Positions 1 through 39,211 of a stretch of 39,211 nucleotides of DNA are shown one piece after another. Position 1 is the stretch's first letter, and the number at the start of each line of letters is the position of its first letter. A program made the position numbers and the translations under genes. This DNA is from Bacillota bacterium (lineage in GTDB: Bacteria > Bacillota > Sulfobacillia > JAJZYS01 > JAJYTV01), in contig JAJZAT010000028.1 in NCBI GenBank assembly GCA_021799275.1, positions 1 through 39,211 on the forward strand, written 5' to 3'. The notes beneath the pieces were generated by a model. The model was not told where the DNA came from. It saw nothing but the letters and a program-made list of their open reading frames with translations, and ran no database searches.

Positions 1-112
1 AGTCCTGCGGCTTCAGGTGGCTTCAGCCACTGGTCTTCCAGCAGGCTTTAGCCTGAACCGCGACTTTCAGTCGCCGAAGAAACCCACCGGCTTTAGCCGG
101 TGGCCGGTTTAG
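1..112. repeat. Array of short hairpins with CTTYAG cores, resembling an IS200/IS605 end
   Basis: Four perfect hairpins follow each other: GTGGCT/AGCCAC at 17-30, CAGGCT/AGCCTG at 42-55, GCGACT/AGTCGC at 60-74 and CCACCGGCT/AGCCGGTGG at 84-103. A weaker fifth, CCTG/CAGG, lies at 4-17. All strong ones share the apical core CTT(T/C)AG or CTTTCAG, while their outer stems differ and remain complementary. Hairpins with this core are typical of the ends of IS200/IS605-family elements and related REP-like palindromes, so this is probably an element end or remnant. No transposase or TnpB reading frame is visible here, and the rest may lie left of the window. Confidence 0.55.
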
Positions 113-152
113 TATGCCTGGGCCCCGGTTCGGGAGAACACCACGATAGGCG

Positions 153-890
153 TCAGACCTGAGCGATCAAGATGTCGGCGCGCCGTAGGGGAATGCTCGC
201 CTTGAGGCTGCCGTCCGATCCGATCACCATGGCACCGCCAACGTAGTCGTCGTCCAGGTAGTTGACCAGCAGCGCAGTCGTCCGGGCTTTCCGAACCTGG
301 GCCTCGTACTGCGGCAGCTCCTCGTGGTCCCACCGAGACTGGTCGTGGCCGCCGCCCACAAGGGCGCGGGCAAAGGGTACGAGCAGAAGATCCGGTCGCT
401 GTTCTCGCACGCGCGCGACGAGATCGTCGTCGAAGAGATCGCCGCAGATGAGAAAGGCCACACGGCCAAATTCGGCCTCGAAGCAGTCCACATCGGAACC
501 TTCGCCGTAGAAGCTCGGATCGGCGTCAGGGCCATGCCAGCCGGTGCTGACCCGACGGTAGCGGAAGACCACCTTACCCGTGCGGTCGATCAGGAGCGCC
601 GAGTCGTAGAGGCGTCCCTGGTCCTCTTCGAGCAGGCCGAGGGCCACATGCACTCCCAGGCGCTTGGCCTCCGTACGCACCGCCTGGATCAGGGGGCCGT
701 CCACGCTGGTTCCTAGGGCGGCATCGTGTTCTGGGATGTCGTCGTTGGCGAGCCCAGTAAAGGCCGCTTCCGCGAACACGACGAGGTCCGCCCCGCGCTC
801 TGCCGCCCTACCCATGGAACGATGCAGCTCCTCGAGGTTGTAGTCTGGACTCGTCATCACCCGTTGGACCGCGAGCGCAGCGCGCATCAT
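153..890 (-). CDS. Carbon-nitrogen hydrolase (nitrilase superfamily), atypical active site
   Basis: The 245-residue protein has the nitrilase-superfamily fold signature: a Glu in VVFAEAAFTG (E41), a central Y-R-x segment FRYRRVS (about 109-115), and the nucleophile region VAFLICGDLFDD (C149). The family normally hydrolyses amides, nitriles or carbamoyl groups with a Glu-Lys-Cys triad. Here the position expected for the Lys (usually Y-R-K) reads Arg (R113), so activity may be altered. The start is the first of two tandem ATGs at 890/887, 6-10 bases after a GGGGAGG ribosome site. A longer in-frame extension to 980 has no such site and a non-family sequence. It diverges from the hydrolase at 1044. 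The substrate is unknown. Confidence 0.85.
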   Translation of the reverse strand: MMRAALAVQRVMTSPDYNLEELHRSMGRAAERGADLVVFAEAAFTGLANDDIPEHDAALGTSVDGPLIQAVRTEAKRLGVHVALGLLEEDQGRLYDSALLIDRTGKVVFRYRRVSTGWHGPDADPSFYGEGSDVDCFEAEFGRVAFLICGDLFDDDLVARVREQRPDLLLVPFARALVGGGHDQSRWDHEELPQYEAQVRKARTTALLVNYLDDDYVGGAMVIGSDGSLKASIPLRRADILIAQV

Positions 891-1043
891 GAGGCCTCCC
901 CGCGTGTCGTGCCACCGCCAAGGGCACGTCGCCGTCATGCAGACGGAGCATGTCGGCCCAGCCCAAGACGATTGTGCCATAAACAGGAATCCACATGGAA
1001 TCGCAGAAGAGTAGGGCTAAACGCGGCAAAAGTGGGTGGCCGG

Positions 1044-2054
1044 GTGTTCAAGCGCTCCGTCGGAAAGCTACCTCTCCTGCTCGGTGTGATGCTCGCGGTA
1101 GGTGTCGTCGGTGGCTGCTCAGCGCAAACGGCGCCCAGGCAACGAGCGCAAGGCGGTCTCGTGATCCCGCCTGCAACCTCAAAGGCGGATGGAGAGCCGA
1201 TCAGCCTCAAACCGGTGTCCCCGCCCGCGGCCATCGCCCGCCAACTGCAGGAGGGACTGCAAGTCTTCAGCTTCTTCTACTGGAGCCGCGGTGTGCGCTG
1301 CCAGGCCTATCTCGACGTTCCCGCCGGCAAGGGGCCGTTTCCTCTGCTTGTGGAACTCCATGGCGGGGAACTGTGGAACGGCTATCCGCAAGGCTACACG
1401 GCCTACGCCGCCGAACCTGCCAATGCCGCGGCCATAGCCACCAGCCATGCGATCTCCTTCCTGCCGAATTACGCCGGGTACGGGCCGAGCCGGGGCGCAC
1501 CCGGCGACCCGTACCAGAACTATCGTGATGTCGTGAACGGCCTCCTGGCCCTTGGCCGGATCTCGGGGCTCCACGTCCTGACCCGCGCCACCTACCTCTT
1601 CGGTTTCTCGATGGGCGGAGACGTCGCCATGATCCTGGCGGCGCACGACCGCAATGTGCGCGCGGCCGAACTCGTGAGTCCCTATCCTGGGCCTGTGGCG
1701 ATGATGAAGTGGATGGACGCCCTAGGGATAGGCTCACTGTCCGCCATGGATTCAGTCGATTGGGGAGCCATGGTGGATCATTACGGCAGCGACCTGAACG
1801 CTGCGGCATACCGTAATGACTCGTATGTGTACAGTTCCATCCATATCCCAGTCCTGATCATCGGCGGGACGAAGGACCCGGGTTTCCCGCCGCCAATGCT
1901 GCGGGCCATGTATCATGGCCTCAAACGGTACGACAGCCAGGTGACGCTCCGGTTCTTCCCTGGGGGACACGCCCCGGACTCCACAGCCGTGAACCAGGCG
2001 GAAGCCGCCTGGTTCAACGCGCACGGACTCAAGTTTTCCTGGCCCTGGTCCTGA
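1044..2054 (+). CDS. Secreted lipoprotein alpha/beta hydrolase (dienelactone hydrolase / S9-like)
   Basis: The protein of about 336 residues begins with a basic segment and a hydrophobic stretch ending in a lipobox (VVGG-C, C25), so it is probably anchored outside the cytoplasmic membrane. The catalytic domain shows an oxyanion-loop motif LLVELHGGE, the nucleophile elbow GFSMGG (Ser189), an acid loop GGTKDPGFP and the catalytic His in FFPGGHAPDS, in the order expected for alpha/beta hydrolases that act on esters or short peptides. There is no ATG before the signal peptide. GTG at 1044 (preceded by GGTGG) and GTG at 1032 are the plausible starts. The extension to 726 overlaps the divergent gene and looks non-coding. 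The substrate is not predictable. Confidence 0.85.
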   Translation: MFKRSVGKLPLLLGVMLAVGVVGGCSAQTAPRQRAQGGLVIPPATSKADGEPISLKPVSPPAAIARQLQEGLQVFSFFYWSRGVRCQAYLDVPAGKGPFPLLVELHGGELWNGYPQGYTAYAAEPANAAAIATSHAISFLPNYAGYGPSRGAPGDPYQNYRDVVNGLLALGRISGLHVLTRATYLFGFSMGGDVAMILAAHDRNVRAAELVSPYPGPVAMMKWMDALGIGSLSAMDSVDWGAMVDHYGSDLNAAAYRNDSYVYSSIHIPVLIIGGTKDPGFPPPMLRAMYHGLKRYDSQVTLRFFPGGHAPDSTAVNQAEAAWFNAHGLKFSWPWS

Positions 2055-2128
2055 TGCGTGAGCGTGGTGCCTGCGGATGGCTCGTGGCCAGGATGACGAC
2101 GCACACATGCCCATAGGGAGGCGACGGC

Positions 2129-2809
2129 GTGACCCTGCCCAAAGAACCCGCTGTGCCACCGAACCTTTTGGCCTACGCCGACGCACTGACCAGTGTCGTC
2201 TTTTTGGACGAGATTGCTCCGTCGCCCTGCGACGTGCTGTTCGTCTTCGGCGGCACCCATCCGGGCCACTGGCAGACCGCTTTGCGGGCGTATCGGAGCG
2301 GATACGCCGAGCGGATCGTGGTGACGGGCGGCGTCAAGCCCGGAAGCGAGAGGCACCCGGACTGGACCTGGGGTGCTGTGCCTGAGGCGCACGTGATCGT
2401 GCGGGAGCTCCTGGCGGGCGGCGTGCCGGAGGACTCCATCGCGTGGGAGGATCGGTCGCGGAACTCGCTCGAGAACGTGCTCTACGCACAAAAGGTCTTC
2501 GCTTTCCGTTCGGTGCACCGGCTCATGTTCGTCGGCAAGAGCCTGGGCGCCGGCAGGCAGCAGGCCACCCTCCTGAAGCTGCTGCCAGCCGGGGTCGAGA
2601 TTGTCCCGTACACGTTCGACGCGGTGTTCCGGGGAGAGTTCGTGAGCAGACGAAGCTGGGCGGAGACAAGAGTTGGCCCCCCGCGGGTCTGGGGGGAGTA
2701 CCTGCGCATGCGCCTCTATGGCGCCAGAGGCGACATCGCCGACACCGCACCGAGGTTCGGCGCCCTGGAGGAGTTCGTCGCGCCCTACCTCGAGGGCGTC
2801 GAGCCCTAG
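2129..2809 (+). CDS. YdcF/SanA-like (DUF218) protein
   Basis: The 226-residue protein matches the DUF218/YdcF fold: an N-terminal strand with CDVLFVFGGTHPG, then RIVVTGG, the conserved EDRSRNSLENV segment (Asn-Thr/Ser-x-Glu-Asn signature), and a Rossmann-like second half beginning RLMFVGKSLGAGRQ. Members bind nucleotide cofactors or act in envelope-related roles, and no function is assured. There is no transmembrane segment, unlike many SanA-type relatives, so it is probably cytosolic. Start is GTG with GGGAGG eight bases upstream. It lies 74 bases after the lipoprotein hydrolase on the same strand, possibly cotranscribed, and converges on the peptidase at 2904. Confidence 0.85.
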   Translation: MTLPKEPAVPPNLLAYADALTSVVFLDEIAPSPCDVLFVFGGTHPGHWQTALRAYRSGYAERIVVTGGVKPGSERHPDWTWGAVPEAHVIVRELLAGGVPEDSIAWEDRSRNSLENVLYAQKVFAFRSVHRLMFVGKSLGAGRQQATLLKLLPAGVEIVPYTFDAVFRGEFVSRRSWAETRVGPPRVWGEYLRMRLYGARGDIADTAPRFGALEEFVAPYLEGVEP

Positions 2810-2903
2810 GCAGGGAGCGGCGGGGTTTGACCTGGTGCCGGGTGCCGCCGGCGCGATCTCCGCGCCCAGGCGGACAGGTCTGAGGCGGTTTTCGGCCCGC
2901 GCG

Positions 2904-4277
2904 TCAGGGCTCTGGGTCCAGGTAGTGCGCCGCCGCCTGGCGCACGGCCGCATCCGGCGCAAGGGTGAGATCGATCGGGCAGATATCCGCATGGAACCAG
3001 TCGTCGACGAAGCGACGTGCCTGAAAGCCCTTCATCGCCCCTGCGCGCTCGAGTAGGAAGGCGGTGAACTCAGCCGCTCCACCGCCTGAGGTACCTGCCC
3101 AGGCGGAGAGGAGGTCCATCGTGCCAGGGACGCCGATGGTGCGGGCAAGCGCCCAGAGCGCAAGAGGACCTTTCTCACGCGAGATGGTGTCGAGAGCGGG
3201 ATGCGAGCCCGCCCCGACAACAGGAGCCGTGGCCGCCTCGGGCTGGCGCCCCAGGGCCGCCATGTGGCTCGCGATGGCGGCGTCGACGGCCACGGGTCCC
3301 TCGCGGACGCCTTCGAGATAATCCTGCAGAAAGTGGGCGATAGCCTCGGCAAACCGGTCGGGATCACCCTCGATCGGTGTCCAGAAGTGGGACACTTCGT
3401 GGGCCACTTCGCGAAACGTCCGCGCAGGGTCCTCCTCCGCCGTCTGCGTGATGATGTCGAAGAGGTTCTGCGAGCCCCAGCCAGGCGGTATGGCGACGAA
3501 GGTGGCGTGGCCTTCTCCGACTGGCGGCGCGCCGAGCAGCCGTTCGAGTTCCCCGAGCGCGAAGGCGCCCGCGGCGGCGGCCGACCTGGCCCACGCCTCG
3601 CCTCCCGGCAGGTGGTGGACCGAGACATGCCCTTCGCGCCGCGCCTCATAGCGGCCGGCGTAGAGATGGATGCCAGGAGTGGACGCGGTGCCCGTGCTCT
3701 CGAAAGCGAAGAGGCCATCGGAGGGCCCTGAGCGCCTGGCGCCTGCCACAAAGCAGTCCCATCCTTCGGGGCAGCGCACCTTCAGCGCGAAGGTCGCGCG
3801 CGACCAGGAACCGAGAAAGCCCTGCCACGACAGGGGACCCGGCACGGGATACCAGAGGACCTCCGGCCGCAGGACAGCCACGTCGCGCTGCACGGAGTCA
3901 TGTATGTACGCGCCGAGTTCGCGGTAGCCGACGAGGGGGCCGCTGTAGCGGACGGTGAGCGAGATCTCCGCTCCGGGCTCGACGACCCGCTCGAGCGTGA
4001 CCGTCACGCGATTGACGAAGAGCGCGTCGGTCCAGTCGAGCGGAATCCTGCGCTGGGCCTGCCCCAGCGCAAGGGTTCCCTCTGGCACCTCCGCGGAGGC
4101 GACGTTCAGCAGGCGGTAGACCAGCAGCCGCACCTGGCGTACGGGTCTCCGGCCCTCGTTGCGCAGGCGCAGCGTGCACCGCGTGGCGACGTTTCCGGGA
4201 GCGTCCGCGATCGGGCTCTCAGGCGGCACCGGTGAGAGGGTGACGTCGAGGTCGTAGTGCAGTACACGCATGGACAA
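2904..4277 (-). CDS. M1-like (gluzincin) zinc metallopeptidase
   Basis: The 457-residue protein has an N-terminal beta-rich half of about 200 residues like the M1 aminopeptidase N-domain (begins RVLHYDLDVTL). A catalytic half carries HEVSH (H293-H297) followed by FW, as in M1 HExxHxW. The probable third zinc ligand is E311 in RFAEAIAHF, 13 residues after the second His rather than the 18 usual in M1. No clear GAMEN-type exopeptidase motif is seen, so aminopeptidase specificity is uncertain. No signal peptide or membrane segment is visible. Start is TTG at 4277, chosen because GAGGTGA lies six bases upstream. The ATG at 4271 would be 12 bases away. Confidence 0.8.
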   Translation of the reverse strand: MSMRVLHYDLDVTLSPVPPESPIADAPGNVATRCTLRLRNEGRRPVRQVRLLVYRLLNVASAEVPEGTLALGQAQRRIPLDWTDALFVNRVTVTLERVVEPGAEISLTVRYSGPLVGYRELGAYIHDSVQRDVAVLRPEVLWYPVPGPLSWQGFLGSWSRATFALKVRCPEGWDCFVAGARRSGPSDGLFAFESTGTASTPGIHLYAGRYEARREGHVSVHHLPGGEAWARSAAAAGAFALGELERLLGAPPVGEGHATFVAIPPGWGSQNLFDIITQTAEEDPARTFREVAHEVSHFWTPIEGDPDRFAEAIAHFLQDYLEGVREGPVAVDAAIASHMAALGRQPEAATAPVVGAGSHPALDTISREKGPLALWALARTIGVPGTMDLLSAWAGTSGGGAAEFTAFLLERAGAMKGFQARRFVDDWFHADICPIDLTLAPDAAVRQAAAHYLDPEP

Positions 4278-4283
4278 GTGCTG

Positions 4284-4290
4284 TCACCTC
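4284..4290 (-). promoter_or_regulatory. Ribosome binding site selecting a TTG start
   Basis: On the minus strand this reads GAGGTGA and ends six bases before TTG 4277. The next in-frame ATG (4271) would sit 12 bases away. Spacing therefore favours the TTG for the M1-like peptidase. Confidence 0.6.
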
Positions 4291-4386
4291 GTGGGCCGCT
4301 CTTTCGCGATCGCCGGGGCTCTCACCTTGTCAGAGACTGCCAGACATGGCCAGAGCCCTCTTGCGGTGACAAGGGGGTCGCGCGGG

Positions 4387-4416
4387 ATGACGATCGCTCC
4401 GGACAGGCACTAGAAT
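4387..4416 (+). promoter_or_regulatory. Candidate sigma-70-type promoter for the isochorismatase-family gene
   Basis: TAGAAT at 4411-4416 matches five of six -10 bases. ATGACG at 4387-4392 is a weaker -35 (TGAC core) with an 18-base spacer. It lies 53 bases before the TTG start at 4470, in the divergent intergenic region. Inferred from sequence only. Confidence 0.4.
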
Positions 4417-4469
4417 GGAACCAGGTGTTTTTCCACGAGTCTGCAGCAAAGCGTAGGGAGGGGAACCGT

Positions 4470-5024
4470 TTGCCAGCGGCGCTTTTGGTGATCGACGCGC
4501 AGCAGGAATACTTCGCTCCCGTGGGCGGACTCGTGGTCGAGGGAGGGCCCGAGGCGCTCACGAAGATCAAGGACCTGCTCGCCGCCTTCCGTGCGGCCGG
4601 CCGGCCCGTCGTGCACATCGTGCACGAGGCCCTGGACCCCGAATCCTCCGACTTTCGCGCAGGGTCGGAGGGCGTGCGGATGCATCCGGAACTCAAGGTG
4701 CTGGCGGGCGAGCCCGTCGTGAAGAAGCACTTCCCTGGTGCGTTCAGCCAGACACCCCTCGAGGCCTATCTGCGCCGGGCCGGAGTGGACATCGTGGTCG
4801 TCACGGGCTTCCAGACCCAGCATTGCTGCGACACGACGGCGAGACAGGCGAGAGAGCGCGGCCTCAGGGTGCTCTTCACCTCCGACGCCACAGCTACGCG
4901 GGACCTGCTTTTGAGGGGGCAGGTCGTGGCGGCCGAGGACATCCAGCGGGCGACGCTCGCTGCCATGACCGGCTTCGCCGAGATCGTGACCGCCGCCGAG
5001 GCAGTGCGGGCCGTCGGCGCCTGA
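4470..5024 (+). CDS. Isochorismatase-family cysteine hydrolase (nicotinamidase-like)
   Basis: The 184-residue cytosolic protein has the complete triad of this family: Asp9 in LLVIDAQQEYF, Lys86 in VVKKHFPGAF, and Cys119 in TGFQTQHCCDTTARQA with the usual Gly-x5-Cys spacing. Relatives hydrolyse nicotinamide, N-carbamoylsarcosine, ureidoacrylate or isochorismate. No motif distinguishes among these here. The TTG start at 4470 is fixed by AGGGAGGGG six bases upstream and by the family N-terminus starting directly before the first strand. An in-frame extension to 4257 has non-family sequence. It is transcribed divergently from the peptidase and converges on the formamidase. Confidence 0.9.
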   Translation: MPAALLVIDAQQEYFAPVGGLVVEGGPEALTKIKDLLAAFRAAGRPVVHIVHEALDPESSDFRAGSEGVRMHPELKVLAGEPVVKKHFPGAFSQTPLEAYLRRAGVDIVVVTGFQTQHCCDTTARQARERGLRVLFTSDATATRDLLLRGQVVAAEDIQRATLAAMTGFAEIVTAAEAVRAVGA

Positions 5025-5052
5025 GACGGATCGGGGAATCGGGAAATAGGCG

Positions 5053-5089
5053 TGGGGCGCGGCCGCCGGTCGCGCCCCAAGGCATTTTG
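5053..5089. terminator. Hairpin terminator between convergent genes
   Basis: A 9-bp stem, TGGGGCGCG (5053-5061) with CGCGCCCCA (5071-5079), closes a GC-rich nine-base loop. It is followed by AGGCATTTTGC on the plus strand, and by CCTATTTCCC when read on the minus strand. It lies between the isochorismatase-family gene and the formamidase and could serve both. Confidence 0.6.
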
Positions 5090-5108
5090 CTCTGTGCGGC
5101 CGGGGCTC

Positions 5109-6035
5109 TCAGGCGCCGCCCGCGAGGATGTCGAGGTCGAGATGCATCGAGACGACCCAGTTCGGCTGGTCGACGATCTCCGAGATCTTGAGATCCCCGG
5201 CGACGGAGGCGAGGAGATAGGCGTCAAGCGGATCGAGTCCGGTGCGGCGGCCGATCTCCTCAATCATACCCTGCGTCGCGTCGCGGGCCGCCTGGCAGAG
5301 GTCAGGTCCGATGCCGGAGGTGGCGATGGCATGGCCGGAGCGCAGCGACATGGGGTGGGTCTCGAGCATCGGGTATCTGAGTCCGCGCTGCTTTTGGAGG
5401 TGCACTCTGAGGGTCACCTCGGAACTCGTCTCGATGGCGGTGCCGCAGACCTCGCCGTCGCCCTGCGCGGCGTGCGTGTCCCCCAGTGACAGCAGGGCGC
5501 CTTCGACGGCTACCGGCAGGTAGAGCGTCGCGCCGGGCGTCACGTGCCGGATGTCCATGTTGCCGCCCTGGGGCCCGGGCGGGACGATGGGGTGGTCACC
5601 GGCCTCGGCCGGCGCCAGGCCGATCGTGCCGACGAACGGCACCACCGGGATCCTGAGACCCGGCAGCATCTCGGCCCGCCGCTCCCCGACCTGCGAGATT
5701 CTGAGGTGCGGCTGCCGGTAGACGTCGGCGAGCAGGCCGAACCCGGGGATGTTCGCGGTCCAGCCCCAGTTGTCGAGATCGATGGAGAGGATCTCGACGA
5801 TGAGGGCGTCGCCTGGTTCCGCGCCACGGACATAGACGGGCCCCGTGACGGGATTCACGCGGGAGAAGTCCAGGGCAGCGACCGCCGCGACGGTCGCGTC
5901 GCGGTCGAACTGTCCGCCGGACGCGTTCGCCACCTCCAGGCTTACGGTGGCGCCGGGGTCCACGACGACGGCCGGCACCTGGTCCCGGTTCCAGGTGAAG
6001 TGCGCCGTGCTCCTGGGCAGATGGAACGACGGCAT
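5109..6035 (-). CDS. Acetamidase/formamidase family protein (FmdA/AmdA)
   Basis: The 308-residue protein begins with the family segment HFTWNRDQVPAVVVDPG. It continues with TGPVYVRGAEPGDAL, then IPVVPFVGTIGLAP, and the metal-binding core GDTHAAQGDGEVCGTAIE, ending with the conserved DAYLLASVAGDLKISEIVD region. This is the normal length and order for amide hydrolases that release ammonia from formamide or acetamide. Start is ATG 6035, preceded by a G-rich GGGGGG site. An in-frame extension to 6260 is not conserved sequence. It is cytosolic with no signal peptide. It is one of four C-N hydrolase families in the window. Regulation is not evident. Confidence 0.92.
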   Translation of the reverse strand: MPSFHLPRSTAHFTWNRDQVPAVVVDPGATVSLEVANASGGQFDRDATVAAVAALDFSRVNPVTGPVYVRGAEPGDALIVEILSIDLDNWGWTANIPGFGLLADVYRQPHLRISQVGERRAEMLPGLRIPVVPFVGTIGLAPAEAGDHPIVPPGPQGGNMDIRHVTPGATLYLPVAVEGALLSLGDTHAAQGDGEVCGTAIETSSEVTLRVHLQKQRGLRYPMLETHPMSLRSGHAIATSGIGPDLCQAARDATQGMIEEIGRRTGLDPLDAYLLASVAGDLKISEIVDQPNWVVSMHLDLDILAGGA

Positions 6036-6300
6036 CGGGCCACCCCCCTCGGGCAGATATCGAGCCGTATTCTTCGGGAGGGACGCGATTCCCCTGTCGC
6101 ATCTCAGAAATGACGAAGGGGCGGCGAGGTACACATAGATGCCACGCCAGTCCAAGTGAACCTGGAGACCAACACCGTACGGGCCCCGAGACGTGGGGCC
6201 GTTCGGTCCTACTTTGGTCCGGCAAGCCCTGGCCGCGAGGGATCCAGCCGGCAACCGCAAAGTTGCAGGCAGAAGACGGCCAAACGGGGGGCGTCGCGGC

Positions 6301-7389
6301 GTGGACTTCGCCTTTCACGGGACGGCGTGGGACCTTTGCATGGTGCGCTTCGACGACGCACTCGCCGCGGCGCTCGAAGCCGCCGGACATCGGCGTGTTC
6401 TGCTGTCGAGCCACGGGGCTCGTCTCGTCCTGGCGCATGTCAACCCGGTGGACCCCAGGCCCTACCATCGACCGGACGGCAGCGTGGTCGTGGTCGCATT
6501 GCTGCGCGAGCCGCGCGTGCCGCAGGATCCCGACGCCTTCGCGCGGGGGTGGCTGATGCGGTCGCTCGCCAACCTGGCCATGGTCGTGTCCGGTCCCGAG
6601 GAGGCGCCCGAGATCTGCCTGCGCTCCCCTGACAGGCCCGTCGAACACCTGTCCGCGCCCGCCTGGAGCCCGCGGCTCTTCGCGCAGATCGTCGACCGCC
6701 TGCGGCTCCTGGATGTCCATCTCGTGCTCGACAACATTTTCGATCGCGATCTTGAACCCGAGCTCCTGCAGGGCGGCGAGGCGCTGCCCGCGATGCGCCG
6801 CGTCGCCCGGGCGCTGGCGGCGAGCGGAGCGTTGTCCCTCGGCCCGCCTGCCGGCGAGTTCCTCTCGCACCAGGACCGCCGGCATGTCGAGCGCCTGTAC
6901 CAGGGCAGCCGGATGTCGTTCGGCAACCTCAGCCTGCGCCATGACGTCCATCGCTTCTGGATGTCGACGAGCGGCGTGGACTGGGAGCACATGGAGGTCG
7001 TGGGGCGCGATGTGCAGCTCGTCAAGGGCTACGACGCCCCGAGCCGCGCGCTCCTCGTCTCGGTGCCGCCCGGTGTCCGACCGCACCGCGTGTCCGCCGA
7101 CGCCTTGACGCACCATCTGGTCTATCGCGCGCATCCCGGGATCGGCGCGGTCGTCCATCTGCACGCCTGGCTCGAGGGAGTCCAGGCCTTGGTGCCCGAC
7201 TACGCGCGCGGGAGTCTTGAGCGCGCACAGGCCGTGGCGCAGTTCGTCGCGGCGTCGGAGGATCCCGTGCACGCCGTCGTCGGCATCGATCGGCATGGCC
7301 TGATCGCAACGGGCGAAGATCTCGACGAGATCGTGGAGCGCCTTTCCGCCGCGGGCATCATGCCCGTGCCGTCCATAGGCGCCTGCTAG
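6301..7389 (+). CDS. Class II aldolase/adducin-type protein with an unassigned N-terminal domain
   Basis: The C-terminal half (roughly residues 195-360) looks like a class II aldolase/adducin domain: SRMSFGNLSLRH (SxGNxS motif), FWMSTSGVDW, the metal-binding VVHLHAW, and RHGLIATGEDLDEIVERL. These enzymes cleave or epimerise sugar phosphates, or decarboxylate, using zinc. The N-terminal half of about 190 residues (VLLSSHGARLVLAHVNPVD onward) is predicted to be globular but I do not recognise it. Start is uncertain: GTG 6301 lies nine bases after a six-G tract, and ATG 6340 is also possible. The gene is divergent from the formamidase and meets the MFS gene tail to tail with a four-base overlap. 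Confidence 0.75.
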   Translation: MDFAFHGTAWDLCMVRFDDALAAALEAAGHRRVLLSSHGARLVLAHVNPVDPRPYHRPDGSVVVVALLREPRVPQDPDAFARGWLMRSLANLAMVVSGPEEAPEICLRSPDRPVEHLSAPAWSPRLFAQIVDRLRLLDVHLVLDNIFDRDLEPELLQGGEALPAMRRVARALAASGALSLGPPAGEFLSHQDRRHVERLYQGSRMSFGNLSLRHDVHRFWMSTSGVDWEHMEVVGRDVQLVKGYDAPSRALLVSVPPGVRPHRVSADALTHHLVYRAHPGIGAVVHLHAWLEGVQALVPDYARGSLERAQAVAQFVAASEDPVHAVVGIDRHGLIATGEDLDEIVERLSAAGIMPVPSIGAC

Positions 7390-8585
7390 ACCGTTTCGGC
7401 TCTCGACCGCGAGACGGCCGGCAGCGCGAGCATCAGCAGGAGCGCCGCGGCGAGCGCGACGAGGGCGGCGTAGCCGTACGCGTAGGCGGCGCCCAGGGCG
7501 TAGAGCAGTCCCAGGGCCAGGTTGGCCACGAAGAGGCCTGCCGCCCGCGCGGCGGAGAGTGCGCCGAAGCCCTTTCCGGCGGCCCCGTGCGGGCCCAGCA
7601 TGGCGATCAGGGAGGGTTCCAGCGTCTCGACGACCGCGAGCGCGAAGCCGATGAGGACGATGCCGAGAAAGAGCGAAGGCAGGCCAAGGCGGAGGCCGTA
7701 GGACGCCGCGATCAGGGCCGACCCCAGGCCGGCCGCCAGGTAGCCGTAGAGCGAGAGGTTGCGGTAGCGGACCGCGAGCGTGCGGCCCAGCCTGCCGCCC
7801 ATGAGGTAGCCCGTGAGGGCGGAGACGCCCTGCAGGACCAGAAAGGCGGCGATGCCGGCCGGCGGGCTGTGGGCGCCCTGCGCGACGGTCAGGACCGGGA
7901 AGCCGACGCTGTAGGAGCTGAAGCCGTAGAGCGCCGCCGCCACGAGCAGCGGGCGCAGGCCGACGGCCGGACGTCTCGGCGCTGCTTTTGCCTGCGGCTC
8001 CGGCTGTGCTTCCGGCACCCGGTGGGTGCGGCTGAGGGCTAACGTAGAGGCGACAAGCGGCAGAATCGTCGCGAGGAAGAGCCAGCGCCATGCCAGATGG
8101 CCGAGAACGGCGAGCAGTACGTAGGCGGCGGCGAGCATCGCGCCGCCGATGTCGAGCGCGTGCAAAAAACCGAACGCGCTGCCGTGCTCGGGCTCATCGA
8201 CGATGCGCGCCAGCATCACGCGGCGCGAGGGCGTGCGCAGGTTGCGGGCCCACCAGCCCAGCGTCAGGAGCGCGACGGCCGGGGCCGCGGCCGGCACGAT
8301 GGCCGAAAACGACAAAAGCGGGATGAAGGCGTTGCCCCAGAGGGCGAGCCGGCGATGGCCCAAGCGATCCCCGAGGCGCCCGCCGAGGTACGCCACGAGG
8401 GCGCCGCCGCCGTAGCTGAGGGCTGTGGCGAGGCCGAAGAGCCAGACCGGCGCGTGGAGGTAGAGCACAAGGAAGAGGGGGAAGCCGGCCAGCACCGCCT
8501 GGTAGCCGAGGTCCGCGAAGAAGGCTGAGAACGCTATGGCGAGCACGTCCGGCGTACGCCAGGCCGGACGGCGTGAAGAGGTCAC
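7386..8585 (-). CDS. MFS transporter, 12 predicted membrane helices
   Basis: The 399-residue protein is strongly hydrophobic, with about 12 helices in two bundles of six separated by a charged loop (QPEPQAKAAPRRP, about residues 190-203). The loop between helices 2 and 3 has the MFS motif A form GGRLGDRLGHRRLALWG. A related copy is at GGRLGRTLAVRYRN in the second half. The substrate is unknown. Start is taken at GTG 8585, with AGAGGG nine bases upstream. An in-frame extension to 8816 reads as non-coding and covers the upstream region. Its 3' end overlaps the aldolase-like gene by four bases on the other strand. Confidence 0.88.
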   Translation of the reverse strand: MTSSRRPAWRTPDVLAIAFSAFFADLGYQAVLAGFPLFLVLYLHAPVWLFGLATALSYGGGALVAYLGGRLGDRLGHRRLALWGNAFIPLLSFSAIVPAAAPAVALLTLGWWARNLRTPSRRVMLARIVDEPEHGSAFGFLHALDIGGAMLAAAYVLLAVLGHLAWRWLFLATILPLVASTLALSRTHRVPEAQPEPQAKAAPRRPAVGLRPLLVAAALYGFSSYSVGFPVLTVAQGAHSPPAGIAAFLVLQGVSALTGYLMGGRLGRTLAVRYRNLSLYGYLAAGLGSALIAASYGLRLGLPSLFLGIVLIGFALAVVETLEPSLIAMLGPHGAAGKGFGALSAARAAGLFVANLALGLLYALGAAYAYGYAALVALAAALLLMLALPAVSRSRAETV

Positions 8586-8752
8586 CGCACGCACCCTCTC
8601 TACTGGGAGCTGACGCAGCCTTCGCGTTCGGCGGGCCACCATCCTCCAGGTCCCGGCCGGAGAGGCGCGAAGACGAGGCGTTCCGTCGAGAGCGGCAGAT
8701 GTACCGCCCGGACGCCCGCATGTGGACGCCAGCCAGGGGCCGCTCGGCGGCT

Positions 8753-8779
8753 TTCCCTGCCGAACCGCTCCGCTATACT
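8753..8779 (+). promoter_or_regulatory. Possible promoter for the CoA-transferase/SDR pair
   Basis: TATACT at 8774-8779 is a good -10 hexamer, 28 bases before ATG 8807. The upstream TTTCCC region is a poor -35 match. It lies in the 221-base divergent gap to the MFS gene. Confidence 0.35.
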
Positions 8780-8806
8780 CGGCGGTGGCCTTGAACGACA
8801 GGTAGG

Positions 8807-10096
8807 ATGTGGACAACGACGATGTTCGACATGGTATCGATGGAGCAGGCGATGCAGCTCATCCAGAGCGGCATGCGGGTCTACGTGCAGGGGACGGCGG
8901 CGACCCCCCTGAGCCTGCTCCAGGCGTTCACGCGCCGCGGTCCGCAGCTCTCGGACGTGACGCTCGTGCACATGCACCTCGAGGGCCCGGCGCCATGGGT
9001 GACAGGGGACTGTCTCGGACACGTGCACGACGTCTCGCTCTTCGTCGGCCCGAACCTGCGCGCGGCCATGCGCGACGGCACCGCCTCGTACATCCCGCTC
9101 TTCCTCTCCGATGTGCCCTGGTATCTTGCCCAGCCCGAGACGCGGCCGCACGTGGCCCTGATCAACGTGAGCCCGCCGGACCGGCACGGTTTCGTCAGCC
9201 TGGGCCCGTCGATCGACGCCAGCCTCACGGCGATCGAGCAGGCCGACGTGGTCATCGCGCAAGTGAACCCGCAGGTGCCGCGCGTCCTGGGCGACGCCTG
9301 CATCCCCATGGACCGCATCACGGTCGGCGTGGCGGTTGACGAGCCCCTCTCGGTGCTGCCCGAGCGCCCCGTGGACCAGGCGGTGGCGGCGATCGGGCGG
9401 CTCGTCGCGGAGCTCGTGCCGGACCGCGCCTGCCTGCAGATCGGCATCGGGCGGGTGCCGGACGCGGTCCTGTCGTCGCTCCAGGACCACCGCGATCTTG
9501 GCGTGCACAGCGAGATGATGTCGGATGGCGTGCGCCGCCTCGCCCAGAAGGGCGTCATCACGGGGCGCTACAAGGTCACGGACCCCGGCAAGATCGTGGC
9601 GAGTTTCGCCCTCGGCAGCCGGGCGCTCTACGACTTTGTCTCCGACAACCCGGTGATCTCGCTGCACGGCGTCGACTACACGAACGATACGGCGGTGATT
9701 CGCCAGAACCCGCGCATGGTCTCGGTGAACTCGGCGGTCGAGGTGGACATCACGGGCCAGGTGGCGGCAGAGGCGATCGGTCCCTACGTCGTCTCGGGCG
9801 TCGGAGGCCAGATGGACTTCGTGCGCGGCGCCTCCCTGTCGCCGGGAGGGCGCTCGATCATCGCGCTGCCGGCCAGGACCGCCCGGGTCGAGCCGCGCAT
9901 CGTCGCGGCGCTGCGTCGCGGCGCGGCCGTGACCACGACGCGCAACCATGTCCAGTACGTGGTGACGGAGTACGGCGTTGCGGAACTCAAGGGCGCGACG
10001 ATCGAGGAGCGGGCCAGGCGGATGATCGCGATCGCCCATCCCGAGGATCGCGAACGACTGTGGCGCGAGGCCAGGGAGCTCGTTCCCGGACTCTAG
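8807..10096 (+). CDS. Acetyl-CoA hydrolase/transferase family CoA-transferase (Cat1 / 4-hydroxybutyrate type)
   Basis: The 429-residue protein has the two-domain layout of this family. The N-terminal part includes VTLVHMHLEGPAPW and LINVSPPDRHGFVSLG. The C-terminal part includes QIGIGRVPDAVLSSL, then HSEMMSDG with the glutamate expected to form the CoA-thioester (E236), VNSAVEVDITGQV and VVTEYGVAELKGATIEER. Members move CoA between acetate and another short-chain acid, or hydrolyse acyl-CoA. The presence of the catalytic Glu favours transfer. Start ATG 8807 is backed by a short AGG site. An ATG at 8822 is an alternative. The SDR gene follows after 52 bases and is probably cotranscribed. Confidence 0.9.
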   Translation: MWTTTMFDMVSMEQAMQLIQSGMRVYVQGTAATPLSLLQAFTRRGPQLSDVTLVHMHLEGPAPWVTGDCLGHVHDVSLFVGPNLRAAMRDGTASYIPLFLSDVPWYLAQPETRPHVALINVSPPDRHGFVSLGPSIDASLTAIEQADVVIAQVNPQVPRVLGDACIPMDRITVGVAVDEPLSVLPERPVDQAVAAIGRLVAELVPDRACLQIGIGRVPDAVLSSLQDHRDLGVHSEMMSDGVRRLAQKGVITGRYKVTDPGKIVASFALGSRALYDFVSDNPVISLHGVDYTNDTAVIRQNPRMVSVNSAVEVDITGQVAAEAIGPYVVSGVGGQMDFVRGASLSPGGRSIIALPARTARVEPRIVAALRRGAAVTTTRNHVQYVVTEYGVAELKGATIEERARRMIAIAHPEDRERLWREARELVPGL

Positions 10097-10148
10097 CCGG
10101 CAGGGAACCCCAGGCAGACCGCGGAAGGTCTCCGCCGGGGGGATGCAC

Positions 10149-10862
10149 ATGAAGAAGCAGTCGGCCCTGATCGTGGGCGCCGGGCCGGGACTCGGTCGGG
10201 CGCTCGGCTTCGCGTTCGCGCGCGCGGGCTGGCCCGTGGGGCTCACCGGGCGCTCGGAGGCTGTCGAGGCGCTGGCCGGGGAGATCGGCAGGGAGGGACT
10301 CGCCGCCCAGGCCCTGCGCTACGATGCCGGCGACGAACGGGCGGTGGCGGAGGCGGTCGCCGAGGCGCAGGCCGCGCTCGGCCCAATCGGCGTCCTTGTC
10401 TACAACGCGGGCAACATGGTGCGAGGCGACGTGCAGGAGATCGAACCGGACGCCTTTCGCGCCGCTTTCGCGGCGGGACCGTACGGCGCCTTCCTGCATG
10501 CGCGCGCGGTCCTGCCCGGCATGCTCTCGCGAGGCGGCGGCTCGATCCTTTTCACCGGCGCCACCTCGGCCCTCAGGGCGCCTGCCCGTGCGCCCGCCTT
10601 CGCGGCGGCCAAGTTCGGCCTCAGGGGACTCGCGATGTCGCTCGCGCGCCGCTGGGGACCGGAGGGCATTCACGTGGCGCACGTCGTGGTGGACGGCGTG
10701 ATCCGCACGCCCCGCAGCGCCAGCTATCTCGGCCCCGACGAGCCGGCCATCCTGCCCGACGACCTCGCCGCGAGCTACGTGGCGCTGGCGGCGCAGCCGA
10801 GGTCGGCGTGGACCTTCGAGATCGACCTGAGGCCGTCGGGCGACGACATCGGCGACAACTGA
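10149..10862 (+). CDS. Short-chain dehydrogenase/reductase-fold protein lacking the usual Ser and Tyr
   Basis: The 237-residue protein has a classical SDR Rossmann start, VGAGPGLGR (G10-G16), and the VYNAGN motif. Where the catalytic Ser and Tyr normally sit (ISS...YxxxK), it has FTGATSAL and AFAAAKFG: Phe151 replaces Tyr, Lys155 is kept, and the residue 13 before Phe151 is Ala138. Nucleotide binding looks intact, but standard proton transfer by Tyr is not possible. A subgroup of SDR homologues with AFAAAKF is known, so this may be a family trait. ATG 10149 is preferred because the G-rich site ends six bases upstream. ATG 10143 abuts it. It follows the CoA-transferase. Confidence 0.85.
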   Translation: MKKQSALIVGAGPGLGRALGFAFARAGWPVGLTGRSEAVEALAGEIGREGLAAQALRYDAGDERAVAEAVAEAQAALGPIGVLVYNAGNMVRGDVQEIEPDAFRAAFAAGPYGAFLHARAVLPGMLSRGGGSILFTGATSALRAPARAPAFAAAKFGLRGLAMSLARRWGPEGIHVAHVVVDGVIRTPRSASYLGPDEPAILPDDLAASYVALAAQPRSAWTFEIDLRPSGDDIGDN

Positions 10863-11007
10863 GACGGGCGAGCCGGGTCGGACGGCCTTTCGCCACCGTT
10901 CGCGCGCGGCTAGGATGGCCTCGGCCGATAAGGAACCGCCTCGCCGGCCGGACGCAGGCGCCGCCGACGGATGATGCGGCTTCGGGAGGCCGGAAGGAGT
11001 CTTCGCC

Positions 11008-12039
11008 GTGGTCATACCGGTTCTCAATCCGTCGACCGATCCACCGTACAATCTCGCGCTCGAGGAGTACGTGCTCCGCAACCTCGACCCCGGGCGCGAT
11101 TACCTCATCCTCTGGCAGAACCGTCCGGCCGTGATCATCGGCCGCTTCCAGAACACCGCCGAGGAAGTGAACCAGCCGTACGTCGACAGGCACGCGGTCT
11201 CCGTGGTGCGGCGGCTTTCGGGCGGCGGCGCGGTCTACCACGACCTCGGCAACCTGAATTTCACCTTCATCGTGAAGCGGGAACCGGGTGGTTTCAACGA
11301 CTTCGACCGCTTCACCCTGCCCGTGCTTGAAACGCTCAGGTCCTTCGGCGTGCCGGCGGAGCGCTCATCCCGCAACGACCTCACCATCGAAGGGCGCAAG
11401 TTCTCCGGAAACGCCCAGTACGTCAGCGGCGCTAGGCTGCTGCACCACGGCACGATCCTGTTCGACTCGGATCTGGACGCGGTGGCCGACGTCCTGCGCG
11501 TGCAGCCGGACAAGATCGAGAGCCACGGCGTCAAGTCGGTGCGCTCGCGCGTCACCAACGTGCGCCCGTACCTGCCAGGGGACACCGATCTTCATGCCTT
11601 CGCCGCCCGCCTCACCGAGGAGGTGGGGCGACACGGCGGCGGCCTGGGCCCGTCCTACCGGCTCAGCCGGCAGGACGAGCTGGGAGTTGGACAACTGATC
11701 AACGAGCGCTACGCCCGTTGGGAATGGAACTATGGCGACTCGCCGGACTTCGCGCTCAAGGCCAGGCGGCGGTTCGCCCAGGGAAGCGTGGAGATCCGCC
11801 TCGACGTGCACGAGGGACGCATCCGGGACTGTCGCATCTACGGCGACTTTCTCGGCAGCAGGGACATCGGGGAGCTCGAGCGGACCTTGCGCGGCGAGCG
11901 CTTCGCCTTGCAAAACCTGAGGGAGAAGCTCGCGGCGCAGAGCGTCCAGGAGTACTTTGGCGGCATCGGTCCGGAGGAGATCGTGGATCTCCTGTTCGGC
12001 GTAGAGCAAACGGAGGCCGGAACGGCCGCGGGCCGCTGA
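11008..12039 (+). CDS. lplA: Lipoate-protein ligase A
   Basis: The 343-residue cytosolic enzyme attaches lipoate to E2 and GcvH proteins through a lipoyl-AMP intermediate. Visible motifs are NLALEEYVLRN, WQNRPAVIIGRFQN, the RRLSGGGAVYHDLGNLNF lipoate/adenylate loop, and the catalytic Lys131 in GRKFSGNAQ. The C-terminal accessory domain typical of full-length LplA is present (from about residue 250). The GTG start has AAGGAG eight bases upstream. None of the lipoylated complexes is encoded in this window, where oxidative 2-oxoacid metabolism is ferredoxin-linked instead, so the ligase serves genes elsewhere. It stands alone, 145 bases after the SDR. Confidence 0.95.
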   Translation: MVIPVLNPSTDPPYNLALEEYVLRNLDPGRDYLILWQNRPAVIIGRFQNTAEEVNQPYVDRHAVSVVRRLSGGGAVYHDLGNLNFTFIVKREPGGFNDFDRFTLPVLETLRSFGVPAERSSRNDLTIEGRKFSGNAQYVSGARLLHHGTILFDSDLDAVADVLRVQPDKIESHGVKSVRSRVTNVRPYLPGDTDLHAFAARLTEEVGRHGGGLGPSYRLSRQDELGVGQLINERYARWEWNYGDSPDFALKARRRFAQGSVEIRLDVHEGRIRDCRIYGDFLGSRDIGELERTLRGERFALQNLREKLAAQSVQEYFGGIGPEEIVDLLFGVEQTEAGTAAGR

Positions 12040-12047
12040 GAGTCCGG

Positions 12048-12081
12048 GACCGGCCATGGCACCGGAGAGCCGTGGCCGGTC
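12048..12081. terminator. Hairpin between convergent lplA and thioesterase genes
   Basis: GACCGGCCA (12048-12056) pairs with TGGCCGGTC (12073-12081). Further GGC/GCC pairing is possible inside the loop. No clear T tract follows on either strand, so termination is inferred mainly from position. Confidence 0.4.
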
Positions 12082-12097
12082 GCGTCTTGGGCGGCGG

Positions 12098-12529
12098 TCA
12101 GGCGGGGACGGGCTTCGGCAGGTTGTCGGCGTAGATCATGGTGGCGTGGGCCGTCGCGACCGCCGTGCCACCCGGCAGGCGCACCGCAGCATCCACTTCC
12201 GCCATGCGGCGGTCGTGGCGCCGTACGTCGGCCGTCACCACAAGCTCGGCGCCTGGGCGCACCGGCACGATGTAGCGCACCTCGAGACGCGCGGTCAGGG
12301 CGGTACGGCCGAGGCTCGCGACGGCCCAGCCGAGGGCCTCGTCCATCATGGTCGCCAGGAGGCCGCCGTGCGCGAGCCCCTTCCACCCCGTCCAGGCCGG
12401 ATCCAGGTGACAGCCACCTTCCACGCGGCCCGGTTCGAGGACCTGGAAGCCGAGGTGCATGCCGGCCGGGTTGTGGCTGCCGCAGACGAAGCATCCTTCG
12501 AGGTCGTGGTTTTCCGCGGGTGTAGGCAT
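12098..12529 (-). CDS. PaaI-type hotdog-fold acyl-CoA thioesterase
   Basis: The 143-residue protein fits the hotdog thioesterase fold. It has WTGWKGLAHGGLLATMMDEALGWAV, which is the HGG-x(6)-D/E active-site helix region, and a following strand ARLEVRYIVPVRPGAEL. It begins with GCFVCGSHNPAGMHLGF, the CxxC-type N-terminus common in a PaaI subgroup. It probably hydrolyses acyl-CoA esters in the cytosol. Start is ATG 12529, with AGAGGGAA six bases upstream. A longer in-frame frame reaching 12934 is not family sequence. It is divergent from the oxidoreductase operon and convergent with lplA. Confidence 0.9.
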   Translation of the reverse strand: MPTPAENHDLEGCFVCGSHNPAGMHLGFQVLEPGRVEGGCHLDPAWTGWKGLAHGGLLATMMDEALGWAVASLGRTALTARLEVRYIVPVRPGAELVVTADVRRHDRRMAEVDAAVRLPGGTAVATAHATMIYADNLPKPVPA

Positions 12530-12816
12530 GATCGTTCCCTCTTTCCCATGTCCAAGTTCCAGCATAGCGCCCCGCGCGGTCCCGCGCAGGGTCCGGGCGA
12601 ACGACCCGCCGCGCCAAGCGCCTTGGCCATTAGGGTCCCAATGGACGTATGCGCCCTCACGCACCCTCACTAAGATCAGTGCGATAGGACCGGACCGAGG
12701 GCACAAGGGGAGCGTGGGCCGCCCGGGGCGGGTAGAGTCCCCGAAGCTCCGAGCCGGTCCCCCCGCCGTTGCGGCCGATGGGGGCCCATGGCGAGGCGCA
12801 AGAGGGGGATTCATCC
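12530..12816. other. Divergent intergenic region before the oxidoreductase operon
   Basis: The 287-base gap separates the thioesterase from the five-gene operon and must hold both promoters. It contains a G-rich ribosome site (GAGGGGG, about 12803-12808) for the downstream gene. I see no convincing -35/-10 pair, operator or riboswitch. Confidence 0.5.
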
Positions 12817-14148
12817 ATGCAGCAGGTCCGTTCGCGGTTCGGCGAACTTCGTCCGCCGCTAAGAGGGCCGGAGGAAGCCACATTCGAGGCGCAGCGGTGC
12901 CTCTTCTGCGGCGACGCCTACGCCAAGGCGCCATGTACCGTCGCGTGCCCGGCCGACATCGACGTGCCGGGATTCATCCGCGCCATCGCGGACGGGAGCC
13001 GTGACCAGGCGGCCGACATCATTTTTGCGGAGAACCCCGTGGGGGGCAGCTGCGCCCGCGTCTGTCCGACGCAGGAACTCTGCGAGGGCGCCTGCGTGCT
13101 GAACCACGATGGGGAGCGGCCGGTCTCGATCGCCCGACTGCAGCGCTACGCCACGGACTCCCGGCTGATGCAGGGACGCCTGTCGGCAGAGGCTCCGGCG
13201 AGCGCGGGCGCCAAGGTGGCCGTGATCGGCGCCGGACCGAGCGGGCTCGCGTGCGCAAGCGTGCTGCGGAGCCTCGGGCTCGCGGTGACCGTCTTCGATG
13301 CGCGCGCCGCCGTGGGCGGCCTCGTGCGCTACGCGATCGCGCCGTACCGGCTTTGGGCCTCGCCGCTGGACGAGGAGGCGCAGCAGCTGATCGCCCGCGG
13401 TGTCGACTTCCAGCTCGGCAGGGCCATCGACGGGCCGGAGGCGCTCCGCTCGCTCGAACAGGAGTACGACGCCATCTACCTCGGCGTGGGACTCGGAGAG
13501 GACACCATGCTCAACCTGCGGGGCAAGGACCTTCCCGGCGTGCACGCGGCCCTGCCGTGGATCGAGGCGCTCAAGGCGGGCGAGATGCCGCCGCTTGGCG
13601 AGCGCGTCGCCGTGATCGGCGGCGGCAACACGGCGATCGACGTCGCGCGCGAGGCCATGCGGCTTGGCGCCCGCGAAGTGACCATGCTCTACCGCCGCAC
13701 GCAGGCCGAGATGCCGGCGTACGGCTTCGAGGTTGAGGAAGCCGCCGAGGAAGGCGTGCGCTTCCTCTGGCTGACGATCCCCGTGGCCTACGTCGGCAAG
13801 GGGCACGTCGAAGGGGTCACCTGCCGCTACGCGCGGCTGTCGGAGCCTGACCAGTCCGGCCGGCGCCGCCCCGAGGAGGTTCCCGGCACCGACTTCCTCT
13901 TCCCGTGCGACACCGTCATCACGGCGCTCGGCCAGAACCCGCGCAAGACGTTCCTCGGCTGGATCGAGGGACTCGAACTGAAGGGCGGCCGCATCGTGGT
14001 GGACGGGGAGACGGGACAGACGGGCAACCCCAAGTATTTTGCCGGCGGCGACGCGGTGAACGGCGGCGCCACGGCGGTCGAGGCCGTGCGCGAGGCCAAG
14101 CGCGCGGCGCTGGCGATCGCGCGGCGGCTGGAGGGGGTCACGGCATGA
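12817..14148 (+). CDS. GltD/PreT-like FAD- and NAD(P)-dependent oxidoreductase with two Fe-S sites
   Basis: The 443-residue protein starts with a helical Fe-S domain. Its cysteines are C28, C31, C40 and C44, then C79, C83, C89 and C93, as in glutamate synthase small subunit and dihydropyrimidine dehydrogenase PreT. An FAD motif VIGAGPSGLA follows at about 135, an NAD(P)-binding motif VIGGGNTAIDVAREA near 267, and the closing GGDAVNGGATAVEAVREA segment. It lacks GltB or PreA partners here and is instead fused into an operon with ferredoxin-linked oxidoreductase genes (stop/start overlap ATGA at 14145-14148). It probably passes electrons between NAD(P)H and ferredoxin or the oxidoreductase Fe-S subunit. 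Start ATG follows GAGGGGG. Confidence 0.9.
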   Translation: MQQVRSRFGELRPPLRGPEEATFEAQRCLFCGDAYAKAPCTVACPADIDVPGFIRAIADGSRDQAADIIFAENPVGGSCARVCPTQELCEGACVLNHDGERPVSIARLQRYATDSRLMQGRLSAEAPASAGAKVAVIGAGPSGLACASVLRSLGLAVTVFDARAAVGGLVRYAIAPYRLWASPLDEEAQQLIARGVDFQLGRAIDGPEALRSLEQEYDAIYLGVGLGEDTMLNLRGKDLPGVHAALPWIEALKAGEMPPLGERVAVIGGGNTAIDVAREAMRLGAREVTMLYRRTQAEMPAYGFEVEEAAEEGVRFLWLTIPVAYVGKGHVEGVTCRYARLSEPDQSGRRRPEEVPGTDFLFPCDTVITALGQNPRKTFLGWIEGLELKGGRIVVDGETGQTGNPKYFAGGDAVNGGATAVEAVREAKRAALAIARRLEGVTA

Positions 14149-14711
14149 TCGAGGTGCGCTGGCACGGCCGCGGCGGCCAGGGTGCCAAGACGGCATCGCA
14201 TGTTCTCGCGGTTGCGTATCTCAAGGAGGACAAATCGGTCCAGGCGTTCCCGGAGTACGGTCCGGAGCGCAGCGGAGCGCCGATGCTCGCCTACACCCGC
14301 GTCGACGACCGCCCCATCCGGCGGCACTGCGCGGTGACGCAGCCGGACATCGTCGTGGTGCTGGACCCGAGCCTGACCCGCGAGGTGCCCGTGACGAGCG
14401 GGCTCAGGCAGGACGGCATGCTGCTGTTGAACGTAGCCGAACCCGGCGAGGCCGAAGAGGTGGCCAAGAGCTACCAGGGCCAGGTGCTCGGGGTGACGGC
14501 GGACCAGCTCGCGAAGGAAGCCGGCACGCGCTTCCCCAACGTGGTCCTGCTCGGCGCCTACGCCGGCTGGGTCGGCACGCCGTCGCTCGAGCACATGGAA
14601 GAGGCGCTCGTCGAGGTGATGGGTCACCTGCCGGCCAAGGCGAAGGACGCTTCGGTGCGCGCCATGGCGGCGGGTTACGCGGCAGGGGAAAGGGGTAGGG
14701 CCGATGGCTAG
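14145..14711 (+). CDS. porG: 2-oxoacid:ferredoxin oxidoreductase, gamma subunit
   Basis: The 188-residue protein has the gamma-subunit signature: RWHGRGGQGAKTASHVLA near the N-terminus, then FPEYGPERSGAPMLAYTRV and PDIVVVLDPSL. It forms part of the CoA- and thiamine-diphosphate-dependent complex that oxidises pyruvate or a related 2-oxoacid to acyl-CoA and reduces ferredoxin. The ATG overlaps the stop of the flavoprotein gene and its own end overlaps the delta gene by eight bases, so translation is probably coupled. The por symbol reflects the gamma-delta-alpha-beta gene set. The true substrate could also be a branched or other 2-oxoacid. Confidence 0.9.
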   Translation: MIEVRWHGRGGQGAKTASHVLAVAYLKEDKSVQAFPEYGPERSGAPMLAYTRVDDRPIRRHCAVTQPDIVVVLDPSLTREVPVTSGLRQDGMLLLNVAEPGEAEEVAKSYQGQVLGVTADQLAKEAGTRFPNVVLLGAYAGWVGTPSLEHMEEALVEVMGHLPAKAKDASVRAMAAGYAAGERGRADG

Positions 14712-15039
14712 CGAGCGCCAGACCGCGATCCTGCGTCCCGGCGGCGTCGTGCGGCCGGGCGACATCGAGCGGCCGCGCACCGGCGGCTGGCGCACCGGCG
14801 TCAAGCCTTCCGTGGACCTTGCGCTCTGCGTCGACTGCCTGCTCTGCTGGATCCACTGCCCCGACACTGCGGTCCAGCAGAAGCATGGGGTCTTCCAGGG
14901 CTTCGACTACGACCTCTGCAAGGGTTGCGAGGTCTGTTCCGAGGTCTGTCCCACAGGGGCGATCCAGATGGTGGCCGAGGCGACGCCGCTCGATCCGCGA
15001 GGCGTCGTCCTGCCGGAGGGGGGCAGGCGAGATGGCTAA
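14704..15039 (+). CDS. porD: 2-oxoacid:ferredoxin oxidoreductase, delta subunit (2[4Fe-4S] ferredoxin-like)
   Basis: The 111-residue protein carries two [4Fe-4S] motifs: C42, C45, C48, C52 (CVDCLLCWIHC) and C72, C75, C78, C82 (CKGCEVCSEVC, followed by PTGAI). An N-terminal arm of about 35 residues (GVVRPGDIERPRTGGWR) is typical of Por delta subunits. It relays electrons from the thiamine site in the beta subunit to external ferredoxin, or perhaps to the flavoprotein encoded first in the operon. It overlaps the gamma gene by eight bases and the alpha gene by eight bases. Confidence 0.93.
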   Translation: MASERQTAILRPGGVVRPGDIERPRTGGWRTGVKPSVDLALCVDCLLCWIHCPDTAVQQKHGVFQGFDYDLCKGCEVCSEVCPTGAIQMVAEATPLDPRGVVLPEGGRRDG

Positions 15040-16216
15040 GACGATGCTGGGCGTCGAGGTGCTCACCGGCGGTGAGGCCACGGCGCACGCGATGCGTCAG
15101 ATCCGCCCCGACGTGGTGCCCGTCTATCCGATCACGCCGCAGACGCCGATCATCCAGACATTCAGCCGCTTCGTCGCCGACGGCAAGGTCGACACGGTGC
15201 TCCTGCAGGTGGAGTCCGAGCACTCGGCGATGAGCGCGGCGGTGGGTGCCGCGCTGGCAGGCGGGCGCACGATGACGGCCACCGCCTCGCAGGGGCTCGC
15301 CCTCATGGTGGAGATCATCTACATCGCCGCGGGCCTCAGGGCGCCGATCGTCATGGCGGTCGGCAACCGCGCGCTCTCGGCGCCGATCAACATCCATGGC
15401 GACCACTCGGACGGCATGCTGGCGCGCGACAGCGGCGCCGTGCAGATCTTCGCCGAGAACGCGCAGGAGGCGTACGACCTGATGGTCATGGCGCCCCGCG
15501 TTGCGGAGCACCCGGCGGTCCTGCTGCCGGTGCTGGTCGGCCAGGACGGCTTCAGCGTCACGCACAGCGCGGAGAATGTCGCCCTGCTGCGCGATGAGGA
15601 GGTCCAGGACTTCGTCGGGCCCTACGAGATCCCGTACCCCTTGCTGGGCGAGCGCCCGAGCAGCCAGGGACTCTTCGCCATGCCCGACGCCTACTACGAG
15701 ATCAAGGTACGCCAGGTCCAGGCTCTCGAGGCCGCGGAGCAGGTCTTCGCCGACGTCGCAAGGGCTTACGCGCTGCGTTTCGGCCGTCATCTCGGCGCGA
15801 TCGACGCCTATCGCATGGAGGATGCGGAGCGTGCCATCGTCCTGATCGGCTCGACCGCAGGCACCGCCAAGGACGTGGTTGACGAGCTGCGCGAGCGCGG
15901 CGAGAAGGTCGGCCTTGTGGTGCTGCGCCTCTTCCGCCCCTTCCCGCACAAGGTGCTCGCCGACGCCCTGGGCGGCGTGCAGCGCGTGGCGGTCCTCGAC
16001 CGCGCCGCGGCGCCCGGCACCTTCCCGCCGCTCTTCGCCGACATCCGCGCCGGCTACAGCGGCTCGGCGGAACTCAGGAGCTACGTCTACGGCCTGGGCG
16101 GCCGCGACACGGCGCCGCAGGACATCGAGAAGGTCTTCGCCGAGTTGGAGCGGCCCGCCCACGGCGGCATCCGCTACCTCGGCCTCACGGGGGAGGATCA
16201 GCATGGCGAGTCTTAA
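15032..16216 (+). CDS. porA: 2-oxoacid:ferredoxin oxidoreductase, alpha subunit
   Basis: The 394-residue protein follows the PorA pattern: LTGGEATAHAMRQIRPDVV, YPITPQTPIIQTF, then VESEHSAMSAAVGAALAG and TATASQGLALMVEIIYIA in the pyrimidine-binding domain. VGNRALSAPINIHGDHSD follows, then a C-terminal transketolase-like domain (VGLVVLRLFRPFP). It contributes to the thiamine diphosphate site and CoA reaction together with the beta subunit. Start ATG 15032 lies within the end of the delta gene. The 3' end overlaps the beta gene by 14 bases. Length is normal. Confidence 0.94.
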   Translation: MAKTMLGVEVLTGGEATAHAMRQIRPDVVPVYPITPQTPIIQTFSRFVADGKVDTVLLQVESEHSAMSAAVGAALAGGRTMTATASQGLALMVEIIYIAAGLRAPIVMAVGNRALSAPINIHGDHSDGMLARDSGAVQIFAENAQEAYDLMVMAPRVAEHPAVLLPVLVGQDGFSVTHSAENVALLRDEEVQDFVGPYEIPYPLLGERPSSQGLFAMPDAYYEIKVRQVQALEAAEQVFADVARAYALRFGRHLGAIDAYRMEDAERAIVLIGSTAGTAKDVVDELRERGEKVGLVVLRLFRPFPHKVLADALGGVQRVAVLDRAAAPGTFPPLFADIRAGYSGSAELRSYVYGLGGRDTAPQDIEKVFAELERPAHGGIRYLGLTGEDQHGES

Positions 16217-17174
16217 GCAGCTGGCCCTGCGCGAGGAGGAGAGGCCGCGCTTCACCGGCGGTCACTCGCTGTGCGCGGGCTGTGGCATCCCGACCATCGT
16301 CCGCACGGTGCTCGACTCCATCCCGGGCCCCGTGGTCGCCGTGAACGCCACCGGCTGTCTCGAGGTGGCCACCACGCGATTCCCATTCACCGCCTGGGGC
16401 GTGCCGTGGCTGCACGTGGCGTTCGAGAACGCGGCCGCCGTTGCGAGCGGCGTGGAGGCGGCCTACCGCTCGATGGTGAACCGCGGCAAGCTTTCGGGCG
16501 AGCGCGTCACCATCGTCGTGTTCGCCGGCGACGGCGGCACCTACGACATCGGGCTGCAGGCCCTTTCGGGAGCCCTTGAGCGCGGCCACCGCTTCCTCTA
16601 CGTCTGCTACGACAACGAAGCCTACATGAACACCGGCATCCAGCGCTCGGGTGCCACCCCGTTCGCCGCCTCCACGACGACGAGCCCGGTCGGCAGCGTC
16701 GGCCGTGGCAAGGCCGAGACGCGCAAGGACCTCACCGCAATCGTCGTCGCCCACCACATCCCCTATGCCGCGCAGGCGTCGACCTCGCACTGGCAGGACC
16801 TCAGCGTCAAGGTGGAGCGGGCGGTGGCGCAGGAGGGACCGAGCTTCCTCAACGTGCTCTCCACCTGCCCGCCGGGCTGGGGCCACGAGGCGCGCGACGG
16901 CGCCAGGCTCGCCCGCCTTGCGGTCGAGAGCCGCTACTGGCCGCTCTTCGAGGTGGTTGAGGGACACTACCGCCTGACGCACTACCCGGCCCACCCGACG
17001 GCCCTTGTGGAGTGGCTCGAGATGCAGAAGCGCTTTGCGCACCTGCGCGGCATCGAGAGCGTTGACCTCGAATCCATGATTGAGCGCGAGATCATGTCGC
17101 AGTGGCAGGAGCTCGAGCGCCGCACGCAGGAGTCGAGGAGCTGGTTCGAGGAGCGGGAGAGCGAATCCGCCTGA
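16203..17174 (+). CDS. porB: 2-oxoacid:ferredoxin oxidoreductase, beta subunit (TPP-binding)
   Basis: The 323-residue protein carries the cysteines that bind the proximal [4Fe-4S] cluster: C24 and C27 in LCAGCGIP, C52 in NATGCLEV and C222 in LSTCPPGWG. The thiamine diphosphate/Mg motif is GDGGTYDIG, followed by DNEAYMNTGIQRSG. These match PorB-type subunits. The C-terminal tail of about 50 residues is charged and probably helical. It is the last gene of the operon and is followed within 12 bases by a strong intrinsic terminator. Confidence 0.94.
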   Translation: MASLKQLALREEERPRFTGGHSLCAGCGIPTIVRTVLDSIPGPVVAVNATGCLEVATTRFPFTAWGVPWLHVAFENAAAVASGVEAAYRSMVNRGKLSGERVTIVVFAGDGGTYDIGLQALSGALERGHRFLYVCYDNEAYMNTGIQRSGATPFAASTTTSPVGSVGRGKAETRKDLTAIVVAHHIPYAAQASTSHWQDLSVKVERAVAQEGPSFLNVLSTCPPGWGHEARDGARLARLAVESRYWPLFEVVEGHYRLTHYPAHPTALVEWLEMQKRFAHLRGIESVDLESMIEREIMSQWQELERRTQESRSWFEERESESA

Positions 17175-17185
17175 CAAACGAAGCC

Positions 17186-17220
17186 GCCCCGGTGGGAAGT
17201 TCTTCCCGCCGGGGCATTTT
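17186..17220 (+). terminator. Intrinsic terminator of the oxidoreductase operon
   Basis: A 13-bp stem (one G-T pair) runs from 17186-17198 to 17203-17215, closing the loop GTTC. It is followed by ATTTTCTTC. It lies 12 bases after the beta-subunit stop. This is one of the two clearest terminators in the window. Confidence 0.9.
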
Positions 17221-17265
17221 CTTCGGGCAGGAATTCACCCTGGCCGGTCGGAAGACTTGGACAGC

Positions 17266-17271
17266 GAGGAG
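17266..17271 (+). promoter_or_regulatory. Ribosome binding site selecting TTG 17281
   Basis: GAGGAG ends nine bases before TTG 17281. The first in-frame ATG (17299) would be 27 bases away, so the TTG is favoured. Confidence 0.6.
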
Positions 17272-17280
17272 TGTGGTCAC

Positions 17281-18147
17281 TTGCGGCTCGGTACGGTCAT
17301 GGGCGACACGGGACCCTTTGTGGTAGCTTCGGTCGGCGACCTCTGGTACGACCTGCGTCGGATCCTGCCCGCCGGCGACGGGCGCGCCTGCGACATGAAG
17401 GCCCTGATCGCGGCCTGGCCCGAGCTCGGGCCGCAGGTAGCCGAGACGTTGGCGTCGTCCGGGCCGCAGGGCGTGCAGGCCAGGCCCGAGGCGCTCCTTC
17501 CCCCTGTTCGGGAGCCGCGCCGCATCCTCTGCATCGGCCGCAACTACGCCGCCCACGCGATCGAGCAGCACGCGGTCGTGCCCAAGGCCCCGGAGATTTT
17601 CCTCAAGCTGCCCTCGACGCTGGTCGGTCCCTACGACGACATCGTTCTGCCACGGGAGGTTCCCGAGGTGGACTACGAGGCGGAACTCGTCGTCGTGATC
17701 GGCCGCGGCGGCAGGCGCATCGCCCGCGAGCAGGCGATGGACGCGGTGTTCGGCTGGACCGTCGGCAACGACGTGTCGGTGCGGCCGCTCCAGCATCGCG
17801 GCACGCAGTGGACGCCCGGCAAGAACTTCGACCGCAGCGCCCCGCTCGGACCCTACATCGTGACGCGCGACGAGCTTCCCGACCCGCGCGACTGCCGGGT
17901 GCACTCGGAGCTCGCGGAGGGCGCGATGCAGACGGGGTACGTGCGGACGATGCTGTTCGACATCCCGACGCTGATCGAGGACATCTCCCTCTTCACGACG
18001 CTCGAGCCGGGCGATCTCATCTTCACCGGCACGCCGCCGGGCGTGGGCGAGGCGAGGACGCCGCCGCGCTGGCTACGGCCCGGTGACGTCCTCGTGAGCG
18101 CGGTCGAGGGCGTCGGCGCCCTGAAGAACCGCTGTGTCGTCGACTGA
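17281..18147 (+). CDS. Fumarylacetoacetate hydrolase (FAH) family protein
   Basis: The 288-residue protein has an N-terminal domain beginning RLGTVMGDTG and the FAH catalytic domain: ILCIGRNYAAHA, the metal ligands E133 and E135 in VDYEAELVVVIGR, D164 in GWTVGNDVSVR, GKNFDRSAPLGP, and the C-terminal FTGTPPGVGEARTPP. Relatives act as acylpyruvases, 2-oxo-acid decarboxylases or hydratases that yield pyruvate or similar 2-oxoacids. Sequence alone does not set the substrate. The TTG start is set by GAGGAG and fits the usual MRL-type family N-terminus. It overlaps the next gene by 14 bases, so it is translationally linked to the GlcDE fusion. Confidence 0.9.
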   Translation: MRLGTVMGDTGPFVVASVGDLWYDLRRILPAGDGRACDMKALIAAWPELGPQVAETLASSGPQGVQARPEALLPPVREPRRILCIGRNYAAHAIEQHAVVPKAPEIFLKLPSTLVGPYDDIVLPREVPEVDYEAELVVVIGRGGRRIAREQAMDAVFGWTVGNDVSVRPLQHRGTQWTPGKNFDRSAPLGPYIVTRDELPDPRDCRVHSELAEGAMQTGYVRTMLFDIPTLIEDISLFTTLEPGDLIFTGTPPGVGEARTPPRWLRPGDVLVSAVEGVGALKNRCVVD

Positions 18148-20497
18148 CCTCCTGGGTTCGGGCGAGCTCCTGCGGGAGCTCGCCCGCCGCTTCGGCCCGC
18201 TCTGCCTCAGGCAGCCGGCGAAGGTGCGGCTCTACGGCTACGACGCCATGGGCACCGCGTTCGGGGTGCCGCTCGCCGTCGTGCAGGTGGAGGGCCAGCA
18301 GGACATCCAGGACCTGATCGCCATCGTAGGGCGCCACGGCGGCAAGCTGGTCGCCCGCGGGGCGGGCACCGGCCTCAGCGGAGGGGCGGTGCCGAGGGAC
18401 GGGCAGGTGGTGCTGTCGCTCGAGCGCATGCAGTCCGTGTCGCGGCCGGACGTGCCGCACCGCAGGCTGAGGGCCGAGGCCGGGGTGGTCAATGGCAGCC
18501 TCGATGCGATCCTGCGGCCGTACGGTCTCTTCTACCCTCCTGACCCGGCCAGCTACCGGGTCTCCACCATCGGCGGCAACGTGGCGGAGAACGCCGGCGG
18601 GCCGCACGCCGTGAAGTACGGCGTGACAGGGCACCGGGTCGCGGCGGTGGAGATCACGGATGCCGAGGGCCAGGCGGGGTTGCTCACCGCGGGTCCCTGG
18701 CAGGGCGGCCTGGACCTCGCGGCGCTCGTCACCGGCGCCGAGGGCACCCTGGGCGTGGTCTCGGCCGCATGGCTGGCGCTCGAGGAGCGGCCCGAGACGA
18801 CCGTCACGATGCTCATGAGCTTCGCCGAGATCGCCCAGGCGTCGGCCTGCGTCTCGGCGATCGTGGCATCTGGCGTGCTGCCGGCGACGCTCGAGTTCCT
18901 CGACCGGGCGACGGTCGCGGCCGTCGAGCGCTGGGGCGTCGCGCACTACCCCGAGGGCTCGGCGGCCGTCCTCCTCGTGGAGTTCGACGGCCTCCCGCAG
19001 GAGGTGGAAGGGGCGGCGGCCGCCGCCGAGGAGATCGGCCGCTCCTACGGCGTGCTCTCCTGCGAGATCGCGCGCACGGCCGAGGAGAGGGACGCCCTCT
19101 GGCTCGGCCGGCGCGGGGCCTACGCGGTCGTGGCGCGTTACGGCCGCAGGGTGCTGACGCAGGATGTCACGGTGCCCCGGGACCGCCTCACCGAGATGCT
19201 CGCGGCGGTGGACGAGATCTCGACCCGGCACGGGCTGCAGGCCGTCACCGTGGGCCACGCCGGCGACGGGAACCTCCATCCGGACTTCGCCTACGATCCG
19301 GGGAACCGCGAGGAGAGCGAGCGGGTGCACCGGGCCAACCGCGAGATCCTCGAGGCGTGCGTGGCCCTTGGCGGCTCGATCACGGGGGAGCACGGCATCG
19401 GCACGGAGAAGCTCGGCCAGCTCGAGATCATGCTCGGACCGGCGGAACTCGGGCTCAGCTGGGCGGTGCGTAGGGCCCTGGACCCGCGGGGCCTGCTGAA
19501 CCCGGGCAAGGCCGTGCCCGAGGCGCCGCGCACCGAGCCGGGCGGTGGGGACGCCGCCTGCGCCGGGGGCCTTGCGGAGGCGGCCCGGGCGATCGTCGCC
19601 CAGGTGGCCGTGGCGCGGCGAGAACGCCGACGGCTCTCGGTGGACGATGGGGCGCTGCGCGGGATCGAGGTGTCGCTCGCCAACATGACGGTCCGCGTCG
19701 GGGCGGGCAACACCATGGCGGAGCTTCAGGCGGTGCTGCGGGGCGAGGCGCTCGGCTTCGCCATCGAGCCCCTGCTTGCCGAGACCTTTGGCGAACTCCT
19801 GCTCACGAACGACTACGGTCCGGAGGAGGTCGCGCAGGGCACCTTGCGGCGGCACCTCCTCGCGCTGACCTACGTGACCGGCTACGGCGAGGTCGTGCGC
19901 TTCGGCCGCGACGTGGTGAAGAACGTCGCGGGCTACGACCTCTGCCGGCTCCTCATAGGCAGTCGGGGAAGGCTCGGCGTTCCGATCGAGATGACCCTGC
20001 GGCTCGTGCCCCGGCGCGAGACGGCCTGGTGGTCCCGTAGGGGAACCCTGGAGGACTATGGCGGCGCCAGGGGGCTGGAGCGGCTCTTCGCGGTGCCGGA
20101 GGGCGGCGCCCATCGCCTCTACCTCCAGGCCCTGACCCCGCCGGGCGGTTTCACAGAGGCGCCCGAGGGGCCTGAGGTCCTGGCGGGGCTGCGGCGGGAG
20201 CTGAGGCAGCGCGAGACGCTTCTCGACCTCGCCGTGCCGTGGTCCGAGCTGGAGCGGGCCCTCGGGGCGCTTGGGCACCCGCCGCTCCTCCTGCTGCCGT
20301 CGGCGGGGAGGGTCCTGGCGCGCTGCGACAAGGAGACGGCCGAACGCCTGGCGGGGTCGGCCGGCCCTCCGGCGGCCGCGAGCTATCAGGGCGTGGCGCT
20401 CAGGACCGCCGCGGGCGAACTCGCCACGAAGTGGCAGGAGCGGCTGCAGGCGGTCTTCGATCCGGATGGCATTCTCCTGGGAGGTGATGGGCCATGA
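18134..20497 (+). CDS. GlcD-GlcE fusion: FAD-linked 2-hydroxyacid (glycolate/D-lactate-type) oxidase
   Basis: The 787-residue protein joins two FAD-binding (PCMH-fold) units normally encoded separately. Residues about 1-460 are GlcD-like: ARGAGTGLSGGAVP, YPPDPASYRVSTIGGNVAEN, then the catalytic-domain motifs VGHAGDGNLHPDF and GEHGIGTEKL, ending LLNPGKAVPE. After an Ala/Gly-rich linker (about 460-485), a GlcE-like half follows, with VRVGAGNTMAEL and GRDVVKNVAGYDLCRLLIGS (near 592) and the GlcE-type end FDPDGIL. It probably oxidises glycolate, D-lactate or another 2-hydroxyacid with GlcF. The GTG start overlaps the FAH gene. The stop overlaps glcF (ATGA). No frame break is seen across the junction. 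Confidence 0.92.
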   Translation: MSSTDLLGSGELLRELARRFGPLCLRQPAKVRLYGYDAMGTAFGVPLAVVQVEGQQDIQDLIAIVGRHGGKLVARGAGTGLSGGAVPRDGQVVLSLERMQSVSRPDVPHRRLRAEAGVVNGSLDAILRPYGLFYPPDPASYRVSTIGGNVAENAGGPHAVKYGVTGHRVAAVEITDAEGQAGLLTAGPWQGGLDLAALVTGAEGTLGVVSAAWLALEERPETTVTMLMSFAEIAQASACVSAIVASGVLPATLEFLDRATVAAVERWGVAHYPEGSAAVLLVEFDGLPQEVEGAAAAAEEIGRSYGVLSCEIARTAEERDALWLGRRGAYAVVARYGRRVLTQDVTVPRDRLTEMLAAVDEISTRHGLQAVTVGHAGDGNLHPDFAYDPGNREESERVHRANREILEACVALGGSITGEHGIGTEKLGQLEIMLGPAELGLSWAVRRALDPRGLLNPGKAVPEAPRTEPGGGDAACAGGLAEAARAIVAQVAVARRERRRLSVDDGALRGIEVSLANMTVRVGAGNTMAELQAVLRGEALGFAIEPLLAETFGELLLTNDYGPEEVAQGTLRRHLLALTYVTGYGEVVRFGRDVVKNVAGYDLCRLLIGSRGRLGVPIEMTLRLVPRRETAWWSRRGTLEDYGGARGLERLFAVPEGGAHRLYLQALTPPGGFTEAPEGPEVLAGLRRELRQRETLLDLAVPWSELERALGALGHPPLLLLPSAGRVLARCDKETAERLAGSAGPPAAASYQGVALRTAAGELATKWQERLQAVFDPDGILLGGDGP

Positions 20498-21693
20498 AGG
20501 TGCAGGACGCGATCGACACCTGCATCCAATGCGGCTTCTGCCTTCAGTCCTGCCCGACCTACCGCATCTTCCGCACCGAGGAGTCGTCACCGCGCGGGCG
20601 GATCGCGAGGCTCAAGGATGTGCTCTCCTCGGCGGTCGAGGAGACGGCCGAGAATCTCGCCACGTTCGAGGAGTGCCTGGGTTGCCGCGCCTGCGAGGCG
20701 GCCTGCCCCTCGGGTGTGCCCTACGAGACCATCCTGCTGGTCGGCCGCTCGCGCCTCAGGGCGCTTCAGGAGCCGCCGCCCGCGGAGGCCCGGCTCGCGC
20801 TGCGGATGGTGCGCAGCCACGTGCTGCTGCGCTCCGCGCAGCGGCTCTGGCAGACGCGGGGAAACCGGGCGCTCCGCTTGGCCCGGGGGCTGCGGTCGCA
20901 ACGAAGCGCCGCCCGGCTGATGGCCGCCCTGCCGGCGCCTGCGGAGGTTCCCGCCGTGCCCCGGGAGGCCCGGGCCCAGGCGCAGATCCACCGTGGCTGC
21001 GTCATGGACGTCGTGTGGCCGCGCACCAACGCGCGGGCCGTCCTCCTGCTCCGCGAAGCCGGACTGAGTGCGGATCTCATGCCGCAGTCCGCCGGCTGCT
21101 GCGGCGCCCTGCATGCGCACCAGGGCGACCTGCCAACGGCGCGGGAGATGGCGCGGCAGGTCATCGCCGCCTTCGAGCGGAGCGGCGGGGAGACTGTCGT
21201 CAGCCTGGCGGGCGGCTGCGGCGCACACATGAAGACCTATCGCGAACTGCTCGCAGACGACCCCGACTGGCGCGAGCGCGCGGAGCGTTTCAGCCGGGCG
21301 GTGGAAGACGTGGCCACGCTTCTGGACCGCCAGGGTTACAGGACGCGCCCGCCGGCCACCGACGAGCGCATCACGTACCAGGATTCCTGTCACCTGCGCA
21401 ACGGCATGAAGGTGCAGGCGGCGCCCAGGCGGCTGCTCGCGGGGGACGGCTACTGCGAGATGGAGGGCGCCGGGACCTGTTGCGGGTCGGCCGGCATCTA
21501 CAACCTTGTGCGCCCGGACGTGAGCGATGTCGTGCTCGAGGGCAAGGTGCGGGAGATCGAGCGGACCGGCGCCGGCACCGTGGTGACGGCGAACCCGGGC
21601 TGCGAACTGCAGCTCAGGCTCGGGGCGAAGGAGAGCGGAGGCCGTTTCGAGGTGCGCCACCTCGTGGACTGGCTCTGGGAGCGGCGCGCGTAG
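20494..21693 (+). CDS. glcF: Glycolate oxidase iron-sulfur subunit
   Basis: The 399-residue protein has two [4Fe-4S] motifs (C10, C13, C16, C20 and C61, C64, C67, C71). Two CCG domains follow, each with a cysteine-rich motif: SAGCCGALHAHQGD and GAGTCCGSAGIYN, with the associated GGCGAHM and NPGCELQLR. This is the expected architecture of GlcF/LldE-type subunits, which pass electrons from the FAD subunits to the membrane quinone pool. It overlaps the GlcDE fusion by four bases, supporting a two-protein GlcDEF complex. Confidence 0.94.
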   Translation: MKVQDAIDTCIQCGFCLQSCPTYRIFRTEESSPRGRIARLKDVLSSAVEETAENLATFEECLGCRACEAACPSGVPYETILLVGRSRLRALQEPPPAEARLALRMVRSHVLLRSAQRLWQTRGNRALRLARGLRSQRSAARLMAALPAPAEVPAVPREARAQAQIHRGCVMDVVWPRTNARAVLLLREAGLSADLMPQSAGCCGALHAHQGDLPTAREMARQVIAAFERSGGETVVSLAGGCGAHMKTYRELLADDPDWRERAERFSRAVEDVATLLDRQGYRTRPPATDERITYQDSCHLRNGMKVQAAPRRLLAGDGYCEMEGAGTCCGSAGIYNLVRPDVSDVVLEGKVREIERTGAGTVVTANPGCELQLRLGAKESGGRFEVRHLVDWLWERRA

Positions 21694-21802
21694 CGGGCCG
21701 CTGGGACGGATCTGGGGCGGACTCCGACCTTGCCGTACGTTGCCGTCACGCGGGATGCCACCGCGTGTTCCCAGGGCAGGTCGGAAGGTGGGGAGGGCGT
21801 GG

Positions 21803-22189
21803 ATGGTCCGCGCGATCGTCCTTGTGATCGTCGGCCTGCTGGCCCTGGCGGCTCCGACGCCAACACCTGCGGCCTCTGGCCGCGTGCCGGATGCGTTGCG
21901 TGTTTCGGGCATGGGCGTGGCGGGTGGCGAGGTGCGGGGAAGAGATCTTGTCCATGCCATCTACCGCTCGCTCGCCAGGCTCCCCGCGGCGAAGGGCCTG
22001 TACGCGTATCCCGTGGACGACGCTCAGTACGCCGACCTTGTGTTTTCCCGCAGGGGACGAGTCATGCTGCGGGTCCGGGTCGCCCTGTCGGGATGCGCAT
22101 TTGTCTTGATCGACCACAAGCAGCCGCGATGGCAGGACGCGACACTTGCCCGGCTCCTGCGCGAGGCGGGCGTAGCCCGCGCAAGGTGA
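21803..22189 (+). CDS. Small secreted protein of unknown function
   Basis: The 128-residue protein has a clear Sec-type signal: a basic start (MVRAI), the hydrophobic stretch VLVIVGLLALAA, and a probable cleavage site after PTPAA (about residue 23). There is no lipobox. The mature part of about 105 residues is a mixed alpha/beta sequence (DLVHAIYRSLARLPAAKGLYAYPVDD, written here in part) with a single Cys in ALSGCAFVLID. I do not recognise a family. ATG 21803 is preceded by GGGGAGGG. It is separated from glcF by 109 bases and may be independent. Confidence 0.7.
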   Translation: MVRAIVLVIVGLLALAAPTPTPAASGRVPDALRVSGMGVAGGEVRGRDLVHAIYRSLARLPAAKGLYAYPVDDAQYADLVFSRRGRVMLRVRVALSGCAFVLIDHKQPRWQDATLARLLREAGVARAR

Positions 22190-22222
22190 GGCCGCGGATT
22201 CTGTTGCGGAATCCGCGGCCTC
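22188..22222. terminator. Perfect 13-bp hairpin at convergent gene ends
   Basis: GAGGCCGCGGATT (22188-22200) pairs perfectly with 22210-22222, with one further C-G pair inside. It overlaps the stop codon of the secreted-protein gene and lies 18 bases from the stop of the minus-strand membrane gene. There is no T tract on either side. Confidence 0.55.
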
Positions 22223-22240
22223 ATGGCTTGCGGCACACGA

Positions 22241-23131
22241 CTAGAGCCGGCCGTGGAACCACTGCCGCGGTCGCCCCATCCAGGCGGCCAGCAGCGCGAG
22301 CGCGAGCACGGGCGCGGTGTTGGGATCGGTCGACATGCCGCTCCAGAACATGCCGGCGTCCTGCGCAAAGACCCAGACGAGGAGCAGGAGGAGCGCCGTC
22401 ACGAGATAGGGCGCACCCTTGCCTGGACGCAGCCAGAGCCAGACCGCCAGGAGAACGAAGACGGCGATGAGGGCGACGTTGACGATGACCGCCTGCGTCG
22501 CCGCGGCCGTGGCCACCGCATCGAGCATCGCGCGCATGAAGGTCGGCTGCTGCATCATGGCGGCTCCGGCGAAGGGGCTCGCGATGCCGAGGCTCGTGAA
22601 ATAGACCGGAGCCAGCTGAAGGAGGGCTGCGAGCACGAGGCTTCCCGCGACGACCGAGCCGTAGCGGTGGAGGCCCTGCCCCTGCCTGCCTGTGCCCACC
22701 ATGAGCAGCATCAGCGACAGCAGGGCGTAGTAGAAGGCGGACCCCGGCGCGCCGACCAGGAACGTCGCCGAACCGGTCAGGATCTGGCCAAGCCCCTCGC
22801 CGACAAGCCAGACGAGCGCACCCCAGACGACGGAGAGCCAGAGCCCGCTGCGCTGCACCCGTAGGGAGGGCCAGAGGATCAGTACCCCGATCAGCAGCTG
22901 CAGCGCGATGATGATCCAGTTGAAGGCGATGAGGTGCGGCGTGACGAGGCGGATCGACCAGGTGATGAGTGCGGTCAGCCATGCCGGTTGGCCGGTGGCG
23001 GCAGGCTGCATGATGGTGGATACCATGTCCATCGTGAACATGCCTGGCTGCATCTGCAGCAAGCCGTCGAGCAGCCAGAGGATTCCGAGCCCCAGGCGCA
23101 ACACGCGATCAGGTGAGCTGGACGATGACAA
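22241..23131 (-). CDS. Polytopic membrane protein, about 8 helices
   Basis: The protein of about 296 residues has a short Ser-rich start and about eight hydrophobic segments. It includes LGLGILWLLDGLLQMQPGMF, then WIIIALQLLIGVLILW, GALVWLVGEGLGQIL and a Leu-rich C-terminal pair. It resembles uncharacterised DoxX-like or copper/redox-associated membrane proteins in texture, but I assign no family. GGAGG precedes TTG 23131 by seven bases, while ATG 23137 directly abuts the site, so the TTG is preferred (the difference is two residues). It follows the amidase by 23 bases, so the two are probably cotranscribed. Confidence 0.75.
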   Translation of the reverse strand: MSSSSSPDRVLRLGLGILWLLDGLLQMQPGMFTMDMVSTIMQPAATGQPAWLTALITWSIRLVTPHLIAFNWIIIALQLLIGVLILWPSLRVQRSGLWLSVVWGALVWLVGEGLGQILTGSATFLVGAPGSAFYYALLSLMLLMVGTGRQGQGLHRYGSVVAGSLVLAALLQLAPVYFTSLGIASPFAGAAMMQQPTFMRAMLDAVATAAATQAVIVNVALIAVFVLLAVWLWLRPGKGAPYLVTALLLLLVWVFAQDAGMFWSGMSTDPNTAPVLALALLAAWMGRPRQWFHGRL

Positions 23132-23154
23132 GGGCATTCCTCCAGGTGTGGCCG

Positions 23155-24546
23155 TCAAAGATTCCTCGGGCGGGGCAGAGGAGGCAGAAGGCCGCTGAGA
23201 CGTTCCGCCAGGTCCAGCAGGGCGTAGTCGTCGTAGATGCGGCCTGCGAGCTGCAGACCACGGGGCAGGCCGTCGCCGCCGAGACCCATCGGCAGACTCA
23301 GGGCGGGCCAGCCTGTGACATTGAACGGGGCGGTGTAGCGGATCAGCGCCTCTCGGACCGTGAGGCCCTGGCCGCTCGGCAACTGCACCTTCGGCACGCC
23401 GGCGGGCGGTGCCGGGATAGGCGTCGTCGGCAGGGCCACGAAGCCGATGCCGCGCTGTTCGAGATCGCGCTCAAGTTCGCGGCGCACGCCTTGGCGTTCG
23501 CGCATGGCCTGCACGTAGTCCACCGCCTGGGTGTCGCGGCCCGCCGCGATCCGCTCGACCAGTCCCGGCCCGAAGCGCCCGGGGCGGTCGCTGATGGCGT
23601 CGCGATGCGTCAGGTAGGTCTCGGGGGCACGGATGCGCCCCTGCAAGGCCATGAACTCCTCGGGTCTCGGCCAGTCCAGGCTCTGGGGCCGCAGGCCCAG
23701 CCGCTCCAGCAACTCGACGGAATGGGCGAAGAGTCGCCGCGTGTCCTGATCGATCTCGCCCTCGAGCCACGCCCAGGGGATGCCAAGGCCGTCAAGGCGC
23801 GGTGGCGCCGGCGGCAGGGCGGGCAGCGACAAGGGATCGTCGGGGTCGTAGCCCGCCATCACGTCGAGCATCAGCCGCACGTCGGCCACGGTGCGGGCCA
23901 TCGGTCCCGCGAAGTCGAGCGTGTCGGACAGGGGCATGACGCCGCTGCGGGATGTCAGGCCCGTGCTCGGCTTCAGGCCGACCACGCCGCAGAGCGCCGA
24001 GGGGATGCGGATCGACCCGGCGGTGTCGGTTCCGATCGCGAGATGGATGAGACCGGCCGCGAGGGCGGCCGCGGATCCCCCGGAGGAGCCTCCCGGGATG
24101 CGGGAGGGGTCGTAGGGATTGCGGGTCGGTTCGGTGATCACGCCGAAGGCCAGTTCCTCCGTGTTCGTCTTGCCCGTGATCACGACTCCCGCCTCTCTGA
24201 GCCGTGCCACCACCGTGGCGTCCGCCTGCGCGGGCTCCTGGCCATAGGCCGCGCTGCCGCCGGTGGTGGGGAGCCCCGCGACGTCGTAGAGATCCTTGAC
24301 ACCGAGCGTCAGCCCGAGGAGCGGTCTCGGGCGCCCCTCGCGCCAGGCCTGGTCGGCGGCGCGGGCCGCGGCTGTGGACCCCGCGAGGTCATGGGTGATG
24401 TAGCAGCGCAAGACGGGCTCGAGCGCTGCGAGGCGCGCTTCCTGCTCCCTGAGGACCGTGGTTGGCGTCGTCTCCTGGCGCGCGAAGCGGGCGAGCAGCG
24501 TGCCAGCATCCGTGAAGGCGTTGTCGTCCGGCGTTCCAAGGGCCAT
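23155..24546 (-). CDS. Amidase (amidase-signature family)
   Basis: The 463-residue enzyme has the full Ser-cisSer-Lys triad of the amidase-signature family: K84 in LTLGVKDLYD, S154 in IPGGSSGGSAAA and S178 in GTDTAGSIRIPSA, with the 24-residue gap between the serines as in GatA. It could be an aryl or alkyl amidase. GatB and GatC are absent, so a tRNA amidotransferase role is unlikely. Start is ATG 24546, with GGGAGG about eight bases upstream. A longer frame to 24720 overlaps the divergent gene. No signal peptide is visible, so it is cytosolic. It leads a two-gene unit with the membrane protein. Confidence 0.93.
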   Translation of the reverse strand: MALGTPDDNAFTDAGTLLARFARQETTPTTVLREQEARLAALEPVLRCYITHDLAGSTAAARAADQAWREGRPRPLLGLTLGVKDLYDVAGLPTTGGSAAYGQEPAQADATVVARLREAGVVITGKTNTEELAFGVITEPTRNPYDPSRIPGGSSGGSAAALAAGLIHLAIGTDTAGSIRIPSALCGVVGLKPSTGLTSRSGVMPLSDTLDFAGPMARTVADVRLMLDVMAGYDPDDPLSLPALPPAPPRLDGLGIPWAWLEGEIDQDTRRLFAHSVELLERLGLRPQSLDWPRPEEFMALQGRIRAPETYLTHRDAISDRPGRFGPGLVERIAAGRDTQAVDYVQAMRERQGVRRELERDLEQRGIGFVALPTTPIPAPPAGVPKVQLPSGQGLTVREALIRYTAPFNVTGWPALSLPMGLGGDGLPRGLQLAGRIYDDYALLDLAERLSGLLPPLPRPRNL

Positions 24547-24685
24547 GCGTGGGCCTCCCTCGGTAACATGTACCTTGGGGACAAACTGCGACGAAGCATG
24601 CGGGTTCTCCTGCAATGGGGGCGCCAGTGCCTGTCTCCCAGAAACGAACCCAGGGGGCCGAACTACATAGCAGGGGGTGGGAGTC

Positions 24686-24994
24686 ATGCTGACGCCGAAC
24701 CTCGGCCAGCCGGGTCGCAATCCTGACGACAGGCGGCCGGAGCGGATCGTGCACGTACACCGCCCGCGAGGATCCAGGTTCCTGCACTGGGCTCTCGCGA
24801 TCCTGCTCGTGCTGGTGGCCCTCGGGGTACTGGCGCTTTGGCTTGGGGCCGTGTCGCTGCAGCACGTCGCGCAGTCGACGCAGCAGATAAGCCAGAATTC
24901 GCAGGGCCTTCAGCGTTACCTCCAGGAGATCGGGCTCGCCCTGCGACAGGTCGGCCAGGCGTTGGACCAGCTCATGCATGCGTTGCGTCCGTAG
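24686..24994 (+). CDS. Small membrane-anchored protein with a Gln-rich coiled-coil tail
   Basis: The 102-residue protein has a charged, proline-rich N-terminal arm of about 30 residues, one transmembrane helix (ALAILLVLVALGVLALWLG), then a heptad-like tail rich in Gln and Ser (LQHVAQSTQQISQNSQG), probably extracytoplasmic and coiled. I know no family for it. ATG 24686 has AGGGGG eight bases upstream. It is read divergently from the amidase, with 139 bases between, and is closed by a strong terminator, so it is a single-gene transcript. Confidence 0.7.
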   Translation: MLTPNLGQPGRNPDDRRPERIVHVHRPRGSRFLHWALAILLVLVALGVLALWLGAVSLQHVAQSTQQISQNSQGLQRYLQEIGLALRQVGQALDQLMHALRP

Positions 24995-25010
24995 TCGGGA
25001 CAACATCTCC

Positions 25011-25042
25011 GGGGGGCGCCTTCGCAGGCTCCCCCCCTTTTT
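25011..25042 (+). terminator. Intrinsic terminator after the small membrane-protein gene
   Basis: GGGGGG plus GCC (25011-25020, one mismatch) pairs with GGC plus CCCCCC (25027-25036) around the loop TTCGCA. It is followed by a run of five T at 25038-25042. It lies 16 bases after the stop. Confidence 0.9.
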
Positions 25043-25166
25043 GGCGCGAGAGGAGTTCCCTCAGCCGGCCGGGAATGCCTATCCGCAAGGACTGTGCAAG
25101 GAGTTGGTTGCGGTAGCACCCGACCTCGATCTCGTGCGACCGCCCGCGTCGCCCGAGGAGATCATC

Positions 25167-26075
25167 GTGGCGCGGGGACTCGAGAAGACCTACGCCGACG
25201 TGCAGGCGGTGCGCGGCGTGGACTTCACGATTCGCCGCGGCGAATGCTTCGCCTTCCTCGGGCCCAATGGCGCTGGCAAATCGAGCACCATTCGCATGCT
25301 TTCCTGTCTCTCGCCGCTGAGCGGCGGGGAGCTGACCGTACTCGGACACAAGGCCGACATCGACGAGCGTCGCATCAAGGAGCGCCTCGGCATCGTCTCG
25401 CAGGACGACAACGTCGATCCTGACCTGAGCCTGATGGAGAACCTGCTTGTCTACGCGCGCTACTTCAGCATGCCGGCCGAAGAGGCGCGCCAGCACGCGG
25501 ACGAACTCCTGACCTTCATGCAGCTCGAAGGGCGGTCCAAGGCCGCCGTGCGCGAGCTCTCGGGCGGCATGCGGCGGCGGCTCGTGATCGCGCGCGCCTT
25601 GATGCACCACCCGGACATCCTGGTGCTGGACGAGCCCACGACCGGCCTCGACCCGCAGGCGCGTCTCCTGGTCTGGGGTGCGGTGCAGCAGCTGAAGGCG
25701 CAGGGCGTTACGATCGTCCTCACGACGCACTACATGGATGAGGCGGAGCGCCTCGCCGACCGGCTGGTTGTCATGGATCACGGCCGCATTCTGCAGGAGG
25801 ATGCTCCTCGGCCGCTGATCGAGCGCACCGTGGGGCGCGAGGCCGTGGAGATCTGGCACCGCGGCGGCGACGACGCTCCTTTCATCGCCGCGGCCGGGGA
25901 CGCGCTGCTGCTGTCCGACCGCCACGGCGACACTCTGGTGCTCTACGCGCGCGAGCCCGGCCGCGTCGGCCAGGCGTTTGCGCTGTCGGGGCTCGCACCC
26001 GAGCGGATGCTCGTGCGTCCGACGAACCTTGAAGACGTGTTCCTGACGCTGACAGGAAGGGACTTGCGCGAATGA
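25167..26075 (+). CDS. ABC-2 type exporter ATP-binding protein (DrrA/NodI-like)
   Basis: The 302-residue ATPase has Walker A GPNGAGKSS (about 33-41), the Q-loop SQDDNVD, the signature LSGGMRRR, Walker B ILVLDEPTTGLDPQ and the H-loop TTHYMDEAE. The C-terminal part is the DrrA-type extension of about 80 residues. It powers export through the adjacent permease. The substrate is unknown. GTG 25167 is favoured by GAGGAG six bases upstream and by the family start VARGLEKTY. GTG 25134 is an alternative, and the extension to 24978 crosses the preceding terminator. The stop overlaps the permease ATG. Confidence 0.92.
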   Translation: MARGLEKTYADVQAVRGVDFTIRRGECFAFLGPNGAGKSSTIRMLSCLSPLSGGELTVLGHKADIDERRIKERLGIVSQDDNVDPDLSLMENLLVYARYFSMPAEEARQHADELLTFMQLEGRSKAAVRELSGGMRRRLVIARALMHHPDILVLDEPTTGLDPQARLLVWGAVQQLKAQGVTIVLTTHYMDEAERLADRLVVMDHGRILQEDAPRPLIERTVGREAVEIWHRGGDDAPFIAAAGDALLLSDRHGDTLVLYAREPGRVGQAFALSGLAPERMLVRPTNLEDVFLTLTGRDLRE

Positions 26076-26845
26076 GAGGCACCTCGCGGCTGCTGCGCGC
26101 GGCGGGCGCCGTCTGGTGGCGCGACTTCGTCGCCTGGCGGAAGTTCTGGCGCTCCTCGATCCTCTTGAATTTCGGGGAGCCGCTGACGAACCTCTTGGCG
26201 CTGGGGGTCGGGCTCGGTGCCTACGTCGCGGTGATGCAGGGCGTCTCCTTCCTGCAGTTCATCGCACCGGGCCTCCTGGCGGTGACGGCGATGAACGCCG
26301 TCACGTTCGACGCCGGCTTCGACACCTACGACAAGCTCAACAGCAGCGGCGTCTACGCCGCGATGCTGACGTCGCCCCTCACCGTGCCGGAGATCGTGTT
26401 CGGCGAGTATCTTTGGGAGGCTACGCGCGCCATCCTCTATGGCGCGGTGTTCTTCGTCGTGATCCTGGCGTTCGGGCTCGTCCATTCCTGGTGGTCTCTG
26501 CTGCTGCCGGTGCCGCTCATCCTGTTCGGGGTCCTCTTTACGGCGCCCGCCCTCTACGTAGCCGCCGTGGCGCGCACGCACGAGCAGCTCTTCTACTACT
26601 TCAGCCTGGTCATCACGCCGATGTTCATGTTCAGCGGCGTGTTCTTTCCCGTCGCGCACCTGCCGTGGATCGTCCAGGACATCATCTACATCCTGCCGCT
26701 CTACCACGGCGTGCTCCTGACCCGGGCGATGGTGCTCGGCCAGATGACGCCGTCGATCGTCTGGCAGTTCGTCTGGCTGATCGTCTACGCGGCGGTGCTC
26801 GCGTATCTGCCGGTTCGCGCGCTCGCGCGCCGTCTCACGACCTGA
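26072..26845 (+). CDS. ABC-2 type exporter permease (DrrB/NodJ-like)
   Basis: The 257-residue protein has six predicted helices and the ABC-2 permease pattern. A start helix pair surrounds LLALGVGLGAYVAVM. The cytosolic loop is DTYDKLNSSGVYAAMLTSPL, and MFMFSGVFFPVAHLPW precedes the last helices, as in NodJ/DrrB. The ATG overlaps the ATPase stop (ATGA), so the pair is cotranslated. It exports an unidentified substrate. The family includes drug, lipo-oligosaccharide and polysaccharide exporters. Confidence 0.92.
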   Translation: MRGTSRLLRAAGAVWWRDFVAWRKFWRSSILLNFGEPLTNLLALGVGLGAYVAVMQGVSFLQFIAPGLLAVTAMNAVTFDAGFDTYDKLNSSGVYAAMLTSPLTVPEIVFGEYLWEATRAILYGAVFFVVILAFGLVHSWWSLLLPVPLILFGVLFTAPALYVAAVARTHEQLFYYFSLVITPMFMFSGVFFPVAHLPWIVQDIIYILPLYHGVLLTRAMVLGQMTPSIVWQFVWLIVYAAVLAYLPVRALARRLTT

Positions 26846-26861
26846 CTCTGATCCCGGTTCG

Positions 26862-26869
26862 AAAGGAGG
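26862..26869 (+). promoter_or_regulatory. Ribosome binding site in front of a CTG start
   Basis: AAAGGAGG ends eight bases before CTG 26878. The next in-frame initiation codon (GTG 26893) is 23 bases away. This is the main evidence for a CTG start. Confidence 0.6.
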
Positions 26870-26877
26870 CGGCAACG

Positions 26878-27282
26878 CTGCGGCACCTTTATGTGGCCCT
26901 TGTGGGCTTCGCGCTCGGCGTCGGCGCCTTCTTCACCTTCGTCGTGCCCGAGGTCGCGTTCTCGGTGCTTGGCCCGCACGCGCTCGACGCCTTTCTCGCG
27001 GCCATGTTCCCCCGCTTCTACGTGATGGCCACGATCGTGGCGGCGGCACTGACCGTGATTGGAAGCATAGGCTTCGGCGTACGCCACCTTGCGACGCTCG
27101 CGCCGGCCGTCGCGCTCCTTCTCACCCTGATCGCCTGGATCTGGCTGTTGCCCATGGTGCAGGCGGCGATCGGCACCGCGGCGTTCGGACTTTTGCATGG
27201 TCTCAGCCTGGGCATGGACATGATCGCGATGCTGCTCTGGCTGCTGGGGCTCGTTGCGGCCTGGAGAGTGAAGGCGCCTTGA
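26878..27282 (+). CDS. TMEM205/DUF4149-like membrane protein with an apparent CTG start
   Basis: The 134-residue protein has four predicted helices and begins (L/M)RHLYVALVGFALGVGAFFTF followed by VVPEVAF, the usual N-terminus of DUF4149/TMEM205-like proteins. It ends with LLWLLGLVAAWRV. The reading frame is open from far upstream, but family alignment starts exactly at CTG 26878, which also has the perfect AAAGGAGG site eight bases before it. No ATG is in frame nearby. GTG 26893 would cut the conserved N-terminus. It begins 32 bases after the exporter permease and may be part of that operon. Function is unknown. Confidence 0.75.
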   Translation: MRHLYVALVGFALGVGAFFTFVVPEVAFSVLGPHALDAFLAAMFPRFYVMATIVAAALTVIGSIGFGVRHLATLAPAVALLLTLIAWIWLLPMVQAAIGTAAFGLLHGLSLGMDMIAMLLWLLGLVAAWRVKAP

Positions 27283-27321
27283 GGCCGACCGCGGCCCGCG
27301 GCGCCGATAGGGGGCGGAGTC

Positions 27322-28227
27322 ATGCGGGTGGCGGTGAGCGGCGCCAGCGGACTCATCGGACGGCGGCTTCTGCTTGAGCTGAGGGCTGGAGGTCATCAGG
27401 CGACGGCCCTCTTGCGCCAGCCGGGGCCTGTGCCGGACGGCGCCGTCAAGGCCGCTTGGCCGCAGGATGCGTCCGGCGACTGGCAGGATGCCCTGCGGGA
27501 GGCCGAGGCGGTCGTGCATCTGGCGGGCAGCCCGATCGCCGCAGGACGCTGGACCGCTCCCCGCAAGCGGGAGATCGTCGCGAGCCGCGTACAGGGCACC
27601 GATCGTCTGATCGCTGGGCTCAGGGCGTCGGGGGCGCGCCCGCGCGCGTTTCTTTGCGCATCGGCCGTGGGCTACTACGGGCCCTGCGGCGATGGACCGG
27701 TCGACGAGGGGAGTCCGGCGGGCGACGACTTTCTCGGACGGGTCTGCGTCGCGTGGGAGGGCGCCGCGCAGGGCGCGCAAGGGCTCGGTGCGCGCGTCGT
27801 CAGCCTGCGGACAGGCGTCGTACTGGCGCCGGAGGGCGGCATGCTCGCTCGCCTTCTGCCGTTCTTTCGCCTGGGGTTGGGCGGCCAGGTGGGCTCCGGG
27901 CGGCAGTGGATCCCGTGGATCTCGCTCGACGACGAGGTCGCGGCGATCCGCACGCTCCTCGAGCACGCAGACGCCGGGGGGCCCTACAATCTGACCGCGC
28001 CGGAGCCGGTCACCAGCCGGGAGTTCGCCGCTGCGCTCGGTCGCGCGCTGCACCGGCCGGCTGCCCTGCCGCTGCCCGCCGCGCTTGTGCGGCTCCTCTT
28101 GGGCGAGATGGGCGACGCGGTGCTGCTTTCCGGTCAGCGCGCCCTGCCGCGGCGTCTCGAGGCAGCGGGATTCGAGTTCCGCCACCGGGAGATGGACGCC
28201 GCGCTGGCCGCCTGCCTGCGCCGCTAG
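27322..28227 (+). CDS. TIGR01777-type NAD(P)-dependent epimerase family protein
   Basis: The 301-residue protein matches the TIGR01777 (SDR39U1/YfcH) group: Rossmann start VAVSGASGLIGRRL, VVHLAGSPIAAGRW, the active-site region FLCASAVGYYG, and GRQWIPWISLDDEVAAI. The last part shows the DUF1731 C-terminal region (LPLPAALVRLLLGEMGDAVL). The true reaction is unknown for the family. The ATG start is preceded by GGGGGCGGAG. It lies 39 bases after the DUF4149-like gene and 67 before the YceI gene. Confidence 0.93.
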   Translation: MRVAVSGASGLIGRRLLLELRAGGHQATALLRQPGPVPDGAVKAAWPQDASGDWQDALREAEAVVHLAGSPIAAGRWTAPRKREIVASRVQGTDRLIAGLRASGARPRAFLCASAVGYYGPCGDGPVDEGSPAGDDFLGRVCVAWEGAAQGAQGLGARVVSLRTGVVLAPEGGMLARLLPFFRLGLGGQVGSGRQWIPWISLDDEVAAIRTLLEHADAGGPYNLTAPEPVTSREFAAALGRALHRPAALPLPAALVRLLLGEMGDAVLLSGQRALPRRLEAAGFEFRHREMDAALAACLRR

Positions 28228-28294
28228 GTGTCGCGTGCCGCCTACCGCATCAGGGGCATCCTGTTGCTCGATGAGCAATAGGGAGGGTGAGAGC

Positions 28295-28831
28295 ATGGCG
28301 ACAGCGACCAAGACCACATTCGAGGTGGACAAATCCCACACGGATCTGGAGTTCAGTGTGCGCCACATGGGCATCAGCACGATCCGCGGCCGCTTCACGG
28401 TCTTTTCCGGCAGCCTCGAGTTGGAAGGCGACAAGCTCGTCGGCGCGAAGGCGGAGATCCAGGCGGACAGCATCCATACCAAGGAGGAGAAGCGCGACGC
28501 GCACCTGCGTTCGGCGGACTTCTTCGACATCGAGAAGCATCCAAGCATCATGTTCGTCGCCGAGGAGGTGCGCGAGCAGGGATTAGGGCGCTACCGGCTG
28601 ACCGGGAAGCTCACGCTGCACGGCGTGACCAAGGACCTCAGCCTCGACGTCGAGGCGAGCCGTCCGATCAAGGACCCGTACGGCGCCCGGCGCATCGGTT
28701 TCTCGGCGGAGGGTTCGCTCGACCGGCGGGACTTCGGCCTGACCTGGAACACGGCGATCGAGGCGGGCGGCGTGATGGTGGGGCACGAAGTCAAGGTGCA
28801 CGTGAGCGGCGAGGCGACAGCCTCGGACTAG
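28295..28831 (+). CDS. YceI-family lipid-binding protein
   Basis: The 178-residue protein has the YceI lipocalin-like pattern: TTFEVDKSHTDLEFSVRHMG, then IRGRFTVFSGSL, ADSIHTKEEKRDAHLRS, DIEKHPSIMFV and LTLHGVTKDLSLDVEA. These proteins bind isoprenoid or amide lipids in a beta-barrel. It has no signal peptide, unlike the periplasmic E. coli form, as expected for the short cytosolic class. Start ATG 28295 has GGGAGG eight bases upstream. It is the last gene before a hairpin and a long non-coding gap. Confidence 0.94.
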   Translation: MATATKTTFEVDKSHTDLEFSVRHMGISTIRGRFTVFSGSLELEGDKLVGAKAEIQADSIHTKEEKRDAHLRSADFFDIEKHPSIMFVAEEVREQGLGRYRLTGKLTLHGVTKDLSLDVEASRPIKDPYGARRIGFSAEGSLDRRDFGLTWNTAIEAGGVMVGHEVKVHVSGEATASD

Positions 28832-28889
28832 TCCCTTGATCCTTAGAGATTCTGAGACAGGGCCGTAGACATTAAATATTTCTAAGATA

Positions 28890-28922
28890 GTGGCCGGCTT
28901 GCCCTGTGAGGCTGCCGGCCAC
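28890..28922 (+). terminator. Hairpin after the YceI gene
   Basis: GTGGCCGGC (28890-28898) pairs with GCCGGCCAC (28914-28922). A small GCC/GGC stem inside the loop is possible. An AT-rich stretch lies just upstream (28871-28889). The following bases TTGCCTG are a weak T tract. Confidence 0.45.
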
Positions 28923-29383
28923 TTGCCTGTATCTGGGCCTGGCGGCGCGTGGCGCGTGGCTCCGCGGTGATGCGGCCAAATACCGCGGCAGAGCGACGTT
29001 TCCACATCGGCCGAGGCTGCCGCGCACCCATGCTGGCGGCGGACTTGGCATGACCGTTTGGAAAAAGTGACCTGTACGAATGGCGGTGGACATAGGCCGA
29101 CTGGCCGGCCGGGCGTACGTCCATGCGGAGGAGTTAACCGAATGGTCATAGAATGACGACCTTCGGAAACCGAGGCCCTGCGCCGCAGATCGCAAGGGGT
29201 GCGCTGTGACGGGCCCGACATGACGGAGCCGTCTCGCGCTCATCGTCGTTTTGTCCCGGCGTTCGAGGAACTAAGTCAGGGGAGGGCTGAGAAGGCATCA
29301 GGGCGGTCTCGAACGACGCACCCCCGGAAGAATCGTGCAGCGCGCGTATTTCTTGCGCAGACGGATGGCAAGGAGGTTATGGC
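28923..29383 (+). other. Non-coding leader and promoter region of SBP1
   Basis: About 460 bases without a supported gene lead to the first binding-protein gene. The only firm signal is AAGGAGG at 29370-29376, seven bases before ATG 29384. TAGAAT at 29149-29154 resembles a -10 but lacks a matching -35. No known riboswitch is recognised. Confidence 0.5.
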
Positions 29384-31138
29384 ATGAAAATGAACCGATG
29401 GGCCGCCTTGAGTGGCCTCATTGGCTCCGCGGCCCTGCTATTGGCCGCGTGCGGCGGCGGTGGCGGCACGTCCGCGACCCAGGCGCCGCTGCAGAAGTCG
29501 AACACCCTCGTGACCGCCCTGCCTTTGCAGGTGGGCATCACGGACTATGCGCCGATCGCGAACGCCTCGGCGTACACGATCTACAACAGCGGCGTCGAGT
29601 ACATGATGTGGGCGCCGGTCGTGATGGTGTCCGGAGCCGACACGATCGACTGGGCCGACTCGCTCGCGTCCAAGATCACGACGAACGCGAACGACACCCA
29701 GTACACGGTGACGCTGAAGAACTGGAACTGGTCGAACGGCCAGCCGATCACGGCGGAGGACGTGGCCTGGACGACCGACGTCCTGCTCGCGGCCTGCAAC
29801 ATGAAGAGCCCGCCCTACACCTACGGCGGCTGCGGCTTCGGCGGCCTGCCGCCCAGCTCGGCGCACGGCGTCCTGACGGGCGCGACGGCGAAGGGCCAGC
29901 ACACGGTCGTCTTTACACTCAACAAGTCCGTGAACCCCGTGTACTTTGAGCTGAACGGCCTCGGCCAGATCCAGCCGATGCCGAAGTCGATCTGGAACAG
30001 GGGCAGCTACGCGGCGACGCTCAAGCTCCTCTCGCAGATCTACAACAAGCCGACCTCGTCCGAGTACAAGGTCGTGTCGGGCCCGTACAAGTTCAAGTCG
30101 GCGATCAACGACGAGTCCTACACCTTCGTGCCGAACCCGAAGTACGGCGGCCACAAGGCCACGCTGACCTGGGTGAACCAGTATGAGGCTTCGGACTCGG
30201 CGGAGTTCGCCGCCCTGAAGAAGAACCAGATCAACGCCGGCTACCTGACGACCTCCATGTACGGTTCGGCGAGCCAGCTCAAGGGCCAGTACAAGCAGTC
30301 CCTCAGCCAGGGCTTCTGCTGGTACGGCATCGAGCTCAACTCGGCCCCGAACTCCCTCGATGTCGGCGCGGCGTTCCAGGACCAGAAGGTCCGTCAGGCG
30401 CTCGAGTACGGCATCGACCAGAACGCCATCGGCAAGGTGCTCGACGGCACCTTGAACGGCAAGCAGCTCTGGGTGCCGAACTACTCGGCGATTCCGTCGG
30501 GATTCTCCAAGCTGACGCAGGCGGTGTTCGGCGTCTCCTCGATCCCGAACGCCTATCCGTTTGACCCGACCAAGGGCAAGCAGGTCCTCGAGCAGGCTGG
30601 CTGGAGCCTCAACTCGGCGGGCGTCATGCAGAAGAACGGCGTCCAGCTGAAGTTCCCGGTGTTCTACGACTCGGGCTCGACCGAGACGGCGAACGCCGCG
30701 GTCATCCTGCAGCAGGACTGGGCCAAGATGGGCGTCAAGATCACCCCGCAGCCAGTCGCGTTCGACACCCTCGTCGCCATGTCCGACGCCCAGGGCGCCG
30801 CCAACAAGTGGGCCATCAACTGGACGGGCGGCTGGTGCTACGAGCCGAACTTCTACCCGACGGGCGGCGGCATGTGGGGCTACTACGACAGCCAGGACGA
30901 CTACAACTACACGCCGTTCAACCAGGCCGTCGCGAACGCGTACCTGCCGGGCACCCCGGCGCAGGCGCAGCAGCGGATGCTCGCTTACGCCCAGGCGACC
31001 GCGAAGGACCTGCCGTTCCTGTGGCAGCCGGGCGGCTACGCGGTGAACGAGTTCGCGCCGTACCTCCACGGTCTCAACAAGTACTTCAACCCGGTGCAGG
31101 CGTTCACCATGATCAACTGGGTGACGATCTCCCACTAG
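29384..31138 (+). CDS. Family 5 substrate-binding lipoprotein of a peptide/nickel-type ABC importer (copy 1)
   Basis: The 584-residue protein starts with a lipoprotein signal ending LLLAAC (C23). A Gly/Ser/Thr-rich tether follows, then the two-lobed SBP_bac_5 body: VEYMMWAPVVMVS, VTLKNWNWSNGQPITAEDVAW, SEYKVVSGPYKFKS, QKVRQALEYGID and the C-terminal PFNQAVANAYLPGTPAQAQQ. It should bind peptides or other small ligands outside the membrane. Four cysteines in the mature part are shared by all three copies: two around the YGGCGFGG loop, one in QGFCWYG and one in GGWCYEP. AAGGAGG precedes the ATG. Codon use is strongly biased, suggesting high expression. It is followed by two hairpins and then its permease genes. 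Confidence 0.95.
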   Translation: MKMNRWAALSGLIGSAALLLAACGGGGGTSATQAPLQKSNTLVTALPLQVGITDYAPIANASAYTIYNSGVEYMMWAPVVMVSGADTIDWADSLASKITTNANDTQYTVTLKNWNWSNGQPITAEDVAWTTDVLLAACNMKSPPYTYGGCGFGGLPPSSAHGVLTGATAKGQHTVVFTLNKSVNPVYFELNGLGQIQPMPKSIWNRGSYAATLKLLSQIYNKPTSSEYKVVSGPYKFKSAINDESYTFVPNPKYGGHKATLTWVNQYEASDSAEFAALKKNQINAGYLTTSMYGSASQLKGQYKQSLSQGFCWYGIELNSAPNSLDVGAAFQDQKVRQALEYGIDQNAIGKVLDGTLNGKQLWVPNYSAIPSGFSKLTQAVFGVSSIPNAYPFDPTKGKQVLEQAGWSLNSAGVMQKNGVQLKFPVFYDSGSTETANAAVILQQDWAKMGVKITPQPVAFDTLVAMSDAQGAANKWAINWTGGWCYEPNFYPTGGGMWGYYDSQDDYNYTPFNQAVANAYLPGTPAQAQQRMLAYAQATAKDLPFLWQPGGYAVNEFAPYLHGLNKYFNPVQAFTMINWVTISH

Positions 31139-31150
31139 GTCGCGCGACCG

Positions 31151-31206
31151 CTGATCCTGCGGATCAGCCGGGCGGGTGGGGCCGAACGCGGCCCCACCCG
31201 CCCGGG
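31151..31206 (+). terminator. Two adjacent hairpins between SBP1 and its permease gene
   Basis: CTGATCC/GGATCAG (31151-31167) is immediately followed by a 17-bp GC stem, 31168-31184 with 31189-31205 (loop AACG). There is no T tract. The position suggests partial termination or mRNA stabilisation, giving more binding protein than permease. Confidence 0.6.
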
Positions 31207-31306
31207 CACGTCGCCGAGGCGCTCGTCGGGCTCCGCCTGATGGCGCGGCGGACTGGCCGAGGGTTGTGACGACGAGCGTAGTCGCAAGTCTGGTGGGGGT
31301 GATGAG

Positions 31307-32215
31307 GTGTCCGCGCTGCCCAACATGGCGCCAGAGGTACAGTCTACGCTGGCCCATGGCGAAGAGGGGACTTCCCGAGCCTGGAGAGCGTTCTGGCGCA
31401 ACCCGCTGGCCGTCGCCGGCGTGACGATTCTCGTGTTCCTGGTCCTGTTTTCCTGGGTGGGGCCGCTCGTCTACCATGCGAGCGCCTACACGACAAGCCT
31501 TTCGAACATTGTGCAGGCGCCGACCGCGGCGCACATCCTCGGCACGGACGCCCTCGGCCGCGACAATCTCGCGCGGCTGATGCTCGGGGGGCAGATTTCC
31601 CTGATCGTCGGCTTTGCGGCGGCGGTGGTCGGCGTCTTCATCGGCGTCGTCTACGGGCTCGTCGCGGCCCAGTTCGGCGGCTGGACGGACACGATCCTGA
31701 TGCGCATCGTGGACATCACGCTGGCCATCCCGTCGATCTACGTCCTGCTGCTGCTGGACGCGGTGCTGAAGCCGAACGTCTACGTGATGATCTTCATCAT
31801 CGCGGTGACGTCCTGGCAGGGCATCGCGCGTATCGTGCGCAGCGAGGTGCTGAGCCTCAAGACCCGCGAGTTCGTCGAGGCCGCGAGGGCCGCGGGTGCG
31901 GGCTGGCTGCGCATCATGGCCCGCCACTTCCTGCCGAACTCGATGGGCTCGATCATCGTGTACACGACGTTCGCGGTCGGCGCCGGCATCCTGACGCTGG
32001 CGGGCCTCTCGTTCCTGGGACTCGGGCTGCCGCCGCCGGCGCCGAACTGGGGCCAGGCGATCTCGGACGGCATCCAGTACGAGTTCCAGAACGCCTGGTG
32101 GCTGATCTACCCGCCCGGTCTCCTGATTGTGGCGGCGGAGCTCTGCGTGAACTTCCTGGGTGACGCCTTCAACGCGGCGTTCGATCCGAGGCTCCAGGGA
32201 AGGGGCGGCGCCTGA
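31307..32215 (+). CDS. Peptide/nickel-type ABC importer permease, DppC-like (copy 1)
   Basis: The 302-residue protein has a cytosolic start with WRAFWRNPLAVAG, the first helix of DppC/OppC proteins, then the segment ILGTDALGRDNLARLMLGG. The EAA loop is EAARAAGAGWLRIMARHFLPN (in part), which contacts the ATPase. NWGQAISDG and FDPRLQGR close the protein. About six helices. The GTG start follows a GGGGGTGA site. Its stop overlaps the following permease ATG (TGATG). The order C before B is the reverse of the common dppBC arrangement. Confidence 0.94.
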   Translation: MSALPNMAPEVQSTLAHGEEGTSRAWRAFWRNPLAVAGVTILVFLVLFSWVGPLVYHASAYTTSLSNIVQAPTAAHILGTDALGRDNLARLMLGGQISLIVGFAAAVVGVFIGVVYGLVAAQFGGWTDTILMRIVDITLAIPSIYVLLLLDAVLKPNVYVMIFIIAVTSWQGIARIVRSEVLSLKTREFVEAARAAGAGWLRIMARHFLPNSMGSIIVYTTFAVGAGILTLAGLSFLGLGLPPPAPNWGQAISDGIQYEFQNAWWLIYPPGLLIVAAELCVNFLGDAFNAAFDPRLQGRGGA

Positions 32216-33168
32216 TGCTGAACTACATCATCCGCCGACTGGTGGAGGCCATCCCGACGCTGCTCGGCGTTACGATCATCACGTTCGTGCTGGCGCACCT
32301 GGTGCCGGGCAACCCGGCCCTCGTGATGCTCGGACCGCACGCCAACGCCCGCTCGATCGCGCTTCTCACACACCAGCTTGGTCTGGACAAGCCGCTTCCG
32401 GTACAGTACCTCGACTGGCTCTGGATGGTCCTGCACGGCAACCTCGGCGTGTCGTACTACCAGAACGTCCCGGTGCTGCAGCTGATCGAGACGGCGACGC
32501 CGCGCACCCTGGCGATCGTCGGCATCGGCACCCTGATCGCCGACATCCTGTCGATCATCCAGGGCATCTACCAGGCGCACGTGAAGAACAGCTTCGCGGA
32601 CAACCTGATCTCGGTGGTCGCGTACTTCCTGTACTCGATGCCGATCTTCTGGCTGGGCGTGCTGATGGTGATCTGGTTCTCGATCGACATCCCGCTCTTT
32701 CCGCCGGGCGGCATCCAGGACCCCGGCGTGACGAACGTGACGTTCGGCATGTGGGTGGCGCACATCGCCTTGCCGGTGATCACGATCGTGATCGCCACAG
32801 TGGCGTTCTGGGGCCGGTTCATGCGCTCGTCGGTGATCGAGACCTTGATCCAGGACTACATCCGGACGGCCAGGGCCAAGGGCGTGACGGAGTACACGGT
32901 GCTGATGCGCCACGCGTTCCGCAACTCGCTCCTGCCGCTCATCACTTTGATCGGCTTCTCGATCCCGGGCCTCTTCGGCGGCGCCCTGCTGGTGGAAGAG
33001 GTGTTCAACTATCCGGGCCTCGGCCTCCTGTTTTACCAGGCGGCCATCCAGCGCGATTACCCGATCGCGTTCGGCATCACCTTGATCATCGGTATCCTGA
33101 CGATCCTCGGGAACCTCCTCGCCGACGTGCTCTACGCCGTCGTCGACCCCCGCATCCGCTACAACTGA
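32215..33168 (+). CDS. Peptide/nickel-type ABC importer permease, DppB-like (copy 1)
   Basis: The 317-residue protein starts with the DppB-type helix YIIRRLVEAIPTLLGVT, then LAHLVPGNPA and the extracytoplasmic domain with LGLDKPLPVQYLDWL. It continues with YFLYSMPIFWLGVLMV, the EAA loop RTARAKGVTEYTVLMRHAFRN (in part) and EEVFNYPGLGLLFYQA, ending ADVLYAVVDPRIRYN. It completes the membrane part of the importer with the preceding gene. No ATPase genes follow. A hairpin terminator candidate lies 13 bases after the stop, so the ATPases are encoded elsewhere or downstream of the window. Confidence 0.95.
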   Translation: MLNYIIRRLVEAIPTLLGVTIITFVLAHLVPGNPALVMLGPHANARSIALLTHQLGLDKPLPVQYLDWLWMVLHGNLGVSYYQNVPVLQLIETATPRTLAIVGIGTLIADILSIIQGIYQAHVKNSFADNLISVVAYFLYSMPIFWLGVLMVIWFSIDIPLFPPGGIQDPGVTNVTFGMWVAHIALPVITIVIATVAFWGRFMRSSVIETLIQDYIRTARAKGVTEYTVLMRHAFRNSLLPLITLIGFSIPGLFGGALLVEEVFNYPGLGLLFYQAAIQRDYPIAFGITLIIGILTILGNLLADVLYAVVDPRIRYN

Positions 33169-33181
33169 GAGAACGCCAGGG

Positions 33182-33207
33182 GACCCCGGACAGATGCGTC
33201 CGGGGTC
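33182..33207 (+). terminator. Terminator-like hairpin after permease copy 1
   Basis: GACCCCGGAC pairs perfectly with GTCCGGGGTC around a six-base loop, followed by TTCGCGCGCTTTG. The stem is strong and the T tract weak. Confidence 0.65.
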
Positions 33208-33666
33208 TTCGCGCGCTTTGAAGGGGGCGGTGTAGGGTAGCAAAGGCCTGCTGTTGCCGGGTGGCCTCGACGCACGGTGGTCGATGAGGCGATTTGGACG
33301 GGGGCATAGGGCCCTTTTTGTGCGGAGCCCGGGCCGGACGCGACGGGCCGCGCGGCCGCGGCCCGCCTCCAGCCGGGCCTTGCGCCACCTGCCTGAGGCA
33401 TCTGGCAAGACATGGGACGGGCAAGGACTTCAACCAGATGAAGTAGAACTGCGTCACCGTCCCGGTGGGGACGGACAGCCGCCTTTGGCGGCGTGGGGTC
33501 GGCCCGGCAGCAGGACGCCCGGACGCAGACCGACACGGCGTGTCCGGGATAGAAAGCACAGAGGGGTGAAGACGGGGACGGCCCCGGCACAGGCGGTGTG
33601 TCGCAAGCGTGAAAGTGACGGAGTTCACAAACATCTCGGAGCACAGTCGTCAAGGAGGTCTACTGG
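33208..33666 (+). other. Leader region of SBP2 with consecutive small hairpins
   Basis: No gene is supported in this 459-base stretch. It contains CTTCA/TGAAG (33428-33443), CCGTCCC/GGGACGG (33457-33474) and GCCGCC/GGCGGC (33478-33492) in close succession, then AAGGAGG about nine bases before ATG 33667. The hairpins could form a 5' leader element. They match no riboswitch I recognise. Confidence 0.4.
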
Positions 33667-35421
33667 ATGAACATGCACCGATGGGCCGCTCTCGGCGGGC
33701 TCATTGGCTCCGCGGCCATCCTGCTCGCTGCCTGTGGCGGCAGCACCACCTCCTCCAAAACGGAGGCGCCTCTGCAGAAGTCGAACACCATCGTCACCGC
33801 TCTCCCGCTGCAGGTCGGCATCACCGACTACGCGCCGATCGCGAACGCGTCGGCGTACACCATCTACAACAGCGCGGTCGAATACATGATGTGGGCACCC
33901 GTCGTGATGGTGTCGAGCTCCGACACCATCGACTGGTCGGACTCCCTGGCGGCGAAGATCTCGACGAGCCACGAGGACCAGGTCTACACCGTGACGCTCA
34001 AGAACTGGAAGTGGTCGAACGGCAAGTCGATCACGGCCGATGACGTCGCGTGGACGACGAACGTGCTGCTCGCCTCATGCACGATGAAGAGCCCGCCTTA
34101 CAGCTACGGCGGCTGCGGCTTTGGCGGCCTGCCGCCCAACTCGGACCACGCGGTGCTGCAGAGCGCGGTGGCCAAGGGACCGCACACCGTCGTCTTCACC
34201 CTCGACAAGCCGGCGAACCCGGTCTGGTTCGAGCTGAACGGGCTCGGCCAGATCCAGCCCATGCCGCGCGCCATCTGGGACAAGGGAAGCTACAGCGACA
34301 CCCTCACCCTGCTGTCGCAGATCTACAACAAGCCGACATCCCCCGAGTACAAGGCGGTGTCGGGACCCTACAAGTTCAGGTCGGCAATCCAGAACGAGTC
34401 CTACACCTTTGTCCCGAACCCGTCCTATGGCGGGCACAAGGCGACCCTGACCTGGGTCAACCAGTACGAGGCGTCGGACTCCGCGGAGTTCGCGGCGCTC
34501 AAGAAGAACGTGATCAACGCAGGCTATATCACGCCGAGCATGTTCGGTTCCGCGAGCCAGCTCAAGGGTCAGTACACCCAGTGGCTGTCGCAGGGCTTCT
34601 GTTGGCAGGGCGCGATGCTCAATTCCGCGCCCAATTCGCTCGACGTCGGCGGCGCGTTCCAGGATCAGAAGGTGCGCGAAGCCCTGCAGTACGGCATCGA
34701 CGAGAAGGCTCTCGGCCAGGTGCTCTACGGTAACTTGAGCGGCAAGAGCCTCTCGGTGCCCGTGTACTCGGCCGTGCCGTCGGGATTCGCTTCCTTGACG
34801 GAGGCGGTGTTCGGTGTCAGCGAGATCCCTGAGCAGTTCCCGTTCAACCCCCAGAAGGGCAAGCAGGTGCTGCAGCAGGACGGCTGGAGTCTCAACGCCC
34901 AGGGCGTCATGGAGAAGAACGGCGTGCAGCTGAAGTTCCCGGTCTTCTTCGACTCCGGCGCGACCGAGACGGCCAATGCCGCGGTCATCCTGCAGCAGGA
35001 CTGGGCCAAGATGGGCGTCAAGATCACACCGCAGCCGGTGGCGTTCGATACGCTGGTGGCGATGTCGGACGCGCAGGGCGCCGCGACGAAGTGGGCCATG
35101 AACTGGTATGGCGGCTGGTGCTACGAGCCCAACTTCTACCCGACGGGCGGCGGCATGTGGGCGTACTACAGCGCCCAGGACGACTACAACTACAAGCCGT
35201 TCTTCAAGGCCGTGGCCGACTCGTACCTGCCGGGCACGCCTGCCGAGGCCCAGCAGCGCATGTACGCCTACGCCATGGCGACGGCCACCGATCTGCCGAT
35301 GCTCTGGATGCCGACCGGCTACTCCGTCAACGAATCCGCACCGTACATCCACGGGCTGCAGAAGTACTACAATCCCGTCCAGGCCTTCACCCAGATGAAT
35401 TGGGTGACGATCTCCCACTGA
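33667..35421 (+). CDS. Family 5 substrate-binding lipoprotein (copy 2, no adjacent permease)
   Basis: The 584-residue protein is a full paralogue of copies 1 and 3, with lipobox LLLAAC, the shared core VEYMMWAPVVMVS, the loop YSYGGCGFGGLP, QGFCWQG, GGWCYEPNFYPTGGGMWAYY, and the end NWVTISH. It is more diverged than the other two are from each other. Examples are QQDGWSLNAQGVMEKNG and FFDSGATETANAA in place of the copy 1/3 forms, and AMLNSAPNSLDV where the others have ELNSA. It has its own leader, ribosome site and downstream hairpin. It is not followed by permease genes, so it probably shares a translocator with a flanking copy and may bind a different ligand. Confidence 0.94.
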   Translation: MNMHRWAALGGLIGSAAILLAACGGSTTSSKTEAPLQKSNTIVTALPLQVGITDYAPIANASAYTIYNSAVEYMMWAPVVMVSSSDTIDWSDSLAAKISTSHEDQVYTVTLKNWKWSNGKSITADDVAWTTNVLLASCTMKSPPYSYGGCGFGGLPPNSDHAVLQSAVAKGPHTVVFTLDKPANPVWFELNGLGQIQPMPRAIWDKGSYSDTLTLLSQIYNKPTSPEYKAVSGPYKFRSAIQNESYTFVPNPSYGGHKATLTWVNQYEASDSAEFAALKKNVINAGYITPSMFGSASQLKGQYTQWLSQGFCWQGAMLNSAPNSLDVGGAFQDQKVREALQYGIDEKALGQVLYGNLSGKSLSVPVYSAVPSGFASLTEAVFGVSEIPEQFPFNPQKGKQVLQQDGWSLNAQGVMEKNGVQLKFPVFFDSGATETANAAVILQQDWAKMGVKITPQPVAFDTLVAMSDAQGAATKWAMNWYGGWCYEPNFYPTGGGMWAYYSAQDDYNYKPFFKAVADSYLPGTPAEAQQRMYAYAMATATDLPMLWMPTGYSVNESAPYIHGLQKYYNPVQAFTQMNWVTISH

Positions 35422-35453
35422 AGCGCGACGGAAAGTTCTGTGGGCCTCTCGCG

Positions 35454-35479
35454 GCGAGCCGGCGATACCGCCGGCTCGC
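35454..35479 (+). terminator. Hairpin after SBP2
   Basis: An 11-bp perfect stem, GCGAGCCGGCG with CGCCGGCTCGC, around the loop ATAC, 33 bases after the stop. There is no T tract. The position matches the hairpins after SBP1 and SBP3. Confidence 0.6.
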
Positions 35480-36034
35480 TCCGTTGGCCCGCTTGCGGTC
35501 GACACGTTTCGCGTTGTCCTGGGTCGGCCGTAGGAATGCTGGCTCGGCTGCCAGGGCGCCAAGAGCCTCCACGCAGATCCTTTTGCTACGAACATGCTGG
35601 TGCATGAAAGGCGAAGGTGGGGGCAATGGCCCGTTAAAAAGCGGTCTGAGGCGCTATGTGCCAGGTGGCATCGATGCCGCGAACCCGGATGGGAAGCGCT
35701 TTTCGCGCGATATGCGAGACGGCAGGACGTGACTTGGGCGGCAAGATCAACCTGAAGGACTCGAACGGACCGTCGCGAATCGTGACGATCGTCCCTTTTG
35801 GGACAGGCAGGCCTTATGCCCGTGATCGTTGCATCGAGTCGCCCCGGCATGCGAGCTCGCCGAAACGTCGGCGAAGCAGAGCGGGGTAGGGAGACCGGGA
35901 TCAGCAAGGGGAGGCAAGCGACGGCTGGACCGCCGGGTGCGATCGGGGTGCGACAGTGCGGGTAGCCGAGGCGGGTTTCGTTCCTTCGTTCACATGGCTT
36001 CTGTCTCAGCCAACCCAAGGGAGGTCACCAGTAG
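35480..36034 (+). other. Intergenic and leader region of SBP3
   Basis: About 555 bases without a supported gene. Palindromes GACGATCGTC (35784-35793) and GTCCC/GGGAC (35791-35804) overlap and could be an operator or small hairpin. AAGGGAGG lies about ten bases before ATG 36035. No clear promoter pair or known RNA element is seen. Confidence 0.4.
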
Positions 36035-37789
36035 ATGAAGATGCGCCGATGGGCCGCCCTTAGCGGTCTGATCGGGTCCGCGGCGATCCTGCTCGCGGCG
36101 TGCGGCGGATCGACCGGCACGTCCACAACCCAGGCGCCGCTGCAGAAGGAGAACACGATCGTCACGGCCCTGCCGCTGCAGACCGCGATCACCGACTACG
36201 CGCCGATCGCGAACGCGTCGGCGTACACGATCTACAACAGCGGCGTCGAGTACATGATGTGGGCGCCGGTCGTGATGGTGTCGGGCTCCGACACGATCGA
36301 CTGGGCCGACTCACTCGCGTCCAAGATCACGACGAACGCGAACGACACCCAGTACACGGTGACGCTCAAGAACTGGAACTGGTCGAACGGCCAGGCGATC
36401 ACCGCCCAGGACGTAGCCTGGACCACGAACGTGCTGCTCGCGGCCTGCACCATGAAGAGCCCGCCGTACACCTACGGCGGCTGCGGCTTCGGCGGCCTGC
36501 CGCAAAGCTCGGCGCACGCCGTCCTGACGGGCGCGACCGCGCAGGGCAAGCACACGGTCGTCTTCACGCTGAACAAGTCCGTGAACCCCGTGTACTTCGA
36601 GCTGAACGGCCTTGGCCAGATCCAGCCGATGCCGCAGAAGATCTGGGACCAGGGCAGCTACGCGGCCACGCTCAAGCTCCTCTCGCAGATCTACAACAAG
36701 CCGAACTCGTCCGAGTACAAGGTCGTGTCGGGCCCGTACAAGTTCCAGTCCATGATCAACGACGAGTCCTACACCTTCGTGCCGAACCCGAAGTACGGCG
36801 GCCACAAGGCCACCGCGACCTGGGTGGAGCAGTACGAGGCTTCGGACTCGGCGGAGTTCGCCGCCCTGAAGAAGAACCAGATCAACGCCGGCTACCTGAC
36901 CGCCAGCATGTACGGCTCCGCGAGCCAGCTCAAGGGCCAGTACAAGAAGTCCCTGAGCCAGGGCTTCTGCTGGTACGGCGTCGAGCTCAACTCGGCCAAG
37001 AACTCGCTCAATGTCGGCCCGGCCTTCCAGGACCAGAAGGTCCGCGCCGCGCTCGAGTACGGCATCGACCAGAACGCCATCGGCAAGGTGCTCGACGGCA
37101 CCCTGGACGGTCAGAACATGTGGATTCCGAACTACTCGGCCATTCCTGACGGGTTCTCTTCGCTGACCAAGGCGGTGTTCGGCGTAGCGTCGATCCCGAA
37201 CGCCTACCCGTTCGACCCGACCAAGGGCAAGCAGGTCCTCGAGCAGGACGGCTGGAGCCTCAACTCGGCGGGCGTCATGCAGAAGAACGGCGTCCAGCTG
37301 AAGTTCCCGGTGTTCTACGACTCGGGTTCGACCGAGACGGCCAACGCCGCGGTCATCCTGCAGCAGGACTGGGCCAAGATGGGCGTCCAGATCACGCCGC
37401 AGCCAGTCGCGTTCGACACGCTCGTCGGCATGTCCGACGCGCAGGGCGCCGCGAGCAAGTGGGCCATGAACTGGACCGGCGGCTGGTGCTACGAGCCGAA
37501 CTTCTACCCGACCGGTGGCGGCATGTGGGGCTACTACGACAGCCAGGACGACTACAACTACACGCCGTTCAACCAGGCCGTCGCGAACGCGTACCTGCCG
37601 GGCACCCCGGCGCAGGCGCAGCAGCGGATGTACCAGTACGCTGTCGCAACCGCGAAGGACCTGCCGTTCCTGTGGCAGCCGGGCGGCTACGCGGTGAACG
37701 AGATCGCACCGTACGTCCACGGCCTCAACAAGTACTACAACCCCGTGCAGGCCTTCACCCTGATGAACTGGGTGACGATCTCCCACTAA
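36035..37789 (+). CDS. Family 5 substrate-binding lipoprotein (copy 3)
   Basis: The 584-residue lipoprotein is very close to copy 1 in both protein and DNA, with long identical stretches. Differences include QTAITDYAPIA (copy 1 QVGITDYAPIA), LNGQ/LDGQ-type changes near LDGTLDGQNMW, and QEDGWS-type Asp for Ala at EQDGWSLNSAGV. Lipobox, tether, the four conserved mature cysteines and the ending NWVTISH are retained. A distinct leader, ribosome site AAGGGAGG, and a palindromic hairpin precede and follow it. It heads the second SBP-permease cassette. Confidence 0.95.
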   Translation: MKMRRWAALSGLIGSAAILLAACGGSTGTSTTQAPLQKENTIVTALPLQTAITDYAPIANASAYTIYNSGVEYMMWAPVVMVSGSDTIDWADSLASKITTNANDTQYTVTLKNWNWSNGQAITAQDVAWTTNVLLAACTMKSPPYTYGGCGFGGLPQSSAHAVLTGATAQGKHTVVFTLNKSVNPVYFELNGLGQIQPMPQKIWDQGSYAATLKLLSQIYNKPNSSEYKVVSGPYKFQSMINDESYTFVPNPKYGGHKATATWVEQYEASDSAEFAALKKNQINAGYLTASMYGSASQLKGQYKKSLSQGFCWYGVELNSAKNSLNVGPAFQDQKVRAALEYGIDQNAIGKVLDGTLDGQNMWIPNYSAIPDGFSSLTKAVFGVASIPNAYPFDPTKGKQVLEQDGWSLNSAGVMQKNGVQLKFPVFYDSGSTETANAAVILQQDWAKMGVQITPQPVAFDTLVGMSDAQGAASKWAMNWTGGWCYEPNFYPTGGGMWGYYDSQDDYNYTPFNQAVANAYLPGTPAQAQQRMYQYAVATAKDLPFLWQPGGYAVNEIAPYVHGLNKYYNPVQAFTLMNWVTISH

Positions 37790-37833
37790 GGCCGCAGCAC
37801 GCGAGACCCGGATCTGCCGTTCCCGGGGAGAAG

Positions 37834-37864
37834 TGGCGGGGCCTAGGCCCCGCCAGTCTTCTTC
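37834..37864 (+). terminator. Palindromic hairpin after SBP3
   Basis: TGGCGGGGCC (37834-37843) and GGCCCCGCCA (37846-37855) form a near-continuous palindrome followed by GTCTTCTTC. The following bases are moderately T-rich. The permease gene lies beyond it. Confidence 0.6.
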
Positions 37865-38011
37865 GGACGCACAAGTGCTAAACGACGTGTCGCAATGGGC
37901 CTAAAGACGCTTGCCTTTTTACGCATTGGAGGCATAAACTCCTCGAGGTGCGTCGAAGCCGGCGGGCGATCGGAGGGCTCGTCGGCCGCACGGCAGCGGG
38001 GAGGGAATCAT

Positions 38012-38920
38012 TTGTCCGCTCTGCCCAAGGTTGAGCCTGACACGCAAGGGAACCTTGCACGCGAGCAGTCGGGGATGTCGCGCGAGTGGAAGGCGTTCTG
38101 GCGCAACCCGCTTGCGGTCGCCGGCGTGGCGATCCTGGTGTTCCTGGTCCTCTTTTCCTGGGTAGGGCCGCTCATCTATCACGTGAGTGCCTACACCACG
38201 AGTCTTTCGGACATTGTGCAGGCGCCAAGCCAGGCGCACGTCCTCGGCACCGACGCCCTCGGCCGCGACAATCTCGCGCGGCTGATGCTCGGTGGCCAGT
38301 GGTCGCTGATCGTCGGCTTCGCTTCTGCGGTGTTCGGCGTGCTGATCGGGGTCGTCTACGGTCTCTTCTCGGCGCAGTTCGGCGGCTGGGCCGACACCGT
38401 CCTGATGCGCATCGTGGACATCACGCTGGCCATTCCGTCGATCTACATCCTGCTGCTCCTCGACGCCGTGCTGAAGCCGAACGTCTACGTAATGATCTTC
38501 ATCATCGCGATCACGTCCTGGCAGGGCATCGCGCGTATCGTGCGCAGCGAGGTGTTGAGCCTCAAGTCGCGCGAGTTCGTCGAGGCCGCGAGGGCCGCGG
38601 GTGCGAGCTGGCTGCGCATCATGTTCCGGCACTTCCTGCCGAACTCGATGGGCTCGATCATCGTGTACACGACGTTCGCGGTCGGTGGCGGCATCCTGAC
38701 CTTGGCGGGCCTCTCGTTCCTGGGCCTCGGGCTGCCGCCGCCGGCGCCGAACTGGGGCCAGGCGATCTCGGACGGCATCCAGTACGAGTTCCAGAACGCC
38801 TGGTGGCTGATCTACCCGCCCGGTCTCCTGATCGTGGCGGCAGAGCTCTGTGTGAACTTCCTGGGTGACGCCTTCAACGCGGCGTTCGACCCGAGACTTC
38901 AGGGAAGGGGCGGCGCCTGA
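38012..38920 (+). CDS. Peptide/nickel-type ABC importer permease, DppC-like (copy 2)
   Basis: The 302-residue protein is collinear with copy 1 and equal in length. It begins SALPKVEPDTQGNL after a TTG start, with GGGGAGGGAA upstream, matching the SALP start of copy 1. It carries WKAFWRNPLAVAG, VLGTDALGRDNLARLMLGG, the EAA loop EAARAAGASWLRIMFRHF and the same C-terminus FDPRLQGRGGA. DNA identity to copy 1 is much higher in the 3' half than at the 5' end. The stop overlaps the next ATG as in copy 1. An ATG at 38074 would remove the conserved N-terminus. Confidence 0.93.
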   Translation: MSALPKVEPDTQGNLAREQSGMSREWKAFWRNPLAVAGVAILVFLVLFSWVGPLIYHVSAYTTSLSDIVQAPSQAHVLGTDALGRDNLARLMLGGQWSLIVGFASAVFGVLIGVVYGLFSAQFGGWADTVLMRIVDITLAIPSIYILLLLDAVLKPNVYVMIFIIAITSWQGIARIVRSEVLSLKSREFVEAARAAGASWLRIMFRHFLPNSMGSIIVYTTFAVGGGILTLAGLSFLGLGLPPPAPNWGQAISDGIQYEFQNAWWLIYPPGLLIVAAELCVNFLGDAFNAAFDPRLQGRGGA

Positions 38921-39211
38921 TGCTGAACTACGTCATCCGGCGCTTGCTCGAAGCCATCCCGACGCTCCTCGGCATCACGATCATCACGTTCGTGCTGGCG
39001 CACCTGGTGCCGGGCAACCCGGCCCTCGTGATGCTCGGACCGCACGCCAACGCCCGCTCGATCGCGCTTCTCACACACCAGCTGGGTCTGGACAAGCCGC
39101 TTCCGGTACAGTACCTCGACTGGCTCTGGATGGTCCTGCACGGCAACCTCGGCGTGTCGTACTACCAGAACGTCCCGGTGCTGCAGCTGATCGAGACGGC
39201 GACGCCGCGCA
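38920..39211 (+). CDS. Peptide/nickel-type ABC importer permease, DppB-like (copy 2), cut by the window end
   Basis: Only the first 97 codons or so are inside the window. The N-terminal helix reads YVIRRLLEAIPTLLGIT, then LAHLVPGNPA, LGLDKPLPVQYLDWL and the segment up to LQLIETATPR, where the sequence stops with the frame open. The start overlaps the DppC-like stop, as in copy 1. From 38977 on, the DNA is identical to copy 1 apart from one base, while the first 54 bases after the ATG differ at ten positions. Confidence 0.93.
   Translation, partial: MLNYVIRRLLEAIPTLLGITIITFVLAHLVPGNPALVMLGPHANARSIALLTHQLGLDKPLPVQYLDWLWMVLHGNLGVSYYQNVPVLQLIETATPR
38977..39211 (+). repeat. Nearly identical duplicate of 32272-32506
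   Basis: Base-by-base comparison of these 235 bases with 32272-32506 shows a single difference (CTT/CTG, synonymous Leu). The match begins abruptly after codon 19 of the permease gene and is still running at the window edge. Confidence 0.95.

Follow-up and report, generated by a model that had tools for sequence, protein, structure and literature searches.

Background

The locus examined here raises the question of why two copies of one permease gene, lying 6.7 kb apart and in direct orientation in the genome of an uncultured member of the Bacillota (Firmicutes), change abruptly from diverged to nearly identical DNA. The window, that is, the whole stretch of 39,211 nucleotides that was analysed, is the entire contig C41 of a 61-contig draft genome, and the second of the two gene copies is cut short by the end of this contig. 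The original prediction attributed the switch to recent gene conversion or recombination between the two gene cassettes.

In this paper we compare the two permease copies base by base, follow the second copy beyond the window, and set both against the corresponding genes of relatives in the same genus. An old duplication of the cassette with recurrent partial gene conversion, that is, concerted evolution, explains the tract best, and we put the probability of this reading at about 0.88.

Methods

Genomes are coded G000 for the source genome and G001, G002, G003 and G005 for relatives of the same genus; both dppB copies are readable in three species, G000, G002 and G005. The names 'DppB' and 'DppC' are used as labels for two types of permease only. 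The comparison of the dppB copies was ungapped, with copy 1 as the reference, and offsets were numbered from the A of the ATG. Recombination detection, which the original prediction had proposed as a check, was performed as a Sawyer/GENECONV-style permutation on DppC plus DppB with two complete same-genus relatives, giving 371 polymorphic columns.

Results

Layout of the duplicated cassette

The genes of interest, all on the forward strand, run in the order SBP1-DppC1-DppB1-SBP2-SBP3-DppC2-DppB2 and form a duplicated cassette of an Opp/Dpp-type ABC importer. Cassette 1 consists of the solute-binding lipoprotein SBP1 of the SBP_bac_5 family (29384..31138; Pfam PF00496, E=2e-49), the DppC1/OppC-type permease (31307..32215; PF00528 and PF12911) and the DppB1/OppB-type permease, or copy 1 (32215..33168; PF00528 and PF19300). 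Cassette 2 comprises SBP3 (36035..37789; PF00496), DppC2 (38012..38920; domain search and alignment) and the first 292 bp of DppB2 (38920..39211; PF19300), which is truncated by the contig end and whose 3' part appears to lie on a second contig (C58:1-476). For DppC2 we chose the TTG start that is homologous to the start of DppC1; the longest open reading frame begins upstream of it, at 37895. Between the cassettes lies SBP2 (33667..35421; PF00496), a third and the most diverged SBP paralogue (80% nucleotide identity), which has no permease pair of its own. An orthologue of SBP2 adjoins dppB1 downstream in G002 (88% amino acid identity), and the SBP in the equivalent place in G005 is nearer to SBP1 and SBP3.

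The assignment to the Opp/Dpp-type importers is based on Pfam domains (SBP_bac_5, OppB/C-type permeases) that score above the gathering thresholds. The best family for DppB1 and DppC1 is that of the Opp4/Nik-type peptide or nickel ABC importers, with nearly full-length best NCBIfam matches to Opp4B (NF045472) and Opp4C (NF045476); the scores (281.7 against a cut-off of 450, and 300.3 against 350) fall below the curated equivalog cut-offs, and so substrate and subtype are left without assignment. Within the stretches of the window that were examined, no ATPase genes belonging to the importer were found. An ABC ATPase at 24978 matches NodI/DrrA-type exporters and has an ABC-2 membrane protein after it. 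A comparison of the cassette with plasmids yielded no match.

Identity switch inside dppB

Copy 2 (ATG at 38920) differs from copy 1 (ATG at 32215) at offsets 13, 21, 24, 25, 28, 30, 33, 48, 55, 57 and 165. Our recount agrees exactly with the original figures of ten differences in the 54 bases that follow the ATG (38923..38976, the diverged and apparently unconverted segment) and one in the next 235 (38977..39211, the visible left part of the tract). Most of the differences in the first 19 codons are silent, and only I5V, V10L and V19I alter the protein. Fisher's test gives p = 2.4e-7 for the 54/235 split, with a breakpoint that was picked post hoc, a weakness from which the permutation test is free. 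In the latter, the longest concordant run of the paralogue pair spans 44 columns, or 64 when one mismatch is allowed, and none of 20,000 shuffles produced a run as long; with third positions alone, p = 1e-4 without a mismatch and 0 of 20,000 shuffles with one. The five between-species pairs had no comparable run, the longest being 9 columns and the smallest single-test p about 0.012. The identity of the two copies therefore changes abruptly, at silent sites as well, and to a degree beyond chance, as is characteristic of a gene conversion tract.

Contig end and right-hand boundary

Contig C41 stops exactly 127 bp past the last mismatch, and its terminal 127 bases (39085..39211) are identical to 32380-32506. 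A de Bruijn assembler of the SPAdes type, run at k = 127, leaves an exact overlap of 127 bp at contig ends, and the genomes of the nearest relatives come from SPAdes-style 'NODE' assemblies of metagenomes. We infer that C41 ends at a k = 127 assembly break, the value of k being deduced from the overlap. The left switch of the original prediction stands, but position 39,211, where its near-identical stretch stopped, is the end of the contig and not of the tract; that prediction had missed both the right-hand edge of the tract and the role of the assembly in ending the window.

Extending the comparison past the window, as had also been suggested, provides that boundary. Contig C58 starts at the position equivalent to 32693, and its first 103 bp are identical to copy 1. 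Differences then begin at 32796, 32799, 32805 and 32845, and amount to 15 in the last 373 bp of dppB. Homology to cassette 1 ends just past the dppB stop codon, with unrelated DNA beyond; the next gene, on the opposite strand, we take by eye from its sequence to be dihydrolipoamide-dehydrogenase-like. C58 probably continues copy 2, because apart from copy 1 it alone in the genome carries a close dppB 3' end and because the single SBP-DppC-DppB cassette of the sister genus has that gene as a near neighbour. The tract thus has a second boundary with a diverged far side, with 186 bp in between unseen. It would cover about 524 bp (offsets 58-581; 32272..32795 on the copy 1 side, by sequence comparison and permutation test), including the 186 unassembled bp of copy 2 (equivalent to 32507-32692), which are presumably also identical between the copies. 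At the start of C58, 103 copy-1-identical bases were observed where 127 were expected, that is, the contig begins 24 bp beyond the point predicted by a simple two-copy graph at k = 127. This shift may reflect a variant among strains, or an additional copy or third sequence that differs just before this point.

Paralogues nearest within genomes in three species

Over the last 375 bp of dppB, identity within genomes is 96.0% in G000, 97.9% in G002 and 92.5% in G005, and 85-90% between genomes. In a tree of the DppB 3' region the paralogues pair by genome, with support of 99/99 in G000 and 89/95 in G002; those of G005 pair with 99/99 in the ingroup-only tree and without support once an outgroup is added. 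Holding the B2 copies together, as orthology would have it, is rejected (p-AU 4e-86; 1e-11 with the ingroup only). In G000, G002 and G005, therefore, paralogues are nearer to each other than to their orthologues, which is the pattern of concerted evolution.

Replacement by DNA from another strain or a close species, rather than from the resident copy, is the best of the alternatives and still improbable. Strain variation is possible in a metagenome source, and the start of C58 misfits the two-copy graph; the outcome, however, is the identity of two resident copies, paralogues are nearest within genomes in three species, and an outside donor would need to have carried the resident copy's own allele.

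Can the switch be an artefact of assembly?

We regard it as very unlikely that the opening bases of copy 2 were wrongly joined to copy 1 sequence through a collapsed or mis-joined repeat, although C41 does end within the repeat, at exactly the distance given above, and metagenome contigs of the relatives likewise break in these genes. Mismatches 57 and 165 are spaced 108 bp apart, so that each copy 2 127-mer before the last contains a copy-2-specific base; all of these are unique to copy 2, the switch in identity is bridged, and the left edge is not mis-joined. The final 127-mer is the point at which the assembler stopped and not a jump, and the linear order from C41 to C58 is the sole non-circular resolution. 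A collapsed or mis-joined repeat, which had been named as the result that would overturn the original prediction, is accordingly contradicted at the left edge by 127-mers that span the switch. Our checks of contig ends covered selected stretches of the genome.

In G005, the start of contig C42 (L159) and the end of contig C74 (L161) share exactly 127 bp within an SBP gene, an overlap which indicates that near-identical SBP copies broke the assembly there also. An apparent frame break in dppB of G001 (L149, C64 at about 280-300), another fragmented copy of this gene, is explained by 10 consecutive N where a scaffold was joined.

Patchwork of divergence and age of the duplication

Divergence between the two cassettes of G000 falls from 39% in the first 90 nt of DppC, where DppC2 is 61% identical to DppC1, to 0.4% in the tract, and the edges are sharp. 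The 3' half of DppC is about 93% identical between the copies, and SBP1 and SBP3 share 90.6% of their nucleotides; a tract test on this SBP pair gave p = 0.013 for the longest run (1000 shuffles) and did not show one sharply edged tract of the kind found in dppB. The dppB stretch sits within a longer patchwork. Conversion at this locus has occurred repeatedly and not just once.

The DppC leaders, which are of two types, differ in the region upstream of the gene and in its first 90 nt. Type 1 is found in G000 copy 1, G001, G002 and G003, and type 2 in G000 copy 2 and G005; the leader of G000 copy 2 is 80% identical to that of G005 and 61% to that of its own copy 1. Genome searches with both leaders agree, type 2 being present over most of its length elsewhere only in G005, and a tree of DppC 1-330 separates the types with a 95/92 split. 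Since leader types are common across species and gene bodies are homogenised, an old duplication followed by recurrent conversion is indicated. On these few sequences, with both types together in one genome only, the duplication is placed before the split of the species. The type 2 leader of G005 occupies the position of the G000 type 1 leader, and so leaders may also be exchanged or lost.

Had each species duplicated its cassette in tandem, independently and recently and with no conversion, paralogues would likewise pair by genome. We consider this reading just as improbable as misassembly, as it is at odds with the uneven, sharply edged divergence of the G000 pair, with leader types 1 and 2 being common across species, and with the order permease pair-SBP-SBP, which G000 and G005 have in common.

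Hairpins between SBP and dppC

Strong hairpins lie between SBP1 and DppC1 in the type 1 leader (31154..31205), and a further hairpin lies between SBP3 and DppC2 in the type 2 leader (37835..37856). RNA folding gave -60.4 kcal/mol (z -6.8) for 31139-31215 and -33.9 kcal/mol (z -3.95) for 37820-37870. The hairpins are G+C-rich, and the first is without a clear run of T after it. Possible roles are those of attenuators, lowering permease relative to SBP expression, or of 3'-end stabilisers. Selection may keep the two leader types while conversion unifies the gene bodies, yielding one importer at two differently regulated loci, a tentative idea that we think is probably not correct.

Silent sites and constraint

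At third positions in the tract, the paralogues are 98.7% identical, compared with 69-78% to same-genus relatives; at offsets 1-57 the values are 68% between paralogues and 63-84% to relatives, so that in this segment the two copies are as distant from each other as species are. Strong purifying or codon-level constraint without recombination can be dismissed, for although this portion of DppB is conserved as protein, same-genus relatives depart from either copy at 22-31% of its third positions, so that the near-identity of the copies is the product of homogenisation and not of slow evolution.

Discussion

Silent-site homogenisation, the right-hand edge in C58 and the like behaviour of two more species all bear out gene conversion or recombination between the cassettes, as originally proposed. 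Under recurrent partial conversion of an old duplication, homologous recombination between the direct-orientation copies would repeatedly copy pieces from one onto the other. In the latest visible event, about 0.5 kb of one dppB, from offset 57/58 to 581, would have been overwritten by the other, and the first 19 codons and last 370 bp or so of the gene would have kept the older divergence. The exchange was probably within the genome and non-reciprocal, and presumably proceeded by RecA-dependent repair.

The locus offers a clear example, repeated in two further species, of gene conversion that is both partial and recurrent within a duplicated ABC importer of uncultured Bacillota. Conversion tracts cut metagenome assemblies, and contig ends within paralogous genes can mark recent conversion; gene trees built from converted loci will mislead.

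Comparison with known systems

The process itself is known, and the window is a further example of it, in a duplication of ABC-importer permeases. A targeted literature search returned no report of conversion in this gene class, which is weak evidence of absence. Concerted evolution of protein-coding duplicates by gene conversion in prokaryotes is described for tufA/tufB, mtrA-1/mtrA-2 and others (PMC6053082, PMC4632066); a text search of the former turned up neither transporters nor permeases. As in the tufA/tufB type of case so described, paralogues in the window are nearer than orthologues, silent sites are included, and the pattern recurs across species. Unlike those cases, the genes here are Opp/Dpp-type permeases in a tandem cassette, in one genus, and the gene is homogenised in part. 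Gene conversion is also known in repeat families of Mycobacterium tuberculosis and in rRNA operons of E. coli (PMC12046097, PMC13061034, PMC8022953). Those cases involve genes of other classes, and long reads from isolates are used in the M. tuberculosis work; what they have in common with the present locus is conversion between paralogues within a genome, in regions that short reads resolve poorly.
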